Assembly (NCBI RefSeq): GCF_008831505.1
Contig: NZ_CP044507.1
Location: forward strand, 2,542,001-2,606,000
Direction: 5' to 3'
DNA: 64,000 nt
Source of the DNA: Chryseobacterium sp.
Lineage (GTDB): Bacteria; Bacteroidota; Bacteroidia; Flavobacteriales; Weeksellaceae
Shown here: piece by piece, positions 1 through 64,000 of the stretch
Position numbering within the stretch: the stretch's first letter is position 1
How the letters are laid out: each line of letters begins with the position of its first letter
Position numbers and translations under genes: made by a program
The notes under the pieces: generated by a model
What the model was told of the DNA's origin: nothing
The model's input: only the letters and a program-made list of their open reading frames with translations
Databases searched by the model: none

Positions 1-1248
1 ATGCTGGAAAAACTGGAGGAAACACCACGCTTCCGTCGCATCACAAAAACCTATGAGACCTTTGCCTCCGGATATTATAATGTGGGAAATGCTGTTGATA
101 TAGGCGATCTGTATTCTGTTTACGGCAACAATGAAGTGGAAGGCCACCGGATCCGCCTGGGCGGCCGAACATACTTCTCACAAAATGACGACTGGCGCAT
201 CCAGGGTTATGGTGCCTACGGCTTCAAAGACCGAAAGTTCAAGTACGGTGCCGAGGCCAAATATATGTTCAATAAGGTAAACAGATTCACCCTGGGTGCA
301 GGTACCCGCAGAGATGTGATGCAGCTGGGCGTACAGCTTACTACAGACGATGGAATTATGTCCCGGAGCTTTGCCTCGTCCTCTGTATTCGGAAGGGGTG
401 AAAATGCCTCACTAAGCTCCGTAAACCAAACGAATGTATTTGCCGCTATTGATCCCTTAAAAAACTTAACAGTAAGGCTGGACGGCACGCTGCAAAGTAT
501 AAAATCGGCCAATGAAGCAGGATTCAACCTCTACTACCATGATAATGACGGAATGCTGCGTAAAACAGTTAACGATTCCCATGTTACACTGAGCCTGATC
601 GCCAGACCAGGCGCAAAATTCTCACAAACCGGTGTAGACCGTTATGAGCACAGCACGCTGGCACCCACCATTGTCCTGAAATACACCCGCGGGCTGGAAA
701 ACCTCTTCAATGCTGACTACGGCTATAACAAACTACAGTTCATGTTTTTTAAACCCATGCTCATCGGCAGCTGGGGAAAATCCTTTATTAACCTGGAAGC
801 CGGAAAGAATTTCGACCCTGTTCCGCTGGCGCTGCAGAATGTGATCCCCGGAAACCAGTCCTACAGTTTGGTGGCCAATACCTTTTCGCAGCTTAATTAC
901 TATGAATTTGTAGCTGATACTTATACCACGGGACATCTGGAACACCACTTCAACGGGAAGATCCTTTCCTTTATCCCTTTAATCAAAAAACTGAAACTTC
1001 GCGAAGTCGCATTTATCCGCGGGGCGTACGGTACACTGAGCGAAGCCTCAAAGAATATTAACCTGGAAGGATATAAGTATTCAGCTCCGGACCGGAATAT
1101 CTATTATGAATACGGATTTGGGATTGAAAACATCGGCTGGGGCAACCTCCGGTTCCTGCGAGTAGATTTCAACTGGCGGGGCAATTACCTGACCAGGCCC
1201 GATGTACAAAAATTCGGAATCAAGGCGGGAATCCAGTTCTTTTACTAG
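1..1248 (+). CDS. DUF5686-type outer-membrane beta-barrel protein, C-terminal part (5' truncated)
   Basis: The frame is open from the first base of the window, so the true start lies upstream and these 415 residues are the C-terminal part. It shows alternating aromatic/polar strands (RIRLGGRTYF, RIQGYGAYGF, FKYGAEAKYMF) and ends in a terminal strand with a C-terminal aromatic, IKAGIQFFY, as outer-membrane barrels do. The pattern matches the C-terminal half of Bacteroidota DUF5686 proteins, which carry a carboxypeptidase-regulatory-like domain at the N terminus (not visible here). It should sit in the outer membrane; substrate and role are unknown. No strong terminator was seen after the stop. 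Confidence 0.75.
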   Translation: MLEKLEETPRFRRITKTYETFASGYYNVGNAVDIGDLYSVYGNNEVEGHRIRLGGRTYFSQNDDWRIQGYGAYGFKDRKFKYGAEAKYMFNKVNRFTLGAGTRRDVMQLGVQLTTDDGIMSRSFASSSVFGRGENASLSSVNQTNVFAAIDPLKNLTVRLDGTLQSIKSANEAGFNLYYHDNDGMLRKTVNDSHVTLSLIARPGAKFSQTGVDRYEHSTLAPTIVLKYTRGLENLFNADYGYNKLQFMFFKPMLIGSWGKSFINLEAGKNFDPVPLALQNVIPGNQSYSLVANTFSQLNYYEFVADTYTTGHLEHHFNGKILSFIPLIKKLKLREVAFIRGAYGTLSEASKNINLEGYKYSAPDRNIYYEYGFGIENIGWGNLRFLRVDFNWRGNYLTRPDVQKFGIKAGIQFFY

Positions 1249-1381
1249 CAGATTTTTCTATTTCAATTCATTATCAAACACTTAACTGTTACATTTACAT
1301 AATTTCATTGTAGTTTTATAAGTCTGGCACGATTTTAAGTCCTAATTCAGTCAGAAGCCTATCAGGTCTTCACACACAGAA

Positions 1382-1579
1382 ATGACTGCAACTACATATA
1401 TGAAACAGATAGTAAGGATGATTCTTCTGGGAGCTGTAACTGTGCTCACGGGAGCGGGGATTATGTTCCGCGGAACAGAGGAGAGTGGGTTTATGTACAA
1501 TACAATAATGGTATCAGGAATACTGATAATGGTTTATGCCCTTTACCTGCTGTACGGTTTCAGGCGTCGCAACTCTTAG
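1382..1579 (+). CDS. Small hypothetical membrane protein (65 aa)
   Basis: Unrecognised. It has two likely membrane segments (about residues 11-27 and 41-58) separated by a short polar stretch, and ends in a basic tail (GFRRRNS), which suggests that end is cytoplasmic. A second ATG at codon 7 (position 1400) gives a slightly shorter form starting MKQIVRMILLG. It stands alone between the barrel gene and the convergent rpmA. Being a real gene rests only on its composition and clean hydrophobic pattern. Confidence 0.5.
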   Translation: MTATTYMKQIVRMILLGAVTVLTGAGIMFRGTEESGFMYNTIMVSGILIMVYALYLLYGFRRRNS

Positions 1580-1681
1580 CAGTTCATATTAACAAAGAAT
1601 ATATTCCGGCTCATAAATGGGCTGGATTTTTTATAACCATTCAAATGATCCCGGATATTGAGCAAGATCAATATGAACAGA

Positions 1682-1719
1682 CAAAAAAAATCCCCGACTC
1701 ATTAAGAATCAGGGATTTA
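1682..1719 (-). terminator. Intrinsic terminator of the rplU-rpmA transcript
   Basis: A 13-bp stem (arms 1688-1700 and 1707-1719, 6-nt loop) lies 33 bp beyond the rpmA stop. Its two imperfect pairs are G-U wobbles only in the minus-strand RNA, and the U-rich run (A-run on + at 1683-1690) is on the same side, so it points to the minus strand. Confidence 0.8.
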
Positions 1720-1751
1720 TATTTTATGCCGGTAAAACCGGAACGCTTTAC

Positions 1752-2009
1752 TTATGCGTTAGGCTCAACAGATACAAAAGATCTGTTGTTTTGCTTCTTT
1801 CTGAAGACAACCTTTCCGTCTACAAGTGCATGGAGAGTGTGGTCCTTACCAATACCCACGTTTTCACCCGGGTGGTGCTGAGTACCTCTCTGTCTTACAA
1901 TAATGTTTCCGGCAATCGCTGCCTGTCCTCCGAAAATCTTTACACCCAGTCTCTTGGAATGCGATTCTCTACCGTTTTTGGAACTACCAACTCCTTTTTT
2001 GTGTGCCAT
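1752..2009 (-). CDS. rpmA: 50S ribosomal protein L27
   Basis: Component of the large ribosomal subunit whose N-terminal tail reaches the peptidyl-transferase centre. The 85-aa product starts [21 protein letters not shown] and carries the typical core [17 protein letters not shown] and [14 protein letters not shown]. The N terminus begins directly with the mature MAHKKG form, with no Firmicutes-type cleavable extension. It follows rplU by 26 bp on the same strand, the usual rplU-rpmA pair, and is closed by a terminator. Confidence 0.98.
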
Positions 2010-2035
2010 TTTATTCTAAGGTTTTTCGGTTTAAA

Positions 2036-2446
2036 TTATTCAGCTGTTGCGCTGTCGTTTGTTGCTTTAGCTTCTTCAGTTGCTGCAGCTTCTTTTTTTG
2101 CTTTAGGCTCAGCTTTCTTCGTCTTTTTCTCAGCTTCGAAACCAGTGATACCGGTTACGATGATTTGAGTAAGCTGTTGTCTGTGACCGTTCTTTTTAGC
2201 ATAACCTTTTCTTCTTTTCTTCTTGAAGATGATTACCTTGTCCGCCTGAACGTGGTCTAAAATTTCGATATCCACTGTGATACCGCTTACAGCCGGGGCG
2301 CCTACTGTTGTTGAACCGTTTACGGTAAGAAGAACCTTATCAAAAGATACCTTGTCTCCTTTTTCACCTTTCAAACGGTTTACAAACAACTTCTGGTCTT
2401 GCTCAACTTTGTATTGAAGCCCTGCTATTTCTACAATTGCAAACAT
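2036..2446 (-). CDS. rplU: 50S ribosomal protein L21 with charged C-terminal extension
   Basis: Binds 23S rRNA in the large subunit. The first ~103 residues are canonical L21 (MFAIVEIAGLQYKVEQDQKL at the start; KRRKGYAKKNGHRQQLTQI near the end of the core). About 33 extra residues follow, almost only Lys, Ala, Glu and Thr (AEKKTKKAEPKAKKEAAAT and on), so the protein is 136 aa against about 103 in E. coli. First gene of a two-gene unit with rpmA, behind a clear Bacteroidetes-type promoter. Confidence 0.97.
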   Translation of the reverse strand: MFAIVEIAGLQYKVEQDQKLFVNRLKGEKGDKVSFDKVLLTVNGSTTVGAPAVSGITVDIEILDHVQADKVIIFKKKRRKGYAKKNGHRQQLTQIIVTGITGFEAEKKTKKAEPKAKKEAAATEEAKATNDSATAE

Positions 2447-2488
2447 TGTTTATAAATTTATTGGTTGTTAACTATATATTTGAGTGTG

Positions 2489-2517
2489 CAAAAGTAATAA
2501 AATTTTCTGAATAACAA
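2489..2517 (-). promoter_or_regulatory. Bacteroidetes-type promoter for rplU-rpmA
   Basis: On the minus strand a TTG (2515-2517) is followed after 18 nt by TACTTTTG (2489-2496), a full match to TAnnTTTG. The motif ends 42 bp before the rplU start codon. Confidence 0.7.
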
Positions 2518-2577
2518 GTCCTTGCACTGCAAATTCAGCCGGTTAAAAAGATAAACTGCAGAATTATTACTCTTTCG

Positions 2578-3786
2578 TTACTTACTGTTCAGATCCTGAG
2601 CAATCAACCAGGCCTCGCTCCAGCAAGCCTGGAAGTTAAATCCGCCCGTCACACCGTCAATATTCAGCACTTCACCGGCCAGATAAAAGTCGGGCAGAAT
2701 CCGGGAGGACATATTCTTGAAATTAATCTCTTTCAGTTCTATACCGCCGGCCGTTACGAATTCATCTTTATAGGTAGATTTGCCTGTGACCTGCATCCTG
2801 TTTACGCAAAGGTTTCCGGTTATGCTTTCCATGTCCTTGGTGCTAAGGTTAGAGATACTCTTATTCAGATCCACTTTCGAAAGCCACAGAATGCGGTGCC
2901 AGAAACGGGTGGTTACATCAAAGATCCTGGAAGCGCCCAGCGTTTTCTTCGGATTCTCCTTACGGTAGGTCTGAAGAATATTCGCAGCATCTTCGGTGTC
3001 CATACCCAGGAAATTCACTACGATTTCGGTTTTATAGCCACATTCCGCCAGCTCGCGGGCTTTCCAGGCAGAAATCTTAAGAACCGCCGGTCCGGAAAGT
3101 CCCCAGTGCGTTATGAGCAGCGGCCCGGATTCATCGGACTTAAGCGATGGGATTGTAATAATGGCATTGGGAAAGCTGGTACCCATCAGATCTTTCAGGA
3201 CTTCATTTTTTATGTTGAATGTAAAAAGCGAAGGCACAGCCGGAACCAGTTTGTGCCCCAACTGCTGAATCAGCTTCAGGGATTTCGGTGCACTGCCCGG
3301 CGCATATACGATATAGTCTGCAGAAAAACTTCCATTGGTAGTGGACACCTCATATCCATGCTCATTTTGCTGAATGCTCTGCACAACAGTTTTCGTTAGA
3401 ATCTCAAAACCTTTTTGGTTAACGGTCTGCAGAAGTGCATCTATGATGGACTGCGATGAATTACTTTCGGGAAATATGCGGTTGTCGGCTTCAACCTTCA
3501 AGGCAACGCCCCGCTGTTCAAACCAATCCATGGTATCACCGGGCTGGAATTTGTGAAAGACGCTGATAAGCTCTTTGTTCCCACGCGGATAAAAACCTAC
3601 AAGATCTTTTGGGTCGAAGCAAGCATGAGTCACATTGCAGCGGCCGCCACCGGAGATCTTAACCTTCTGCAGCACATCTGCATTCTGTTCAAGAATCTTT
3701 ACCTTAAACTTTGTTTCGTCCAGATTGGCGGCACAAAAAAAACCCGCAGCACCGCCTCCAATAATAATGACTGATTTCTTATCCAT
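2578..3786 (-). CDS. YhiN/HI0933-family NAD(P)/FAD-dependent oxidoreductase
   Basis: A flavoprotein of the HI0933/YhiN family (often labelled aminoacetone-oxidase family); its substrate is not known. A Rossmann FAD-binding motif, VIIIGGGAAGFFCA, is at the N terminus, followed by the family signature KISGGGRCNVT, and the C-terminal FAD segment is GGFNFQACWSEA. I start it at the ATG at 3786 (MDKKSVIIIGGG) rather than the in-frame TTG at 3798, because the Rossmann strand then begins at residue 5. It runs divergently from the thioesterase gene. TAATTTTG on the minus strand (3796-3803) may be its -7 element, which would give a very short leader. Confidence 0.9.
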   Translation of the reverse strand: MDKKSVIIIGGGAAGFFCAANLDETKFKVKILEQNADVLQKVKISGGGRCNVTHACFDPKDLVGFYPRGNKELISVFHKFQPGDTMDWFEQRGVALKVEADNRIFPESNSSQSIIDALLQTVNQKGFEILTKTVVQSIQQNEHGYEVSTTNGSFSADYIVYAPGSAPKSLKLIQQLGHKLVPAVPSLFTFNIKNEVLKDLMGTSFPNAIITIPSLKSDESGPLLITHWGLSGPAVLKISAWKARELAECGYKTEIVVNFLGMDTEDAANILQTYRKENPKKTLGASRIFDVTTRFWHRILWLSKVDLNKSISNLSTKDMESITGNLCVNRMQVTGKSTYKDEFVTAGGIELKEINFKNMSSRILPDFYLAGEVLNIDGVTGGFNFQACWSEAWLIAQDLNSK

Positions 3787-3861
3787 AAAGCACGGCAAAA
3801 TTACGATTTTTAGAACCCACCTTTTAATCGTAAATTTACGCCCCTAAATAAACATATAAAA

Positions 3862-4362
3862 ATGTCCGTATATCACCATAAATTTGAAGTGCGCTGGAGC
3901 GATATTGATGCCAACCGTCACCTTGCAAATTCTACTTACGTAGAGTATTGCGCCCAAACCAGAATGTCCTTTATGTCTAAAAACAAAATGGGCCTGAAGG
4001 AGCTGAACCGCTGGGGAATCGGTCCCGTAATCCTGCATGAGAGATATTCCTTCTTCCGGGAAATCCTGATGGACCAGGAGGTTTATGTAACCCTGGAAAT
4101 CGACGGTTTTTCTGAAGATGGAGCCATCTATCAGTTCCTGCATAAATTCTATCTGCCGGACGGCACCCATTGCGCTACCTCGGAAGCTTTTGGTGTATGG
4201 ATTGACATGATGCTGAGAAAATCCACCACGCCGCCGGATGATATCCTGGAGGTACTGACCAAGTATAAATCCGACAATCATAAAATATTCACGCGCGAGG
4301 ACATTAAAGCACTGCCTTTCCGTGCGGAAAACATTGATCCTGCGCTCTTAAATTCCATCTGA
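3862..4362 (+). CDS. Acyl-CoA thioesterase, hotdog fold (YbgC/FadM type)
   Basis: Predicted to hydrolyse acyl-CoA thioesters in the cytoplasm. The N terminus shows the 4-hydroxybenzoyl-CoA-thioesterase pattern VRWSDIDANRHLANSTYVEY, in which the Asp after W-S is the usual catalytic acid and the N-x-H-x-x-N-x-x-Y segment lines the site. It has 166 aa, slightly longer than single-hotdog YbgC proteins. thiL follows after 31 bp on the same strand, so the two may be co-transcribed. The physiological acyl-CoA cannot be told from sequence. Confidence 0.88.
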   Translation: MSVYHHKFEVRWSDIDANRHLANSTYVEYCAQTRMSFMSKNKMGLKELNRWGIGPVILHERYSFFREILMDQEVYVTLEIDGFSEDGAIYQFLHKFYLPDGTHCATSEAFGVWIDMMLRKSTTPPDDILEVLTKYKSDNHKIFTREDIKALPFRAENIDPALLNSI

Positions 4363-4393
4363 TTCCCTAACCGATTCACCAAACCGAGATATT

Positions 4394-5446
4394 ATGCTAG
4401 AAGATAAAAACCCACAGTTAACGCCTATTTCGCAGTATGGGGAATTCGGCCTGATAAAGCATCTGACCGAAAACTTTAGTTTCAAAAACGAATCTACGGA
4501 GATTTCCATTGGTGATGATGCTGCGGTGATCAATCCTCAGGGGCAGAAAGTTGTTGTCACCACCGATGTGCTGGCAGAAGGAGTACATTTCAATCTGGGA
4601 TACGTCCCTCTGAAGCATTTGGGCTATAAAGCGGTGGTAGTAAACATCAGCGACCTGGCTGCCATGAATGCCACGCCTACACAGATACTGGTTTCACTGG
4701 CCGTATCCAACCGTTTTCCGGTAGAGGCGCTGGAAGAGATTTATGAAGGAATCGCGCTGGCTTGTGAACGGTATAAGGTAGATCTGGTGGGCGGCGATAC
4801 TACAAGTTCCACATCTGGTCTGGTAATGAGCATTACCGCGATAGGTCTGGAGCATTCTGAAAACCTGGTAGGCCGTACGGGTGCCAAAGCCGGCGATTTA
4901 CTTGTCGTAACCGGTGATTTGGGCGGTGCCTATATGGGTTTACAGATATTGGAGCGCGAACATTCCGTATATCTGGCCAATCCCAATATGCAGCCTGAGA
5001 TGGAAGGCTACGATTATATCCTGCAAAGGCAGCTGAAGCCGGAAGCCCGCACGGACATTAAGAATACCCTTAAGGAACTGGGCGTAGAGCCAACTTCCAT
5101 GATTGATGTTTCGGACGGACTTTCGTCTGAAATCCTGCATCTTTCTGATCAAAGCAAGGTAGGTTTCAGGCTTTATGAGTCCAAAATACCGATGGATCCT
5201 CTGACAATGACCACGGCAGATGAACTCAACCTTAATCCGGTGATGTGCGCGCTGAACGGAGGTGAGGATTTTGAGCTGCTGTTTACAATTCCGGCCGCTG
5301 ATTATGACAAAATTAAAAATCACCCCGACTTTACCATCATTGGCCACGTAACGACTTTGGAAGAAGGCAATTACCTCGTTGCAGCGGGAAGCAATGAACT
5401 GATCGCACTGAATGCACAGGGCTGGGATGCATTTCTAAACAGATAA
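4394..5446 (+). CDS. thiL: Thiamine-monophosphate kinase
   Basis: Phosphorylates thiamine monophosphate to thiamine diphosphate with ATP, the last step of cofactor synthesis. The AIR-synthase-like fold is visible: Mg/ATP-binding SIGDDAAVI near residue 38, VTTDVLAEGVHF, a central VGGDTTSS and, later, MIDVSDGLSSEI and ALNGGEDFELLF. The length of 350 aa is normal. The last eight codons and stop (5420-5446) recur at 6899-6925 with only synonymous differences, so this gene end marks one border of an accessory block. Confidence 0.96.
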   Translation: MLEDKNPQLTPISQYGEFGLIKHLTENFSFKNESTEISIGDDAAVINPQGQKVVVTTDVLAEGVHFNLGYVPLKHLGYKAVVVNISDLAAMNATPTQILVSLAVSNRFPVEALEEIYEGIALACERYKVDLVGGDTTSSTSGLVMSITAIGLEHSENLVGRTGAKAGDLLVVTGDLGGAYMGLQILEREHSVYLANPNMQPEMEGYDYILQRQLKPEARTDIKNTLKELGVEPTSMIDVSDGLSSEILHLSDQSKVGFRLYESKIPMDPLTMTTADELNLNPVMCALNGGEDFELLFTIPAADYDKIKNHPDFTIIGHVTTLEEGNYLVAAGSNELIALNAQGWDAFLNR

Positions 5447-5448
5447 TT
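5420..5448 (+). repeat. Direct repeat, copy 1: 3' end of thiL
   Basis: This 29-bp stretch encodes the last eight ThiL residues (GWDAFLNR) plus stop. It matches 6899-6927 at 27 of 29 positions. The two differences (CTA/CTG Leu, AGA/AGG Arg) are both silent. Confidence 0.85.
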
Positions 5449-5485
5449 ATTTAAGGTTTTTGACCTTAGCATGGATTATAAATTG

Positions 5486-5527
5486 CCGCTAATACATGCT
5501 GAAAGTCAGGAGGGTTTTCGCAGCGGG
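5486..5527. repeat. Short degenerate relative of the terminal-inverted-repeat element
   Basis: GTCAGGAGGGTTTTCGCAGC (5505-5524) resembles the right end of the 226-bp element (GTCAGGAGACTTTGCGCAGC), and CCGCT at 5486 mirrors AGCGG at 5522. It looks like a remnant of about 42 bp with the interior lost. Confidence 0.55.
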
Positions 5528-5580
5528 GATTGGTGCAGTTGCTTATTATTTGGTATAAACTGATATACCTTTAACTAAAT

Positions 5581-5766
5581 TTAATATTTAATAAAAATTC
5601 CAACAATAATGCCTAGCGGAACCAAAAAAAGACCAGCATAGCTGTTCTTGGCATCTTCCACTTGTGGATTAGTATTATAGGCTTCTCCTATTTTTTTTGA
5701 GTTAAGATTATAAATAAAAATCCATCTTATAAATGCGCCAAATGCGCCAAAAACAAATTCCACCAT
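5581..5766 (-). CDS. Small hypothetical membrane protein (61 aa)
   Basis: Unrecognised. Starting at the ATG at 5766 it begins MVEFVFGAFGAFIRWIFIY, a membrane segment; a polar middle and a second segment (AGLFLVPLGIIVGIFIKY) follow. The frame continues upstream to a TTG at 5808, but those codons lie in the left end of the inverted-repeat element, so the ATG is preferred. It sits on the minus strand 30 bp below element copy A. Composition is AT-richer than the neighbouring thiL. Confidence 0.5.
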   Translation of the reverse strand: MVEFVFGAFGAFIRWIFIYNLNSKKIGEAYNTNPQVEDAKNSYAGLFLVPLGIIVGIFIKY

Positions 5767-5796
5767 ATCATTCGTTTTGATCCTAATTGATTTATC

Positions 5797-6022
5797 CCCG
5801 CTGCGCAAAGTCTCCTGACGTTGAGCCGTTCCAAATATCTTCTTGCTCGATAGAACATGAATGATTTAATCCTTTTAATAAAAAATTAAAAAATTGCTCT
5901 GTATTTAAGGGAACCAACTATTTCAAACAGGTTTTGTAAGAGCCGGCTTTGATCAAAGATAATGATTTATGGAATGTTAAGAAATGAAATTTGCTCAAAG
6001 TCAGGAGACTTTGCGCAGCGGG
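5797..6022. repeat. Terminal-inverted-repeat element, copy A (226 bp, MITE-like)
   Basis: Bounded by perfect 23-bp inverted repeats: the left begins CCCGCTGCGCAAAGTC (5797-5819) and the right ends GACTTTGCGCAGCGGG (6000-6022). Each end can also fold on itself (CAAAGTC/GACTTTG around a TCCT or AGGA loop). The interior has no convincing gene. Copy B at 6655-6882 is nearly identical throughout. No transposase lies in the window, so movement in trans is assumed. Confidence 0.85.
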
Positions 6023-6080
6023 TGTTTTCATAATTATTTTTGTTTGTTAATAAGATTACCCAAGGCCCACAGATGATTTT

Positions 6081-6539
6081 CTACAAGCTTACAGGTACGA
6101 TTTTCAGACTGTCTCTGATATTAGTTGTTGTTTGTTGTATTTCATGGAATAAGCCTTTCAGCTTGGGCGGAATATCTTTGACAGTACCCGTATAGCCTAT
6201 TCTTTTTGTATATCCGTTATTGAAAACAAACTCTATATCCAACAGCCGATCCTTTACAATTAAATTTTTATCGACTGATTCAAATTCAGCTTCATCTTCA
6301 AGGTTATCCAATCTTTCTCGGTTATAAATATTTTTAATATTTTCTACATTCTTATTTGGTATAATAAATTTAAATTTCTCTTTAACAGGCGCATCTTTTA
6401 TTTGTCTATAATATTCTCCTGTTCCATCAGTCAAATTATAACTAATTGCAGATGCCTTTACAGTAATTTTTTCGACTTTATGCTGTTTACAAGACATTAA
6501 TACCATTGTAATCAGCAAAGAAAAATGTATTGTTTTCAT
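6081..6539 (-). CDS. Hypothetical lipoprotein (152 aa)
   Basis: No family recognised. It begins MKTIHFSLLITMVLMSCKQH: a short basic start, a hydrophobic core and a lipobox-like L-M-S-C, so it should be lipidated at Cys17 and anchored in the envelope. The remaining ~135 residues are soluble and rich in Lys, Asn and Ile, with no repeats or catalytic motif I can name. The gene is strikingly AT-rich compared with thiL or the dcw genes. It lies between the two inverted-repeat elements, which suggests acquired cargo. Confidence 0.7.
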   Translation of the reverse strand: MKTIHFSLLITMVLMSCKQHKVEKITVKASAISYNLTDGTGEYYRQIKDAPVKEKFKFIIPNKNVENIKNIYNRERLDNLEDEAEFESVDKNLIVKDRLLDIEFVFNNGYTKRIGYTGTVKDIPPKLKGLFHEIQQTTTNIRDSLKIVPVSL

Positions 6540-6654
6540 CTTTTTAATCCCATATTAACAAATGATCGTAAATGGTACCAGTAATATTCATAACTGTCCT
6601 TGATACCTTAATTGATTATATTGCATCCTATAATAGCTAGCACAATTGTAGTCG

Positions 6655-6882
6655 CCCGCTGCGCAAGTCTCCTGACTTTGCGCCGTTCCAAATATCTTCT
6701 GGCTCGAAAGAACATGAATGATTTAATCCTTTTAATAGAAAATTAAAAAATTGCTCTGTATTTAAGGGAACCACCAACTATTTCAAACAGGTTTTGTAAG
6801 AGCCGGCTTTGATCAAAGATAATGATTTATGGAATGTTAAGAAATGAAATTTGCTCAAAGTCAGGAGACTTTGCGCAGCGGG
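6655..6882. repeat. Terminal-inverted-repeat element, copy B (228 bp)
   Basis: Same orientation and near-identical interior as copy A (5797-6022), with a few substitutions and small indels (for example an added CCA near 6774). The left repeat lacks one A (CGCAAGTC); the right is intact (6860-6882). It is followed at once by a second, partial right end, GAGACTTTGAGCAGCGGGG (6882-6900), as if a further unit had been lost. Confidence 0.85.
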
Positions 6883-6898
6883 AGACTTTGAGCAGCGG

Positions 6899-6927
6899 GG
6901 CTGGGATGCATTTCTGAACAGGTAATT
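6899..6927 (+). repeat. Direct repeat, copy 2: duplicated thiL 3' end
   Basis: Reads as eight codons for GWDAFLNR plus stop, in the same orientation as thiL, directly fused to the right end of the repeat array. No further thiL sequence precedes it. Differences from copy 1 are synonymous, so this is a piece of a real, diverged thiL end. Confidence 0.85.
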
Positions 6928-7013
6928 TAGATCGGCTTTCAGCCTGCGGATGATCTATGACCGATTCCTTTCTCTTCAAAATGGTCTGTTTGTCCGCTTA
7001 AAATCAATTTAAT

Positions 7014-7057
7014 TGCCTACCTTTGAATTACGCAGCACGGTAACTCAAAGAGAGGCA
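7014..7057. repeat. Imperfect inverted repeat, 18-bp arms
   Basis: Arms TGCCTACCTTTGAATTAC (7014-7031) and GTAACTCAAAGAGAGGCA (7040-7057) pair at 15 of 18 positions around an 8-nt loop. No T-run follows immediately on either side, so it is not a standard terminator. It may be the end of another element or a structured RNA tail beyond the SGNH hydrolase gene. Confidence 0.6.
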
Positions 7058-7081
7058 AAAAATTATTTTGATCGCTCCCAC

Positions 7082-7100
7082 AGTCTCAGGAAATGAGACT
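7082..7100. repeat. Short hairpin resembling the element ends
   Basis: AGTCTCA (7082-7088) and TGAGACT (7094-7100) form a perfect 7-bp stem and are followed by TTGCAG, echoing the AGTCTCC/GACTTTGCGCAG ends of the nearby elements. It lies 23 bp beyond the hydrolase stop codon. Confidence 0.4.
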
Positions 7101-7123
7101 TTGCAGAACCACGATTTATGATT

Positions 7124-8380
7124 TTATTTTTTCTGAATTTTTTCTGAATATTGCTTAGCACCGTCAGTGAATTTCAGGAAATACAAACCTTTGGTTAATC
7201 TTTGCATATCGATAGCGTAGGTAGGATACTGCTCTTCAATTGAAGTCTCGATTCTTCTGCCACTGGCATCAAAAAGTTGAAAAGAGGATAATCTGTTTCT
7301 GGATTGTATTTTCAAGAATTTTTCTACAGGATTTGGATACAGCAAAAACGGTTTTGCTGAGGATTCTTCTACACCCAATGCAAGAATCTCAATATTCTTT
7401 GTTGCAGTCGTATTTCTCCCACATGCATTTGTAGTAAAGGAGACGGTATAGTTTCCTGTGGCCGCGTAGGAGTGCTGGGGATTTTCCAATGTAGAGGTGG
7501 TTCCGTCACCGAAATCCCAAAAATAGGTTGTAGCAGAAGGTGAAGATTCATTTTGAAACTGGACCGTTTGCGAATTTACCATACTTGTGGAAAATCTTGA
7601 ATTAACATCATGTGATAAAATATAGTACGTATTCATATTGTTAAAAACAACATTATGAACTGCCGTTCTTACGATTTGCGCTTCTGCCGCACTTATATTT
7701 CCGTTATAAGTCGCCAGCAAAGGATCTTTCTTGAAAATAGTGGTGTAGAAAGTATATGCGGCAACCATAGAACCTATTTCGCTGGGATGCGACTCATCAG
7801 TTTCATACAATTCCATATTTGGATAATTGGTGCGAAGCCATCTCCAAACCTTTCCTACGGGGGAAACCAAGGCTTCATTTTCTAATGCCATATGCATATA
7901 CCTTTCACTGATTTTATCATCCATGCCGGTATAGGTACACATATAGGAGCCTGGTGAACAGTTGGACGCATCGCCATTTTTTCTTCCCCATGTCATATAA
8001 AATATAGCATTGCCACAAGGATTGCTGTTTCTAATACGGGTGACTAACTGTGCGCCATAGGGAAAAAGTTCTGCCTGCACATAAGGTAATGGAAATGCCG
8101 GTATCTGGCTTTGTTCCTGCAGTACTACATAGTCCCATGTTCCCAAATCAATTGTTGAAGTGACAGCAGGATTGGTGGCATGTTGCTTTAAAGTGTTTCC
8201 TCCAGGCGTATAAGCCTCATATACAAGGTTATCACCCGTACTTACTGCAATGTTCTGTACCAACTGCGGCAAATTGTTGAAGGCTGTATAGCTGTTTCCA
8301 ACAAAAAAGACTTTTTTTACAGATTGAGCCAGTGAGAATGCAGAGAAAAAGCTAATAATAAAAAGTAGTTTTATTTTCAT
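7124..8380 (-). CDS. Secreted SGNH-type hydrolase with PKD domain and type IX sorting tail
   Basis: Start chosen at ATG 8380 because it opens a signal peptide (MKIKLLFIISFFSAFSLAQS); the longer frame to 8476 has no such sense. Mature order: an SGNH-like domain with VFFVGNSYTAFNNLP (the G-N-S block), a WDYVVLQEQSQIP block and DESHPSEIGS (Asp/His block) near residue 200; a PKD domain (FWDFGDGTTSTLENPQHSY) near residues 285-330; then a Por/type IX C-terminal domain (LYPNPVEKFLKI to LTKGLYFLKF). It should be secreted by the T9SS and kept at the cell surface or released. The ester substrate is unknown. It stands alone in the accessory block. Confidence 0.85.
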   Translation of the reverse strand: MKIKLLFIISFFSAFSLAQSVKKVFFVGNSYTAFNNLPQLVQNIAVSTGDNLVYEAYTPGGNTLKQHATNPAVTSTIDLGTWDYVVLQEQSQIPAFPLPYVQAELFPYGAQLVTRIRNSNPCGNAIFYMTWGRKNGDASNCSPGSYMCTYTGMDDKISERYMHMALENEALVSPVGKVWRWLRTNYPNMELYETDESHPSEIGSMVAAYTFYTTIFKKDPLLATYNGNISAAEAQIVRTAVHNVVFNNMNTYYILSHDVNSRFSTSMVNSQTVQFQNESSPSATTYFWDFGDGTTSTLENPQHSYAATGNYTVSFTTNACGRNTTATKNIEILALGVEESSAKPFLLYPNPVEKFLKIQSRNRLSSFQLFDASGRRIETSIEEQYPTYAIDMQRLTKGLYFLKFTDGAKQYSEKIQKK

Positions 8381-8493
8381 ATAGATTTTTTTGCTAATAT
8401 ACCAAAATCCGGCACCACTAAAAAGACTACCACTACCCGCAAAGCAACGTCTGCCGATTTTGAGATGTAACCACATCGTTCATTATTATACTT

Positions 8494-8501
8494 CAAAGTT
8501 A
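8494..8501 (-). promoter_or_regulatory. Possible -7 element for the SGNH hydrolase gene
   Basis: TAACTTTG on the minus strand is a full match to TAnnTTTG. No clear TTG sits at the usual distance upstream, so support is partial. Confidence 0.35.
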
Positions 8502-8612
8502 TCAACCTGTATTTAGCGCAGTTGTTAAATCTCCCAACTCCCCGCTGCCCAAAACACACTAATCTTATCTGCTTTTTCAATACGGGGTACAACTATTTAT
8601 CTGTAGGAGATA

Positions 8613-8644
8613 ATAAAAAACCCGAAGCGGCAATGCTCCGGGTT
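8613..8644 (-). terminator. Intrinsic terminator at the end of the dcw/yqeY transcript
   Basis: A 10-bp stem (8619-8628 with 8635-8644, 6-nt loop) has one G-U wobble in the minus-strand RNA and is followed on that strand by TTTTTTATTA. It lies about 90 bp beyond the yqeY-type stop. Confidence 0.8.
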
Positions 8645-8735
8645 CAAATCAAATCGATATGCAAAGGTTGGATATCCTTAATAGTGCGGATGACAAAGTG
8701 CTGATCAGCTAAATCGCATCCGGGTCTTATGCAGG

Positions 8736-9182
8736 TTAAGAAAGCAGTTTCTTCACCATTTCTGAAATACTCTTACCGTCAGATTTGCCGGCAAGGGATT
8801 TAGAGGCCATTCCCATCACTTTTCCCAAATCCTTCATGGATTCAGCACCGGTTTCGGCAATGATACTGCGGATCTCCGTCTCCAGTTCTTCAGCAGTAAG
8901 CTGTTTTGGCAAAAATTTCTCAATGACTGCTGTCTGCGCGGTTTCAACGTCAGCAAGGTCCGTACGGCCCTGCGCCGAAAACTGTTCGAAAGAGTCTTTC
9001 CGCTGCTTAATCATACGCTGGAGGATAGCAATTTCCTGCTCCTCTGAAACCTCGGCACCTTTTGCCTCCGTTTTCACGAGTAAGATCTGTGCTTTCACCG
9101 CACGAAGTGCATCCAGGGCTGTTTTGTCCTTTTCGCGCATGGCGGTCTTTATGGCTTCTGTAATGTTGTGTTCTAAACTCAT
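8736..9182 (-). CDS. GatB/YqeY domain-containing protein
   Basis: A 148-aa helical protein of the YqeY family, related to the C-terminal tRNA-binding tail of the amidotransferase subunit GatB; its own function is unsettled. Typical features are AIKTAMREKDKTALDALRAVKA at the N terminus and GMASKSLAGKSDGKSISEMVKKLL at the C terminus. It follows ftsZ by 31 bp and is the last gene before the operon terminator. Confidence 0.93.
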   Translation of the reverse strand: MSLEHNITEAIKTAMREKDKTALDALRAVKAQILLVKTEAKGAEVSEEQEIAILQRMIKQRKDSFEQFSAQGRTDLADVETAQTAVIEKFLPKQLTAEELETEIRSIIAETGAESMKDLGKVMGMASKSLAGKSDGKSISEMVKKLLS

Positions 9183-9213
9183 CTTAATTATATATTAAGT
9201 TAAACAGAAGGGC

Positions 9214-11097
9214 TTAATCTACGTCCTTGTTCAGGAACCTGTTCTCGCGAACCTGCATCTGCCCGCTGCTGTTTTCAGAAAGATAGGTATTGATCCGTTG
9301 TTGTGAAGCATCTGAAGTTTCAATCGAGATATTCTTTCTTTTGAAGGCAGGAACAGTTTCGAAATCATTTTCACTTTCGGAAACCTGATAACGGGAATTA
9401 AATTCCTTCAGTTTATTCCTTCTCTCGAAAACCTTTTCCTGATTAACGGTCTTGTTAATGAAAGTAAACTCTTCCTGCACCTCAACCGTTTTGGTTTCCG
9501 GTGTTTTAGCGGCTGGAACTTCCGCTTTCTCTTCTATCTTAATTTCTTCCTTCTGCTGAACCGGTTCCGGCTTAACTTCTTCCTTAGGCGTGCTGAAATC
9601 GGCTAAGGTTTCATTAATCGGTTCGTTTACGAAAAAACTGAACTCCATTGGCTTCTCCTCACTGAACGATTTGATCTCCGGAGTTTCCTGCGCAGAGGCT
9701 GAATTATCAGCCGGGTTCGGTCTGTCTTCTGTTTCAAACCTGAAAGACTGTGCCTGAAGGTCCGCCTGATCGGCAGCATCCTCATCAATAGTAAAAAGGT
9801 CATAATCTTCCTTACTCTCAGCTTCCGAACGGTAATCTTTTGCAGGAAGTTCGTCCTTTTCAATAATTCTGAATTCGTTACGCGGCGTTGGTAAAGTTTG
9901 AGATGCCGCCTGCATATTTATGCCGGAATTTTGGTCTTCATCTTCCTGATCCAGGCGGAAGAAGCCCTGTGAAGCCAAAGCTGCCGGTGCCTCGCTGTCC
10001 TGTCTTTCATTTTTCAAACGGAATGGAGACTGCTTTGGAACCGAAACTTCGCTTACATCTTCCAGCTTGATGCTGATTTTCTCGGCAGGGCCGGTGTTTT
10101 TCTTATTGTCATTGGCAAAACCGGTGGCGATTACAAGTACTTTGATTGCTGCACCCAGTTCCTCGTCTGTACCTACACCGAAGATGATGTTGGCGGTGTT
10201 GCCGGCTTCGCTCTGGATATAATCGTTAATAAGGCCTATTTCGTCCATTGTAGCCTCATTAGCCTCTTCCACACCACTTTGGATTAACAGCAGAACATCT
10301 TTCGCACCTGTAATTTTATTGTCATTCAGCAATGGAGAGTCCAGTGCTTTACGTACAGCTTCATCAGCGCGTTTTTCGCCGGTGGCGATGCCTGTGGACA
10401 TCAGTGCAGTTCCGGAGTTCTGCAGTACAGATTTGGCATCACGGAAGTCAATATTAATGGTGAATGGTGCGGTAATAACCTCAGCCATACCTTTGGCAGC
10501 GTTGGTAAGCACCTCATCCGCTTTGGAGAAGCCCTGCTTGAAGCCCAGGTTGCCAAACTGCTGTCTCAGTTTATCGTTGTTGATTACAATAAGTGAATCT
10601 ACGTTGTTTCTAAGTTTTTCCAGACCCAGATCTGCCTGATCCAGACGGCGGCGGCCTTCAAAACTGAAAGGTACAGTAACGATACCTACGGTTAGGATGC
10701 CCATTTCCTTGGCAATCTTGGCGATTACCGGCGCCGCACCGGTTCCGGTACCACCACCCATACCTGCAGTGATGAAAACCATCTTGGTATTCTGTCCCAA
10801 AGCAGCTTTAATATCGTCAATGCTTTCTATAGCGGCCTTCTCACCTACGTCAGGGTCGGCTCCTGCACCCAGGCCTTCCGTAATGGTAACCCCTAACTGA
10901 ACTTTATTGGAAACGGGATTATTATCCAGAGTCTGTGCATCGGTGTTGCAGATGATGAAATCTACACCGTGAATCCCTTTCTCGTACATGTGCATCAAAG
11001 CATTGTTACCGCCGCCACCTACACCGATTACTTTTATTATGGAGGAATTCCCTTTCGGCAAATCAAATGAAAACCCCTCAGTGCTATAATTTTCCAT
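9214..11097 (-). CDS. ftsZ: Cell division protein FtsZ
   Basis: Tubulin-like GTPase that polymerises into the Z ring at mid-cell. The GTPase core fills about the first 325 residues: [17 protein letters not shown] at the N terminus, the tubulin signature [10 protein letters not shown] near residue 110, and the synergy-loop segment [12 protein letters not shown] roughly 270-residue charged tail rich in Glu, Lys and Ser follows, ending in a short conserved-looking peptide ([11 protein letters not shown]) that probably binds FtsA and other partners. At 627 aa it is much longer than the 383-aa E. coli protein. It lies 45 bp after ftsA. Confidence 0.98.
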
Positions 11098-11142
11098 AAC
11101 TGTTTGTTTTTTATATTGAAGTTAATCGAAGATAAAAGTTGC

Positions 11143-12555
11143 TTACTCTACTTCTTCGAAGAATTTTTTTACTTTTTCCATCAGTGACTGGCCAAAGGTC
11201 AGACTTTTTCTTTTTTTCTGAACCGTTTCCTGCTCAGCTGCGGTCTGTACTGCCGCGTCCATCATTTCTGCCACAGGTTTTTCTTCCCGCATTTCCGGCT
11301 CCGCTGCTTTTTCCTCAATAACCTCTTCCGGCATCCCGGCTTTCTTATCGCGGATCTTCAGGCTTTCCATAAGCAAGCCGATGGATGTTGCATATTCCGG
11401 TCCTTTAAGATACTGATTCTTGTCGTTGGCTACGTATTCATTGGCAAACCCAATGCGGCTGTCGAAACCGGTAATAAAATTGGCCAGCTGGCGCAGGTTC
11501 TTTAGATTGGAACCGCCTCCGGTAAGAACTATTCCCGCTATCAGTTTTTTCTTCTGTTCGAAAGCTCCATAGGCTTTCAGTTCAATATTCACCATTTCCA
11601 GGATCTCTTCTACACGCGCGCCAATGATTTCGGCCAGCGTCCGCAGGGAAATTTCCTTATCGGGGCGACCGTGCAGTCCCGGAATGGTTACATAAGTACT
11701 TTCCTTTTCCATATCGGGAAGTGAGGAGCCAAACTTCACCTTAAGCTGCTCTGCATGCTTCTCGATGATGGAACAGCCCTCCTTGATATCATCCGTTATG
11801 ATGCCGCCGCCATAAGGAATGACACAGGTGTGGCGGATAATGTTATCCTTAAATATAGCGATATCTGTGGTACCGCCACCTATATCAATAATTGCAACGC
11901 CTGCTTCTTTTTCTTCCTTGGTAAGCACAGCTTCGGAGGATGCAAGCGGTTCAAGTGTAAGCGCTTCCATTTCCAGGCCGGCCTCTTTCACACATCTTGC
12001 GATGTTGCGGATGCTGCCCATTTGGCCTACTACCACATGGAAGTTAGCTTCAAGACGTTTGCCGTGCATACCTATAGGTTCGTGAATTTCGCCCTCACTG
12101 TCTACCTTGTATTCCTGCGGAAGTACGTGAATGATTTCCTCGCCGGGAAGCATCACGAGTTTCTTCACCTGTTCTTTAAGTGCGTCAATATCATCTTCAC
12201 CAATAAACTTGTCGGGGTTTTCCCTCATTATATAATCGGAATGCTGCAGCGACCGGATATGTTTTCCGGCAATGCCCACAGTTACCTTTTTAATTTCCAC
12301 GCCCGAGCTTGCCTGGGCTTCTGCCACAGCTGCACGTATGGAGCTGATGGTTTGTGAAATATTGTTCACAATTCCCTTATGAACACCCAAACTTTTGGCC
12401 TTTCCTACTCCCAGAACTTCAATTTTTCCGTGAGTGTTGCGCCGGCCCACGATCGCAACAATCTTTGTTGTCCCGATATCGAGTCCTACTGAATACTCTT
12501 GATTTTCCATTATTTGCCGATTTGATTTTTTTTCTACTTTACCTAATTCATTCAT
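11143..12555 (-). CDS. ftsA: Cell division protein FtsA
   Basis: Actin-like ATPase that tethers FtsZ to the membrane. It shows YSVGLDIGTTKIVAIVGRRN (phosphate 1), AIIDIGGGTTDIAIF (phosphate 2) and VLTGGGSNLKNL (adenosine motif). The C terminus has a variable linker and an amphipathic end, LMEKVKKFFEEVE, suited to membrane binding. Two starts compete: ATG 12555, preceded by a good AAGGAG nine bases upstream (unusual in this phylum), and ATG 12510, which starts MENQEYSVGLDIG and fits family length better. The longer form is given because of the AAGGAG. Confidence 0.97.
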   Translation of the reverse strand: MNELGKVEKKSNRQIMENQEYSVGLDIGTTKIVAIVGRRNTHGKIEVLGVGKAKSLGVHKGIVNNISQTISSIRAAVAEAQASSGVEIKKVTVGIAGKHIRSLQHSDYIMRENPDKFIGEDDIDALKEQVKKLVMLPGEEIIHVLPQEYKVDSEGEIHEPIGMHGKRLEANFHVVVGQMGSIRNIARCVKEAGLEMEALTLEPLASSEAVLTKEEKEAGVAIIDIGGGTTDIAIFKDNIIRHTCVIPYGGGIITDDIKEGCSIIEKHAEQLKVKFGSSLPDMEKESTYVTIPGLHGRPDKEISLRTLAEIIGARVEEILEMVNIELKAYGAFEQKKKLIAGIVLTGGGSNLKNLRQLANFITGFDSRIGFANEYVANDKNQYLKGPEYATSIGLLMESLKIRDKKAGMPEEVIEEKAAEPEMREEKPVAEMMDAAVQTAAEQETVQKKRKSLTFGQSLMEKVKKFFEEVE

Positions 12556-12599
12556 ACTGTTCCGCTCCTTACGGACGGCAGTTGCGTTTTCTCAGCCGC

Positions 12600-13427
12600 T
12601 TACCTTCTGCCAGCACTGCTTGAGGTGAGCTGCGCCCTCTCCGCGGCGAGTTTCACGAGTTCCTTACTGGAGGCACTGATGATACTGTCATTCTTTCCGT
12701 AACCCGGATTAAGGGTTGTCACAATCTGGTTATCATATTTCACCGAAACGCGGCTGTACTTCTCGGGTTCCTGGAAAACCAGAAATTTCTCTACAAAGGT
12801 CCGGAAGCCTTTTACCTTCAGGTCAATATTATCCAATGTACCTATTTCCACCCTGTAGTAACCGTCACTTGTAAGCAGGTTATAATCTGCACCCTCCTTG
12901 GCGATACCTATAAAATATTTCCTGCTGAAATCATCAGTCTCTATTTTCTTAACCAGTTCGGCCACCTGCAGATATTCACTTCGCTTTACATTGCCCTGAA
13001 CCAGCATTGTGGGATGAGAATAAATTCTGGATAAAGGGAATTCATTCCCTTTTCTGTCCACATAGAAGTTCTCACCGCCCCTGTTCAGGCGGAAGGCCGG
13101 CACGCGCTGCATGATATCCACATTCAAAGCACCGTTCAGGTTCAGATATACGTTGGCACTGTCCACGGAGGGGAAATTACTGATTTCCTTTTCCAGTGCC
13201 GGAATATCAATGTCGCCGATTTTCCTTGATGGATTGGCCTTGCGTATGAAATCCATTACGTTTTTCTCGTCAATGAAGTATACCTTTTCCAACCCCTTTG
13301 GATAGACCATGTTAATGGATACATTTTCCATAGGCGCATTATTGAAGCGTTTCAGGGAAAAGCTGAGCAGCAAGCCGAAAATGATTACGGTTGCCAGAAT
13401 CTTCAGAAGTCTCCATTTTTTTTTCAT
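12600..13427 (-). CDS. ftsQ: Cell division protein FtsQ (DivIB-like)
   Basis: Bitopic inner-membrane divisome protein linking early and late division proteins. A membrane segment follows a basic start (KKKWRLLKILATVIIFGLL), then a periplasmic POTRA-like region (VYFIDEKNVMDFI, FPSVDSANVYLNLNGALNVD, RVPAFRLN). FtsQ is weakly conserved; the assignment rests on this layout plus its place between murC and ftsA. Length 275 aa is normal. Confidence 0.92.
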   Translation of the reverse strand: MKKKWRLLKILATVIIFGLLLSFSLKRFNNAPMENVSINMVYPKGLEKVYFIDEKNVMDFIRKANPSRKIGDIDIPALEKEISNFPSVDSANVYLNLNGALNVDIMQRVPAFRLNRGGENFYVDRKGNEFPLSRIYSHPTMLVQGNVKRSEYLQVAELVKKIETDDFSRKYFIGIAKEGADYNLLTSDGYYRVEIGTLDNIDLKVKGFRTFVEKFLVFQEPEKYSRVSVKYDNQIVTTLNPGYGKNDSIISASSKELVKLAAERAQLTSSSAGRR

Positions 13428-13459
13428 ATCCTTTTTCCCTTCGGGAATAATTCTCCTAT

Positions 13460-14830
13460 TTAACTATTTACGTGCTCACCTTGCGACAGCCAGGCTACAA
13501 TGGGGTCATATAAGGTATCTATATTTCCTGCACCAACTGTAAGCAGGATGTCAAAATCCTTTTCTTTTATCTTTTCCAAAGCCGCGTCCAGACCGGCTAC
13601 TTCTTTCATTTTTGCCTTAACTTTATCTGCCAGCCAGTCTGAGGTGATACCCGGAAAATTCTGCTGAATTTCACGTGCGGGGTAAATATCTAAGAGCATC
13701 AGTTCGTCCGAATTTTCAAGGCTTGCGGCGAAATCATCAGCAAAATCACGGGTCCGGCTGAAAAGATGTGGCTGGAACACTACCAAGAGTTTCTTCTCCG
13801 GATAAAAGGTCCTGATGGAGCCAATGACAGCATCCAGTTCGGTGGGATGGTGCGCGTAATCGTCAATATAAATTTTTCCACTCTCAAAAAAATGCTTGGT
13901 ATAACGTCTTTTGATGCCTTTGAACGAAGCAATAGCTGCTTTTAAGGTATTGAAATCAACGCCTAGGTTATGCAGCAGTGCAATGGCGGCCGTTGCATTT
14001 TCCACGTTATGGATGCCGGGTATTTCCCAAACGAAATCCCGAACCACTTCAGCAGGTGTATGAAAGTCGAAATAAATGCGGTCCCTGTCCATACGCAGAT
14101 TATCGGAATAATAATCTGCAGGCTCATTAACCGCATAAAACCTGCATGGCCTTCCAATATCTATACCTTTACGCACAAAAAGCTGATTATTTTCGGGAAC
14201 CAGCGCACCGAATTCACGAAAACCCTGCTCAATAGTCTGCCTGTCACCGTAGATATCCAGATGATCCGCATCCGTTGATGTGATTACCGCCCAATCCGGC
14301 GACAGTTTCAGGAAACTGCGGTCGTACTCGTCAGCTTCCACAACAGAATATTCGCTGCCGTTAAACAGAAAATTGGATTTGAAATTCTCTGCGATACCAC
14401 CTAGGAAACAGGAGAACGGTAAGTTCGCTTCTTTGCAGAGATGGGCGATGAGTGATGATGTTGTTGTTTTGCCATGAGTTCCGGCCACGGCCAGACAGTT
14501 GGTATTGCGGGTAATCAAACCAAGTACCTCGGCTCTTTTAAGTATGGTGAAACCATTTTCCTGAAAAAAGGAAAGTATAGACAGCTGTTTGATGGCCGGT
14601 GTATAAATAACCAGCGTGGAGTCTTTGTCCAGGCTCTCCAGGCCAGAATCAACGGTGTCCTCAAAGGCAATCTCAATACCCTCCATAAGCAGGGCGGTCG
14701 TCAGTTTGGTAGGCGTCCTGTCATATCCCAGGACTTTTTTACCTGAAGCCTGGAAATAACGGGCCAGGGCACTCATCCCAATGCCACCAATTCCTACGAA
14801 GTAGAAGTTTTGATACTGATCTACATTCAT
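13460..14830 (-). CDS. murC: UDP-N-acetylmuramate--L-alanine ligase
   Basis: ATP-dependent ligase adding L-Ala to UDP-MurNAc in the cytoplasm, the first peptide step. It shows FVGIGGIGMSALA at the N terminus (UDP binding), AVAGTHGKTTTSSLIAH (ATP P-loop) near residue 117, EADEYDRSFL, and DDYAHHPTEL near residue 345, all MurC-specific. It overlaps the end of murG by 4 bp, implying translational coupling. Confidence 0.98.
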   Translation of the reverse strand: MNVDQYQNFYFVGIGGIGMSALARYFQASGKKVLGYDRTPTKLTTALLMEGIEIAFEDTVDSGLESLDKDSTLVIYTPAIKQLSILSFFQENGFTILKRAEVLGLITRNTNCLAVAGTHGKTTTSSLIAHLCKEANLPFSCFLGGIAENFKSNFLFNGSEYSVVEADEYDRSFLKLSPDWAVITSTDADHLDIYGDRQTIEQGFREFGALVPENNQLFVRKGIDIGRPCRFYAVNEPADYYSDNLRMDRDRIYFDFHTPAEVVRDFVWEIPGIHNVENATAAIALLHNLGVDFNTLKAAIASFKGIKRRYTKHFFESGKIYIDDYAHHPTELDAVIGSIRTFYPEKKLLVVFQPHLFSRTRDFADDFAASLENSDELMLLDIYPAREIQQNFPGITSDWLADKVKAKMKEVAGLDAALEKIKEKDFDILLTVGAGNIDTLYDPIVAWLSQGEHVNS

Positions 14831-15936
14831 ACTTTCAGTGTTTTAAAGATTTCATCAACTATCTGTACAGTCGCTTCAGGTTTGCTGAAAGCTGTCATAT
14901 TCTTACTCATCCCGGCACGCAGTTCTGGCTTTTCACACAATTCGAGAAGCGCACTCCAAAAAAGATGTTTCATTTCGCTATCCTTAACCATTTTTGCCGC
15001 ATTCATACTCACCAGGCTTTCGGCATTTTTTGTCTGGTGATCCTCGGCTGCAAAAGGAAAGGGTACGAGCAGCACGGGTTTTCCCGCAATTGCGAGTTCA
15101 GAAATAGCAATTGCACCCGCCCGGGAAACAATGACATCGGCAGCAGAATAAGCCAGGGCCATATCTGCGATAAATTCATGCATCTGAACCTGAGCAACAG
15201 AAAGCTTTCTTAGCTGTTCATCATTCTGCAGATCACGGTACCCGGATTTACCGGTTTGCCAAATCAACTGCAAATTCTTCTCTGCAAGCTTTCCAACATT
15301 CTCTTTCCAGGCGTCATTCAGTGTTGCAGATCCCAGAGAGCCGCCTACTGAAAGAATGGTAAGTTTGTTAGGGTCCAGACCCATCTTTTCTTTAGCCGTC
15401 CGGGTATCGGTTAGGCCAGCTACAATATTCTGCCGTACCGGATTTCCTGTAAAGACAGTCTTCTCCGGTGGGAATCCATTGACATTTGGGTAAGCGGTAA
15501 AAACTTTCTTTGCTTTGAAGCTGAGGATTTTGTTTGTTATCCCTGCATGGGAATTCTGTTCCTGTATAAAGACGGGTATCCCCAGCCGGGATGCTGTAAA
15601 CAAAGCCGGTCCGCTGGCAAATCCGCCAGTTCCCACGGCGAAATCGGGCTTAAAATCCTTCAGTATCTTACGGGTTCTGAGTACGCTCTTCAGTAATTTG
15701 AAAGGTAATCCAAAGTTGGAGAGCATATTGCCGCGGTCTATTCCGGAAATATCGATTCCCTGAATCGCATAACCAGCCTGCGGAATTTTCTCCATTTCCA
15801 TCTTGCCGTTTGCACCAATGAAGAGAAATTCGGCATCGGGAAAACGCCTGCGGATCTCATCAGCCACAGCAATGGCCGGAAAGATGTGTCCACCTGTTCC
15901 GCCGCCGCTTAATACTATTTTGAGCTGTCTGGTCAT
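14827..15936 (-). CDS. murG: Undecaprenyldiphospho-muramoylpentapeptide beta-N-acetylglucosaminyltransferase
   Basis: Adds GlcNAc to lipid I to form lipid II on the inner face of the membrane. It has the glycine-rich VLSGGGTGGHIFPAIAVA, the EQNSHAG block, and the donor-site region VSRAGAIAISELAIAGKPVL followed by FPFAAEDHQTKNAESL. At 369 aa it is of family length. It is 6 bp from ftsW and overlaps murC. Confidence 0.98.
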   Translation of the reverse strand: MTRQLKIVLSGGGTGGHIFPAIAVADEIRRRFPDAEFLFIGANGKMEMEKIPQAGYAIQGIDISGIDRGNMLSNFGLPFKLLKSVLRTRKILKDFKPDFAVGTGGFASGPALFTASRLGIPVFIQEQNSHAGITNKILSFKAKKVFTAYPNVNGFPPEKTVFTGNPVRQNIVAGLTDTRTAKEKMGLDPNKLTILSVGGSLGSATLNDAWKENVGKLAEKNLQLIWQTGKSGYRDLQNDEQLRKLSVAQVQMHEFIADMALAYSAADVIVSRAGAIAISELAIAGKPVLLVPFPFAAEDHQTKNAESLVSMNAAKMVKDSEMKHLFWSALLELCEKPELRAGMSKNMTAFSKPEATVQIVDEIFKTLKV

Positions 15937-15942
15937 ATAGAC

Positions 15943-17178
15943 TTACGCAATGTCATTAATTTCTTCAATACTCTGTTTCTTGCCCATCCCTTCCTCATCA
16001 AAAACCTGTATCCTGGAGCTTACATTAAGTACCAACCCGAGCTGTATATAAGTTACCAGCATGGAAGTACCTCCATAACTGATGAGAGGCAACGGCTGTC
16101 CTGTTACCGGAATAATATTCACCGCTACGGCAATGTTTACAGCAAGCTGTACAAATATCATGATGCCCATGGCCAGCACAAGCAGAGAGCCGAAAAATGC
16201 GGGCATCTTACTTGCGATCATTACAATCCTGATGATGATGATCAGATACAGTGCAATGAGGAATGCGGCGCCAAAAAATCCATATTCTTCTACGATAATG
16301 GCAAAGATGAAATCTGAGGCCGACTGTGGAAGCATCTGCTTCAGTGCGCTTTTACCGGGACCCATCCCTGTGATGCCGCCGTGAACGATAGCTGCCTTGG
16401 CCTGCATGACCTGATAGTTTTTGGCCTTATCACTTTCATCTTCAACCTGGGCTCCCTGCTTAGAGTTAAGGAAAACCTCCACGCGGCTCATCCAGGTATG
16501 TACCCTGTTGCCACCAATAAGGTTTGTGTTAAGAGCCACCATGATGAAAAGTGTGATTGCAAGTATTGAGGTGCCGATGAATCCGGCGATGTACTTCCAG
16601 TTGAGCTGACCAATAATAAGAACGGCAACCGACACGATAAGTATCATCAGTGCCGTAGACCCGTTGTCTTTGCCCACCAGGAGCAGTACGAGAAGGATGG
16701 AGCCAAAAATGTAAAATATATTCTCTATGGGCAGCCTGTCCCGCTTAATCTTCTTTGTGAGATAACGGCACAGGTAGATGATCAGCATAAGATAAGCGAA
16801 AGAAGAAGGCTGGAAGGAAACCGGGGTACCAGGTATCTTGATCCACCGCGCGGCACTGGCTCCTTCTATGGTTTGCCCCGTAAACATCGTAAATACCAGC
16901 AGTCCAATGGTTACCAACAGAAACCCACTGCTTAACTTGCCTATGACTTCATACTTGATCATACCTACCATACGCATGATTACAAGACCAATGATCACAA
17001 AGAACATATGCTTTATGACGTGACCTGTAGTAGTCCCGTTGTTTACGATATATTCCAGGTTGGAACTGGCCGAATATACCGGGAAAATAGAAAAGACAGA
17101 AATCACAATGATGGCCATCCAAAGGACTTTATCGCCCTTCAGAAACTCCTTACTGCTTTCTGCTTTTAATTCGTTCAT
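15943..17178 (-). CDS. ftsW: SEDS-family lipid II polymerase FtsW
   Basis: Polytopic membrane glycosyltransferase that polymerises lipid II at the septum with FtsI. About ten hydrophobic segments are visible, with SEDS marks such as GHVIKHMFFVIIG, a GKDNGSTALMI stretch and a C-terminal PLISYGGTSMLVTY. RodA is the alternative, but the place between murD and murG favours FtsW. Confidence 0.95.
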   Translation of the reverse strand: MNELKAESSKEFLKGDKVLWMAIIVISVFSIFPVYSASSNLEYIVNNGTTTGHVIKHMFFVIIGLVIMRMVGMIKYEVIGKLSSGFLLVTIGLLVFTMFTGQTIEGASAARWIKIPGTPVSFQPSSFAYLMLIIYLCRYLTKKIKRDRLPIENIFYIFGSILLVLLLVGKDNGSTALMILIVSVAVLIIGQLNWKYIAGFIGTSILAITLFIMVALNTNLIGGNRVHTWMSRVEVFLNSKQGAQVEDESDKAKNYQVMQAKAAIVHGGITGMGPGKSALKQMLPQSASDFIFAIIVEEYGFFGAAFLIALYLIIIIRIVMIASKMPAFFGSLLVLAMGIMIFVQLAVNIAVAVNIIPVTGQPLPLISYGGTSMLVTYIQLGLVLNVSSRIQVFDEEGMGKKQSIEEINDIA

Positions 17179-17202
17179 GACTTATCTTTTTTTTAATGCT
17201 GA

Positions 17203-18540
17203 CTAAACAGCCAGTTTCTGCAATACCTCTTTCTTAAACTGATTGCCACGGTCTTCGTAGCTTTTAAAAAGATCAAAACTTGCACAGCACGGCGACAAAA
17301 GAACTGTGTCCCCTTTCTGCGCAACTGTCCTGCTTATTTTAATAGCCTCTTCCATACTGGACGTATCGTAAATTAGTTCCTTTTTGTCCCGGAAGAAGCT
17401 GATGATTTTTTCGTTATCAAGACCGAGGCAAATGATGGCTTTAACTTTTCTTTTCACAAGTTCTTCAATTTCGGTGTAGTCGTTACCTTTGTCCACTCCG
17501 CCCACAATCCATACTGTCGGTCCTTTCATACTTTCCAGGGCATAATATGCAGCATTTACATTAGTCGCTTTACTGTCGTTGATGTATTTTACACCTTCGG
17601 CTTCTGTAACCAGTTCAAGTCTGTGCTCTACCGCCTGAAAAGTCATCAGCGAGTTTCTGATGCTTTCGCTGGTGATATTCAATATCTTACCGGCCAGTGA
17701 GGCCGCCAGGCTGTTGGCGATATTGTGTTGACCGATAAGGGACAGTTCATCTACTTTCATGGAAAAGTGATCCTGCATCTTTACATAGATCTTATCTTCA
17801 TCCGCATAAGCGCCCTCCTTTAGTTTTTCCTTAAGGGAAAAAGGCAGTTTCTTTGCTTTAATTTCAAGCCTCTCCAGCAGGTTCAGGCTCATTTCATCAT
17901 CACGGTTATAGATGAAGAAGTTGTCATTTTCCTGATTTTCGGCAATCCGGAACTTTGCAAGCGCGTATTCTTCGTAGTTATAGTTATACTGGTCCAGGTG
18001 GTCCTGGCTCAGATTCAGCAGCAATGAGATATAAGGTCTGAAGTTCTGGATATCGTCCAGCTGGAAAGAGCTTACCTCCAGAACATAATATTCATGGTTT
18101 TCGTCGGCCACCTGTTTGGCGAAACTCTTACCGATATTACCACCCAAACCGACATTCATATTATCGTTTTTCAGTATATGGTAAATAAGCGACGTGGTAG
18201 TAGTTTTGCCGTTACTGCCTGTAACCGCGATAATCTTGGCACTGGTAAATTCTGCTGCGAATTCAATTTCTGAAGAGAGTCTGATGCCTTTCTCATTAAT
18301 TTTGACAACCAGATCTGCTTTTTTAGGGATCCCGGGTGATTTTATAATCCAGTCAGCATTTAAGATCCTTTCTTCGTCATGATTTCCTTCTTCAAACTCA
18401 ATATTGTTTTCTGTAAGTATGGCTTTATACTCATCCTTGATGACGCCTTTGTCCGACAGGAAAACATCCAGCCCCTTTTTCATGGCCAGATATGCTGCTC
18501 CTACGCCACTTTCGCCGCCGCCTAAAACAACTATTTTCAT
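17203..18540 (-). CDS. murD: UDP-N-acetylmuramoyl-L-alanine--D-glutamate ligase
   Basis: Adds D-Glu to UDP-MurNAc-L-Ala. It shows MKIVVLGGGESGVGAAYLA at the start, AVTGSNGKTTTTSLIYH (P-loop) near residue 113, and YINDSKATNVNAAYYALES near residue 320. I start it at ATG 18540, which puts the UDP-binding strand at the N terminus; an in-frame ATG six codons upstream (18558) is also possible. ftsW follows after 24 bp. Confidence 0.97.
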   Translation of the reverse strand: MKIVVLGGGESGVGAAYLAMKKGLDVFLSDKGVIKDEYKAILTENNIEFEEGNHDEERILNADWIIKSPGIPKKADLVVKINEKGIRLSSEIEFAAEFTSAKIIAVTGSNGKTTTTSLIYHILKNDNMNVGLGGNIGKSFAKQVADENHEYYVLEVSSFQLDDIQNFRPYISLLLNLSQDHLDQYNYNYEEYALAKFRIAENQENDNFFIYNRDDEMSLNLLERLEIKAKKLPFSLKEKLKEGAYADEDKIYVKMQDHFSMKVDELSLIGQHNIANSLAASLAGKILNITSESIRNSLMTFQAVEHRLELVTEAEGVKYINDSKATNVNAAYYALESMKGPTVWIVGGVDKGNDYTEIEELVKRKVKAIICLGLDNEKIISFFRDKKELIYDTSSMEEAIKISRTVAQKGDTVLLSPCCASFDLFKSYEDRGNQFKKEVLQKLAV

Positions 18541-18588
18541 TTCTGCTTTATTAATCATGTTATAGTGTAACCGGACCAGCCGGTATTA

Positions 18589-19830
18589 TTATCTTACTTT
18601 GAGCGTAATCAGGCAGATAATCGCCAGCATTACCCCAATAATGATCATTCTGTTTACAATTTTGCTTTCGTGATAACCGCTTTTCTGATAATGATGGTGC
18701 AGCGGTGACATCTTGAAAAACCTGTTATTCTGGGCATACTCCAGTCCGAATTTCCGTTTTCTGTATTTAAATACAGCTACCTGAAGCACCACGGAAATAT
18801 TTTCGACCAGGAAAATGCCGCAAAGAACCGGGATAAGTAGTTCCTTACGTAAAATAATCGCCAGAACGGCAATTACACCGCCCAGCATCAAACTGCCTGT
18901 ATCACCCATAAAAACCTGCGCCGGATAAGTATTGTACCAAAAGAAACCGATAACCGCACCTACGAGTGCCACAGTGAAGATGGTGGTTTCTCCCATATTG
19001 GGCAGGAACATAATGTTGAGATAATCGGCGAAAATAATATTTCCTGACACATAGGCCAGAAAGGCGAGAGTAAGGAGTATAACCACACTGGTACCCGCCG
19101 CCAGACCGTCTATTCCGTCTGTGATATTGGCTCCGTTGGAAACCGCCGTAACGATAAAGATGACTAAAGGGATAAATACAGCCCAGGCCCATTCCTGCTG
19201 ACCTTGCTCATCCATCCAGAAAAGTATTTTGCTGTAATCAAACTCATTGTTCTTAAAGAAAGGCACGGTAGAGACTGTCGATTTTTCAGTGGGCATAAAA
19301 TTACTTTCCACATTATTGCGGTTCACCACCGTGGCATCAGCATACTTTCGCTTTACCGTAACATCCGAATGGAAGTACATGGTTACACCTACGATTAAAC
19401 CTAAACCAACCTGACCGATCACCTTGAAGCGGCCCGAAAGCCCGTCTTTATTCTTCTTGATTTTCTTCAGATAGTCATCTATAAATCCGATGGCGCCCAT
19501 CCATACCACAGATACGATAAGCAAAGCGATATATACATTCAGAATCTTTGTGAAGAGCAGCACGGGAATCAGGGTCGCAATTATTATTATCAGCCCACCC
19601 ATGGTCGGCGTACCTTCTTTCTGCTTCTGACCTTCCAGCCCAAGATCGCGTACCAGTTCGCCCATCTGCCTGCTGCGCAGGTAATTGATGATCCTTTTAC
19701 CATATACCAGTGCAATAAGCAGTGAAAAAAGTACTGCCAGCGCTGCCCTGAAGGAAATATAGCGGAACAGGTTAAGTCCCGGAATGTGGATTCCTTTCGC
19801 AGTGAAATATTCGTACAGGTAGTATAGCAT
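18589..19830 (-). CDS. mraY: Phospho-N-acetylmuramoyl-pentapeptide-transferase
   Basis: Transfers phospho-MurNAc-pentapeptide to undecaprenyl phosphate, giving lipid I. A polytopic protein of 413 aa with family signatures [24 protein letters not shown], the loop [24 protein letters not shown] and [14 protein letters not shown]. It is longer than E. coli MraY (360 aa) mainly through an insert near residues 165-200, as is common in Bacteroidota. Confidence 0.98.
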
Positions 19831-19861
19831 TTTAACTTGTTAAATTAGTAGGTATCATCTT

Positions 19862-21322
19862 CTATTTGGACATCTGCTTCCACAGTTGGTCTATAACTTC
19901 GCGGTCGTCAAAGTGGTGCCGTACACCATTGATTTCCTGGTAAGTTTCGTGGCCTTTGCCGGCAATGAGAACAATATCTTTCGGCTCTGCAAATTTTATA
20001 GCCATTTTGATGGCTTCCTTTCTGTCGGCGATCACGGTATATTTACCATAATACTGAGGCTCAATTCCGGCTTCAATTTCCCTGATGATCGCTTCCGGAT
20101 TCTCCGTACGCGGATTATCGGAGGTAAGTATAGCCAATGTGGATTTACGTGCTGCCAGCTTACCCATCAACGGTCTCTTTTCACGGTCGCGGTCTCCGCC
20201 GCAGCCAAAAACGGTAATCAGTCTTTCATTTTTTGTCCGGATTTCGTTAATGCTGTCCAGCAGATTCTCCAGTGCGTCAGGGGTGTGCGCATAATCTACA
20301 ACAAAGAAAATCCCACCGCCGGACTTTAATATCTCAAAGCGGCCGTTTACCCGGTTCAGTTGAGACATAGCTGTCAGCACCTCATCTTCAGTACATCCCA
20401 ACTCTACTGCAACAGCAAATGCCAGCAGCAGATTATAGACGTTGAACCTACCGGTAAGTGTAGTCCAAAATTCTTTGCCGTTAAAGTGAAGCATCATACC
20501 GTTAAAATCTGCTTCCAGCATGCGGCCGTGATAGTCGGCTATTGTCTTTACAGCGTAGGTTTTCTGCTTGGCGGACGTATTCTGCATCATCACCCTTCCA
20601 TTCCTGTCGTCCAGGTTTGTAATTGCTGTGGCATCCGGACTCAGGTTGTCAAAGAAACTTTTCTTTGTGCGCAGGTATTCATCAAAAGTATTGTGATAAT
20701 CCAGATGATCATGTGTGATATTCGTAAATCCGGCAACACTGAAGCTTAAACCATCTGTGCGGCGCTGATGTATACCATGTGAACTCACCTCCATGAAAGC
20801 AAATTCACAACCTTCCTCTACAGCTTCTGCCAGAATTCTGTTAACCGTCAGTACATCGGGTGTGGTATGTGTAGAAGGCATCACGCGGTCCGTTATCCTG
20901 TATTCTACAGTAGAAATCAACGCGCACTTGTTATCCAGTTTTGTAAAGAGGTCAAATAATAGCGTACAGACCGATGTTTTGCCGTTGGTTCCTGTAATTC
21001 CCACAAGTTTCAGCTTTTCTGAAGGATTCCCATACCAGTTTGAAGCAATCGCTCCCAACGCCACAGCCGTATCTTTAACACGGACATAGGTGACCTGCGG
21101 ATCAGTGTGTTCCGGGAATTCCTGACAAACAATAACTGCTGCACCGTTGTCTATAGCCGCACCAATAAACAGATGCCCATCTGCAGAAACACCTTTCAGT
21201 GCCACATAGAGGGATCCCTCCGTGGCCAGGCGGCTGTCCGAAAACACTCCGGAAACTTCACGGTTTATTTCACCGGAAATTTCAAGTGTTGGGATTCTGT
21301 TTATTAATAACTTTAAATTCAT
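19862..21322 (-). CDS. murE: UDP-MurNAc-tripeptide ligase, meso-diaminopimelate type
   Basis: Adds the third residue to the peptidoglycan stem. It has the P-loop GITGTNGKTSVCTLLF near residue 110 and YAHTPDALENLLDSI near residue 340. The substrate motif reads D-N-P-R (LTSDNPRTENP), the form known from enzymes that use meso-diaminopimelate rather than lysine. It is followed by mraY after 31 bp. Confidence 0.97.
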   Translation of the reverse strand: MNLKLLINRIPTLEISGEINREVSGVFSDSRLATEGSLYVALKGVSADGHLFIGAAIDNGAAVIVCQEFPEHTDPQVTYVRVKDTAVALGAIASNWYGNPSEKLKLVGITGTNGKTSVCTLLFDLFTKLDNKCALISTVEYRITDRVMPSTHTTPDVLTVNRILAEAVEEGCEFAFMEVSSHGIHQRRTDGLSFSVAGFTNITHDHLDYHNTFDEYLRTKKSFFDNLSPDATAITNLDDRNGRVMMQNTSAKQKTYAVKTIADYHGRMLEADFNGMMLHFNGKEFWTTLTGRFNVYNLLLAFAVAVELGCTEDEVLTAMSQLNRVNGRFEILKSGGGIFFVVDYAHTPDALENLLDSINEIRTKNERLITVFGCGGDRDREKRPLMGKLAARKSTLAILTSDNPRTENPEAIIREIEAGIEPQYYGKYTVIADRKEAIKMAIKFAEPKDIVLIAGKGHETYQEINGVRHHFDDREVIDQLWKQMSK

Positions 21323-21362
21323 GAGCTATATGCCTGCCTAGGGCTCTATTTATATTCTTATT

Positions 21363-23351
21363 TTATTGCAGAGTGAGGTACACTTTCTGATTTTTGCCGA
21401 TAATGGCACCCACTTCCGGGAACTGTTCCCTAACTTTTCCCACACCTTTATAATCAACCCTGTATCCGGCATTTTCAAGCTGTGGAATAACATTCTTGCC
21501 TATTAAACCTACAAGGGCAGGCATCCTGCCGTCTGTAAAATTCACCTTGACATTCCTGGCAGTCATTTTGGAAAGATCAACCTTTCGGTCCACCAGCATG
21601 GCCTGTTCAATATTCTGAGGTGTTTTGAGAAAAGTCTTCCCGGCAATTTCTTTAAATACGGGAGCCGAAACCACTCCGCCGTAGAACCCTTTGGAATTAT
21701 CAGGTTGGTCTACCATCACATAGCAGGTATACTTAGGATTGTCGGCAGGGTAAAAACCTGCAAAAGAGGCTCTGTATTTCATAGGTCCGGGCAACCAGTA
21801 TTCAAATCTGGCTGTTCCGGTTTTTCCGGCCATTTTAAGATTTGGCGTAAAGATGCTTCTGGCTGTACCTTTTTCAACAGCCTTAGTAAGCGCACTGGTC
21901 ATCATTGAGATCGCTTCCGGAGAGGCCATTTTTTTTACCATAACCTCCGGTTTTGCTTCGTATACCACTTTTCCGTCCTTCATTATTCTGTCGATGAAAA
22001 GGGGCTTCAGCATGGTTCCTTTATTGGCAATGCCATTATAAAAAGTAGAAAGCTGCAGCAGGTTGAAGTTCGTGGAATATCCATAAGATATAGAAGCCAG
22101 TGTGGCTGCATTCCACCTTTTATGTTCAGGGGTTACTATGGATGGTTTGGTAACGCCCGGCAGTTCAATATCCATTTTATCAAACATCTTCCACCTCTTC
22201 AGATGATTCAGGAAGATCTGGGGATTGTCTGCGTAATGTTGTGTAATGAGTTTTGCTGTTCCTACGTTGCTGGATTTTGCCAGAACATCACTTATTTCGT
22301 AGGTACCACCACCATGCCCGTCGGAAATACGCTGTCCGGCATAGGTCCAAACCCCACTGCCCACGTTCACTGTGGATTTTTCGGTAATGAAACCATCGTC
22401 CATTGCGGCCAGCAGAGATACGGTCTTGAAAGTAGAGCCGGGCTCAATTCCGTCTTTCAGAATATAATTATAGGAATCTACATAAATACCCGGTTCCGTA
22501 CGTGTGAGGTTCACCATAGCACGCACCTTACCTGTAGCCACTTCCATTACGAGAACACTGCCGTGATGAGCGTCAAACTTAATAAGCTGCTTCTCCAACG
22601 CTGAATGCGCTATATCCTGAATGCGGAGATCAAGCGTGGTAAAGACATCGTGCCCGTCTACAGGTTCAATGGCTTTCCAGAAATCAATAGGCTTCCACTG
22701 ACTGGAGTTGACGCGCTGTTCCAGCCTGGTGCCGTCGGTACCGGACAGATATTTGGAAAAAGCGGCCTCCAGTCCCGATTTGTATTGCCCGTTATCCATT
22801 CCAATCGTTCCGGCACCAATTTCGGTGGTAGCCAGCTCACGTTTGAATTTCCGGTCTACAATAAATCCGCCTCGGTTTTTGCCACGGTTAAATATCGGAA
22901 ACTTACGGATACGGTCGTATTCATCGAAATCAAGACCTTTTACAAGGGCATAATATTGGTTTTTTTTCCGCCGCTGCTCATCAAAACGCTGACGGTAAAT
23001 ATTTCGGGGCTTGCCGAACATTACATTAAGAGAGTCTGTAAGCGCACCTATATTATTGCTGTAGACGCTGTCGCGGATAACCTTAAAGTCAATGTAGATA
23101 TCGTATCGCATTACGGTGGTGGCAAGTATGGAACCGTCTGCAGCGTACAGGTTGCCGCGCGCAGCTTTCAGTTTGGCCTCTCTGTAATTTTTACTGATGT
23201 AATCTTCCTTAATAGCCTCTACATTTGTATTCTGCAAAATCAGGATGCGTATCAGGAAAAGGACAAAAACAAGAAATGCCACCAATGCAAAAAGGTAGCC
23301 CCATCGTAACGTTTTACGTCTTTTTCTGTCAAAATCACTCTGCTTTTGCAT
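21363..23351 (-). CDS. ftsI: Septal peptidoglycan transpeptidase FtsI (PBP3) with C-terminal PASTA domain
   Basis: Class B penicillin-binding protein that cross-links septal peptidoglycan with FtsW. A basic tail and membrane anchor at residues 17-40, then a dimerisation domain, then the transpeptidase with S306-T-F-K309, S360-S-N and K510-T-G. One PASTA-like domain closes the protein (MPALVGLIGKNVIPQLENAG to IIGKNQKVYLTLQ), a feature shared with other Bacteroidota. Its start overlaps ftsL by 17 bp. Confidence 0.97.
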   Translation of the reverse strand: MQKQSDFDRKRRKTLRWGYLFALVAFLVFVLFLIRILILQNTNVEAIKEDYISKNYREAKLKAARGNLYAADGSILATTVMRYDIYIDFKVIRDSVYSNNIGALTDSLNVMFGKPRNIYRQRFDEQRRKKNQYYALVKGLDFDEYDRIRKFPIFNRGKNRGGFIVDRKFKRELATTEIGAGTIGMDNGQYKSGLEAAFSKYLSGTDGTRLEQRVNSSQWKPIDFWKAIEPVDGHDVFTTLDLRIQDIAHSALEKQLIKFDAHHGSVLVMEVATGKVRAMVNLTRTEPGIYVDSYNYILKDGIEPGSTFKTVSLLAAMDDGFITEKSTVNVGSGVWTYAGQRISDGHGGGTYEISDVLAKSSNVGTAKLITQHYADNPQIFLNHLKRWKMFDKMDIELPGVTKPSIVTPEHKRWNAATLASISYGYSTNFNLLQLSTFYNGIANKGTMLKPLFIDRIMKDGKVVYEAKPEVMVKKMASPEAISMMTSALTKAVEKGTARSIFTPNLKMAGKTGTARFEYWLPGPMKYRASFAGFYPADNPKYTCYVMVDQPDNSKGFYGGVVSAPVFKEIAGKTFLKTPQNIEQAMLVDRKVDLSKMTARNVKVNFTDGRMPALVGLIGKNVIPQLENAGYRVDYKGVGKVREQFPEVGAIIGKNQKVYLTLQ

Positions 23352-23700
23352 AGCTACTGTCCAGTTTTATCAATAATTTGTGAGGGTGGCTTTCCAGCGG
23401 CAAAAGTGAATCCTGGATCATTTCTTTACCCAGCTGGGATTCCATTTTCACTTTTATCAGCCGGCTTTGGGCATAGGCATTCCTCGATTTATATTCCTCC
23501 GTCTGCTCCTTCAGTTCATTTACAATTTCAATTTTCTGGTTCACAAGGTGATTACTGTAAATCATTATCATCATCAGCACAAACAACAAAAGGAAATACC
23601 GGTAATGAATCTTGATTTCATCACGGTTCAGGAAGTTTCCCTTTATCAGGTCAATAAAGGTCAGTTTCTTCTGAGGCTTATATGCTGTTTTCTTTGCCAA
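23335..23700 (-). CDS. FtsL-like divisome protein
   Basis: A small bitopic protein of 121 aa: about 37 cytoplasmic residues, a membrane segment (YFLLLFVLMMIMIYSNHLV) near residues 37-55, then a coiled-coil stretch (IEIVNELKEQTEEYKSRNAY). This layout and its place between rsmH and ftsI match FtsL, which varies greatly in sequence. Its end overlaps the ftsI start. Confidence 0.85.
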   Translation of the reverse strand: MAKKTAYKPQKKLTFIDLIKGNFLNRDEIKIHYRYFLLLFVLMMIMIYSNHLVNQKIEIVNELKEQTEEYKSRNAYAQSRLIKVKMESQLGKEMIQDSLLPLESHPHKLLIKLDSSYAKAE

Positions 23701-23723
23701 TACTATTTATACCTGAGTTTGAT

Positions 23724-24617
23724 TCAAAGCTTAATTCCGGTTCTCATCTTTGCACTTCTCGCACGCGAGTTCGTTTCTATTTCCGCACCGTCGGGAACGG
23801 TGGCTTTGCTTTTCAGCAATTCAAAAGTTTTACTGTAATTGCCGTAAATATCGCGGGCAGGCTCACCTTCAAACATCCCGTTTTTCAGAAAACGCTTTAC
23901 CAGCCGGTCTTCCAGAGAATGATATGAGATTACAACCAAACGTCCACCTGGTTTCAATACCGAATAGGCCTGCTGCAGCATATCTTTCAGCACTTCCAGC
24001 TCCTGGTTAACCTCAATCCGCACTGCCTGAAACAGCTGGGCAAAAAATTTATTCTGCTTAAACTGAGGGATATAACTGAAGATCTTTTTCAGATCTTCGG
24101 TAGTTTCAATTCTTTTTATTTTCCTGTTATGAACGATCTCGCGGGCCAACCGGCGGGCCTCCCGCAGTTCACCATAATGATAAAAAATATCGGCAAGATG
24201 CTCTTCCTCGTAATCGTTTATCACCGCACGGGCATCCAGCTGCTGCAGGACATTCATTCTCATGTCCAAAGGTGCATCACTTCGTGTGGAAAACCCCCTC
24301 TCGGCGGCATCAAACTGATGAGACGAGACTCCCAAATCTGCCAGCACGCCATCCACCTGCGTTATTCCGTAAAGCAGCAGAGAATTTTCCAGATATCGGA
24401 AATTCTGATTAACCATGGTAAAGCGGTCGTCCTCAATACTATTCTTCAGCGCATCCAGATCCTGGTCAAAGCTGAAAAGCCTGCCCTGAGGCGAAAGCCT
24501 GCTCAGGATTTCCCTGGAGTGGCCGCCACCACCGAAAGTACAGTCAACATAAATGCCGTCTGGACTGGTGACCAGATCATCTACGCTCTGCTTAAGAAGG
24601 ACGGGATTATGATACAT
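23724..24617 (-). CDS. rsmH: 16S rRNA (cytosine(1402)-N(4))-methyltransferase
   Basis: Methylates C1402 of 16S rRNA using S-adenosylmethionine. It has MYHNPVLLKQSVDDL at the start, the SAM-binding block VDCTFGGGGHSREIL near residue 25, and the signature VLADLGVSSHQFDAAERGFS. The C-terminal block LVVISYHSLEDRLVKRF is also typical. Second gene of the dcw operon. Confidence 0.98.
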   Translation of the reverse strand: MYHNPVLLKQSVDDLVTSPDGIYVDCTFGGGGHSREILSRLSPQGRLFSFDQDLDALKNSIEDDRFTMVNQNFRYLENSLLLYGITQVDGVLADLGVSSHQFDAAERGFSTRSDAPLDMRMNVLQQLDARAVINDYEEEHLADIFYHYGELREARRLAREIVHNRKIKRIETTEDLKKIFSYIPQFKQNKFFAQLFQAVRIEVNQELEVLKDMLQQAYSVLKPGGRLVVISYHSLEDRLVKRFLKNGMFEGEPARDIYGNYSKTFELLKSKATVPDGAEIETNSRARSAKMRTGIKL

Positions 24618-24634
24618 TGATTAAAATTCTGTTG

Positions 24635-25102
24635 TTAAATTTCATCGTCGAAACTGATATCGCCCATCACATCTTCCGCAAGTGTTGCGAAATCAGCTTC
24701 TGTGGTGACAATCACTTTCTCGTAGGCCTCCTTGTCCCATATTTCGAACAGTTCGCCGGCACTTGTAATCACTACGTCTTTGGTAAGACCGGCAAAAAGA
24801 GTAAGATCTCTTGAAATCTGCAGTCTGCCTGCAGTATCGGGTTCCACCGTCTTTAATCCGGCCGTAAAACTCCGGATAAAATCAGCGTTTTTTTTCTGAA
24901 AACGGTTCAGACGGTTTATCTTCACCATCAGTTTCTCCCAGGCCTTCATAGGATACACTTCCAGGCATGGCTGGAACACGGAACGCTTCACCACAAAAGC
25001 ATCTCCTCCAAAGTCCTCCATCTGCTTCGCGAGCGATGCAGGTAACTTCAGACGGCCTTTGTCGTCAATTTTACATTCGTATGTTCCGATGAAACTCTTC
25101 AT
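24635..25102 (-). CDS. mraZ: Transcriptional regulator MraZ
   Basis: AbrB-fold DNA-binding protein that represses its own dcw operon in other bacteria. It contains two SpoVT-AbrB-like repeats: FIGTYECKIDDKGRLKLPAS and, about 70 residues on, VEPDTAGRLQISRDL. The start is placed at ATG 25102 (MKSFIGTYECK) because the upstream in-frame extension overlaps the -7 promoter element and MraZ boxes; this gives 155 aa, close to other MraZ proteins. It heads the operon. Confidence 0.96.
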   Translation of the reverse strand: MKSFIGTYECKIDDKGRLKLPASLAKQMEDFGGDAFVVKRSVFQPCLEVYPMKAWEKLMVKINRLNRFQKKNADFIRSFTAGLKTVEPDTAGRLQISRDLTLFAGLTKDVVITSAGELFEIWDKEAYEKVIVTTEADFATLAEDVMGDISFDDEI

Positions 25103-25108
25103 TTGGGA

Positions 25109-25116
25109 CAAAATTA
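25109..25116 (-). promoter_or_regulatory. -7 element of the dcw operon promoter
   Basis: TAATTTTG on the minus strand fits TAnnTTTG and ends 6 bp before the mraZ ATG, giving a very short or absent leader. The -33 region lies in the MraZ-box repeats described next. Confidence 0.5.
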
Positions 25117-25127
25117 TATATTTATTT

Positions 25128-25154
25128 CCAAAAATTCCCACTTTCTACCACTTT
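25128..25154 (-). promoter_or_regulatory. Putative MraZ operator: 10-bp-spaced AAAGTGG boxes
   Basis: The minus strand carries two exact AAAGTGG boxes (25148-25154 and 25138-25144) separated by three bases; a third 10-bp step (25128-25134) keeps only the final TGG. AAAGTG[T/G] with 3-nt spacers is the box reported for MraZ of Mollicutes, and E. coli MraZ binds similarly spaced TGGG repeats. Placement over the -33 region suits autorepression. Confidence 0.6.
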
Positions 25155-25335
25155 TTACCTTATTGTTTATAACTTTTGAAAGTGCTGTAGTGTAAACGGA
25201 AGTATCTGTAATAAAAGCAGTTGGAAAATCCTTGCGAATTACCTTTAAAATTCAGGGACCTAAGCTGCCGATTTCAGAATAAAAGATTATTTTTATAAAA
25301 TGTTATGAACTATTCGGCACCACCGTTGTATTTCG

Positions 25336-25343
25336 TAATTTTG
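25336..25343 (+). promoter_or_regulatory. Possible -7 element for the alpha/beta hydrolase gene
   Basis: TAATTTTG matches TAnnTTTG and ends 19 bp before the start codon at 25363. A clear TTG at the proper distance was not found. Confidence 0.4.
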
Positions 25344-25362
25344 CAGATACTGAACAAAATCT

Positions 25363-26124
25363 ATGATTTTTAAAACGAAAAAGAAGAAAAAATTTACCTT
25401 TATTCAGGAGGGCGAGGGCAAGCCTATAGTGCTCCTGCAGGGACTGATGGGTGGCCTGAGCAATTTTACGCTGCTTATTGATTTTTTCTCAAAACGTGGT
25501 TACAGGGTTTATTTTCCTAACTTACCTATATACGATTTGCCAATTTTAAACACCAACCTTTCCAGTCTGGCCAAATACGTCGCCAAATTTATCGAAGAGG
25601 AAGTGGGCGAACCGGCAATTGTCATAGGTAATTCCATGGGAGGCCATGTAGGCCTAATCCTTACCCTCGCCCGTCCGGATCTTGTGCGCTATTTAGTGCT
25701 GACCGGAAGTTCGGGTTTGTATGAACGCTCCTTTGGAGACAGTTTTCCGCGTAAAAATGACCGCGACTATATCCGAAAAAAAGCTGAAGAAGTCTTTTAT
25801 GATCCTTCAGTAGCTACTGAAGATTTAGTGGATGAGGTATTTTCCGTAGTGAACGACCGCAGCAAAGGCATTAAGACCGTGATGCTTGCCCGCAGCGCCA
25901 TCAAACACAATATGGAACCGGAACTGCACAAAATTACGAGACCTACCTGCATTATCTGGGGCAAACAGGACAACGTAACGCCGCCGGAAGTGGCCATAGA
26001 AATGGACAGGCTGATACCCGACTCCGACCTTTTCTGGATTGATAAATGTGGCCATGCCGCAATGATGGAGAAACCGGAATCCTTTAATGAAATCCTTTAT
26101 GACTGGCTGAAGAGCAGGGAGTAA
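25363..26124 (+). CDS. Alpha/beta-fold hydrolase
   Basis: A soluble hydrolase of unknown substrate. The nucleophile elbow is G-N-S-M-G-G-H (IVIGNSMGGHVGLIL) near residue 90, the oxyanion region follows the first strand (IVLLQGLMGGLSNF), and the catalytic His lies in DKCGHAAMMEKPESF near the end; the acid is probably the Asp in IWGKQDNVTPP. It has 253 aa and no signal peptide; the basic N terminus (FKTKKKKKFTF) is unusual but short. It is divergent from mraZ and ends in a terminator. Confidence 0.9.
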   Translation: MIFKTKKKKKFTFIQEGEGKPIVLLQGLMGGLSNFTLLIDFFSKRGYRVYFPNLPIYDLPILNTNLSSLAKYVAKFIEEEVGEPAIVIGNSMGGHVGLILTLARPDLVRYLVLTGSSGLYERSFGDSFPRKNDRDYIRKKAEEVFYDPSVATEDLVDEVFSVVNDRSKGIKTVMLARSAIKHNMEPELHKITRPTCIIWGKQDNVTPPEVAIEMDRLIPDSDLFWIDKCGHAAMMEKPESFNEILYDWLKSRE

Positions 26125-26134
26125 GGAAAAATAT

Positions 26135-26164
26135 ATGGAAGTGATCAACTTCCATTTTTTTTTA
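26135..26164 (+). terminator. Intrinsic terminator after the alpha/beta hydrolase gene
   Basis: An 8-bp perfect stem (26135-26142 with 26148-26155, 5-nt loop) is followed by an unbroken T-run to 26164. It lies only 10 bp ahead of the engB start, so it could also attenuate read-through into engB. Confidence 0.8.
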
Positions 26165-26174
26165 AATTATAAAT

Positions 26175-26798
26175 ATGATTATTAAAACCGTTGAGTTTGT
26201 TAAGAGCTCACAAAAATGGCAGGACTGCCCCGAACCCACTTTGCCCGAGTATGCCTTCATAGGACGCTCCAATGTGGGAAAGTCGTCACTGATAAATGCG
26301 CTGATGAATCATAAGGACCTGGCCAAGACTTCGCAAACGCCCGGGAAAACGCAGCTGATTAACCATTTTATAGTGAACGAAGAATGGTTCCTGACCGACC
26401 TGCCCGGCTACGGTTACGCCCGCGTTTCCAAAGTGATGCGTAAGGATTTTGAAAAACTCAATACCAATTATATCCTGAACCGCAAAAACCTCGTGAACCT
26501 ATATTTGCTTGTAGATGTTCGCCATACGCCTCAGCAGATCGACCTGGAATTTATGGAATGGTGCGGCGAAAGTGGTGTGCCTTTTTCAATTGTCTTTACA
26601 AAAGCTGACAAACTCCGGCCTAATGCAGTACTGAAAAACGTGGAGGATTACAAGGCCAAACTGCTTGAGTCCTGGGAGGAACTTCCGCCCATCTTCATCA
26701 CTTCGGCAGAGAAAAAAGAAGGTTGTGCAGAACTGCTGAAAAACATTTCAAAGACCAACGACTATCTTAAGAAAAATAAAATCAGGTTTGATGGATGA
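26175..26798 (+). CDS. engB: Ribosome biogenesis GTP-binding protein YsxC/EngB
   Basis: A TRAFAC GTPase needed for large-subunit assembly. G1 is [14 protein letters not shown] near residue 31, G2 lies in [12 protein letters not shown]3 is [12 protein letters not shown] and G4 is TKADKLRP. Length 207 aa is normal. Its last 8 bp overlap the acetyltransferase gene. Confidence 0.97.
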
Positions 26799-27240
26799 TA
26801 TCATCTGGACTGTAAAATCATTTGATGAACTGACAGCCTCCGAACTTTATTCAATTATCAAAGCACGGGTAGACGTGTTTGTTGTGGAACAGGAATGCCC
26901 CTATCCTGACCTGGATGGCTACGACCAGCAGGCTCTACATCTTTGGGCAGTGAAGAAGGGCGAAATTGCTGCCTACTGCCGGATCTTTGCACCGGCGGTC
27001 AAATATCCAGATGCTTCCATTGGAAGGGTTCTTACCACACAGAAGCACCGAAGGATGGAACTGGGCAAGGTTCTGATGAAATTTGCCATCAGCACAATTG
27101 AGGCTCGCTACCGAACATCTGCCATCCGGATTTCAGCTCAGGATTATCTCCTGAAGTTTTATGGCGACCTTGGTTTCGAAGATACCGGCAGGAAATACCT
27201 GGAAGATGATATTCCGCACACCGAAATGGTAAAACGGTAA
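26791..27240 (+). CDS. GNAT-family N-acetyltransferase, ElaA type
   Basis: Predicted acetyl-CoA-dependent acyltransferase; the acceptor is unknown. The ElaA-specific N terminus is recognisable ([20 protein letters not shown], then [12 protein letters not shown]), and the acetyl-CoA-binding part is [21 protein letters not shown] start at ATG 26791 ([11 protein letters not shown]), overlapping engB by 8 bp, rather than the TTG one codon earlier. It ends in a bidirectional terminator facing msrA. Confidence 0.92.
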
Positions 27241-27248
27241 AATGGTCC

Positions 27249-27287
27249 AAAAAAAATGGCGAAGAAATTAACTTCGCCATTTTTTTA
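27249..27287. terminator. Bidirectional terminator between the ElaA-type gene and msrA
   Basis: A perfect 14-bp stem, AAAAAATGGCGAAG (27251-27264) with its complement (27272-27285), has a T-run on both strands. It fills the gap between two convergent stop codons. Confidence 0.9.
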
Positions 27288-27941
27288 TTATTGAGCCTCC
27301 GCTTCCAGCCAACCTTTTTCTCCAAAATACTTTTTGAATTTCTGGATCTTGGGTCCCACAACTGCTGAGCAGTAGGGCTGATTAGGATTCTGATTGTAAT
27401 AGCCCTGGTGGTAACTCTCGGCGGTCCAGAATTTCTCCAGCGGTGCAAGTTCGGTCACATATTTACCATTCCATTTTCCTGAACTTTCCGAAAGTTTGAT
27501 GGCAGCCTGAGCTTTGGCTTTTTCCGCCTCATCCTTATAGAAGATTACCGAGCGGTACTGTGTGCCTACGTCATTTCCCTGACGGTTAAGCTGAGTGGGA
27601 TCGTGAAGGAAAAAAAACACTTCCATGAGCTGTTCGTATGAAATAACTGTAGGATCGTAATTGATCTGTACCACTTCTGCATGCCCGGTTTCGCCGGTAG
27701 AGACTTCTTCATAAGTCGGATGGTCCTTATGACCGCCGGCATATCCGGAAATTGCAGATTCTACACCATTCAGCATATTAAAGCAGCTTTCTACACACCA
27801 GAAACATCCGCCTCCAAAAACAAGTTGCTCCATTTTTCTGTTACTATCCATTTTCTTGGTTTTATTATTAACGGTTTTATCTTCCTGCCCGCTGCAGGAA
27901 ATTACGATTAAACTGATTACAAAGAGCAGTAATTTTTTCAT
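27288..27941 (-). CDS. msrA: Peptide-methionine (S)-S-oxide reductase, lipoprotein form
   Basis: Reduces the S form of methionine sulfoxide in proteins. The catalytic block is VFGGGCFWCVESCFNML near residue 45, and SGYAGGHKDHPTYEEVSTG plus YHQGYYNQNPNQPYC are family marks. The N terminus (LLLFVISLIVISCSGQED) is a lipoprotein signal with a Cys at the lipobox, so the enzyme should be anchored in the envelope and repair periplasmic proteins. It follows the ROK kinase gene by 9 bp. Confidence 0.96.
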   Translation of the reverse strand: MKKLLLFVISLIVISCSGQEDKTVNNKTKKMDSNRKMEQLVFGGGCFWCVESCFNMLNGVESAISGYAGGHKDHPTYEEVSTGETGHAEVVQINYDPTVISYEQLMEVFFFLHDPTQLNRQGNDVGTQYRSVIFYKDEAEKAKAQAAIKLSESSGKWNGKYVTELAPLEKFWTAESYHQGYYNQNPNQPYCSAVVGPKIQKFKKYFGEKGWLEAEAQ

Positions 27942-27950
27942 GACTGTAAA

Positions 27951-28922
27951 TTATCCTTTAGTCCACACTAATGCACTGGCTCCAAGTATAGCAGCATCTG
28001 CTTCGCTAAGTTCACTGAGTACAAGTTTCACCTTATTACGGAACACGGGTAGAAGATTCTGTTCCATATGTTCTTTTGCAGGCTTCAGTATAAAATCGCC
28101 GGCTTTAATAACGCCACCGAACAAAAGTATGGCCTCGGGAGATGAAAACATTACAAAATTTGCAAATGCTTCGCCCAGCTTCTGACCTGTGTAGCGGAAC
28201 ACTTCTATGGCAGTAGCATCGCCTTTTAAGGCACAATCATAGACCGTTTTAGCATTAATATCTTCTTCTGAGTATTCATTCAGCAATGAAGTCTGAAATT
28301 CGGCACGCATTTTTTTTGCGGTGATGGTGATTCCGGTTGCTGAAGCATATGCCTCCAGACTGCCATCCAAACCTGTACTCCAGTGGCGCCGGCCGCCCGG
28401 CTTTACTATGGTGTGGCCTAACTCACCGGCAAATCCATCGTGACCGTAAACCAACTTTCCGCCAGAGATTATACCGCCGCCTACACCGGTTCCCAGAGTG
28501 ATCATGATAAAGTCTCTCATTCCGCGAGCTGCTCCGTACATCATCTCGCCAAGCGCCGCCGCATTAGCGTCATTTGTCATGGTGCACGGCTTTCCAAATT
28601 TACGGCTCATAAGTTCAGCAAAAGGAATGATACCTTTCCAATTCAGGTTAGGCGGTTGCTCTATTGTACCTTTATAGTAATTGGCGTTAGGAGCCCCTAC
28701 ACCAATTCCCTCAACCATTATCATTCCGCCGTTTTGCTGAATCAGCGGTTCCAGGTGATGGTAAAGTTCATCAATAAAGCTTTCAACCTCGGCATGGACG
28801 TCAGTTTTCATACTACCTTTTGCCAATATTTCACCACGGTGATTTATCAGTCCAAATTTGGTATTAGTCCCTCCGATATCTATTCCTATGGCCATACGCC
28901 CTGACAAGTCTGTTAATGCCAT
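27951..28922 (-). CDS. ROK-family sugar kinase (glucokinase-like) lacking the zinc cysteines
   Basis: Predicted to phosphorylate glucose or a related hexose with ATP. It has MAIGIDIGGTNTKFGLINHRG (phosphate 1), TNDANAAALGE with the catalytic Asp118, and TLGTGVGGGIISGG (phosphate 2). The ROK zinc motif C-x-C-G-x-x-G-C-x-E is replaced: W181, T183 and S188 stand where the three Cys should be, while His170 and Glu190 remain. Start taken at ATG 28922; the longer frame to 28967 has no family support. Probably co-transcribed with msrA. Substrate cannot be fixed from sequence. Confidence 0.9.
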   Translation of the reverse strand: MALTDLSGRMAIGIDIGGTNTKFGLINHRGEILAKGSMKTDVHAEVESFIDELYHHLEPLIQQNGGMIMVEGIGVGAPNANYYKGTIEQPPNLNWKGIIPFAELMSRKFGKPCTMTNDANAAALGEMMYGAARGMRDFIMITLGTGVGGGIISGGKLVYGHDGFAGELGHTIVKPGGRRHWSTGLDGSLEAYASATGITITAKKMRAEFQTSLLNEYSEEDINAKTVYDCALKGDATAIEVFRYTGQKLGEAFANFVMFSSPEAILLFGGVIKAGDFILKPAKEHMEQNLLPVFRNKVKLVLSELSEADAAILGASALVWTKG

Positions 28923-28974
28923 ATGTTTGAATTGGAATCTAAAATTAGTAAAAATTAAAGCAAACATCGGGCAA

Positions 28975-29004
28975 ATAAAAAGCGGCGGAAAATTTTTCCG
29001 CCGC
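28975..29004 (-). terminator. Intrinsic terminator of secA
   Basis: GCGGCGG (28982-28988) pairs with CCGCCGC (28998-29004), with the AT stretch between extending the stem, and a T-run follows on the minus strand. It lies 23 bp beyond the secA stop. Confidence 0.85.
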
Positions 29005-29026
29005 CATATATCAGATTTCTGTACTC

Positions 29027-32000
29027 TTACTGAGGAATTTCACCTTTAAACAGGAAGGAAATTGTTTCCCTGTTTACCCTGTCTACCATTTCGCTGAAAA
29101 GGTAGAAGGATTCCTGTTTGTAAATTACAAGCGGGTCTTTCTGCTCATAGACAGCTCCCTGTGAGGAACGGCGCAAGTCGTCCATTTCACGAAGGTGCAG
29201 TTTCCAGTTCTCGTCGATAAGAGAAAGAGTAATGTTTTTCTCAAAATCATCTACCAAACTCTGACATTTGGTATCGTAAGCTTTCTGAAGGTCGGTCACG
29301 ATTGTCATCGTCTTAATTCCGTCGGAGAACGGCACCTGTATCATCTTAAACATACTGCCTTGATTAACGTACACATTTTCGATAATCGGGAAAGACTTCT
29401 CCTTCATGAGTTCCAGTCTTTTTGAATAATCTTCCTCAGCGGCACGGTATACTGCTTCAGTAAGGTCGGCCACGGACTTGTTTTTGAAATCATTCTCAGA
29501 TATAGGAGACTCCATTGTAAAGTTTTTGATCATCTCAAATTCAAAAACCTTGTAATCTCCGTCAGCTTTTGTTTTTGAAACAATGGAATGGGACACGTCG
29601 TAGATCATATTGGAGATGTCATACTTCAGGTGATCTCCAAACAGCGCATTCTTTCTTCTTTTATAAATGACATCGCGCTGCTTGTTCATAACGTCGTCAT
29701 ATTCCAGAAGTCTTTTACGGATACCGAAGTTGTTTTCCTCCACCTTTTTCTGAGCTCTCTCAATAGACTTGGTGATCATGGAATGCTGGATGACCTCGCC
29801 TTCCTTATGACCCATACGGTCCATCATCTTGGCAATTTTCTCTGAACCGAAAAGACGCATGAGATTATCTTCCAGGGACACATAGAACTGTGAGCTACCC
29901 GGGTCTCCCTGACGTCCGGCACGACCGCGAAGCTGTCTGTCCACCCTTCTGGAATCGTGTCTTTCTGTACCAATAATGGCCAGACCACCAGCCTCCTTCA
30001 CGCCTTCACGCAGTTTAATGTCGGTACCCCTACCTGCCATGTTGGTGGCAATGGTCACCTGACCCGGACGGCCTGCCTCCGAAACAATCTCGGCTTCTTT
30101 CTTGTGAAGTTTGGCATTAAGTACCTGGTGCTGTATTTTTCTAAGCTGAAGTGCTTTTGAAAGCAATTGTGAAATCTCAACGGAAGTGGTACCCACCAGT
30201 ACAGGACGTCCGGCGGCAGTCAGCCTTTCAATCTCCTCAATTACAGCATTGTATTTTTCGCGGTTGGTTTTGAAAACCAGATCCTGTCTGTCGTCTCTGA
30301 TTATAGGTCTGTTGGTAGGAATTACCACTACATCCAGTTTATAGATCTGCCAAAGTTCACCAGCTTCCGTTTCAGCTGTACCGGTCATACCCGCAAGCTT
30401 GTTGTACATACGGAAGTAGTTCTGAAGCGTGATGGTGGCAAAAGTTTGTGTAGCGGCTTCGATTTTTACGTTTTCCTTAGCTTCAATAGCCTGGTGAAGA
30501 CCATCGGAGTATCTTCGGCCATCCATAATACGGCCTGTCTGCTCATCCACGATCTTTACTTCACCGTCGATAACTACATATTCATCGTCTTTTTCAAAAA
30601 GAGTGTAAGCCTTAAGCAACTGGTTCATCGTATGAACGCGCTCTGACTTTACGGCAAAATCGCGGAAAAGTTCTTCTCTGGCTGCAAACTCCTCGTCTTT
30701 AGACAGGTTTTTCGCTTCCAGTTCAGCAATTTCTGTGGCAATGTCCTGAAGTACGAAAAAGTCTTTATCGTCGTTACCCTGGGACATGTATTCCACGCCT
30801 TTGTCGGTAAGGTCTATTTGGTTATTCTTTTCATCAATTACGAAATACAGGTCCTTATCCACGATGGGCATGTCGCGGTTGTTATCCTGCATATACTGGC
30901 CCTCCACCTTTTGAAGAAGGGCTCTGTTACCACTTTCGGAAAGAAACTTAATTAACTGACGGTTCTTTGGAAGACCACGGTAGGCCTGCAGCAGTTTGAA
31001 TCCTCCTTCTTTGGTATTTCCGGCTGCGATGAGCTTCTTGGCTTCGTTGAAGATCTGTGAAACAGTTTGCTTCTGCACAGCCACGATCCTGTCCACGGAA
31101 GGTTTCAAAACGTCATATTCCTGACGGTCACCCTGAGGAACCGGTCCGGAAATGATAAGCGGGGTTCTGGCATCATCAACAAGAACTGAATCCACCTCAT
31201 CTACAATCGCGAAATTAAGTTCACCTTGAACAAGTTCGTCCGGGGATGTTACCATATTATCTCTCAGGTAGTCGAAACCGAACTCATTGTTAGTACCGTA
31301 GGTGATATTGGAGTTGTACGCTTTCCGGCGACCTTCCGAATTTGGCTGGTGATTGTCTATACAGTCTATTGAAAGCTGATGGAATTGGTAAAGTGGTCCC
31401 ATCCACGCGGAGTCACGCTTCGCAAGATAGTCGTTTACGGTAACTACATGCACCCCACGTCCGGGAAGTGCGTTCAGATAGATTGGCAGGGTACCCACGA
31501 GGGTCTTACCTTCACCTGTAGCCATCTCGGCAATTTTACCGCTGTGCAGCACAACACCACCAATGAACTGGGTATCATAATGCACCATATCCCAAACCAC
31601 CTCGGTACCATGTGCATTCCAGCTTTTTTTCCATACTGCCTCCTCACCCTGGATTTCAACAAAATCCTTGGTTGCAGCCAATTGTCTGTCCCAATCGGTA
31701 GCGGTTACACGGATTTCGCCATTCTGTGCCCAGCGGCGGGCCGTTTCTTTGATGAGTGCGAATGCTTCGGGAAGGATTTCATCCAAAACCTTTTCTTCAG
31801 CAGCATACGCCTCTTTATTTAATGTATCTACCTTTGTAAAAAGGGCTTCTTTTTCATCAATATTAGAACTGTTTTTTATCTGTTCCCGGGTGGCCTCTAT
31901 CTGAGAAGTGATGTGAGCTGCGGCAGCCTTAATTTTTTCTCTGAACTCGGCAGTCTTATTACGTAAGCCGTCGTCGCTTAGCTGCTGAATATCACCTTCC

Positions 32001-32098
32001 GCTGCTTTTATTTTTCCTACTACTTTTTTAACTTCCTTAAGATCGGTAACATTTTTGTCTCCCAGAAAGCCTTTAAGAACTTTGTTTAAAAAACTCAT
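29027..32098 (-). CDS. secA: Preprotein translocase ATPase SecA
   Basis: Motor ATPase that drives proteins through SecYEG. Start at ATG 32098 ([19 protein letters not shown]). Walker A reads [16 protein letters not shown] and Walker B is [19 protein letters not shown]; the second motor domain has [13 protein letters not shown] and [20 protein letters not shown]. It is 1023 aa, with an insertion near residues 335-420 as in other Bacteroidota, and ends FLFKGEIPQ without the Cys-rich zinc tail (C-x-C) that many SecA proteins carry for SecB binding. Confidence 0.97.
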
Positions 32099-32162
32099 AT
32101 TGATTGATTTCTGCCCATCCAATGGATCGAGCCACTAATAATAATTAATTTAACACAAATCC

Positions 32163-32194
32163 AAAAATAAAACGGATGCACCGTAATGCATCCG
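32163..32194 (-). terminator. Intrinsic terminator after the DUF2795 gene
   Basis: CGGATGCA (32173-32180) pairs with TGCATCCG (32187-32194) and the minus strand continues TTTTATTTTT. The same tract reads TATTTTTG (32162-32169), a full TAnnTTTG match that could act as a promoter for secA with a leader of about 55 nt. Confidence 0.7.
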
Positions 32195-32206
32195 ATTAAC
32201 GGATTT

Positions 32207-32428
32207 TTAGTATTCGTCTTCGTTCCAAAGGAAGTCGTCATCTGTTGGATAGTCGCTCCAGACTTCTTCAATGGATTCATAAATTTCACCTTCGTCTTCA
32301 ATGGCCTGAAGATTTTCCACAACTTCCATGGGAGCTCCGGTCCTGATGGCATAATCAATTAATTCCGCCTTCGTCATAGGCCAGGGAGCATCACTTAAGA
32401 AAGAAGCTAATTCTAGTGTCCAGTACAT
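32207..32428 (-). CDS. DUF2795 domain-containing protein (73 aa)
   Basis: A small acidic protein with the DUF2795 core MYWTLELASFLSDAPWPMTK followed by ELIDYAIRTGAPMEVVENL, then an acidic tail (DDDFLWNEDEY). Such proteins are widespread in Flavobacteriia upstream of secA; their function is unknown to me. A clear -7 element precedes it and a terminator follows, so it seems to be its own transcription unit. Confidence 0.85.
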   Translation of the reverse strand: MYWTLELASFLSDAPWPMTKAELIDYAIRTGAPMEVVENLQAIEDEGEIYESIEEVWSDYPTDDDFLWNEDEY

Positions 32429-32454
32429 ATCTTTTGTTGTATATTAAATTTTTG

Positions 32455-32462
32455 CAAAAGTA
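32455..32462 (-). promoter_or_regulatory. -7 element for the DUF2795 gene
   Basis: TACTTTTG on the minus strand fully fits TAnnTTTG and ends 26 bp before the start codon. The upstream region is T-rich without an exact TTG. Confidence 0.5.
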
Positions 32463-32585
32463 AAAAAATAGATGTGAAAAATAATCTTTTCCTATCTGAT
32501 TTCCAATTAATTTGATTTTTATTTGGCAGCAGTTAAACAACCGTGCTTAATTGCTCAACTGGCGCACTCCCGCAGGCAACCGCAC

Positions 32586-33608
32586 TCATTTTCTCAAAAA
32601 CCATTCCACAAACTTTTTTATGCCATTGCGGAAATCTGTAGCCGGTTTGTATCCCAGCATCTCTTTTGCTTTTGTTATATCTGCATAAGTTTGGGGAACA
32701 TCGCCCGGCTGATGGGGAAGCTCCTTTTTAAGGGCTTTTTTATCCAGAAAATCTTCTACCGTACCCAGCATTTCATTCAGATTGATGACTTGGCTTTCAC
32801 CAAGGTTAACAATTTCGTAAACACCTTGATGCTTCTGAAGAAATTCGGCAGCTTTCAGAATTCCTGACACAATGTCGTCTATATAAGTATAATCCCGGGC
32901 AGTGCTGCCATCGCCATAAAAGGGAACCTCCCTACCCTCTGAAATAAGCCTGGTAAACTTATGTATGGCCAAATCAGGTCGCTGCCGCGGACCATAGACG
33001 GTGAAAAATCGCAGCTGGATCATGTCTATTTTATAGAGATGATGGTAAACATGTCCCAGTATTTCGCCGCATCTTTTTGTCGCGGCATAAGGCGACACAG
33101 GCCGGTCCACAGGGTCGTTTTCGGAAAAAGGAACCTTCTCATTACTGCCGTAAACACTGGAAGACGAAGCGCAGACAAACTTACGTACATCAAACTCGCG
33201 GCAAAGCTCCCAAATATTCATAGTGCCGCGGATATTTACTTCTTCATAATCCAACGGCCGTTCTATGGAAGGTCTTACGCCGGCCAGTGCGGCCAGGTGT
33301 ATGACAAAATCCGGTTTTTGCGTACGGAAAACTTCAGCCAAAGCTTCTTTATTGCGAATATCCAAATACCAAAGGCTGTATCTGTCTGAAGACGTATACT
33401 TTATTGCGCGCGCAATATCCTTTTCTCTGCTTTCAAAGGTAAATGGCAATTTTTTACCGGTGCTGGTAAATGTGTTGCTGATTTTAATTCTGTAATCATA
33501 GAAATCATCAAAGTTGTCAATATTTATGACAGAATGTCCCAAATTTAAAAGCTGCTCTATAAGGTGTGATCCTATAAAGCCGCTGCCGCCCGTTACGAGG
33601 TATTTCAT
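32586..33608 (-). CDS. NAD-dependent nucleotide-sugar epimerase (UDP-glucuronate 4-epimerase-like)
   Basis: Short-chain dehydrogenase fold enzyme that probably interconverts UDP-glucuronate and UDP-galacturonate for surface polysaccharide. NAD motif MKYLVTGGSGFIGSHLIEQL, the Ser of the catalytic triad in CASSSSVYGSNEKVPFSE, and the YxxxK pair in SPYAATKRCGE near residue 180. RFFTVYGPRQRPDLAIHKF is the pattern of the CapI/LpsL group, which is why this substrate is favoured over UDP-glucose. No sugar-synthesis genes lie beside it. Confidence 0.88.
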   Translation of the reverse strand: MKYLVTGGSGFIGSHLIEQLLNLGHSVINIDNFDDFYDYRIKISNTFTSTGKKLPFTFESREKDIARAIKYTSSDRYSLWYLDIRNKEALAEVFRTQKPDFVIHLAALAGVRPSIERPLDYEEVNIRGTMNIWELCREFDVRKFVCASSSSVYGSNEKVPFSENDPVDRPVSPYAATKRCGEILGHVYHHLYKIDMIQLRFFTVYGPRQRPDLAIHKFTRLISEGREVPFYGDGSTARDYTYIDDIVSGILKAAEFLQKHQGVYEIVNLGESQVINLNEMLGTVEDFLDKKALKKELPHQPGDVPQTYADITKAKEMLGYKPATDFRNGIKKFVEWFLRK

Positions 33609-33689
33609 CTGCTGCTGTTTACTTTCACAAAGCTATTAATTTTAGACGGTCAAATCTTTATTCCGTAATTTTACATCAAATATTAAAAA

Positions 33690-34490
33690 ATGCAGTTCTC
33701 CGGACAGATTTTAAAGATGTGCACTCAAAACGGTAAGCCCATTCAGTATTACATGACTTTGGGTTCAGATCTTATTATGATGAACCAGCTGATTGGTAAG
33801 AAACTTTCAATCCGGCACACAGGCTATCAGTGTGTCTGCTGTGACCGCGATGAGAAGCTTTACCGGATGGGATACTGCAAAAAATGTTTTTTCGAAAGCC
33901 CGTACGCGAGTGACACGATTATACGCCCGGAACTTTCAACCGCACATCTGGGAATTGGCGAGCGGGATCTGGAGGTGGAAAAATCGATACAGCTGCGTCC
34001 GCATATCGTATATCTGGCCTATACGGGCTATGTGAAAGTGGGTGTAACGCGAGAAAGTCAGATTCCGACAAGATGGATTGACCAGGGTGCCACTTTCGCC
34101 CTACCCATTGCAAGGACAGACAACCGATACGAGGCGGGTATGATAGAGGTGGCCCTTAAAGAACATCTGTCTGATAAGACGAACTGGCGAAAAATGCTGG
34201 AAGATGATTTTGAAGACGACCTGGACCTGAAAGATTTCCGGGACAAAATACGCGGATACTTCCCTGAAGATTTTCAGAATTTTTACTCGATGGAGCATGA
34301 GATGGAAAGACTGGACTATCCGTATGAAGCTCCGGAGAAGATCACCTCTGTTACGCTGGAGAAAAATCCCGAGTTCAGAGGTACGCTGACCGGCATCAAG
34401 GGTCAGTATCTCTCTTTTGAGGGCGGATTTTTCATTAATGTTCGTGCGCATGAAGGCTATGTGATCAACCTGGAGGTAAGTCACTTATAA
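33690..34490 (+). CDS. DUF2797 domain-containing protein with zinc ribbon and GIY-YIG-like segment
   Basis: Function unknown. An N-terminal barrel-like part is followed by four cysteines in two C-x-x-C pairs (QCVCCDRD and GYCKKCFFE, about residues 48-70), a likely zinc ribbon. Then comes VYLAYTGYVKVGVTRESQIP and RWIDQGA (about residues 108-138), which resembles the start of the GIY-YIG/T5orf172 fold (V-Y, G-x-V-K-V-G, R-W). A DNA- or RNA-binding or nicking role is conceivable but unproved. It is divergent from the epimerase gene. Confidence 0.82.
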   Translation: MQFSGQILKMCTQNGKPIQYYMTLGSDLIMMNQLIGKKLSIRHTGYQCVCCDRDEKLYRMGYCKKCFFESPYASDTIIRPELSTAHLGIGERDLEVEKSIQLRPHIVYLAYTGYVKVGVTRESQIPTRWIDQGATFALPIARTDNRYEAGMIEVALKEHLSDKTNWRKMLEDDFEDDLDLKDFRDKIRGYFPEDFQNFYSMEHEMERLDYPYEAPEKITSVTLEKNPEFRGTLTGIKGQYLSFEGGFFINVRAHEGYVINLEVSHL

Positions 34491-34551
34491 AGGCGCATAA
34501 ATAATGTAAGATAAAAGGCGCAGGGTATAAGGCAGCGCGGATGTCATAAGC

Positions 34552-34559
34552 TAATTTTG
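34552..34559 (+). promoter_or_regulatory. Possible -7 element for the AsmA-like gene
   Basis: TAATTTTG fully fits TAnnTTTG and ends 20 bp before the GTG start at 34580. No clear TTG at the expected distance. Confidence 0.4.
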
Positions 34560-34579
34560 CCTCACAACGCAAAAACTTT

Positions 34580-37234
34580 GTGAGAAAAATTACCATCCGC
34601 AAATTCCTCACCGTATTCGGAATATTGGCCGGCATTCTTGTGCTGGCTCACATTGGCATTAATCTGTGGCTCAAGTATAAACTGCCGGATTATATAAAGA
34701 ATAATTCGGAGTATAAAATTTCCTATAAGTCTCTGGAGGTCGCAGTCGTGACGGGCAATATAACAGCCACTGGAATATCTGTAAACACGAAAAATCCTCA
34801 AAACCTGAATGTCATAGGATTGACTGGTACCATGGACAGGCTTGAAGTAAGCAGATTGGGGATTTATGATGCACTGTTTAACAAACAGATTAATACCTCC
34901 GACCTGCTGATGGTTAATCCTGACCTGAATGTCGTGCTTGCAAAACCTGTTGATGACAGAACAGGAAAAAAACGCAGCCCTTTTGTCTTTAACAATATAA
35001 AAATTCAAAATGGCAATATCAGGCTTTTCAGGCACACAAAACAGAAGTTTGTAGAGGTGCAGGACCTGAAACTCAGTGTGGAGAACCTTCAGATGACAGA
35101 AGAATCGGTAGAATCCAGACTGCCGGTAGTTTTTGACAGTTACGACATCAGCGGAAAAAATTTCTATTTCCGGCCGGATGACGTATACGGATTGACAGCT
35201 GATCAAATAACCACGGAAAATGGTTTGATGAATATCCGCAACTTTAAAGTGACACTACTTATGGCTCCTGCGGAAGCTTTTCAGAAATACTCTGCCAAAA
35301 GCGCCCTCTTTGATTTTAAAGCGCGCGAAATGGACTTTAAAGATGTCCTTTTGGTAAAGAACAAAATTTCACTTTCCAATTTTTCCATATCCAATCCGGA
35401 GCTTAAGGTGTATACCACTACTGCACCAGCGAAAAGCAAAAAGAAGTTTAACTACGAATTGAATCTTGAAGATATTTCCCTCAATAATGCACGGGTAGAA
35501 ATTCTTAAAGCAGACGGCAGCAAAATTTTCAATGCCCAAAATATGAACATCAACATCCATAAGTTTCTGATGGATGCGGAAACATCAAAAGGCAACATCC
35601 CGTTTTCCTATGAGAAATTTAACGTGGTGGGAAAAAATATAGGTTACACAGCAGGCACGCATCAAATCGCCGCCTCTCATGTTTCCATTTTGCCGGAAAA
35701 AGCGGAGTTACGAAATATTAAAGTTAGGTCCGGGGGCACAAACGGAAACACACAGGCCAACCTCAGCATAGGGCATATTGCGGTAGCAATGGATTACTGG
35801 GAATATCAAAACAGCAAACTTAAGCTGAATGCTGAAAGTGCACTGATCCATGATTTACGCGGAAACCTGGTAACCAATCCGGCGAAAGCTGGCAAAAAAG
35901 CGGATTACGAGTGGATCTCATTTCCGCTGACGCTGAAAAAACTGCAGGTGCGAAGCCCGGGACTTGAAGTAACCACGGAGGGCAAAAAGACCTCTTACAC
36001 CAACCTTAACCTGAAAGCGCAAAACGTAGTAATGAATGCTGAAACAGCTAAGGAAGCAGTTCCTTTTAAAGCAGGGAATTACAGTTTGACCGTAAGCAGT
36101 TTTTCGCGCCGGCTGAACGATTTCTATAGCCTCAGTACGGGGCTGCTGAAAATTAATCCTAAAAGTTTGTCCGTGAAAAATTTTGCCATGAATCCACTTG
36201 TTACCCGGGCTCAGTTTATCAGGATGATACCGACGGAGAAGGACCTTTACGATCTGACTGCTCAGCAGATTACGGCTACTGGTAACTGGAGCCTCACCAC
36301 TGCCAACAAACATCTGTTTGCGGATAACGTAACCATCAACAGGGCAAACGCCAATATCTTCCGCAGCAAAATCCCCAATGATGACCCAAGCAGGAAACCT
36401 ATGTACACAGAGCTTCTGCGCAGGATAAAATTTCCATTGGTGGTAAAAAATCTCGATGTCACAAATTCGGTCCTGGAATATGAGGAAGACACAAAAAAAA
36501 GCGAAGGACCCGGCAAACTCACCTTCGCTAACTTTAATGCTAATGTGCGCAATCTGAACTCAGCAAAGCTGAAAGGAAAGTCCACAAAAATTCCGATCAC
36601 CGTAAAATGCAGTTTTATGAATGCATCGCCAATGAATGTTCGCTGGAATATGGATACAGCAGCACCCAATGATGCTTTCAGCATTTCGGGAAATATTTCG
36701 GACTTACCTGCCGCAAGAATCAATGCGTTCATTGAACCTTACCTGAAGGCCCGTGCGACCGGGACCATCCAGGATCTCAGTTTCAACTTCCGCGGTAATG
36801 CTTCAGGACTTAACGGTACTTTGAATATGAAGCATCAGAAACTGCAGGTGGCTCTTTTGAAGGAAACCGGTGAAAAGAAGAAACTGCTGTCGGCGGTGGT
36901 CAATGTATTTGTAAAATCAAACTCGGGAGCCTTTCCTGCCTCGGTTGTGGTAGACAATGTGAAGCGCGACCCCTCCAAATCGTTCTTCAACCTGTTTTGG
37001 CAGGGAATTCAGGAAGGCCTCAAAAAGACGCTGATTGGGGCAAATGTGGAAAATACTGAAAAAACGGTGCGCAATACGATAAAAGATACTAAAGTTACCG
37101 CGGAACAAACAAAAACCTCGGTTAAAACCAAGGTTGAAAATGTAAAGGAAAAAATAAAGGACAACGAGGAAAAACCAGCCAAAAAAGAAGGTCTTCTGAA
37201 CAGGATCTTTAAAAAGAGAGAGCCCGGCAATTAG
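34580..37234 (+). CDS. Large AsmA/DUF748-like envelope protein (884 aa)
   Basis: A single membrane segment at the N terminus (FLTVFGILAGILVLAHIGI, residues 9-27) is followed by a long periplasmic region dominated by beta-strands with repeated patterns (NIKIQNGNIRLF, NLEDISLNNARVEIL, KLQVRSPGLEV, LVVKNLDVTNSVLEY), as in AsmA/TamB/DUF748 proteins. The C terminus is a Lys/Glu-rich helical tail (VENVKEKIKDNEEK). Members are thought to bridge the periplasm for lipid transport or outer-membrane assembly; the exact role here is inference. The start codon is GTG; the hydrophobic segment just after it supports this start. Confidence 0.75.
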   Translation: MRKITIRKFLTVFGILAGILVLAHIGINLWLKYKLPDYIKNNSEYKISYKSLEVAVVTGNITATGISVNTKNPQNLNVIGLTGTMDRLEVSRLGIYDALFNKQINTSDLLMVNPDLNVVLAKPVDDRTGKKRSPFVFNNIKIQNGNIRLFRHTKQKFVEVQDLKLSVENLQMTEESVESRLPVVFDSYDISGKNFYFRPDDVYGLTADQITTENGLMNIRNFKVTLLMAPAEAFQKYSAKSALFDFKAREMDFKDVLLVKNKISLSNFSISNPELKVYTTTAPAKSKKKFNYELNLEDISLNNARVEILKADGSKIFNAQNMNINIHKFLMDAETSKGNIPFSYEKFNVVGKNIGYTAGTHQIAASHVSILPEKAELRNIKVRSGGTNGNTQANLSIGHIAVAMDYWEYQNSKLKLNAESALIHDLRGNLVTNPAKAGKKADYEWISFPLTLKKLQVRSPGLEVTTEGKKTSYTNLNLKAQNVVMNAETAKEAVPFKAGNYSLTVSSFSRRLNDFYSLSTGLLKINPKSLSVKNFAMNPLVTRAQFIRMIPTEKDLYDLTAQQITATGNWSLTTANKHLFADNVTINRANANIFRSKIPNDDPSRKPMYTELLRRIKFPLVVKNLDVTNSVLEYEEDTKKSEGPGKLTFANFNANVRNLNSAKLKGKSTKIPITVKCSFMNASPMNVRWNMDTAAPNDAFSISGNISDLPAARINAFIEPYLKARATGTIQDLSFNFRGNASGLNGTLNMKHQKLQVALLKETGEKKKLLSAVVNVFVKSNSGAFPASVVVDNVKRDPSKSFFNLFWQGIQEGLKKTLIGANVENTEKTVRNTIKDTKVTAEQTKTSVKTKVENVKEKIKDNEEKPAKKEGLLNRIFKKREPGN

Positions 37235-37236
37235 AT

Positions 37237-37599
37237 TCAGGAATCAGTACGGTCTGCTTCAAAATCATATTCATCCTGCTCCTCAATGGGGATATCGCGG
37301 ATAAAACTGTCGAACCTGTCGCCCGGATAATTGCTGTCCGCCCCGTAAGAATCAATGATCATCCCGCGATGACCGTCTGAATCTTCAGCTACATAAAGTA
37401 CTTCATTATCCTCAGGATTACTGAAGCCCTCAAAACGGTAAGATTTCAGGATCTTTAGGTCACTGGGCTCATAGACTTTCTCCGAACTGCTGAGTTTCAT
37501 TTCACCGGCTTCATTCATGCGGAATTCCTGTGTTACTCCTTTCTGCATCAGTTTGTGCATCACTTGGCTCATGGTGAGCATAGGTCTTGGGGTTTCCAT
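37237..37599 (-). CDS. Conserved hypothetical protein (120 aa)
   Basis: Unrecognised by function. A short N-terminal helix region (MLTMSQVMHKLMQKGVTQEF) leads into FRMNEAGEMKLSSSEKVYEP and then EVLYVAEDSDGHRGMIIDSY, and the protein ends strongly acidic. Similar small Bacteroidota proteins are, I believe, sometimes misnamed phosphoribosylpyrophosphate synthetase, but nothing here resembles that enzyme. It converges with the AsmA-like gene (3 bp between stops) and lies upstream of uvrB on the same strand. Confidence 0.75.
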   Translation of the reverse strand: METPRPMLTMSQVMHKLMQKGVTQEFRMNEAGEMKLSSSEKVYEPSDLKILKSYRFEGFSNPEDNEVLYVAEDSDGHRGMIIDSYGADSNYPGDRFDSFIRDIPIEEQDEYDFEADRTDS

Positions 37600-37672
37600 A
37601 ATTTATTTGTATTTAATCTACTCAAAAATACGAAACTGTGGTAGCCCGGTGTTATAGAATTTGGCCAATATT

Positions 37673-39670
37673 TTAAACACCGGCCCTGAGTGCGGCTATC
37701 TCATCGCGTAGTTTGGCCGCTTTAATAAAATCCAGGTTCCGGGCTGCAGTCTCCATCGCTTTCTGTTTTTCACCTATCAGTATTTCAACATTTTCAGAAC
37801 CGTATGCCAGGCGCTCCTCGGCAACCTGCTTCATAATTGTTTTCTGCGTGTATTTTTCGTCGGGGAAATCTTTGGCGCGACCCACAAGAGCCTCCGATAT
37901 TTTCTTATTGATCTGTACCGGCACGAGATTATTAGCGGCATTATATGCCATCTGTTTTTCGCGGCGGTAGTTGGTTTCGTCTATAGCTGCCTGCATACTT
38001 TTGGTAATCTTGTCCGCATACATAATGGCCTTACCATTGATATTACGGGCAGCCCGCCCAATGGTTTGGATCATGGACCTTCTCGATCTCAGCATACCCT
38101 CTTTATCCGCATCCAGTATAGCCACCAGTGAAACTTCCGGTAAATCGAGTCCTTCCCGCAGCAGGTTCACACCAATCAGCACATCGAAGAGGCCCGTTCG
38201 CAAATCCTGCATAATCTGAATACGCTCCAGCGTTTCCACATCAGAGTGGATATAGCGGCAGCGAATACCGAATTTGGTAAAATACTTCGTAAGTTCCTCC
38301 GCCATCTTCTTGGTCAGTGTGGTTACCAATACGCGTTCATCAATTTCAGCCCTCATCTGGATCTCTTCAATCAAATCGTCAATCTGGTTTATGGTGGGCC
38401 GGATATCAATTACCGGATCCAGAAGACCAGTGGGACGTATAATCTGCTCCACATACTGGCCGCCGGTTTTCTCAAGCTCATAGTCCGCGGGTGTCGCAGA
38501 AACGTAAATGACCTGATTCTGCATCGCCTCAAATTCCTCAAATTTCAGCGGACGGTTGTCCATCGCTGCGGGCAAACGGAACCCATAATCTACAAGCGCT
38601 TCCTTACGGCTTCTGTCACCACCGTACATCGCATGCACCTGCGGTATGGTTACGTGACTTTCATCAATTACCATCACAAAATCTTTGGGAAAATAATCCA
38701 GCAAACAGAAGGGCCGGGAACCGGGCAGTCTTCCGTCCAGATATCTGGAGTAGTTCTCTATTCCGGAACAGTAACCCAATTCCTTTATCATCTCCAGATC
38801 GAGCTCGGTCCTTTCCTGTAGACGTTTGGCCTCGAGCGGCTTCTCAATGCTTTCGAAGAAATCCACCTGTTTCACAAGATCGTCCTGGATGGCACGTACG
38901 GCACCTACCATTGTTTCCTTACTGGTTACAAACATGTTAGCCGGGTAAATGTTGATTTCATCAAATACAGAAATAGTGTTTCCCGAAACAGGATCAAATG
39001 AAACAATTTTCTCTATCTGGTCTCCAAAAAACTCAATCCTGATGGCGTTATCCGCATAAGCCGGATAAACATCTACCACATCACCTTTCACACGGAATGT
39101 TCCACGCTGAAATTCGTTCAGTGTCCTGGAATACAGGGCGCTCACCAGCGAATGCAGGAGACCTGTACGCGTCATTTTTTCACCCATTTTAAGGGAAACA
39201 AGCGACTTATGGAATTCCGAAGGATTACCTATACCGTAAATACACGACACAGAGGCCACAATCAGCACATCTCTCCTGCCGGAAAGCAAACTCGCTGTAG
39301 CAGAAAGCCGCAGTTTCTCCACTTCTTCGTTAATGGAAAGATCTTTTTCGATATAAGTATTTGATGACGCAATGAAGGCTTCAGGCTGATAATAATCGTA
39401 ATAAGAAACAAAATATTCTACAGCATTATCAGGGAAAAATTCCTTGAATTCCATGAATAGCTGGGCAGCCAGGGTTTTGTTGTGCGCCAGTACCAGCGTG
39501 GGACGCTGTACATTGTTTACAAGGTTGGCAATCGTAAAGGTTTTACCCGAACCTGTAACTCCCAGGAGGGTCTGATATTTTTCACCGGCAACAACTCCCT
39601 GTGTCAGCTGTGCTATTGCATCAGGCTGATCACCAGACGGTTGAAACTCGGACTGAAGTTTAAATTTCAT
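37673..39670 (-). CDS. uvrB: Excinuclease ABC subunit B
   Basis: Damage-verifying helicase-like subunit of nucleotide excision repair. It has Walker A GVTGSGKTFTIANLV near residue 40, VSYYDYYQPEAFIASSNTYI (beta-hairpin region), VIDESHVTIPQV (Walker B) and the C-terminal motor motifs LLREGLDLPEVSLVAILDAD and RSMIQTIGRAARN. The C terminus carries the UvrC-binding UVR helix pair (METAARNLDFIKAAKLRDEI). Length 665 aa is normal. Confidence 0.98.
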   Translation of the reverse strand: MKFKLQSEFQPSGDQPDAIAQLTQGVVAGEKYQTLLGVTGSGKTFTIANLVNNVQRPTLVLAHNKTLAAQLFMEFKEFFPDNAVEYFVSYYDYYQPEAFIASSNTYIEKDLSINEEVEKLRLSATASLLSGRRDVLIVASVSCIYGIGNPSEFHKSLVSLKMGEKMTRTGLLHSLVSALYSRTLNEFQRGTFRVKGDVVDVYPAYADNAIRIEFFGDQIEKIVSFDPVSGNTISVFDEINIYPANMFVTSKETMVGAVRAIQDDLVKQVDFFESIEKPLEAKRLQERTELDLEMIKELGYCSGIENYSRYLDGRLPGSRPFCLLDYFPKDFVMVIDESHVTIPQVHAMYGGDRSRKEALVDYGFRLPAAMDNRPLKFEEFEAMQNQVIYVSATPADYELEKTGGQYVEQIIRPTGLLDPVIDIRPTINQIDDLIEEIQMRAEIDERVLVTTLTKKMAEELTKYFTKFGIRCRYIHSDVETLERIQIMQDLRTGLFDVLIGVNLLREGLDLPEVSLVAILDADKEGMLRSRRSMIQTIGRAARNINGKAIMYADKITKSMQAAIDETNYRREKQMAYNAANNLVPVQINKKISEALVGRAKDFPDEKYTQKTIMKQVAEERLAYGSENVEILIGEKQKAMETAARNLDFIKAAKLRDEIAALRAGV

Positions 39671-39764
39671 AAGTCAAAAGTACAAAAAACATGAGTGGTA
39701 TTTCAGGAAATTAATTTTGATACATCGGCCTTAAATCATATAAACCTAAATTGTGCAGTAAGCG

Positions 39765-39772
39765 TATTTTTG
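39765..39772 (+). promoter_or_regulatory. Possible -7 element for the PQQ-dependent dehydrogenase gene
   Basis: TATTTTTG fits TAnnTTTG and ends 13 bp before the start codon at 39786. A TTG at 39751 is too close to be the usual -33 element. Confidence 0.4.
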
Positions 39773-39785
39773 TAAAAATAACATT

Positions 39786-41018
39786 ATGCGGACAACCTTC
39801 ATCCTTATTACTGTTGCAGCGTCATGCTTAGCACTTTCCTGCCAAAACGGTACCAAAAGCCAGACCAGTACCGGTTCTGAAACAACAGCATCACCTGATA
39901 CCAGGAACCCTGAACGCGGTTCCCGAAACACCGATATCGCTCCGGCCTTCAGCGGGCAGACCCGCGTAGCCGGAGTCAGCACCTCTACACCCTTCAGCGT
40001 TGATGTCATTGCCAAAGGCTTGGGAAAACCGTGGGGAATTATAAATTATCCCGGCGGCAGGTTCCTCGTAACGGACAAATCCGGATATATGAGCATCATT
40101 TCAGCTGATGGCAGCACTGTTTCCAAAATAACAGGATTTCCGAAGGTAGACACTGACGGGCAGGGCGGCCTGTTGGATGTAGCTCTGGATCCTGATTTCG
40201 CGAATAACCGTATGCTGTACTGGACTTATTCTGAGCCGGTAAGCGGGGGAAATCATACGGCTGTTGCCAAAGGAAAACTTTCAGCGGATGAAAAAACAAT
40301 CGAAAATGTATCAGTAATTTTCCGCGCGACACCCACATATGATGGCGACAAGCATTTTGGCAGCCGCCTGGTTTTTGCCAAAGACGGCAACCTCTTCCTA
40401 AGTACGGGTGAGCGTTCAGATATGGAAACAAGACCGTTGGCACAGGACCAACAGGCTTACTACGGTAAAATCATTAAAATCAACAAAGACGGTAAGGCTG
40501 ATGCTGCCAACCCAAAAATAAGCGGCTGGAAACCGGAAATTTACAGTACCGGTCACCGTAATCCGCAAGGCATAGCATTACATCCTCTAACGGGTGAACT
40601 TTGGGTGGCCGAAATGGGACCTAAAGGGGGTGATGAAGTAAACAGGATTACCCCTGGTAAAAATTACGGCTGGCCCACCATTACTTATGGCGAAGAGTAC
40701 AGCGGTATGACTATTGGTGAGGGGATAGGACAAAAAGAAGGTCTGGAGCAGCCTGTGTATTTCTGGGATCCTTCGGTGTCTCCAAGTGGTATTGACTTTT
40801 ACACAGGTACAATACCGGAATGGAAAAACAATATGATGGTAGGCTGCCTGAGCGGTAAAAAAATTATCCGTTTGGTAATTGAGAACAATAAGGTAACAGG
40901 AGAAGAATGGCTACTGGGAGACCAGAATGAACGTTTCCGGGATGTACTTAATGGTGCGGACGGAAATCTTTATGCCGTAACGGACAGTGGCAAACTGTAT
41001 AGAGTAGCCAAAAAATAA
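39786..41018 (+). CDS. PQQ-dependent sugar dehydrogenase, lipoprotein (YliI/sGDH-like)
   Basis: Beta-propeller quinoprotein that oxidises aldose sugars in the periplasm. The N terminus is a lipoprotein signal (FILITVAASCLALSCQNG), followed by a ~40-residue Ser/Thr-rich linker. The propeller shows GKPWGIINYPGGRFLVTDK, LLDVALDPDFANNRMLYWTY, HFGSRLVFAKDGNLFLSTGE and GHRNPQGIALHPLTGELWVA, the motifs around the PQQ/calcium site; MGPKGGDEVNRITPGKNYGW follows. Substrate not defined by sequence. The next gene has its own -7 element. Confidence 0.9.
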   Translation: MRTTFILITVAASCLALSCQNGTKSQTSTGSETTASPDTRNPERGSRNTDIAPAFSGQTRVAGVSTSTPFSVDVIAKGLGKPWGIINYPGGRFLVTDKSGYMSIISADGSTVSKITGFPKVDTDGQGGLLDVALDPDFANNRMLYWTYSEPVSGGNHTAVAKGKLSADEKTIENVSVIFRATPTYDGDKHFGSRLVFAKDGNLFLSTGERSDMETRPLAQDQQAYYGKIIKINKDGKADAANPKISGWKPEIYSTGHRNPQGIALHPLTGELWVAEMGPKGGDEVNRITPGKNYGWPTITYGEEYSGMTIGEGIGQKEGLEQPVYFWDPSVSPSGIDFYTGTIPEWKNNMMVGCLSGKKIIRLVIENNKVTGEEWLLGDQNERFRDVLNGADGNLYAVTDSGKLYRVAKK

Positions 41019-41025
41019 TAAAAGG

Positions 41026-41033
41026 TATCTTTG
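41026..41033 (+). promoter_or_regulatory. -7 element for the small barrel-protein gene
   Basis: TATCTTTG fully fits TAnnTTTG and lies between the dehydrogenase stop (41018) and the next ATG (41052). Confidence 0.45.
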
Positions 41034-41051
41034 CCGAAGAAAAAATAAATT

Positions 41052-41588
41052 ATGAAAAAGTTGATATTAACAGTGGCAGTAGCAGCTTTCGGGTTTGCAG
41101 GTGCACAAAGTGACAATGATGCTTTCCGCGGTCCGGGTGACCTGCGTGTAAATGTAGGCGCCAATTTCCAGGCAGGCGGTACTGGAATAGCTGCCATGCT
41201 GGATTATGGTTTAGGCGAAAGTTTTTCCGTGGGCGCACAGGCCGGCTACCTGCTGGGTGTTGAAGAAAATCTGCTGGACGGAGACGTGAAGGCAGAACAC
41301 CGTTTTGATGCCAAAGCCAGAGTTAGCGCACACCTTGGCGATGTATTGGGCTTGCCACAAAATTTTGACATTTATCCCGGTCTGAATTTGGGACTTAAGA
41401 ATTTCGGAGGTCATGCCGGAGTCAGATACTTCTTCGACAAAGGATTCGGTGTATTTGCGGAAACACAGTTCCCGATTGCAAAATACAATACCGAAGGAAC
41501 CGGATACAGAAGACTTAACAACCAGTTTGCCTTCCTGATCGGAGCCTCTTTCGACCTTGGCAGAAGTGCAAGACCAGTTGGTGAATAA
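41052..41588 (+). CDS. Small outer-membrane beta-barrel protein (178 aa)
   Basis: A Sec signal peptide (MKKLILTVAVAAFGFAGAQS) precedes about 155 residues with alternating strand patterns (LRVNVGANFQAGG, FSVGAQAGYLLGV, GVRYFFDKGFGVFAETQFP) and a final strand NQFAFLIGASFDLG. The layout resembles small eight-stranded barrels common in Bacteroidota. No specific family recognised; it does not end in an aromatic, as a short tail (RSARPVGE) follows the last strand. Confidence 0.75.
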   Translation: MKKLILTVAVAAFGFAGAQSDNDAFRGPGDLRVNVGANFQAGGTGIAAMLDYGLGESFSVGAQAGYLLGVEENLLDGDVKAEHRFDAKARVSAHLGDVLGLPQNFDIYPGLNLGLKNFGGHAGVRYFFDKGFGVFAETQFPIAKYNTEGTGYRRLNNQFAFLIGASFDLGRSARPVGE

Positions 41589-41607
41589 CAAAACTTTATA
41601 AAAGACA

Positions 41608-41638
41608 AAACCGGAAAATATAATTTTCCGGTTTTTTT
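41608..41638. terminator. Bidirectional terminator between the barrel gene and tryptophanase
   Basis: A perfect 12-bp stem, AAACCGGAAAAT (41608-41619) with its complement (41623-41634) around a 3-nt loop, is followed by a T-run on the plus strand and A-rich sequence on the other side. It serves two convergent genes. Confidence 0.85.
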
Positions 41639-41661
41639 GTTTCAGTGCTGAACCTGCAAAT

Positions 41662-43041
41662 CTACTTTGCCTCTTCCAGCTTTACAGTGAAGTGTCTGAG
41701 GATGGGGGGCTCCCAGGTGATGTTATATCCTTTGCTTATGTCTTCCCTGCGGTCAAAAACATTTTTCAGGCCCGCAGCTATATAATCCATATGGTTATTG
41801 GTGTAGGTCCGGCGCGGAATTGCCAAACGCAGAAGTTCCAGCTTAGGGTATCTGTTTTCGCGGGTTTCAGGATCACGGTCGGCCAAGAGCGTTCCAATCT
41901 CCACACCGCGGATTCCGGCTTCCTTATAAAGTTCAAGTCCAAGAGTTTGGGCAGGATATTCTGAACGCGGAACATTCGGCAGAAACTTAAGCGCATCTAC
42001 AAAAACCGCGTGTCCGCCAATAGGCTTCTGCACAGGAATTCCGTACTCAATAAGTTTGTTTCCCAGATATTCCACCTGCGAAATACGGCTGTGCAGGTAA
42101 TCAAATTCCGTTGCTTCATCAAGCCCCACTGCAAGCGCGTTCATATCCCGACCCGCCAATCCGCCGTAGGTAATGAATCCTTCATATATAATAGTAAAGT
42201 TAGAAGCTTTCTGGAAAACCTCTTCGTTACGAAGCGCTATAAAACCACCAATATTAACCAAACCGTCCTTTTTGGAACTCATGGTCATACCTTCTCCGTA
42301 AGAAAAGATTTCCGCGCAAATTTCCTTAATTGTCCTGTCGGCCTGGCCGGCTTCACGGGTCTTAATGAAATAAGCATTTTCAGCATACCGTGCACTGTCG
42401 AAATAGATCGGTATACCATAACGGTCAGAGAGTGACTTCACCGCTTTAATATTTTCCAGTGAAACCGGCTGACCTCCGGAAGTATTACATGTGATGGTAA
42501 TCAAACAGAAAGGTATCTGCTCCTTTGGGTACTTTTTGTATACCGCTTCCAGTTTTTCAAGATCAATATTGCCTTTAAAAGGATGATCATTTTCAATATC
42601 AAATGCTTCATCAATCGTACAGTCTACCGCGTGGGCTTTACGGAATTCAATGTGTCCCTTGGTAGTGTCAAAATGTGAATTTCCGGGAATTACATCACCA
42701 TCCTTTACGAGAACAGAGAAAAGCACATTCTCCGCTGCACGTCCCTGGTGGGTAGGCAGTAGATAGGGAAAGCCAGTGATTTTATTTACCGTATCAAAAA
42801 GCGCCTGAAAAGACCGTGAGCCGGCGTAACTTTCATCTCCTGTCATCATGGCGCCCCACTGGGAATCGCTCATGGCGCCGGTACCCGAATCCGTAAGCAG
42901 GTCAATATATACCTGTGAGGATTTTAAATTGAAAAGATTAAAGTTGGCCTCTTTCAACCAGGTCTCTCTTTCTTCGCGGGAGGACTGGCGGATTTCTTCA
43001 ATCATTTTTATTCTGTAGGGTTCTGCGTAAGGTAATTTCAT
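41662..43041 (-). CDS. tnaA: Tryptophanase
   Basis: PLP enzyme cleaving tryptophan to indole, pyruvate and ammonia. It is of the beta-eliminating lyase family: IDLLTDSGTGAMS near residue 46, PTHQGRAAEN near residue 96, FDSARYAENAYFIKTRE, and Lys258 in MSSKKDG as the PLP lysine. Tyrosine phenol-lyase is the alternative, but specificity positions read as in tryptophanase: Asp125 in HFDTTKGH (Thr in the phenol-lyase), Val-Glu-Ile-Gly in place of the phenol-lyase Met-Glu-Arg-Gly, and His450 in LRHFTVKL (Phe there). No tnaC leader or permease gene is adjacent. Indole formation is common in this family of bacteria. Confidence 0.93.
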   Translation of the reverse strand: MKLPYAEPYRIKMIEEIRQSSREERETWLKEANFNLFNLKSSQVYIDLLTDSGTGAMSDSQWGAMMTGDESYAGSRSFQALFDTVNKITGFPYLLPTHQGRAAENVLFSVLVKDGDVIPGNSHFDTTKGHIEFRKAHAVDCTIDEAFDIENDHPFKGNIDLEKLEAVYKKYPKEQIPFCLITITCNTSGGQPVSLENIKAVKSLSDRYGIPIYFDSARYAENAYFIKTREAGQADRTIKEICAEIFSYGEGMTMSSKKDGLVNIGGFIALRNEEVFQKASNFTIIYEGFITYGGLAGRDMNALAVGLDEATEFDYLHSRISQVEYLGNKLIEYGIPVQKPIGGHAVFVDALKFLPNVPRSEYPAQTLGLELYKEAGIRGVEIGTLLADRDPETRENRYPKLELLRLAIPRRTYTNNHMDYIAAGLKNVFDRREDISKGYNITWEPPILRHFTVKLEEAK

Positions 43042-43122
43042 TATTATATTTAAAGTTGGATTAATGTTAAATGGAAAACCGATGCGGAACTCGCATCACG
43101 AACTGTTACAGGTACACCCGGT

Positions 43123-43740
43123 TTATTCCGGAGCTTTAAAGACAGTCTTATCACTGTGGAAACCGGCCACACCACCACTTACGGCAAATTTCATTGCCGC
43201 GGCGGCACTCATGCCCTGAACCTCCTTTACATTTTTTTCTTCCGTAATAATTACCCAGCCAGAAATGGCATAGGAATGCGGCAGATAGACTGCAACATAA
43301 TGGTCCTTATCCACGTCAGTCATGTCTTCCTGTGTAAGGAAGCCTATCCGCCATACCACAGGGTTCTCGGAAGTCTTAACCCATACGGGTTTCGTAAATT
43401 TCTTTTTGTCCCCAACGAAGGATGACATCACATCTTTTGTAGGGGTATAAATATGTTTAATTCCCGGCGTTTTCTCCAGCAGAAGGTCCATGCGGTCCAG
43501 CAGCAGGCGCCCTACCAGGAATTTATTTCCTAAAAAGCCAAGCAGAGTAATCGTACAGATAATGGAAATAAACACCACTCCGGGCCATTTAGCTGAGATA
43601 GCCGGATAAAGATTGTCTACACTGGAAACAATATACCAAATAAAGAAAACGGTAAGTCCAAACGGACCGACAATCATCAGGCCCTGAAAAAAAGATTTCA
43701 GGAGCATATTTAATACCTGTTGAACCTGCTCTTTTGTCAT
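43123..43740 (-). CDS. DUF502 family membrane protein
   Basis: Integral membrane protein of unknown function. Two hydrophobic segments lie at residues ~15-37 (GLMIVGPFGLTVFFIWYIV) and ~50-70 (VVFISIICTITLLGFLGNKF), with P-x-G-L-T-V between as is typical for DUF502; the soluble part contains IKHIYTPTKDVMSSF and VAVYLPHSYAISGWVI. It follows the MiaE-like gene by 15 bp, so they are probably co-transcribed. Confidence 0.88.
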   Translation of the reverse strand: MTKEQVQQVLNMLLKSFFQGLMIVGPFGLTVFFIWYIVSSVDNLYPAISAKWPGVVFISIICTITLLGFLGNKFLVGRLLLDRMDLLLEKTPGIKHIYTPTKDVMSSFVGDKKKFTKPVWVKTSENPVVWRIGFLTQEDMTDVDKDHYVAVYLPHSYAISGWVIITEEKNVKEVQGMSAAAAMKFAVSGGVAGFHSDKTVFKAPE

Positions 43741-43755
43741 GCAACCTGTGTGAAT

Positions 43756-44334
43756 TTAACCATGAATGGTTTCTCTTTTTCCGTAGCTGCTGATCACCTG
43801 AGCCTCATACTCAAGCCACTGTTCCCAGCGCCTGTTCACCTTTTCTTCCTTTCCGAGCTGTCTCGCAAATCCTATAAAGGTGGTATAATGTCCTGCTTCA
43901 GAAATCATCAGTTCGCGGTAGAACACTTTCAGCTCTTCATCTTTTATATTCTCTGTTAAAACCTTAAAGCGTTCGCAGCTTCGGGCTTCAATCATTGCTG
44001 CAAAGAGCATTTTATCAATAATCAGGTCTTCGCGGCTGCCCTGTATTATAAATTTTGCCAGGTCGTTCACATAATCATCTTTCCGCGGGCGTCCCAGATC
44101 ATAGCCCCGGGCTTTGATGATTTCGTGCACCTGATTAAAGTGATCCAGTTCTTCCTGTGCAATTTTCAGAAGTTCCGATACAATTTCAGGATATTCAGGC
44201 AGTAAGGTGATCAGCGTAATGGAATTGGTTGCGGCTTTCTGTTCGCACCATGCGTGATCGGTAAGAATTTCACTAAGATTTCCCTCGGCAATATTTGCCC
44301 ATCTGGGATCAGTAGGGAGTTTCAGCTTAAACAT
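43756..44334 (-). CDS. miaE: tRNA-(ms2io6A)-hydroxylase-like diiron protein (MiaE family)
   Basis: Predicted non-haem diiron monooxygenase hydroxylating ms2i6A at tRNA position 37. A ferritin-like four-helix pattern with iron ligands is visible: HAWCEQKAATN, EELDHFNQVHEII, MIEARSCERFKVL and MISEAGHYTTFI supply the Glu and E-x-x-H pairs. Length 192 aa fits. The family name is firm; the exact tRNA substrate in this phylum is less so. Confidence 0.87.
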   Translation of the reverse strand: MFKLKLPTDPRWANIAEGNLSEILTDHAWCEQKAATNSITLITLLPEYPEIVSELLKIAQEELDHFNQVHEIIKARGYDLGRPRKDDYVNDLAKFIIQGSREDLIIDKMLFAAMIEARSCERFKVLTENIKDEELKVFYRELMISEAGHYTTFIGFARQLGKEEKVNRRWEQWLEYEAQVISSYGKRETIHG

Positions 44335-44501
44335 GAACTTGATAATTTCTGTAAAGTTACTATTATTCTAAATATCCGAGCGTGGATTTGCGTCTTTCAG
44401 AATTTCAGCGATTGCTTACATCATTAGTATTATGAGCCCCACAGTGAGGTTTCGTGGCATTCAAATTGGAAATATCAACTCAACATTAAAAAAAATAAAT
44501 T

Positions 44502-44744
44502 ATGAAAACGACTAACATCATCAAAAGAAGATCCGAGAAACTTTTCCTCCTTACCATTATGTTTTTCTCCAGTATAATCGCATTTGCGCAGGATGCAGCC
44601 GATGTAGATATTACGACCTCTGAAACTACCACTACCACTACTACCGAAGAGTGGTTTACTAACCCACTGTACTGGGTAGTAGGTGCCCTGGTACTGATTG
44701 TAATTATTGCCCTTGTAGCAAGAGGCAACAGAGCCAACGACTAA
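44502..44744 (+). CDS. Small exported Thr-rich single-pass membrane protein (80 aa)
   Basis: Unrecognised. A signal peptide ending ...SSIIAFAQ (cleavage likely after Ala-Gln-type site near residue 30) precedes a Thr/Glu-rich stretch (TTSETTTTTTTEEWF) and a membrane segment (WVVGALVLIVIIALVA) with a short basic tail. The mature form would be a ~50-residue membrane protein with a periplasmic Thr-rich head. It has its own terminator. Confidence 0.65.
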   Translation: MKTTNIIKRRSEKLFLLTIMFFSSIIAFAQDAADVDITTSETTTTTTTEEWFTNPLYWVVGALVLIVIIALVARGNRAND

Positions 44745-44767
44745 ATCACTTCATATATATTGTCACG

Positions 44768-44801
44768 AAACCGTCTCAGATTAATCTGAGGCGGTTTTTT
44801 T
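44768..44801 (+). terminator. Intrinsic terminator of the 80-aa protein gene
   Basis: A 13-bp stem (44768-44780 with 44785-44797) around TTAA has its single wobble as U-G in plus-strand RNA and a T-run to 44801. The loop and right arm overlap the stop codon and last codons of the convergent acyltransferase gene. Confidence 0.8.
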
Positions 44802-45872
44802 GCGGAGAAAATGCAGGGTTTTCCAGCCGAATGCGTCCAATTTTTTCAGTGCTTCCGCAATTATTACTGCTAAAACAATATTCATAATGTAAATCAGGAT
44901 CATAAGTATCCACCAGGGCATTTGCTCTTTCAGCGGGACCACTGCAAAGTAGACAAGCGACGAGCTTATGCCCTGTGCGAAATAGAAAAAGATGGCATTG
45001 CGGCCAATATAGGTAACAAAACTCTCCTTTTTGACCTTCAGACGGTTGTAAAGCGCAAACAGAGTTATCAGTGAAAAGGATGACCAAAGAATATAAAGTG
45101 CCTTTGGCGGAAATTTGGCCTTATTCATTTTCAGGATGTACTCTTTTCCCTCGTTCCAGTAAATTACCGCCAAAATGATAAGCATAAGGCTCAAAAGTGA
45201 CAAAACCCAGGGCATAGGAATCTTCTTCCCTTTCAATCGGTTTGCCAGAAGGAAAATCCCCAGGTATAATGTAACATATCCCACCTGACCGCTGGGATAA
45301 TATTGCGGCATAAGATTAAACAGTGCGGTGAGTCCGAAACACAGAGCGATGAACCAATTAAGATGCTTAGGAAAAAAGCGGATAATGAGCACGCCAAGAA
45401 CGGTGAGAATAAAATAGACCTTCAGATACCAGAAACTCCCCATTACCACGGGAAATGTATCGGCATTTGTATACTGATGCAGGTACCAGTTACCCAGGTT
45501 TTGCCACTGTGGCATGCTTGAGATATTCTGAGGAACATACTTGGCACCAAAAGTCGAATAGAATTCCTGCATCCAGGCAAGACCAAAAAGGTTGAGGCCG
45601 AAGACCTTGAACAGGTAATCAAGAAAAAAGAGAAAGGTCACAAAAATCATAAAGGTTATCTGCAGTTTCAACAGCCTGTATAAAGTTTTTTCCACATTTC
45701 CTCCCGAGGTCAGACCGGAAAGTGCATAGAAAAGCGGCACGTCAATCAGCAGTGAAAGTACCCTGAGTTCGGTAGGGATATAAAACTGTCCGGACCAAAA
45801 AACTGTGTGAATAAAAATAATGGAAAGCGTGGCAAAGCCCTTCGCAAAGTCAATGTAGAGGTCTCTTTTCAT
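44781..45872 (-). CDS. Acyltransferase 3 family membrane protein
   Basis: Polytopic membrane protein that probably O-acylates a surface glycan or lipid. The N terminus has the family signature YIDFAKGFATLSIIFIHTVF with the conserved His in the first membrane segment. About ten hydrophobic segments follow over 363 aa. Target not identifiable; no polysaccharide genes are adjacent. Its stop codon lies in the loop of the neighbouring terminator. Confidence 0.85.
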   Translation of the reverse strand: MKRDLYIDFAKGFATLSIIFIHTVFWSGQFYIPTELRVLSLLIDVPLFYALSGLTSGGNVEKTLYRLLKLQITFMIFVTFLFFLDYLFKVFGLNLFGLAWMQEFYSTFGAKYVPQNISSMPQWQNLGNWYLHQYTNADTFPVVMGSFWYLKVYFILTVLGVLIIRFFPKHLNWFIALCFGLTALFNLMPQYYPSGQVGYVTLYLGIFLLANRLKGKKIPMPWVLSLLSLMLIILAVIYWNEGKEYILKMNKAKFPPKALYILWSSFSLITLFALYNRLKVKKESFVTYIGRNAIFFYFAQGISSSLVYFAVVPLKEQMPWWILMILIYIMNIVLAVIIAEALKKLDAFGWKTLHFLRKKTASD

Positions 45873-45972
45873 AGTTTCTGTTATGCCTCAAAGTTATTCT
45901 TTTTCAGCACACCTTAAAATTTACTTTTGCAGAAAAGGACAAGCGGAATAACCAACGCAATTTTGTGAAGGA

Positions 45973-48558
45973 CTACTTCCCAATCATCTTCTTAATTGCA
46001 TTTAATTTCATTAAGGCTTCAATTGGCGTCAGTGTGTTGATATCGATCTTATGGAGTTCTTCCCTGATGTTCTCCAACACCGGGTCATCCAGCTGAAAAA
46101 AGGACAGCTGCAGATTTTCCTCGGTCAGTTTTTTAACAGACTCACGCCCATCGCCGGCATTTCGGCTCTGTTCCAGGGTTTTCAGTATTTCAGCGGCGCG
46201 GTGAACAACTTTTGCCGGCATCCCGGCCAACTTAGCCACATGGATACCGAAACTGTGTTCACTTCCGCCCGGCAAAAGCTTGCGCAGGAAGATAACAGAC
46301 CCTTTGTTCTCCTGAATGGAAACATGAAAATTTCTGATCCTGGTAAAGTTCAGGGTCATTTCGTTCAGTTCATGGTAGTGCGTCGCGAAAAGCGTTTTGG
46401 CCTGTGTAGGATGCTGATGCAGATATTCGGCAATGGCCCACGCAATTGAGACACCGTCGTAGGTTGAGGTGCCCCTGCCAAGTTCATCAAGCAGGATGAG
46501 ACTGCGGTTGGTTATATTGTTAAGGATGCTGGCAGCCTCATTCATCTCTACCATAAAAGTAGATTCGCCTGCGGAGATATTATCGGTGGCTCCAACACGG
46601 GTAAATATCCTGTCTAACAGCCCAATTTCCGCGTATTTTGCAGGTACAAAACTGCCAATCTGAGCCAGCAGACAAATGAGGGCGGTCTGCCGAAGTATCG
46701 CCGATTTACCTGCCATATTGGGACCGGTAACCATAATGATCTGCTGCGTATCGCGATCCAGGAAGACATCGTTCGGGATGTATTTCTCCCCAAGGGGCAG
46801 AGCACTCTCAATTATCGGATGCCGGCCTTCACGGATATCAATGGCGAAACCTTCATTTAAGACTGGCCGGGTGTAACTTTCGGACACCGCCAGTTCGGAA
46901 AAGCCTACGGCTACATCCAGCTGTGCTATAAGTCCGGAATTGCGCTGGATTTCTGCCATAAACGACATTACATGATTACATATGCCGCGGTATAGCCTGT
47001 ACTCTATCACCGAAATCTTCTCCTCTGCCCCCAGGATCTGGGTTTCATATTCTTTAAGTTCTTCGGTGATGTACCGTTCTGCATTAACCAGCGTCTGCTT
47101 TCGGATCCACTCTGCAGGGACTTTGTCCTTATGGGTATTACGCACTTCTATATAATAGCCGAATACATTGTTAAAATCTATCTTAAGCGATGCAATACCC
47201 GTTCTTTCCACTTCACGCTGGCACATTTCGTCAAGAAAAGACTTACCCTTCTGCTGCAGACCACGTAAATAATCCAGTTCTTCGGAAACGCCGCTCTTGA
47301 TTACATTTCCTTTTGAGAGCATAACAGGCAGTTCAGCGTTAAGGTGCATATCCAGATAATGTATAAGTTCCGCATGATCTGTGAGTATCTCCAGCGAATT
47401 CCCGATTTCGGGATAGGCAAGGATTTTACTCCGGATTTCCGCAATGCTTCGCAAACTGTGACGCAAAAACCCCAATTCCTTGGGCGAGATTTTCTCTGAT
47501 GCAAGTTTACCCATGAGCCTTTCCAGGTCTGAAATGGATTTCAGCAGAATCTGGATATCGTATTTGAGCATATCCTGACCGTTAAAAAATTCTATCAGCG
47601 AAAGCCGGGACTGTATTTCAACTATATTTTTCAGCGGAAGGATAATTCTCCTTCTCAGAAGTCTGCCTCCCATAGGTGTAGAGGTTCTGTCAATGATATC
47701 CAGCAAACTCCGCCCTTCCCTGTGGGCCGGCAAAACCACCTCCAGATTTCGGAGGGTAAAGGGATCCATCATAAGATAATCCTCCTGCGGGATTTTCTGA
47801 ATGCGCGTAATATGGGTGAGCAGATCGTGGTGGGTATCCTCTACCAAATAAGCAAATATGGCACCCGCGGCAGTGATGGCAAGTTTAAGTTCGCTTACAC
47901 CGAACCCGCGCAGCGACGAAGTCTTGAAGTGAGCTGTAAGTTTCTCTACCGCATAATTATACTGGAATGCCCAGTCCTCCAGCCGGAAAAAACTGCGGTT
48001 TTTCAGCTGTGGAGGAACGTCTTTGGTACGCTGGAACAGGATTTCGCTGGGATCAAAGGTGTTTACAATGTGCAGCAGCTTTTCCAGATTACCTTCGGAA
48101 ACAAGAAACTCACCTGTAGATACATCTACCAGTGCCAGTCCGTACATTTCTTTCTCTTTATGAACAGCCAGCAGGAAATTGTTTTTCTTTGAATTCAGTA
48201 CCTGGTCATTGAAGGTAACTCCTGGTGTAACAAGTTCTGTAACACCCCGTTTTACAATGCCTTTTACGGCTTTGGGATCCTCCAGCTGATCACAGATGGC
48301 TACACGCAGTCCTGCGCGAACCAATTTCGGCAAATATGAGTCAACTGAATGATGCGGAAATCCTGCGAGTTCAATATGACCCTCTCCATTTGCCCTTTTC
48401 GTCAGCACGATACCGAGGATTTGCGAAGCACGGATGGCATCCTGACCAAAAGTCTCATAAAAGTCCCCCACCCTGAAAAGCAGCAATGCATCCGGGTACT
48501 TAGCCTTAATAGTATTATACTGCAACATTAAGGGGGTTTCTTTTTTCGCTTTGGCCAT
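45973..48558 (-). CDS. mutS: DNA mismatch repair protein MutS
   Basis: Recognises mismatches and starts strand-directed repair. Start at ATG 48558 (MAKAKKETPLMLQYNTIKAK), giving 861 aa; the frame is open much further upstream, but that part is low-complexity and runs over the divergent gene's start. The mismatch motif is LFRVGDFYETFGQDA (Phe-x-Glu), Walker A is VTGPNMAGKSAILRQ, Walker B is LILLDELGRGTSTYDG. The divergent SpoU methyltransferase starts 143 bp away. Confidence 0.98.
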   Translation of the reverse strand: MAKAKKETPLMLQYNTIKAKYPDALLLFRVGDFYETFGQDAIRASQILGIVLTKRANGEGHIELAGFPHHSVDSYLPKLVRAGLRVAICDQLEDPKAVKGIVKRGVTELVTPGVTFNDQVLNSKKNNFLLAVHKEKEMYGLALVDVSTGEFLVSEGNLEKLLHIVNTFDPSEILFQRTKDVPPQLKNRSFFRLEDWAFQYNYAVEKLTAHFKTSSLRGFGVSELKLAITAAGAIFAYLVEDTHHDLLTHITRIQKIPQEDYLMMDPFTLRNLEVVLPAHREGRSLLDIIDRTSTPMGGRLLRRRIILPLKNIVEIQSRLSLIEFFNGQDMLKYDIQILLKSISDLERLMGKLASEKISPKELGFLRHSLRSIAEIRSKILAYPEIGNSLEILTDHAELIHYLDMHLNAELPVMLSKGNVIKSGVSEELDYLRGLQQKGKSFLDEMCQREVERTGIASLKIDFNNVFGYYIEVRNTHKDKVPAEWIRKQTLVNAERYITEELKEYETQILGAEEKISVIEYRLYRGICNHVMSFMAEIQRNSGLIAQLDVAVGFSELAVSESYTRPVLNEGFAIDIREGRHPIIESALPLGEKYIPNDVFLDRDTQQIIMVTGPNMAGKSAILRQTALICLLAQIGSFVPAKYAEIGLLDRIFTRVGATDNISAGESTFMVEMNEAASILNNITNRSLILLDELGRGTSTYDGVSIAWAIAEYLHQHPTQAKTLFATHYHELNEMTLNFTRIRNFHVSIQENKGSVIFLRKLLPGGSEHSFGIHVAKLAGMPAKVVHRAAEILKTLEQSRNAGDGRESVKKLTEENLQLSFFQLDDPVLENIREELHKIDINTLTPIEALMKLNAIKKMIGK

Positions 48559-48677
48559 CGTTAAAATTAAAATTGAGGGTAAAAATACAAATAATCTCAG
48601 GAAGCCTTTAGGGGAGCCACACACAAACAGGAAGTAAGAACAGATTTTCATTCCCCCCACCATAAGTACCGATAAAG

Positions 48678-48685
48678 TATCTTTG
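48678..48685 (+). promoter_or_regulatory. -7 element for the SpoU methyltransferase gene
   Basis: TATCTTTG fully fits TAnnTTTG and ends 15 bp before the ATG at 48701. No exact TTG upstream. Confidence 0.45.
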
Positions 48686-48700
48686 CAGCACAGAAAAATT

Positions 48701-49231
48701 ATGGCAAAGAAATTAAAACTTGAAGATTTAGGGCGTGTGGACAGGGAAACCTTTAAACAGATCACGAAAATCCCGGTTACTGTGGTATTGGATAACGTGC
48801 GGAGCATGCACAATGTAGGTGCCGTTTTCCGGACTGCGGACGCATTTATTGTAGAAAGAGTCATTCTCTGCGGGATTACGCCTGTACCTCCACACCGCGA
48901 AATCCATAAAGCGGCTCTGGGCGCAACCGAAACTGTGGAATGGATTTATGTAAAGGATATTTCCGAGGCTTTGCAAAACCTTAAAGATCAGGGATGCACG
49001 GTTGTCGGTCTGGAACAAACCACAGCCAGTGTAAATATCGACAGTTACATAGTCAAGCGCGGGGAAAAGTACGCTCTTGTACTTGGAAATGAAGTGGACG
49101 GCCTTTCTGACAATGCCCTCGCACTGTACGACACTTTTCTGGAAATTCCGCAGTTAGGCACCAAACACTCACTGAATGTTTCTGTATGTGCGGGGATTGC
49201 GATGTGGCACTTCTTTAAAGATTTGAAATAA
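48701..49231 (+). CDS. SpoU/TrmH-family RNA methyltransferase
   Basis: A knotted (SPOUT) 2'-O-methyltransferase acting on tRNA or rRNA; the target cannot be named. Motif 1 is VLDNVRSMHNVGAVFRTADA, motif 2 is ALVLGNEVDGLSDNAL, motif 3 is IPQLGTKHSLNVSVCAGIA. Start at ATG 48701 (MAKKLKLEDLGRVDRE). It is 176 aa, a minimal SPOUT domain without an N-terminal substrate-binding extension. Confidence 0.92.
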   Translation: MAKKLKLEDLGRVDRETFKQITKIPVTVVLDNVRSMHNVGAVFRTADAFIVERVILCGITPVPPHREIHKAALGATETVEWIYVKDISEALQNLKDQGCTVVGLEQTTASVNIDSYIVKRGEKYALVLGNEVDGLSDNALALYDTFLEIPQLGTKHSLNVSVCAGIAMWHFFKDLK

Positions 49232-49232
49232 A

Positions 49233-49264
49233 AAACTGCAAAGCCCTGAAAGGCAGTGCAGTTT
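49233..49264 (+). terminator. Hairpin after the SpoU methyltransferase gene
   Basis: AAACTGCA (49233-49240) pairs with TGCAGTTT (49257-49264), with a smaller CCT/AGG pairing inside. It follows the stop codon directly but no T-run follows, so termination is uncertain. Confidence 0.4.
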
Positions 49265-49402
49265 GAAATAAATCTAATAAAAAGTAAAAATGAAAGGCGA
49301 CAAAGATATTACAATTGAGCCTTATCTTCCAAACTATTTAACGGTTTAAGCGAAATAGTACACAAAAAATGCGCTAGTCTTCAAATTTTATTATTTTAGC
49401 GT

Positions 49403-50056
49403 ATGTTTATTAAAGATTATATTTCCAAGGACTATCCTGCGTTTAACTGGAGCGATTCTGTAGAGGCTGCTTCGGAATTTGCCAAGGAGTTTGGATATTC
49501 GCATGTCTTCATAAAAAAGAAAGGAATCTATGCAGGTGCCCTAAGCCAGATCTTTCTGGAGGAAAGTCCCGAAGGCCCGCTGGGCAGTCTGGAACTGCAT
49601 TTTGAGAAATTTGCTATTCAGGCAGACGGAAGTATTCTGGACACCGTAAAGCTATTTCACACTTTCAATTCCAATGTCGTACCCGTGATCGGCGCTACCG
49701 AAAAATATCTGGGCTACATTTCCTGCGACGATATTTTCAGTGAATTTTCTAAATACCCTCTTTTTTCCGAACCGGGCGCCATACTCACCATACAGACCAA
49801 CTCCAAACACTATTCATTTACAGAAATCTCCCAGATTGTAGAAACCAATAATGCCAAGATTTACGGTTGCTATGTAAGTGCAATCAACGAAGATAATTTC
49901 TGGCTTACGATGAAGATCAGCAGTGAGAACCTAACCTCCATTGACGAGACTTTCGAAAGATATGGCTATAATGTGGTGCATAAACATTACAGCGATGAGA
50001 AAGAGGATTTACTGAAGGACCGTTTTGGTTTTTTTCAGAAATTCCTGGAATTTTAA
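49403..50056 (+). CDS. CBS domain-containing protein with ACT-like C-terminal part
   Basis: A soluble 217-aa protein. Two CBS-like halves cover residues ~1-115 (DYPAFNWSDSVEAASEFAKE, then VPVIGATEKYLGYISCDDIF), usually a site for adenine nucleotides; the last ~85 residues (AILTIQTNSKHYSFTEISQI, EDNFWLTMKISSENL) look like an ACT fold. It is probably an adenylate-sensing regulator; no partner is named by sequence. nadK follows after 13 bp, so they form a likely operon. Confidence 0.82.
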   Translation: MFIKDYISKDYPAFNWSDSVEAASEFAKEFGYSHVFIKKKGIYAGALSQIFLEESPEGPLGSLELHFEKFAIQADGSILDTVKLFHTFNSNVVPVIGATEKYLGYISCDDIFSEFSKYPLFSEPGAILTIQTNSKHYSFTEISQIVETNNAKIYGCYVSAINEDNFWLTMKISSENLTSIDETFERYGYNVVHKHYSDEKEDLLKDRFGFFQKFLEF

Positions 50057-50069
50057 CAAACCTATATCA

Positions 50070-50936
50070 ATGAAAGTTGCCATATATTCCCAGAAAAAAG
50101 ACCTGGATACTTTTCTGTACCTCAGCAGGTTCATATCTGAGCTCGCGGGCCGCGGAATAGAATCCGTACTGCACAGCGACACTGCGAACGACCTGCAGTT
50201 CTCAAAGGATTTTGAAACTTTCAGTTCAAGAGCCGAACTCCAGACCCACGGTGTGGATTTCTTTTTCAGTTTTGGAGGAGACGGAACCATTCTGAATGCA
50301 CTTATTTATATTCAGGACCTTGAGATTCCGGTCATAGGCGTAAATACCGGCAGGCTGGGCTTCCTGGCGAGTTTCAGCAAAGAAGACATATTCAATAATA
50401 TAGACAGTATAGTGAAAGGCGACCTGGTACTGAGTAAACGGTCGGTCATTGAAGTCTTTACCGAAAAAAACAGCATCGCATTCCCTTACGCGCTCAATGA
50501 TGTTTCCATCAGCCGTAAACAAACCACGGCAATGATCACGGTTGACACCTATATCAACGATGATTTCCTGACGGTTTTCTGGGCAGACGGTCTCATCGTG
50601 TCCACCCCTACAGGCTCAACAGCGTATTCACTGAGTTGTGGCGGTCCCATCATATCGCCCACCAACGATAATTTTGTACTGACACCCATTGCGCCCCATA
50701 ACCTGAATGTTCGGCCCATTGTAGTGCAGGACGATGTAGAAATTCATCTTAAGGTCACCAGCCGTGTCCCCCAATATTCACTGTCACTGGACTCCCGTCT
50801 TTATGAACTTGATATTGAGGAAGAAGTACGGCTAAAGAAAGCACCTTTTGAACTGAATCTGCTCCTGCCCAGGGATATTAATTTCTTTGACAAACTCCGG
50901 GAAAGATTACTTTGGGGAAAAGACAGACGCAACTGA
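50070..50936 (+). CDS. nadK: NAD kinase
   Basis: Makes NADP from NAD and ATP. The start is ATG 50070 (MKVAIYSQKKDLDTFLYLS). The G-G-D-G-T motif is in FFFSFGGDGTILNALIYI near residue 70, and the NAD-binding stretch is DGLIVSTPTGSTAYSLSCGG near residue 175. Length 288 aa is normal. It follows a CBS protein gene closely. Confidence 0.97.
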   Translation: MKVAIYSQKKDLDTFLYLSRFISELAGRGIESVLHSDTANDLQFSKDFETFSSRAELQTHGVDFFFSFGGDGTILNALIYIQDLEIPVIGVNTGRLGFLASFSKEDIFNNIDSIVKGDLVLSKRSVIEVFTEKNSIAFPYALNDVSISRKQTTAMITVDTYINDDFLTVFWADGLIVSTPTGSTAYSLSCGGPIISPTNDNFVLTPIAPHNLNVRPIVVQDDVEIHLKVTSRVPQYSLSLDSRLYELDIEEEVRLKKAPFELNLLLPRDINFFDKLRERLLWGKDRRN

Positions 50937-51009
50937 AGTCATTCGCAAAAAAACCTTAACTTTACAGGATATTTCAAAACACAGATTCAATCCTTAAAAA
51001 GTAAAAATT

Positions 51010-52080
51010 ATGAGTAGAATGTTTCCGGCAGGAGTTGCCACAGGTGAAATGGTAACAGACCTTTTTCAGTATGCTAAAGAGAATAAATTTGCGCTTCCCG
51101 CTGTAAATGTTATTGGTTCCAGCAATGTAAATGCTACCATGGAAACCGCTGCCAAACTAAACTCGCCGGTAATTATTCAGTTTTCGAATGGCGGTGCTGC
51201 TTTCAACGGTGGTAAAGGCCTGAGTACTGAAGGACAAAAATCTGCTATCCTGGGCGGTATTGCTGGTGCACAGCACATTCACACATTGGCTGAAGCCTAC
51301 GGTGCTACCGTGATTTTACATACCGACCATTGCGCGAAAAAACTACTTCCATGGATTGACGGTCTTATGGATGCCAACGAAGATTTCTACAAAAGAACCG
51401 GTAAATCACTTTACAGTTCGCATATGCTGGACCTTTCTGAAGAATCTTTGGAGGAAAATATGGAAATTTCCTGCAGATATTTTGAAAGAATGGCAAAGAT
51501 GGGCATGACACTGGAGATTGAACTTGGTGTTACAGGTGGTGAAGAAGATGGTGTAGACAATACAGGTGTTGATTCCTCCAAACTTTACACACAACCTGAT
51601 GAGGTGGCTTACGCTTATGAAAAACTGAAGGCGATTTCTGATAACTTCACTATTGCTGCAGCATTTGGTAATGTTCACGGAGTTTATAAGCCGGGTAATG
51701 TAAAACTTACCCCTAAGATTCTGGACAATTCACAGAAATTTGTACAGGAAAAATTTGGCACAGCTGAAAAACCGATCAATTTTGTATTCCATGGCGGTTC
51801 CGGTTCCTCACTGGAAGAAATCAGGGAAGCAATTGATTACGGAGTAATTAAGATGAATATCGATACTGATCTTCAGTTTGCATATACTGAAGGTGTTCGC
51901 GACTATGTGGCTGAAAAGATGGAATATCTGAAAGCGCAGATCGGAAACCCGGACGGTGATGACAAACCTAACAAGAAATTCTACGATCCAAGGGTTTGGA
52001 TCAGAAAAGGTGAAGAAACATTCGGAACAAGACTGGTTCAGGCATTTGAGGACCTGAACAATGTAAACACCCTTAAGTAA
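51010..52080 (+). CDS. fbaA: Class II fructose-bisphosphate aldolase
   Basis: Zinc-dependent cleavage and formation of fructose-1,6-bisphosphate in glycolysis and gluconeogenesis. It has FALPAVNVIGSSNVNATMET near the start, VILHTDHCAKKLLPWIDGLM (catalytic Asp and a zinc His) near residue 108, IELGVTGGEEDGVDN, and the phosphate-binding FVFHGGSGSSLEEI and GVIKMNIDTDLQFAYT. At 356 aa it belongs to the long class IIA group like E. coli FbaA. Confidence 0.97.
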   Translation: MSRMFPAGVATGEMVTDLFQYAKENKFALPAVNVIGSSNVNATMETAAKLNSPVIIQFSNGGAAFNGGKGLSTEGQKSAILGGIAGAQHIHTLAEAYGATVILHTDHCAKKLLPWIDGLMDANEDFYKRTGKSLYSSHMLDLSEESLEENMEISCRYFERMAKMGMTLEIELGVTGGEEDGVDNTGVDSSKLYTQPDEVAYAYEKLKAISDNFTIAAAFGNVHGVYKPGNVKLTPKILDNSQKFVQEKFGTAEKPINFVFHGGSGSSLEEIREAIDYGVIKMNIDTDLQFAYTEGVRDYVAEKMEYLKAQIGNPDGDDKPNKKFYDPRVWIRKGEETFGTRLVQAFEDLNNVNTLK

Positions 52081-52086
52081 CAGTTA

Positions 52087-52139
52087 GAATTCCAAAGGAG
52101 CTCAGTAAATCGGAAAATTACAGAACTCCTTTGGAATTC
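52087..52139 (+). terminator. Long perfect hairpin between fbaA and accD
   Basis: GAATTCCAAAGGAG (52087-52100) pairs perfectly over 14 bp with 52126-52139 across a 25-nt loop. AGTTTTAATAAA follows, a weak T-run. It may terminate fbaA in part or protect its mRNA 3' end. Confidence 0.6.
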
Positions 52140-52160
52140 AGTTTTAATAAATATTAGATA

Positions 52161-53012
52161 ATGGCATTTGACTGGTTTAAAAGAAAGGCGCAGAATATAA
52201 CAACTTCTACAGAAGACAAAAAGGACGTTCCTAAAGGTTTGTGGCACCAGACCCCATCCGGAAAGATAGTGGAGCATGAAGAGCTCAGGAAAAACAATTA
52301 TGTTTCTCCTGAAGACGGGTTCCATGTGCGCATAGGCAGTACCGAATTCTTTGAAATGCTTTTTGACGGAAATCAGTACAAAGAACTGGACAAGGACGTG
52401 GAAAGTGTGGATATGCTGAACTTTAAGGATACAAAAGCATATTCAGAAAGATTGAAGGAGGTGAAGGCCAAAACCAAACTCACAGATTCAATACGGAACG
52501 CTACCGGAACCGTGAACGGTGCGCCTATGGTGGTTTCCTGTATGGATTTCTCTTTCATTGGAGGATCTTTGGGCTCTGTAATGGGTGAGAAAATCCGCCG
52601 TGCGGTGGATTACTGCATCGAAAATAAACTTCCGTACATGATTATATGTCAGTCCGGTGGTGCCCGAATGCAGGAAGCCACTTATTCGCTGATGCAATTG
52701 GCTAAAGTGCAGAGTAAACTGGCACAGCTGTCTGAAGCCGGCCTGCCCTATATTGCATATCTGTGCGACCCAACTTTTGGCGGGATCACCGCTTCGTTTG
52801 CGATGACGGCAGATATCATTATGGCAGAACCGGGTGCGCTTATCGGATTTGCAGGCCCGCGCGTTATTAAAGAGACCATTGGGCGTGATTTGCCGGAAGG
52901 TTTCCAGACATCTGAATTCATTCAGGAAAAAGGATTTGTTGATTTCATCGTACGCCGCACCGAAATCAAGGAAACAGTTTCCAAAACGGTTAAATTACTG
53001 ACCCCGGCTTAA
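52161..53012 (+). CDS. accD: Acetyl-CoA carboxylase carboxyltransferase subunit beta, zinc ribbon lost
   Basis: Transfers the carboxyl group from biotin to acetyl-CoA to make malonyl-CoA for fatty acids, with AccA. The crotonase-like core is clear: VVSCMDFSFIGGSLGSVMGE, YMIICQSGGARMQEATYSLM, DPTFGGITASFAM and EPGALIGFAGPRVIKETIG. The N-terminal zinc ribbon of E. coli AccD (two C-x-x-C pairs) aligns without gaps, but the four Cys positions read T31, G34, S49 and D52. Length 283 aa. accA is not in the window. Confidence 0.95.
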   Translation: MAFDWFKRKAQNITTSTEDKKDVPKGLWHQTPSGKIVEHEELRKNNYVSPEDGFHVRIGSTEFFEMLFDGNQYKELDKDVESVDMLNFKDTKAYSERLKEVKAKTKLTDSIRNATGTVNGAPMVVSCMDFSFIGGSLGSVMGEKIRRAVDYCIENKLPYMIICQSGGARMQEATYSLMQLAKVQSKLAQLSEAGLPYIAYLCDPTFGGITASFAMTADIIMAEPGALIGFAGPRVIKETIGRDLPEGFQTSEFIQEKGFVDFIVRRTEIKETVSKTVKLLTPA

Positions 53013-53031
53013 TTTTAAAAACACTCTATAG

Positions 53032-53053
53032 ATCTCACCTTATCGGGTGAGAT
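53032..53053 (+). terminator. Terminator-like hairpin after accD, overlapping the next gene's leader
   Basis: ATCTCACC (53032-53039) pairs perfectly with GGTGAGAT (53046-53053), followed by TTCTGTTT. The ATG of the next gene is 8 bp downstream, so the hairpin would also cover its ribosome landing zone. Confidence 0.6.
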
Positions 53054-53061
53054 TTCTGTTT

Positions 53062-53574
53062 ATGCGGAAGTTACCTACCCTGTTTGTCCGGACTCTTTCT
53101 ACCTTAAGCTTTGAAAAGATCGTGATGCTTATCAGAGCCACGGCTCCTCATCCTTTATTCACACTTTTGAGTTTTTACGCAACTGCAAGGTCTTTTTCCA
53201 TTGCGCAGAAACATTTTCCGAAGACCAGTGCTGCAAACGGAATCGGCAATGCTTACCGGCATGCTTTATGGACCTGCCTGATTTTGATGTACTGCTGTAA
53301 GGTTTCCTCTCCGCAAAAGGCGTTGAATTACTGTAAGAAAATTACCGACCTGCACGAGGAACTTTTCCCCAATAAACCGCTGGAAAAAAAAATGGACCTG
53401 CACAACAACAAGGTAGGTATGGATTTGTTTATGAAACTGCTACAGGGCATTCACAGACAGTTTTTTGAGACTTCATTTTTTGTGGAACACCTGATGACCA
53501 AGACGAAAACTGCGGTAATACTTTCAGATATTAATCAGAATCCGGGTGAGGAACTGGTTTACCTGGAGGAGTAG
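53062..53574 (+). CDS. DUF6973-like hypothetical protein (170 aa)
   Basis: Function unknown. The middle part has the pattern NGIGNAYRHALWTCLILM followed by DLHEELFPN and MDLHNNKVGMDLF, which I associate with DUF6973 (a helical domain with conserved R-H-A-x-W and D-x-x-N-N-x-x-G). The conserved polar residues suggest an enzyme or lytic domain, but this is not shown. Start at ATG 53062 rather than the in-frame GTG at 53047, which lies inside the hairpin. It sits downstream of accD. Confidence 0.7.
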   Translation: MRKLPTLFVRTLSTLSFEKIVMLIRATAPHPLFTLLSFYATARSFSIAQKHFPKTSAANGIGNAYRHALWTCLILMYCCKVSSPQKALNYCKKITDLHEELFPNKPLEKKMDLHNNKVGMDLFMKLLQGIHRQFFETSFFVEHLMTKTKTAVILSDINQNPGEELVYLEE

Positions 53575-53591
53575 ACGGTTCTTATTAAAGA

Positions 53592-53622
53592 GGACGGCCA
53601 TCCCGTAAAGAAATGGCCATCC
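53592..53622. repeat. Imperfect hairpin between the DUF6973-like gene and the EF-G2 gene
   Basis: GGACGGCCAT (53592-53601) and ATGGCCATCC (53613-53622) pair at 9 of 10 positions. No T-run follows on either side. It may end transcription of the two convergent genes poorly or not at all. Confidence 0.4.
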
Positions 53623-53642
53623 GGTCAATATTTAATCAATAA

Positions 53643-55769
53643 TTACACTTCAACTACCGTTGCGCGGTAATTCTGCACCAAATCCTGCTGCACATTTGAC
53701 GGCACCAGCTGGTAGTCCGAGAATTTCATGCTGAACTTCGCTTTGCCGCCGGTAATAGATCTTAGTGAAGATCCATAGTCGTTCATTTCGGCCAGCGGCA
53801 CCTCAGCCATAATCTTTTGGTAATGACCTTCAGTATCCATACCGGTGATCATGGCACGTCGGGTTTGCAGATCACCCATCACATCCCCGGTGGCTTCCTC
53901 TGGGCATAGAATCTCTACATGGTACATGGGTTCCAGCAGCTGGGGCTTCGCATTGTTAAAACCATCTCTGAATGCGCCGGAAGCTGCCAGCTGGAATGAT
54001 ATATCGTTACTGTCCACACTGTGCATCTTTCCGTCGTATACCACTACCCGTACGTTCTGACATGGAGATCCAGTTAAAGGGCCGTTTTTCATCTGCTGCA
54101 TGATCCCTTTCTTGATGGCTCCGATGTAACGGTTGTCTATGGTGCCTCCTACAATACACCAGTAGAAAGCCAGTTTACCGCCCCAGGGCAGCTCCTCAAA
54201 ATCTTTCTGACGGATACTCAGTCCGGATGGTTCGTCCATTCCGTCGTAATAATTTTCAACACGCATATGGATCTCAGCAAACTGTCCCGCACCACCTGAC
54301 TGTTTTTTATGACGGTAACTTGCATCAGCACGTCCCGTAATGGTTTCCCTGTAAGAAATCCGCGGATCTTTCATCTGCATCTTTACCCCAAAATCCTTCT
54401 CCAACCTTTGTTTCAGCAAATCCAGATGCAACTGCCCCTGTCCGCCAATAATGGCTTCATGGGTGTCCGCATCAATATCAAGTTTCAGGGTTGGATCTTC
54501 CTCTTTCATTTTGTTCAGAGCTGCAAAAAGTTTTTCCGTATCGGCTGTAGTTTCAGCCCAAACAGCCTTCCTTACACGGCTTTCGGGAAATTCCATCGGC
54601 CTTATGCTCCTGGTGGCACCCCGGGCATTAAGGGTGCTGTTGGTGCGCGCAGACTTAAGTTTTACAGTTACCCCCAAATCACCAGCCTCCAGCTGACGGA
54701 CGGGAATTCGCTCTTTTCCTTCAGAGACAAATAACTGCGCAATTCGTTCAATTTCTCCTGTTTCGGCATTCACAAGTTCATCTCCCGGTTTCAGGATTCC
54801 GGACATCACCTTAAAGTAGGAAAGGAGGCCCACCTGAGGTTCGGAGCTTGTTTTGTAGATAAATACGGTGGTTTTTTCAGTGGGATCACAGGTCAGCTCA
54901 CTGCCATCCAGCAGCCTCCTGGCCGGACGGTCCAGCGGTGAGGGCGCAATATCATCAATAAAGCCCATGACTCTCCCACTGCCCATGTCTTTCAGGCCCG
55001 AAGAGACAAAAACCGGGAAAAACTGCTGGTGCGCTAATGCGATGGTTATCCCTTTTGCCAGTTCTTCCTCCGTAAGTGTTCCCTGTTCAAAATATTTTTC
55101 CATGAGTCCTTCTTCATTTTCAGCGGCAATCTCTACAAGAGCATTATGCATCTCATTTGCCCGCTGTATCTCACTTTCGGGAATAGGCATCTTTTCGGGC
55201 TTGCCGCCACTTTCAGGAAATTCATACATCACCATCCTTAAAGCATCAATAATCCGGTTAAACTTGTCGCCAGCGTTCAGCGGATACTGTACTGGTACAA
55301 TGCGGGAACCGAATCTTTCACGAGCTTGCTGCAGGGTACTGTCATAGTCAGCCTTGGGATGATCCATCTGATTGATAACGAAAATTGCGGGTGTTTCATA
55401 ACGCTGAACATATTCCCATACAAGTTCGGTACCTACCTCTACACCATTAGCAGCGTTCAGGACAATAACGGCAGTATCGGAAACCTTCAGCGAAGACACT
55501 TCCTCACCCACAAAGTCATCAAAACCCGGAGTATCCAGAACATTGATCTTATTGTTTTTCCAGTTTACGAACATCTGGTGCGAAAAGATTGTATTTTCCC
55601 GCTGATGTTCCAGATCTGTGTTATCACTTACGGTATTGTGACCCTCTACGCTGCCGCGGCGCCTTATGGCTCCTCCTTCATACAACATTGCCTCTATAAG
55701 CGTGGTTTTGCCGGAACCGGAATGTCCCAGCATCACCACATTACGTAAATCTTGTGTTTGTGCACTCAT
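53643..55769 (-). CDS. Elongation factor G paralogue (EF-G2 type)
   Basis: A full-length translational GTPase (708 aa) of EF-G layout: GTPase domain, domain II and domains III-V. The P-loop reads GHSGSGKTTLIEAM instead of the AHIDAGKTT of canonical EF-G; the G3 motif is LDTPGFDDF (DTPGH in EF-G) and G4 is VINQMDHPKADY (NKMD usually). These changes mark the divergent EF-G2 group, known to bind ribosomes but with unclear role. Ribosomal-protein genes of the str operon are not adjacent, also against it being fusA. Confidence 0.9.
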   Translation of the reverse strand: MSAQTQDLRNVVMLGHSGSGKTTLIEAMLYEGGAIRRRGSVEGHNTVSDNTDLEHQRENTIFSHQMFVNWKNNKINVLDTPGFDDFVGEEVSSLKVSDTAVIVLNAANGVEVGTELVWEYVQRYETPAIFVINQMDHPKADYDSTLQQARERFGSRIVPVQYPLNAGDKFNRIIDALRMVMYEFPESGGKPEKMPIPESEIQRANEMHNALVEIAAENEEGLMEKYFEQGTLTEEELAKGITIALAHQQFFPVFVSSGLKDMGSGRVMGFIDDIAPSPLDRPARRLLDGSELTCDPTEKTTVFIYKTSSEPQVGLLSYFKVMSGILKPGDELVNAETGEIERIAQLFVSEGKERIPVRQLEAGDLGVTVKLKSARTNSTLNARGATRSIRPMEFPESRVRKAVWAETTADTEKLFAALNKMKEEDPTLKLDIDADTHEAIIGGQGQLHLDLLKQRLEKDFGVKMQMKDPRISYRETITGRADASYRHKKQSGGAGQFAEIHMRVENYYDGMDEPSGLSIRQKDFEELPWGGKLAFYWCIVGGTIDNRYIGAIKKGIMQQMKNGPLTGSPCQNVRVVVYDGKMHSVDSNDISFQLAASGAFRDGFNNAKPQLLEPMYHVEILCPEEATGDVMGDLQTRRAMITGMDTEGHYQKIMAEVPLAEMNDYGSSLRSITGGKAKFSMKFSDYQLVPSNVQQDLVQNYRATVVEV

Positions 55770-55842
55770 AGTATTGATGGTTTTTAGTTTCTAGGAAAGG
55801 ATGCTGCATCGAGGTAAGCCCATCATCTGCATTTTGACATAC

Positions 55843-55870
55843 TAAAGTTACGAAACTTTAAAATGCGCAA
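55843..55870 (-). promoter_or_regulatory. Candidate promoter for the EF-G2 gene
   Basis: On the minus strand TTG (55868-55870) is followed after 17 nt by TAACTTTA (55843-55850), one base from TAnnTTTG. The start codon is about 75 bp downstream. Confidence 0.45.
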
Positions 55871-55950
55871 TAAAAAAGTTTCCATGGTTTATCCATGATA
55901 TTTAACATTGTTTTCCGAAAAGGCCTATTTTTAACGAAATTTTCAGAAGA

Positions 55951-57354
55951 ATGGTTTTAAGCAGAATATGGTCAGCCTTCATCATTGTTGCCATCTTAGT
56001 AGCGAGCATAAAGTATCTTTTTTTCCCGGCCTACGGCGATATTTATAATGACATGGTTGTGGGAAAGGGCGGAGACACTGTGCAAATTGCACAGCAGCCG
56101 CTTGCCAGCATGACGCCAACGGTGCAGGAGGCACTGAAAAAAACCGATCTCTACGAAGAGCAGCATATTTCCTATAAAACGGACAGCCTGAAACAGAATG
56201 TTCAGGTCTACCGCGTACAGGCTACGGACGGCGTAATCGGCACTTCCGAAACGGCAGTAAAAATCTGCATAGGGCTTATCGGGATTATGACCCTGTTTAT
56301 GGGTTTTATGAGTATTGCTGAAAAGGCCGGCGGCATCAACCTGCTTTCCAGGATGATACAGCCGTTTTTTTCCAGACTGTTTCCTGAAGTTCCTAAAAAC
56401 CACCCCTCATTCGGACATATGATGCTGAATTTCAGCGCTAATCTCCTGGGTCTGGATAATGCCGCCACCCCTTTTGGACTGAAAGCCATGGAAAGCCTGC
56501 AGACCCTTAACCCATCTGCTGAGCGGGCATCCAATGCGCAGATCATGTTTCTGTGTCTTCATGCAAGTGGCCTAACGCTTATTCCGGTATCGATTATTGC
56601 CATCAGGGCCTCGATGAATGCTCAGAACCCAACTGATATCTTCCTGCCATGCCTTATTGCTACATTTGCCGCTACAATGGCCGCTATGATCATCGTATCC
56701 GTTAAGCAGAGAATAAATCTGTTTCAGCCTGTAATACTGGCGTATATCGGTGGGATCTCAGCGGTAATTGCTGCTCTGGTCGTATTCCTGCTACGCCTTA
56801 ACCAGTCCGAACTTGCCAGTTTCTCCAAAGTGCTGAGCAACGGAATTATCCTGCTTATCTTCTTCGCTATTGTTCTGGGCGGGATTTATAAGAAAATTAA
56901 TGTTTTTGATGCTTTTATTGAAGGGGCAAAAGAAGGTTTCTGGACCTGCGTGAAAATCATTCCTTACCTGGTTGGGATGCTTATCGCAATTTCCATGCTC
57001 AGAACTTCCGGTGTGTTCGAGGGGATCATAGACGGAATGAAGTGGCTGGCTGCGGCTGCAGGCACCGATACAAGGTTTGTGGACGGACTTCCGACTGCGC
57101 TCATCAAACCTCTGTCGGGGTCGGGAGCACGCGGTATGATGGTAGATACTATGGCCACCTTCGGCGCGGACTCCTTCCCCTCACGTTTAGCGGGTATTCT
57201 TCAGGGAAGTTCAGACACTACATTTTATGTAATCGCGGTATATTATGGAGCGGTAAATATCCGCAACACAAGATATACGGTTGGAGCCATGCTGCTGGCT
57301 GACCTGGTGGGTATTACTACATCTGTTATTTTGGCCTATATGTTCTTTGGGTAA
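55951..57354 (+). CDS. Fused SpmA-SpmB nucleoside-recognition (Gate) membrane protein
   Basis: Polytopic inner-membrane protein of 467 aa. The N-terminal half matches SpmA (GLIGIMTLFMGFMSIAEKAG, then NHPSFGHMMLNFSANLLGLD and NAATPFGLKAMESLQ) and the C-terminal half matches SpmB (GAKEGFWTCVKIIPYLVGML, then ALIKPLSGSGARGMM). In sporulating Firmicutes these are two genes for spore-core dehydration; this lineage does not sporulate, so a transport role is likely but undefined. It stands alone, convergent with guaC. Confidence 0.88.
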   Translation: MVLSRIWSAFIIVAILVASIKYLFFPAYGDIYNDMVVGKGGDTVQIAQQPLASMTPTVQEALKKTDLYEEQHISYKTDSLKQNVQVYRVQATDGVIGTSETAVKICIGLIGIMTLFMGFMSIAEKAGGINLLSRMIQPFFSRLFPEVPKNHPSFGHMMLNFSANLLGLDNAATPFGLKAMESLQTLNPSAERASNAQIMFLCLHASGLTLIPVSIIAIRASMNAQNPTDIFLPCLIATFAATMAAMIIVSVKQRINLFQPVILAYIGGISAVIAALVVFLLRLNQSELASFSKVLSNGIILLIFFAIVLGGIYKKINVFDAFIEGAKEGFWTCVKIIPYLVGMLIAISMLRTSGVFEGIIDGMKWLAAAAGTDTRFVDGLPTALIKPLSGSGARGMMVDTMATFGADSFPSRLAGILQGSSDTTFYVIAVYYGAVNIRNTRYTVGAMLLADLVGITTSVILAYMFFG

Positions 57355-57404
57355 AAATATGGTTCTTGTGATAGGCGAAGAGTGCAAATTATAAATACAG
57401 ATTA

Positions 57405-58445
57405 TCAGTCACCGAAAACCTCATTATGCTGTTCGGCCACACGGATAAATGTGGTTCGTTTGGAAAGCTCTTTAAGTTTTGACGCACCTACATAGGTACA
57501 CGCAGAACGCACGCCGCCCAGGATATCCCGAACGGTTTCTGCTACGGCACCACGGTAGGGCACCTGGACAGTCTTGCCTTCGGAGGCACGATATCCTGCG
57601 ACACCACCAGCATGTTTGTCCATAGCGGTCTTTGAGCTCATACCATAAAACTGGCGGAATTTTTTACCGTCAACCTCAACAATCTCACCACCGCTTTCGG
57701 CATGTCCGGCCAGCATGCCGCCAAGCATCACAAAATCGGCTCCGCCACCAAAGGCTTTGGCCACATCGCCGGGAACTCTGCAGCCTCCATCCGAAATAAT
57801 ATGTCCGCCCAAACCGTGTGCGGCATCAGCACACTCAACGATAGCAGAAAGTTGCGGATATCCCACACCTGTTTTTATTCGGGTGGTGCATACGGAGCCG
57901 GGACCAATACCGACCTTAATAATGTCTGCACCGGCGAGAATCAACTCTTCCACCATTTCGCCCGTCACCACATTTCCCGCCATAATCGTTTTAGCTGGAA
58001 AATGATGTCTCATTTTCTGAACAAATTCTACAAAATATTCCGAATAACCATTTGCCACATCAATACACAGAAACTGCAGCCGCGAGTGGTGTTGAAAGAG
58101 GTTTTTGATTTTTTGCTCATCTTCTTTACCTGTACCTGTGCTCACTGCAATATGTTCGTAAATTCCATCTGTAGGAGTACTGAGAAATTGATCCCATTCC
58201 TGCAGCGAGTAATGTTTATGAACAGCGGTCATCCATCCATCTCTTGCCAGTGCGGCAGCCATTTCAAATGTGCCCACCGTATCCATATTCGCTGCGATAA
58301 GCGGTATACCGTTCCACTCTTTCTGCGAGTTCCTGAAGATAAATTTTCTTGTTAAATCCACTTCGGCGCGTGACTTTAATGTAGAACGTTTTGGCCGGAT
58401 CATCACATCCTTAAAACCAAGTTTTATATCATTTTCAATTCTCAT
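57405..58445 (-). CDS. guaC: GMP reductase
   Basis: Converts GMP to IMP with NADPH, returning guanine nucleotides to the adenine branch. TIM-barrel features include [34 protein letters not shown], the catalytic Cys in [20 protein letters not shown] near residue 185, and [23 protein letters not shown] dehydrogenase is excluded by the absence of CBS domains, the 346-aa length and the GMPR-type start. It lies 24 bp after the HD hydrolase gene on the same strand. Confidence 0.96.
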
Positions 58446-58469
58446 TCGTTGCCATTTTATGATTGACAG

Positions 58470-59027
58470 TCATTTGGATTTCAAGGCCACAAGCGCCGCA
58501 TCTACCACCATCAAAGCTTTCTCCCTTAATTCGCTGTTTCCACGGTTAAGTTTGAGGAGTATTTGACGTACTTCACGCAGATAAACGCGTGCAAAATCGC
58601 CGTCCCCGGCAGAAATTTCCTGCGCATTATCCATAATGTCGGCATACTTTATTGTCTGCGCGTCAGGCGATATGCGTATTAACCGCTGCAGTTCTTTTTC
58701 TTTACGGGTTCGACGGTTCAAAAGTGGATAGTTCTTTTTAATATAAACATCCGTCAGCTCGATCACCAGATCCACCGTTCTTTCTGTCTCGTCTTCATTC
58801 AGGTATATATTCAGGAACTTTCGCATTTCCCCGGCGGTAACCGGAGTATCTTCCAACACATCATGCAGCAGTGCAGCAGCAAGAACAGAAATATCAGAGG
58901 TATATATTTTTAAAGTTTCCATTACCCTTATCGGATGAACAATATATCTGTCCGGTGCGTATTTGCGGAGTTGTTCACCATGAGCTCTGTCTGCAAATTC
59001 TGTTATATGTTGAAGAATATTATTCAA
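58470..59027 (-). CDS. HD-domain hydrolase related to the SpoT/MESH1 alarmone hydrolases
   Basis: A 185-aa single HD domain. The N terminus FADRAHGEQLRKYAPDRYIV-H31-P matches the SpoT-type start (helix, then Y-x-x-H-P), the metal pair is ALLH55-D56-VLE59-D60-T, and D130 in IKYADIMDNA aligns with the final metal ligand of the SpoT K-L-A-D-x-x-x-N motif. No synthetase, TGS or ACT domain is present, so hydrolysis of (p)ppGpp or a related nucleotide is the likely role, but a general HD phosphohydrolase is possible. It lies just upstream of guaC. Confidence 0.82.
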   Translation of the reverse strand: MNNILQHITEFADRAHGEQLRKYAPDRYIVHPIRVMETLKIYTSDISVLAAALLHDVLEDTPVTAGEMRKFLNIYLNEDETERTVDLVIELTDVYIKKNYPLLNRRTRKEKELQRLIRISPDAQTIKYADIMDNAQEISAGDGDFARVYLREVRQILLKLNRGNSELREKALMVVDAALVALKSK

Positions 59028-59086
59028 ACTTGTATATATTACGGAAAGTGCGGCAAAATCTGTTCCTATACCCTTTCACGATAACG

Positions 59087-61828
59087 TCAACGTTTTTCCT
59101 GCGCGTCCATCATCTTCTTATACTTTCCTTTGCTTTTCCTTATCCGGCAGCTCACCACTTTATATTCTGGACACATCGCTTCGGAACAATGTTCGTCCGA
59201 GGTGATGATGTTCAGCATAACCTCAGGGAAATGAAAGGTTGAACTCAATATTCCCGGTTTCATTTCCTCCGTTATTCTGGCTTTGATGTCTACTTTTCCA
59301 CGCGGAGACTCCACACACACAAAATCGCCGTTCTGAATTTTTTCCCTGGCCGCATCTTCCGGGTTAATGAGCAAAAGATCTTCAGTAAGAATTTCTACAT
59401 TGCCGGTACGGCGCGTCATTGCACCACAGTTATAATGTTCCAACTCACGGTTGGTGGTGATTATGTAGGGATAGTCCTTACCGTAATTTTCGATTTCATT
59501 GGATTCTTTAAAATTGATGAAGGTAAATTTTCCCAGGCCGCGGTTAAATTTTTCCACATGCAAAAGTTTGGTATCAGTGCCATCCGGCGCCACCGGCCAC
59601 TGTTTTCCGCTGTTTCCCAGTTCGGTCCATTTTACGCCTGCAAAGAAGGGAACGATCTGGGAAATCTCCTGCAACATTACGCCCGCACTATAATCCGGCT
59701 GGGGATAACCCATTAAGTTCATTATATCAACTATAATTTGACCGTCGGTCTTTGTTCCTTGCAATGGCTGTACTACTCTTTGTACGCGCTGGATTCGTCG
59801 CTCGCCGTTTGTAAATGTGCCTTCTTTTTCCAGGAACGAAGTCCCGGGCAGGATTACTGTGGCATGACGCGCAGTTTCTGTCATGAAAAGCTCCTGCACG
59901 ATGAGCATTTCCAGACTGTCCAGTGCATTGATCACCTTCTTCGTGTTGGGGTCCGTCTGCACGACATCTTCACCAATGAGCCAAAGCGCCTTTAATTTTC
60001 CTGCAATAGCTGCATCAAACATTTCGGGAATCTTGTAGCCAATATGCATTGGCAGGTTACGGCCGTAAAAAAGACTGTATCTTTCATTAATTTCGGGATC
60101 GGTTACATCCAGATAGCCGGCACCCTGGTGAGGCTGGCAACCCATATCTGCAGCACCCTGAACATTATTCTGCCCGCGCAGAGGATTTACGCCGGCGCCC
60201 TTTTTTCCGATATTGCCTGTGATCATCGCAAGATCTGCAATAAGCTGTACTGTAAATGTTCCCTGCATCTGCTCAGTAACACCCAAACCATGAAATTCCA
60301 TGGCGGCCCCTGCCGCAGCGTATGCAACTGAGGCTTCCCGGACCAGCTTTTTATCAACACCTGTGATGCGCTCCAGTTCATCAATATCCAGTTTCAGGAC
60401 TTCGCCTTTCATTTCCTCATAACCCTCTGTTCTGTTACGTATGAATTCCTGATCCTCCAATCCTTCACTAATAATATAGTACAACATCATGTTGAGCAAG
60501 GCGACGTTTGTACCCGGTCTGAGCTGAAGGTGATATTTTGCGAATTTGGCCAACTCTATTTTCCTGGGATCGATCACGATGCCAGTTACTCCCTTCATCA
60601 TTCTTTGCTTGATCCGGGCACCTGTTACAGGATGCGCAACAGTAGGATTGGCACCGATCACCAGGATACAGTCCGTGTAGGCCAAATCATCTATGGAATT
60701 GGTGGCAGCTCCGGTTCCAAAGGCCCGCTGCATACCCAAAGCTGTTGGCGAATGGCAAACCCGGGCACAACAGTCTATATTATTAGTACCAATAACTGCA
60801 CGCATGAATTTCTGCATCAGATAATTCTCTTCGTTGGGGGTGCGTGCCGATGATATGCCGGCAATGGAATCCGGTCCGTCATTTAGGAGTATTTTTTTGA
60901 AATTCTCAACTATAAATGAGTAGGCCTCATCCCAACTAACCTCCTCGAACTGACCGTTTCTCCTGATCATGGGGCTGCGAAGCCGGTCCGGATGATTGTA
61001 AAATTTAAAGGCATAGCGGCCTTTCAGACAGGTATGACCCAAATTGGCTTCAGCATCATAGGGACTTGTTATAGAAATTATTTCATTACCCCGGCTTGCG
61101 ACATTGAGGTTACAACCCACCCCGCAGTAGGTACAGACAGTTCTTGTTATCTTTTCAGGAACAGTTTCAGACAGTTGGAAAATATCGGTGATGGCATCGG
61201 TAGGACAGGTTTGTGAGCAGGCGCCACAGCTTACGCAGTCTGATTCCATAAAACTAACGTCCATCCCTTTGATGATATGTGCTTCATATCCCCTGCCGGC
61301 CATATTGAGTACCATCTGGCCCTGAACCTCATCGCAGGCGCGAACGCAGCGGAAACAGTTGATGCAGTTATTCAGGTCCGACCGCATATAAGGATGGCTT
61401 GTATCCGGTAAGAAATAATCTTTACCTGATGTTTCATATCTGACACCCTTTATACCGATATTCTGAACCACACGGTCAAACTCCGAAGGCTGGGTACTTT
61501 TACTGAAACGTCGGTCAGGCGGCAGATCCGAAAGTACCAGTTCAAGGATGTTTTTTCTTAGACTCTGGATATTAGGCGATTCCGGGTAAATAAAAAGGTT
61601 TTTCGCCATTGGTGAGTGGCAGGAAGCCATCGCTTTTGTTTTCCCGTCCCGTTCCAGCGCCACATCAACGCAGCAAACCCTGCAGGAGCCAAAGGGCTCC
61701 AGATTAGGTGCATCACAAAGCGTGGGAACTGAATGCTGCCCTTTATGCCTCCGTATGAAGGTAAGCATGGTTTCGCCGGGATAGAATTCAAATGGCTGGT
61801 TATTGATATAGGCAATGTTTTCCATCAT
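59087..61828 (-). CDS. NAD-linked formate dehydrogenase, molybdenum catalytic subunit
   Basis: Oxidises formate to CO2 and passes electrons to the NADH-forming subunit encoded upstream. Domains in order: plant-type 2Fe-2S (C38, C49, C52, C70), a NuoG-like 3Fe/4Fe region (~80-120), two 4Fe-4S sets (C155/158/161/165 and C198/201/204/208), a 4Fe-4S at the start of the molybdopterin part (C232, C235, C239, C267), then the Mo domain with catalytic C358 in CARVCHSPT, followed by the C-terminal cofactor-binding domain (TGNVEILTEDLLLINPEDAA). The active-site residue is a plain TGC Cys, not selenocysteine. 913 aa. fdhD is not in the window. Confidence 0.93.
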   Translation of the reverse strand: MMENIAYINNQPFEFYPGETMLTFIRRHKGQHSVPTLCDAPNLEPFGSCRVCCVDVALERDGKTKAMASCHSPMAKNLFIYPESPNIQSLRKNILELVLSDLPPDRRFSKSTQPSEFDRVVQNIGIKGVRYETSGKDYFLPDTSHPYMRSDLNNCINCFRCVRACDEVQGQMVLNMAGRGYEAHIIKGMDVSFMESDCVSCGACSQTCPTDAITDIFQLSETVPEKITRTVCTYCGVGCNLNVASRGNEIISITSPYDAEANLGHTCLKGRYAFKFYNHPDRLRSPMIRRNGQFEEVSWDEAYSFIVENFKKILLNDGPDSIAGISSARTPNEENYLMQKFMRAVIGTNNIDCCARVCHSPTALGMQRAFGTGAATNSIDDLAYTDCILVIGANPTVAHPVTGARIKQRMMKGVTGIVIDPRKIELAKFAKYHLQLRPGTNVALLNMMLYYIISEGLEDQEFIRNRTEGYEEMKGEVLKLDIDELERITGVDKKLVREASVAYAAAGAAMEFHGLGVTEQMQGTFTVQLIADLAMITGNIGKKGAGVNPLRGQNNVQGAADMGCQPHQGAGYLDVTDPEINERYSLFYGRNLPMHIGYKIPEMFDAAIAGKLKALWLIGEDVVQTDPNTKKVINALDSLEMLIVQELFMTETARHATVILPGTSFLEKEGTFTNGERRIQRVQRVVQPLQGTKTDGQIIVDIMNLMGYPQPDYSAGVMLQEISQIVPFFAGVKWTELGNSGKQWPVAPDGTDTKLLHVEKFNRGLGKFTFINFKESNEIENYGKDYPYIITTNRELEHYNCGAMTRRTGNVEILTEDLLLINPEDAAREKIQNGDFVCVESPRGKVDIKARITEEMKPGILSSTFHFPEVMLNIITSDEHCSEAMCPEYKVVSCRIRKSKGKYKKMMDAQEKR

Positions 61829-61838
61829 TCTGGAGATA

Positions 61839-63491
61839 TTAATTGAAATGCAGGTTCAGCTCATCCACAAAATACATAAGTGCATTTCGTGCCGGCAGAG
61901 GAATTCCGCCGCCATGTGCACATAATGAACCCTGCTGCAGGGTGTTCAGCAAATCCATAAAAAGTTCCCTGTTTACTGTCTTCATATCATGGGCTGCCGC
62001 GTGCAGCATCTCATGCGCGCGTTTAGTGCCCAAACGGCAGGGGAAACATTTTCCGCAGCTTTCAAAAGCCGCAAACTGGAAAAGATGTTCCAGATATTTT
62101 ATCATGGGAAAATCCGAAGGTATACAGACTATAGATGCATGGCCTAATAGAAAACCTTCTGCCGCAAAAGATTCAAAATCCACCGTAAGTGACGAAATTT
62201 TCTCTACAGGTACAATGCCACCCAAGGGCCCTCCAATGTGAAGCGCCTTAACCGGCTTGCGGAAGCCACCACCCAATTCATAAATAACTTTCTGCAGCGG
62301 TGTACCCATTTCAACCTCTACAATCCCCGGTCTGTTGAAGATTCCGTCCAGAGACACCAGTTTGGTACCTCTTGATTTTTCGGTTCCCAATCGGGCATAT
62401 GCAGATCCTCCGTTCTCTACAATCCATTTGGCGGCTGCCAGTGTTTCTACATTATTCACCACAGTGGGCTTAAGGAAAAGCCCTTGTTGGGTAGGGAACG
62501 GGGGTCTTGTACGTACTTCGGGGCGCTGCCCTTCTATGGCGTTTATAAGCGCGGTTTCCTCGCCACAAATGTAGGCACCCTGTGCTTTTATTACCTTAAA
62601 ATTAAAAGTAAAACCTGAACCTAGAATATCTTCTCCTATCAGTTTATTTGCTAATAGCTGCCGGATTGTCTCTTCAACTGTATGTACAGCCTCAGGATAT
62701 TCCGCACGGATAAAGAGGACGCCCCAATTTGCACCCGTGCAGATACCGGCTATCAGCATACCGAAAAGCACGGACAAAGGCTTCTCCTCCAAAAGATAGC
62801 GGTCTGAAAACGCACCCGGATCTCCCTCATCGGCATTACAAATGATGAATTTTTCGTCTGAAATTTCATTACGGCAACCTTCCCATTTTATTCCCATAGG
62901 AAAACCGGCGCCACCCCTGCCGCGAATCTGAGAAATTTTTATTTCATCCAGGAGTTTCTCAGGACCACTTTGCAAAGCAGTGTAAAGCAGTGCTTTAAAT
63001 TCCTTCACATCATTAAAAGATTCCGTGAGGAGCGGGTAACCGGCAGAAACTCCATAATGTCCGTTCTGAACCACTTCTTCTTTTTTAAGAAGATTTTCCA
63101 GTTGGTCAATACTGTTACCTGAGTAATTTTTTCCCTGATAATGGAAAGAGGAATTTTCGTGGCAGCGACCCAAACAGGTCATATGGCCTATCGCAGACTC
63201 CTCAAAATGCTGTTTCACTATTTCGTTAACCTTTTCCTGTGTACCGGCACAGAGGCAGGCGGAACCATTGCAGATGTAGATTTGCTTTCCCCTGTTTTCA
63301 GGTTTCATAAAATCATAAGCTGTGATGCTGCCGTAGGTATTCGCATCGCCGATAAGAAATTCATCTGCCAACCAGGCAAGAGCTTCAGGAGCCGGCGTAC
63401 CGTCAGCGGCTATCGCTGCCAGTCCCATTTGTTCAAACAAATTCCGCTGAAGTCCTTTACGGCCTGAAAGTGCGCTTAAATTCCTGGACAT
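61839..63491 (-). CDS. Formate dehydrogenase NADH-forming subunit (NuoE-NuoF fusion)
   Basis: Flavoprotein that reduces NAD with electrons from the molybdenum subunit. The NuoE-like thioredoxin-fold part has 2Fe-2S ligands C74, C79, C106 and C110; the NuoF part has the FMN/NADH-binding RGRGGAGFPMGIKW near residue 190, ICGEETALINAIEGQRPEVR near residue 308, and 4Fe-4S ligands C479, C482, C485 and C524. Start at ATG 63491 (MSRNLSALSGRKG), 550 aa. The next gene starts 10 bp on, so the two are one operon. In R. capsulatus-type enzymes these are two separate subunits. Confidence 0.92.
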   Translation of the reverse strand: MSRNLSALSGRKGLQRNLFEQMGLAAIAADGTPAPEALAWLADEFLIGDANTYGSITAYDFMKPENRGKQIYICNGSACLCAGTQEKVNEIVKQHFEESAIGHMTCLGRCHENSSFHYQGKNYSGNSIDQLENLLKKEEVVQNGHYGVSAGYPLLTESFNDVKEFKALLYTALQSGPEKLLDEIKISQIRGRGGAGFPMGIKWEGCRNEISDEKFIICNADEGDPGAFSDRYLLEEKPLSVLFGMLIAGICTGANWGVLFIRAEYPEAVHTVEETIRQLLANKLIGEDILGSGFTFNFKVIKAQGAYICGEETALINAIEGQRPEVRTRPPFPTQQGLFLKPTVVNNVETLAAAKWIVENGGSAYARLGTEKSRGTKLVSLDGIFNRPGIVEVEMGTPLQKVIYELGGGFRKPVKALHIGGPLGGIVPVEKISSLTVDFESFAAEGFLLGHASIVCIPSDFPMIKYLEHLFQFAAFESCGKCFPCRLGTKRAHEMLHAAAHDMKTVNRELFMDLLNTLQQGSLCAHGGGIPLPARNALMYFVDELNLHFN

Positions 63492-63560
63492 GAGTACTTT
63501 ATTTAGTAGAGTGAAGTTAAGAAAATTTATTTGCGGACTCAACTATTATTTCAAATCAGC

Positions 63561-63588
63561 TTGATTAGGTTGGAAGCATCTATATTTG
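63561..63588 (+). promoter_or_regulatory. Bacteroidetes-type promoter for the CPBP-like gene
   Basis: TTG (63561-63563), 17 nt, then TATATTTG (63581-63588), full matches to both boxes. The start codon is 15 bp after the -7 box. Confidence 0.7.
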
Positions 63589-63603
63589 CGGAAATTTGTG
63601 CTC

Positions 63604-64000
63604 ATGGAACCCTTCATTGTCAGCATCGCCGTATTCACTGCTGTCCTTCTGGTTGCATACAGAAGAAATTCACTTCGCCTGCTTAACCCGGAAACCGCTG
63701 TGGGAAGTCCTTCACTGCTTATTTTGCTGAATGTGACAGGAATCCTGACGTTCGGACTTCTGCCACTGCTTTATTTTCCCCTGCCAGAAATGTTTCTGGT
63801 AAACGCAGCCACCTCAAAATGGCTGTTGCTTGCCGCACTTGTCTTGCTTACGTCCTGTTTCGCCTATTTTATTGCTGAAAAAGACCTTCAGCAAAATAAG
63901 GTTTCTGTTCATCCGAAACTCCTGAGCAGCGGGTTCCTTCTCCTGTATTTTACAGTGCGGATTGCCTTTATAGCCACTTATGAGATATGGTTCAGGGGAT
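63604..64000 (+). CDS. Putative CPBP-family intramembrane protease, N-terminal part (3' truncated)
   Basis: The frame is open from ATG 63604 to the end of the window (132 codons). It starts MEPFIVSIAVFTAVLLVAY and shows four hydrophobic segments so far. The last residues, YEIWFRG, resemble the first CPBP/Abi motif (E-x-x-x-R), with Tyr where many have Glu. The second motif lies past the window, so the family call is tentative. It is divergent from the formate dehydrogenase operon and has a good promoter. Confidence 0.6.
   Translation, partial: MEPFIVSIAVFTAVLLVAYRRNSLRLLNPETAVGSPSLLILLNVTGILTFGLLPLLYFPLPEMFLVNAATSKWLLLAALVLLTSCFAYFIAEKDLQQNKVSVHPKLLSSGFLLLYFTVRIAFIATYEIWFRG

Follow-up and report, generated by a model that had tools for sequence, protein, structure and literature searches.

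The 3' end of thiL occurs twice in the 64,000-nucleotide stretch of Chryseobacterium DNA analyzed here (the window): the last eight codons and stop (5420-5446) are repeated on the same strand at 6899-6925, where the second end directly adjoins a REP palindrome, beginning where the REP ends. The explanation that we favor, at about even chances, is a homology-anchored (HFIR-like) insertion of acquired, REP-ended accessory DNA directly behind thiL. It rests on this anatomy, on the low divergence of the block from the thiL terminus onward, and on a second locus of the same genome, where a TauE-family gene has the same anatomy and a sister species has the empty site. What the loci have in common is that a gene end bounds them on the left and a REP end on the right.

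Over 5419-5448 and 6898-6927, which extend the duplicated end by a single base to the left and by two to the right, 28 of 30 bases are identical, and within the window the 27-base end is found at these two places only when up to three mismatches are allowed (0.00 expected in 100 shuffles). The two differences, CTA/CTG and AGA/AGG, are both synonymous. A first-pass annotation of this DNA had reported a same-strand duplication about 1.48 kb apart with two synonymous differences, and both observations are borne out. It had further argued that the second copy derives from a diverged thiL allele, an argument that proves weak. Position 5437 is A in copy 1 and G in copy 2, in the sister species G001, and in the relatives G003 and G002; at 5444 and its equivalent, copy 2 has G (AGG) and copy 1, G001, and G003 have A. 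One change in each copy thus accounts for the differences, and a foreign allele is unnecessary at thiL. The polarity of these changes is itself weakened by the free variation of both codons among the named relatives and the wider family, and a stretch of 27 bases is too short for tree building.

Among 59 genomes searched with up to three mismatches, the 27-base pattern is present in two copies in the genome of the window (G000), in one copy in G001, and in none of the other 57. A second copy of the species' own thiL end was found in 0 of 80 named relatives (four mismatches, both strands, the whole fetched locus of each, up to 17 kb and in several cases shorter). G001 has a single thiL end, with the same left block, and no empty thiL site is found in the 59 genomes. 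Simple tandem duplication of the whole block is ruled out because the sequences following copy 1 and copy 2 differ.

Features of the thiL-yqeY interval, with positions in the window
Feature	Position	Strand	Remarks
thiL (thiamine-monophosphate kinase), intact	4394..5446	+	350-aa ORF, AIRS N-terminal domain; 98% identical to G001
thiL copy 1 of duplicated end	5420-5446	+	within intact thiL
Insert left part, common to G001	5447..6022		2.4% substitution plus 21 gap columns
Degenerate REP, near left edge	5498..5527	+	34.8 bits; profile trained outside window
Cassette A, small membrane protein	5581..5808	-	75-aa ORF
REPIN 1	5797..6022		two inverted 30-base REPs, 166 bases between
Cassette B, 152-aa putative lipoprotein	6081..6539	-	signal peptide with Cys, read by eye
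REPIN 2	6655..6882		96% identical to REPIN 1
Truncated REP fused to REPIN 2	6881..6898	+	outer end joins copy 2; read from sequence
thiL 3' end copy 2	6899..6925	+	relic, without gene in front
Cassette C, DUF4886/PKD protein, T9SS sorting tail	7124..8380	-	start with signal peptide at 8380
Degenerate REP, right edge of accessory DNA	8436..8465	-	20.3 bits
yqeY, right-hand core neighbor	8736..9182	-	PF09424

The first-pass annotation was silent on the content of the block, which includes two direct repeats of 226 bases, 96% identical (5797-6022 and 6655-6882), copy 2 of the thiL end directly abutting one of their palindromes. Each repeat is a REPIN, that is, an inverted pair of REP palindromes; the REPs at 5797-5826 and 5993-6022 are 97% complementary, and the unit recurs at 6655-6882. 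The REP has an outer GCAGCGGG end, and REPIN 1 folds as a single strand with z = -7.06 relative to shuffles. A REP profile built from 21 sequences, all outside the window, scores 54.5 bits at 6853, 54.5 at 5993, 49.3 at 5797, 34.8 at 5498, and 20.3 at 8436. Strong REPs of the 64-kb window are confined to the thiL-yqeY interval, the best score elsewhere being 3.2 bits and the maximum for the reversed window 3.1 bits. As the hits extend to 8436-8465, the accessory stretch runs from thiL to about 8465, with copy 2 inside it. Bracketing by the two thiL ends is thus incomplete, as accessory DNA and REPs go on beyond the second. The entire genome has nine matches to the REP pattern, and a REP is found at the thiL locus in none of the 80 named relatives (four mismatches).

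The three genes within the accessory stretch we term cassettes A, B, and C. The 75-aa ORF of cassette A has its first codons within the REP and reads out of it, and the probable start is therefore 5766, for a protein of 61 aa; the listed ORF of cassette C extends to 8476. The earlier annotation saw no integrase in the block, and none is present among the interval ORFs scanned.

In relatives, these palindromes accompany a RAYT transposase gene. Genome G002 encodes an intact 201-aa protein with a Y1 transposase domain (PF01797, E 3.2e-7) flanked by the same palindromes, and G003 has a gene 71% identical to it with REPs alongside, as do fragments in G001 and G002. All four RAYT genes or fragments of at least 70% identity, the G002 query included, have a REP beside them (L242, L243, L254, L263); among the other 18 loci of the search, a REP occurs only at L259, a remnant next to the G003 gene (L243). 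A RAYT gene between two inverted REPs is the defining arrangement of such systems, as described in the accessible portion of PMC2817692. The motifs NHIH, WQ, and YIHLNP, read by eye in the G002 protein, compare with NH[LIV]H, WQ, and YIH[QN]NP given for Bacteroidetes subclass 2.6 in the accessible text of PMC6006769; the first two fit, and the third is one residue off consensus. According to the same portion of that paper, subclass 2.6 RAYTs have atypical flanking structures and copies of these elsewhere in the genome. The GTAG foot, scored within the 30-mers and to be read in light of this atypical subclass, is missing from 20 of the 21 training sequences; in the remaining one it is present, as a variant of GCAG. 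No intact cognate RAYT is found in G000, only a split relative of 45% identity without REPs.

In their dispersed, inverted palindrome pairs, present also beside a RAYT gene, these elements resemble the REPIN/BIME and RAYT systems of the accessible parts of PMC2817692 and PMC6006769. On the other hand, they are few here and they bound accessory genes, and duplicated gene ends at REP ends are not among the features described in those parts of the two papers. REPs commonly lie 20 bases or less from gene 3' ends, as documented for two species in the accessible text of PMC3733652, and the position of a REP behind thiL therefore means little by itself.

That the block is acquired DNA is most probable, because it is A+T-rich (GC 33.5% vs 44.4% for the window), far more alike in G000 and G001 than is thiL, and has its left edge at the thiL terminus. 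Between these two genomes, thiL differs at 101 of 1053 bases (9.6%), including 85 of 351 third positions, and the yqeY side at 61 of 674; over 5447-6022, only 14 of 576 bases are substituted (2.4%), plus 21 gap columns (Fisher p = 1.2e-8 for block against thiL). No difference lies between 5437, the last one in thiL, and 5491, and the fall in divergence from 9.6% to 2.4% coincides with the end of thiL, the left edge of the block. Horizontal transfer with its left edge at this terminus would fit these alignments best; strong constraint on the block is the alternative. Plain homologous recombination would place an edge at precisely this point only by chance.

The order of genes behind thiL also differs among relatives. 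A metallophosphoesterase gene, convergent with thiL, separates it from yqeY in G002 and G003. This gene is missing between thiL and yqeY in G000 and G001, which have only 23% paralogues elsewhere, and a remnant of it in the interval is rejected as well (best tblastn E 1.0 in the window, 3.6 inside thiL). G001 has, after its single thiL end, cassette A, a REPIN, a gene for a CPBP-type protease-like protein, one REP, and yqeY.

Relatives of cassette A are found in three of 59 genomes including G000 (E <= 0.001), each beside REPs: in G001 they occupy the same slot, whereas the REP-bounded slot in G003 is another one. Two weak matches to the protein of the TauE slot (24-30% identity, pairwise E about 0.001) also lie in this G003 slot. 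A protein 32% identical to that of cassette B is encoded on contig C13 of G003, with a degenerate REP about 150 bases off; cassette B itself has a sub-threshold match to DUF6438. For cassette C, the closest match among the 59 genomes is in G013 (66% over 354 bases). Known immunity or defense proteins were considered and rejected, because neither NCBIfam (E up to 0.05) nor PADLOC (E up to 0.01) has a match for the proteins of cassettes A and B or for four further accessory proteins (L185:6401-7129, L176:4410-4832, L045:2850-3179, and L045:3872-4300); the G001 protease-like protein and the G003 relatives have sub-threshold NCBIfam matches only. Likewise rejected were a plasmid or phage origin of the block (no match in either collection at the distant setting), a known RNA element (no Rfam match at the gathering score over 5300-8700), and tRNA-type attachment (the window has no tRNA).

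A related arrangement was found by self-comparison of 20 REP loci. At 1.729 Mb on contig C1 of G000 (L185), the end of a TauE-family permease gene (PF01925) is followed by a 242-aa accessory gene, a REPIN, and a relic of the gene end. The repeated ends (6231-6365 and 7477-7608 of the locus) are 77.8% identical over 135 columns, and here, too, the relic starts directly at the REP end, as seen in a multiple alignment. The corresponding locus of G001 (L273) is an empty site, in which a single gene end runs directly into the sequence found beyond the relic in G000 and on to the next gene, which is common to both. The DNA right of the relic is thus resident in G000; loss in G001 instead of insertion is, with these two genomes and no outgroup, a possible but less simple account. 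Such an anatomy behind a second gene looks like a recurring way of gene addition, rather than the work of a classical integrase. The mechanism becomes testable with a pair of loci in the same genome, for one of which the sister species has the empty site. The first-pass annotation had proposed an element at the 3' end of a gene; an acquired block is supported, as is, by the empty TauE site, a stranded gene end, but support for an att-like, integrase-type site is lacking. At thiL, an empty site for the second copy was not found, the roughly 200 bases after it matching only one 30-base stretch in the 59 genomes when six candidates per genome were scored. The residence of copy 2 is accordingly carried over from the TauE locus.

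In the insertion that we favor, single small genes separated by REPINs would have been acquired horizontally. One side of the incoming DNA would have recombined within the very end of thiL, and we infer that it was recombination that made the left edge at the thiL terminus. The other side, a REP end, would have been joined to resident DNA, leaving thiL whole and the second thiL tail stranded beyond the REP. HFIR, which pairs homology at one end with an illegitimate joint at the other, may have made the connection, or a circular molecule may have entered by one crossover; the free end may have come from the hairpin of the REP or from the RAYT nuclease. We likewise infer which of the two tails of each gene is resident. 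G001, with the same left block, has one thiL end, an observation that speaks against the insertion model. Natural competence is reported in Riemerella, a member of the same family as this bacterium.

HFIR has been proposed for the orphan immunity arrays behind T6SS effectors in Vibrio cholerae, as set out in the accessible portion of PMC5361080. The likeness lies in acquired small genes stacked behind a gene, in an anchor plus an illegitimate joint, and in a displaced 3' end relic. Unlike in that system, the anchors here are housekeeping-type genes that stay intact rather than changing effectors, and the non-homologous joint falls at a REP end. The cutting and joining of single strands beside REPs, at C|T, that the accessible text of PMC8266576 describes for TnpAREP could, by analogy, supply such ends. 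A limited search of open-access titles and abstracts returned no REP-bounded inserts with duplicated core-gene ends.

An unlikely alternative is local duplication, in which template switching or a staggered break placed a copy of the thiL tail beside the REP and no gene end came from elsewhere; the copies would have been identical at first, each then acquiring one mutation. This would account for the one private change in each thiL copy relative to G001 and G003, as well as for the three bases (GGG) common to the REP and the thiL tail at the joint, as read from the sequence. In the TauE duplication, the two copies do not differ significantly in their closeness to G001 (16 sites favoring copy 2 vs 11 favoring copy 1, p = 0.44), and in the last third of the duplication the two G000 copies group together, both as local copying would have it; the latter likeness also speaks against a wholly foreign copy 1. 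However, private sites number 16 in copy 1, 11 in copy 2, and 6 in G001. Were copy 1 simply the own gene of G000, it should have no more private changes than G001 has, and the excess (16 vs 6, two-sided p = 0.05) is at odds with this, being too many for a copy made after the split. Local duplication also leaves aside that the block itself looks acquired.

Less likely still would be a RAYT-driven route, in which the transposase cut at the REP end and at a chance site in a donor gene end to give a circle carrying the tail, the cassette, and the REPIN, which then integrated by one crossover in the gene tail. Both copies would then be hybrids. A cognate RAYT does lie beside REPs in G002 and G003, with fragments in G001 and G002, and the TnpAREP activity noted above is of the kind needed. 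Along the TauE duplication, the pattern of agreement flips once, near position 12, by the REP (6:0, then 5:16; permutation 0.0065), as would be expected of two hybrid copies; we treat this as a lead only, because the six left-hand sites span 10 bases or less, beside the REP. Of the two differences between the thiL ends, G001 agrees with copy 2 at the left one and with copy 1 at the right one, a pattern that would also fit two hybrid copies with one crossover between the sites, two sites being too few to decide. Against this route stand the lack of an intact cognate RAYT in G000 and the statement, in the accessible text of PMC6006769, that REPtrons do not appear to transpose as a unit.

A broader proposal, which we regard as doubtful, is that of a REP-based cassette traffic, in which REP ends, cut and joined by RAYT enzymes, would move accessory genes one at a time from species to species and insert them at core-gene 3' ends, each with a replacement tail. 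If this were true, core genes would stay whole while small secreted and membrane proteins piled up behind them. The homology-anchored insertion that we favor likewise points to a route by which genes can be added behind a core gene that stays unbroken, with no integrase needed, and it links the edges of acquired genes to REP elements.

Some integrative elements use gene 3' ends as att sites, and, as with these, the gene end here is repeated beyond the insert and the gene is whole. Site-specific integration at the thiL 3' end, with an integrase acting in trans and the two tails as attL and attR, as the first-pass annotation had suggested, is nonetheless very unlikely: it would explain a left edge at a gene terminus, a 27-base near-identical bracket, an insert between, and a second end beyond, but no tyrosine integrase is near (the closest of eight PF00589 matches in G000 is about 49 kb away), there is no constant core (the thiL and TauE duplications share four to six bases at most, against a shuffled mean of 5.8), the duplications vary in length (27 vs about 135 bases), the right edge is a REP at both loci, and accessory DNA extends past copy 2.

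As to how general such duplications are, three of 45 in the 20 REP loci abut the outer end of a REP (thiL, L178, and L188), where shifted REP positions give a mean of 0.27 and reach three in 18 of 2000 trials, or in 2 of 2000 when counted by locus; the loci are related to each other, and the number is low. This count covers duplications outside REPs only, those overlapping a REP by more than eight bases having been dropped as well, and it leaves out the TauE case, in which the BLAST match begins 15 bases beyond the REP. Whether the repeated stretch is a gene end is not clear for L178, and in L188 it lies inside an Rhs-like gene. Empty sites of L176, L177, and L186, guessed by synteny, were not found in the fetched pieces.

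The displaced 3' regions known as Rhs orphan tips offer a further comparison, in that REPs lie near genes of G002, G013, and G001 that were judged by eye to be Rhs-like and immunity-like. The G002 and G013 proteins score below the curated cut-offs of Pfam RHS, and the G001 protein has no match; unlike in Rhs orphan tips, neither thiL nor the TauE-family gene was seen to have an Rhs core beside it. Three REPINs alternate with two genes in an array at 1.417 Mb of G000, and the left flank of this array is not the left neighbor in G001.

Between thiL and yqeY, the genes flanking the window's REP-bounded accessory DNA, the relatives G002 and G003 carry a metallophosphoesterase gene, of which the genome of the window (G000) and its sister (G001) hold only 23% paralogues.

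Single small genes separate the REPIN-like elements at L045, and the array is flanked by an aminotransferase-like gene on one side and a pyrophosphatase/OmpA-like gene on the other (names by eye); its left neighbour is not the same in G001 when the two genomes are compared. A lipoprotein-like gene comes after the toxin-tip-like ORF, and the loop insertion present in some of the REPs is itself a repeat within the array.

Self-comparison of L178 shows the Rhs-like leader common to two of its ORFs to be a 101-base repeat (95%). Each ORF, close to a RAYT gene and REPs, is followed by a possible immunity gene. The slot at L265 has a signalling-type gene on one side and an RNA-methyltransferase-like gene on the other (again named by eye); it contains relatives, one of them weak, of cassettes from two different G000 slots.

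Coordinates of features at three loci with REPs
Locus	Position	Genome and contig	Feature
L045	1800-4620	G000:C1:1416800-1419620	three REPIN-like elements forming an array
L045	~2430-2455, ~4580-4604	G000:C1	extra insertion inside hairpin loop of some REPs
L045	3581-3865	G000:C1	ORF that looks like an orphan toxin tip
L178	6685-9051	G002:C4	two ORFs opened by the same Rhs-like leader
L178	9406-9501	G002:C4	half-REPs in tandem array, period 22 bases
L265	5383-7103	G003:C20	REP-bounded slot
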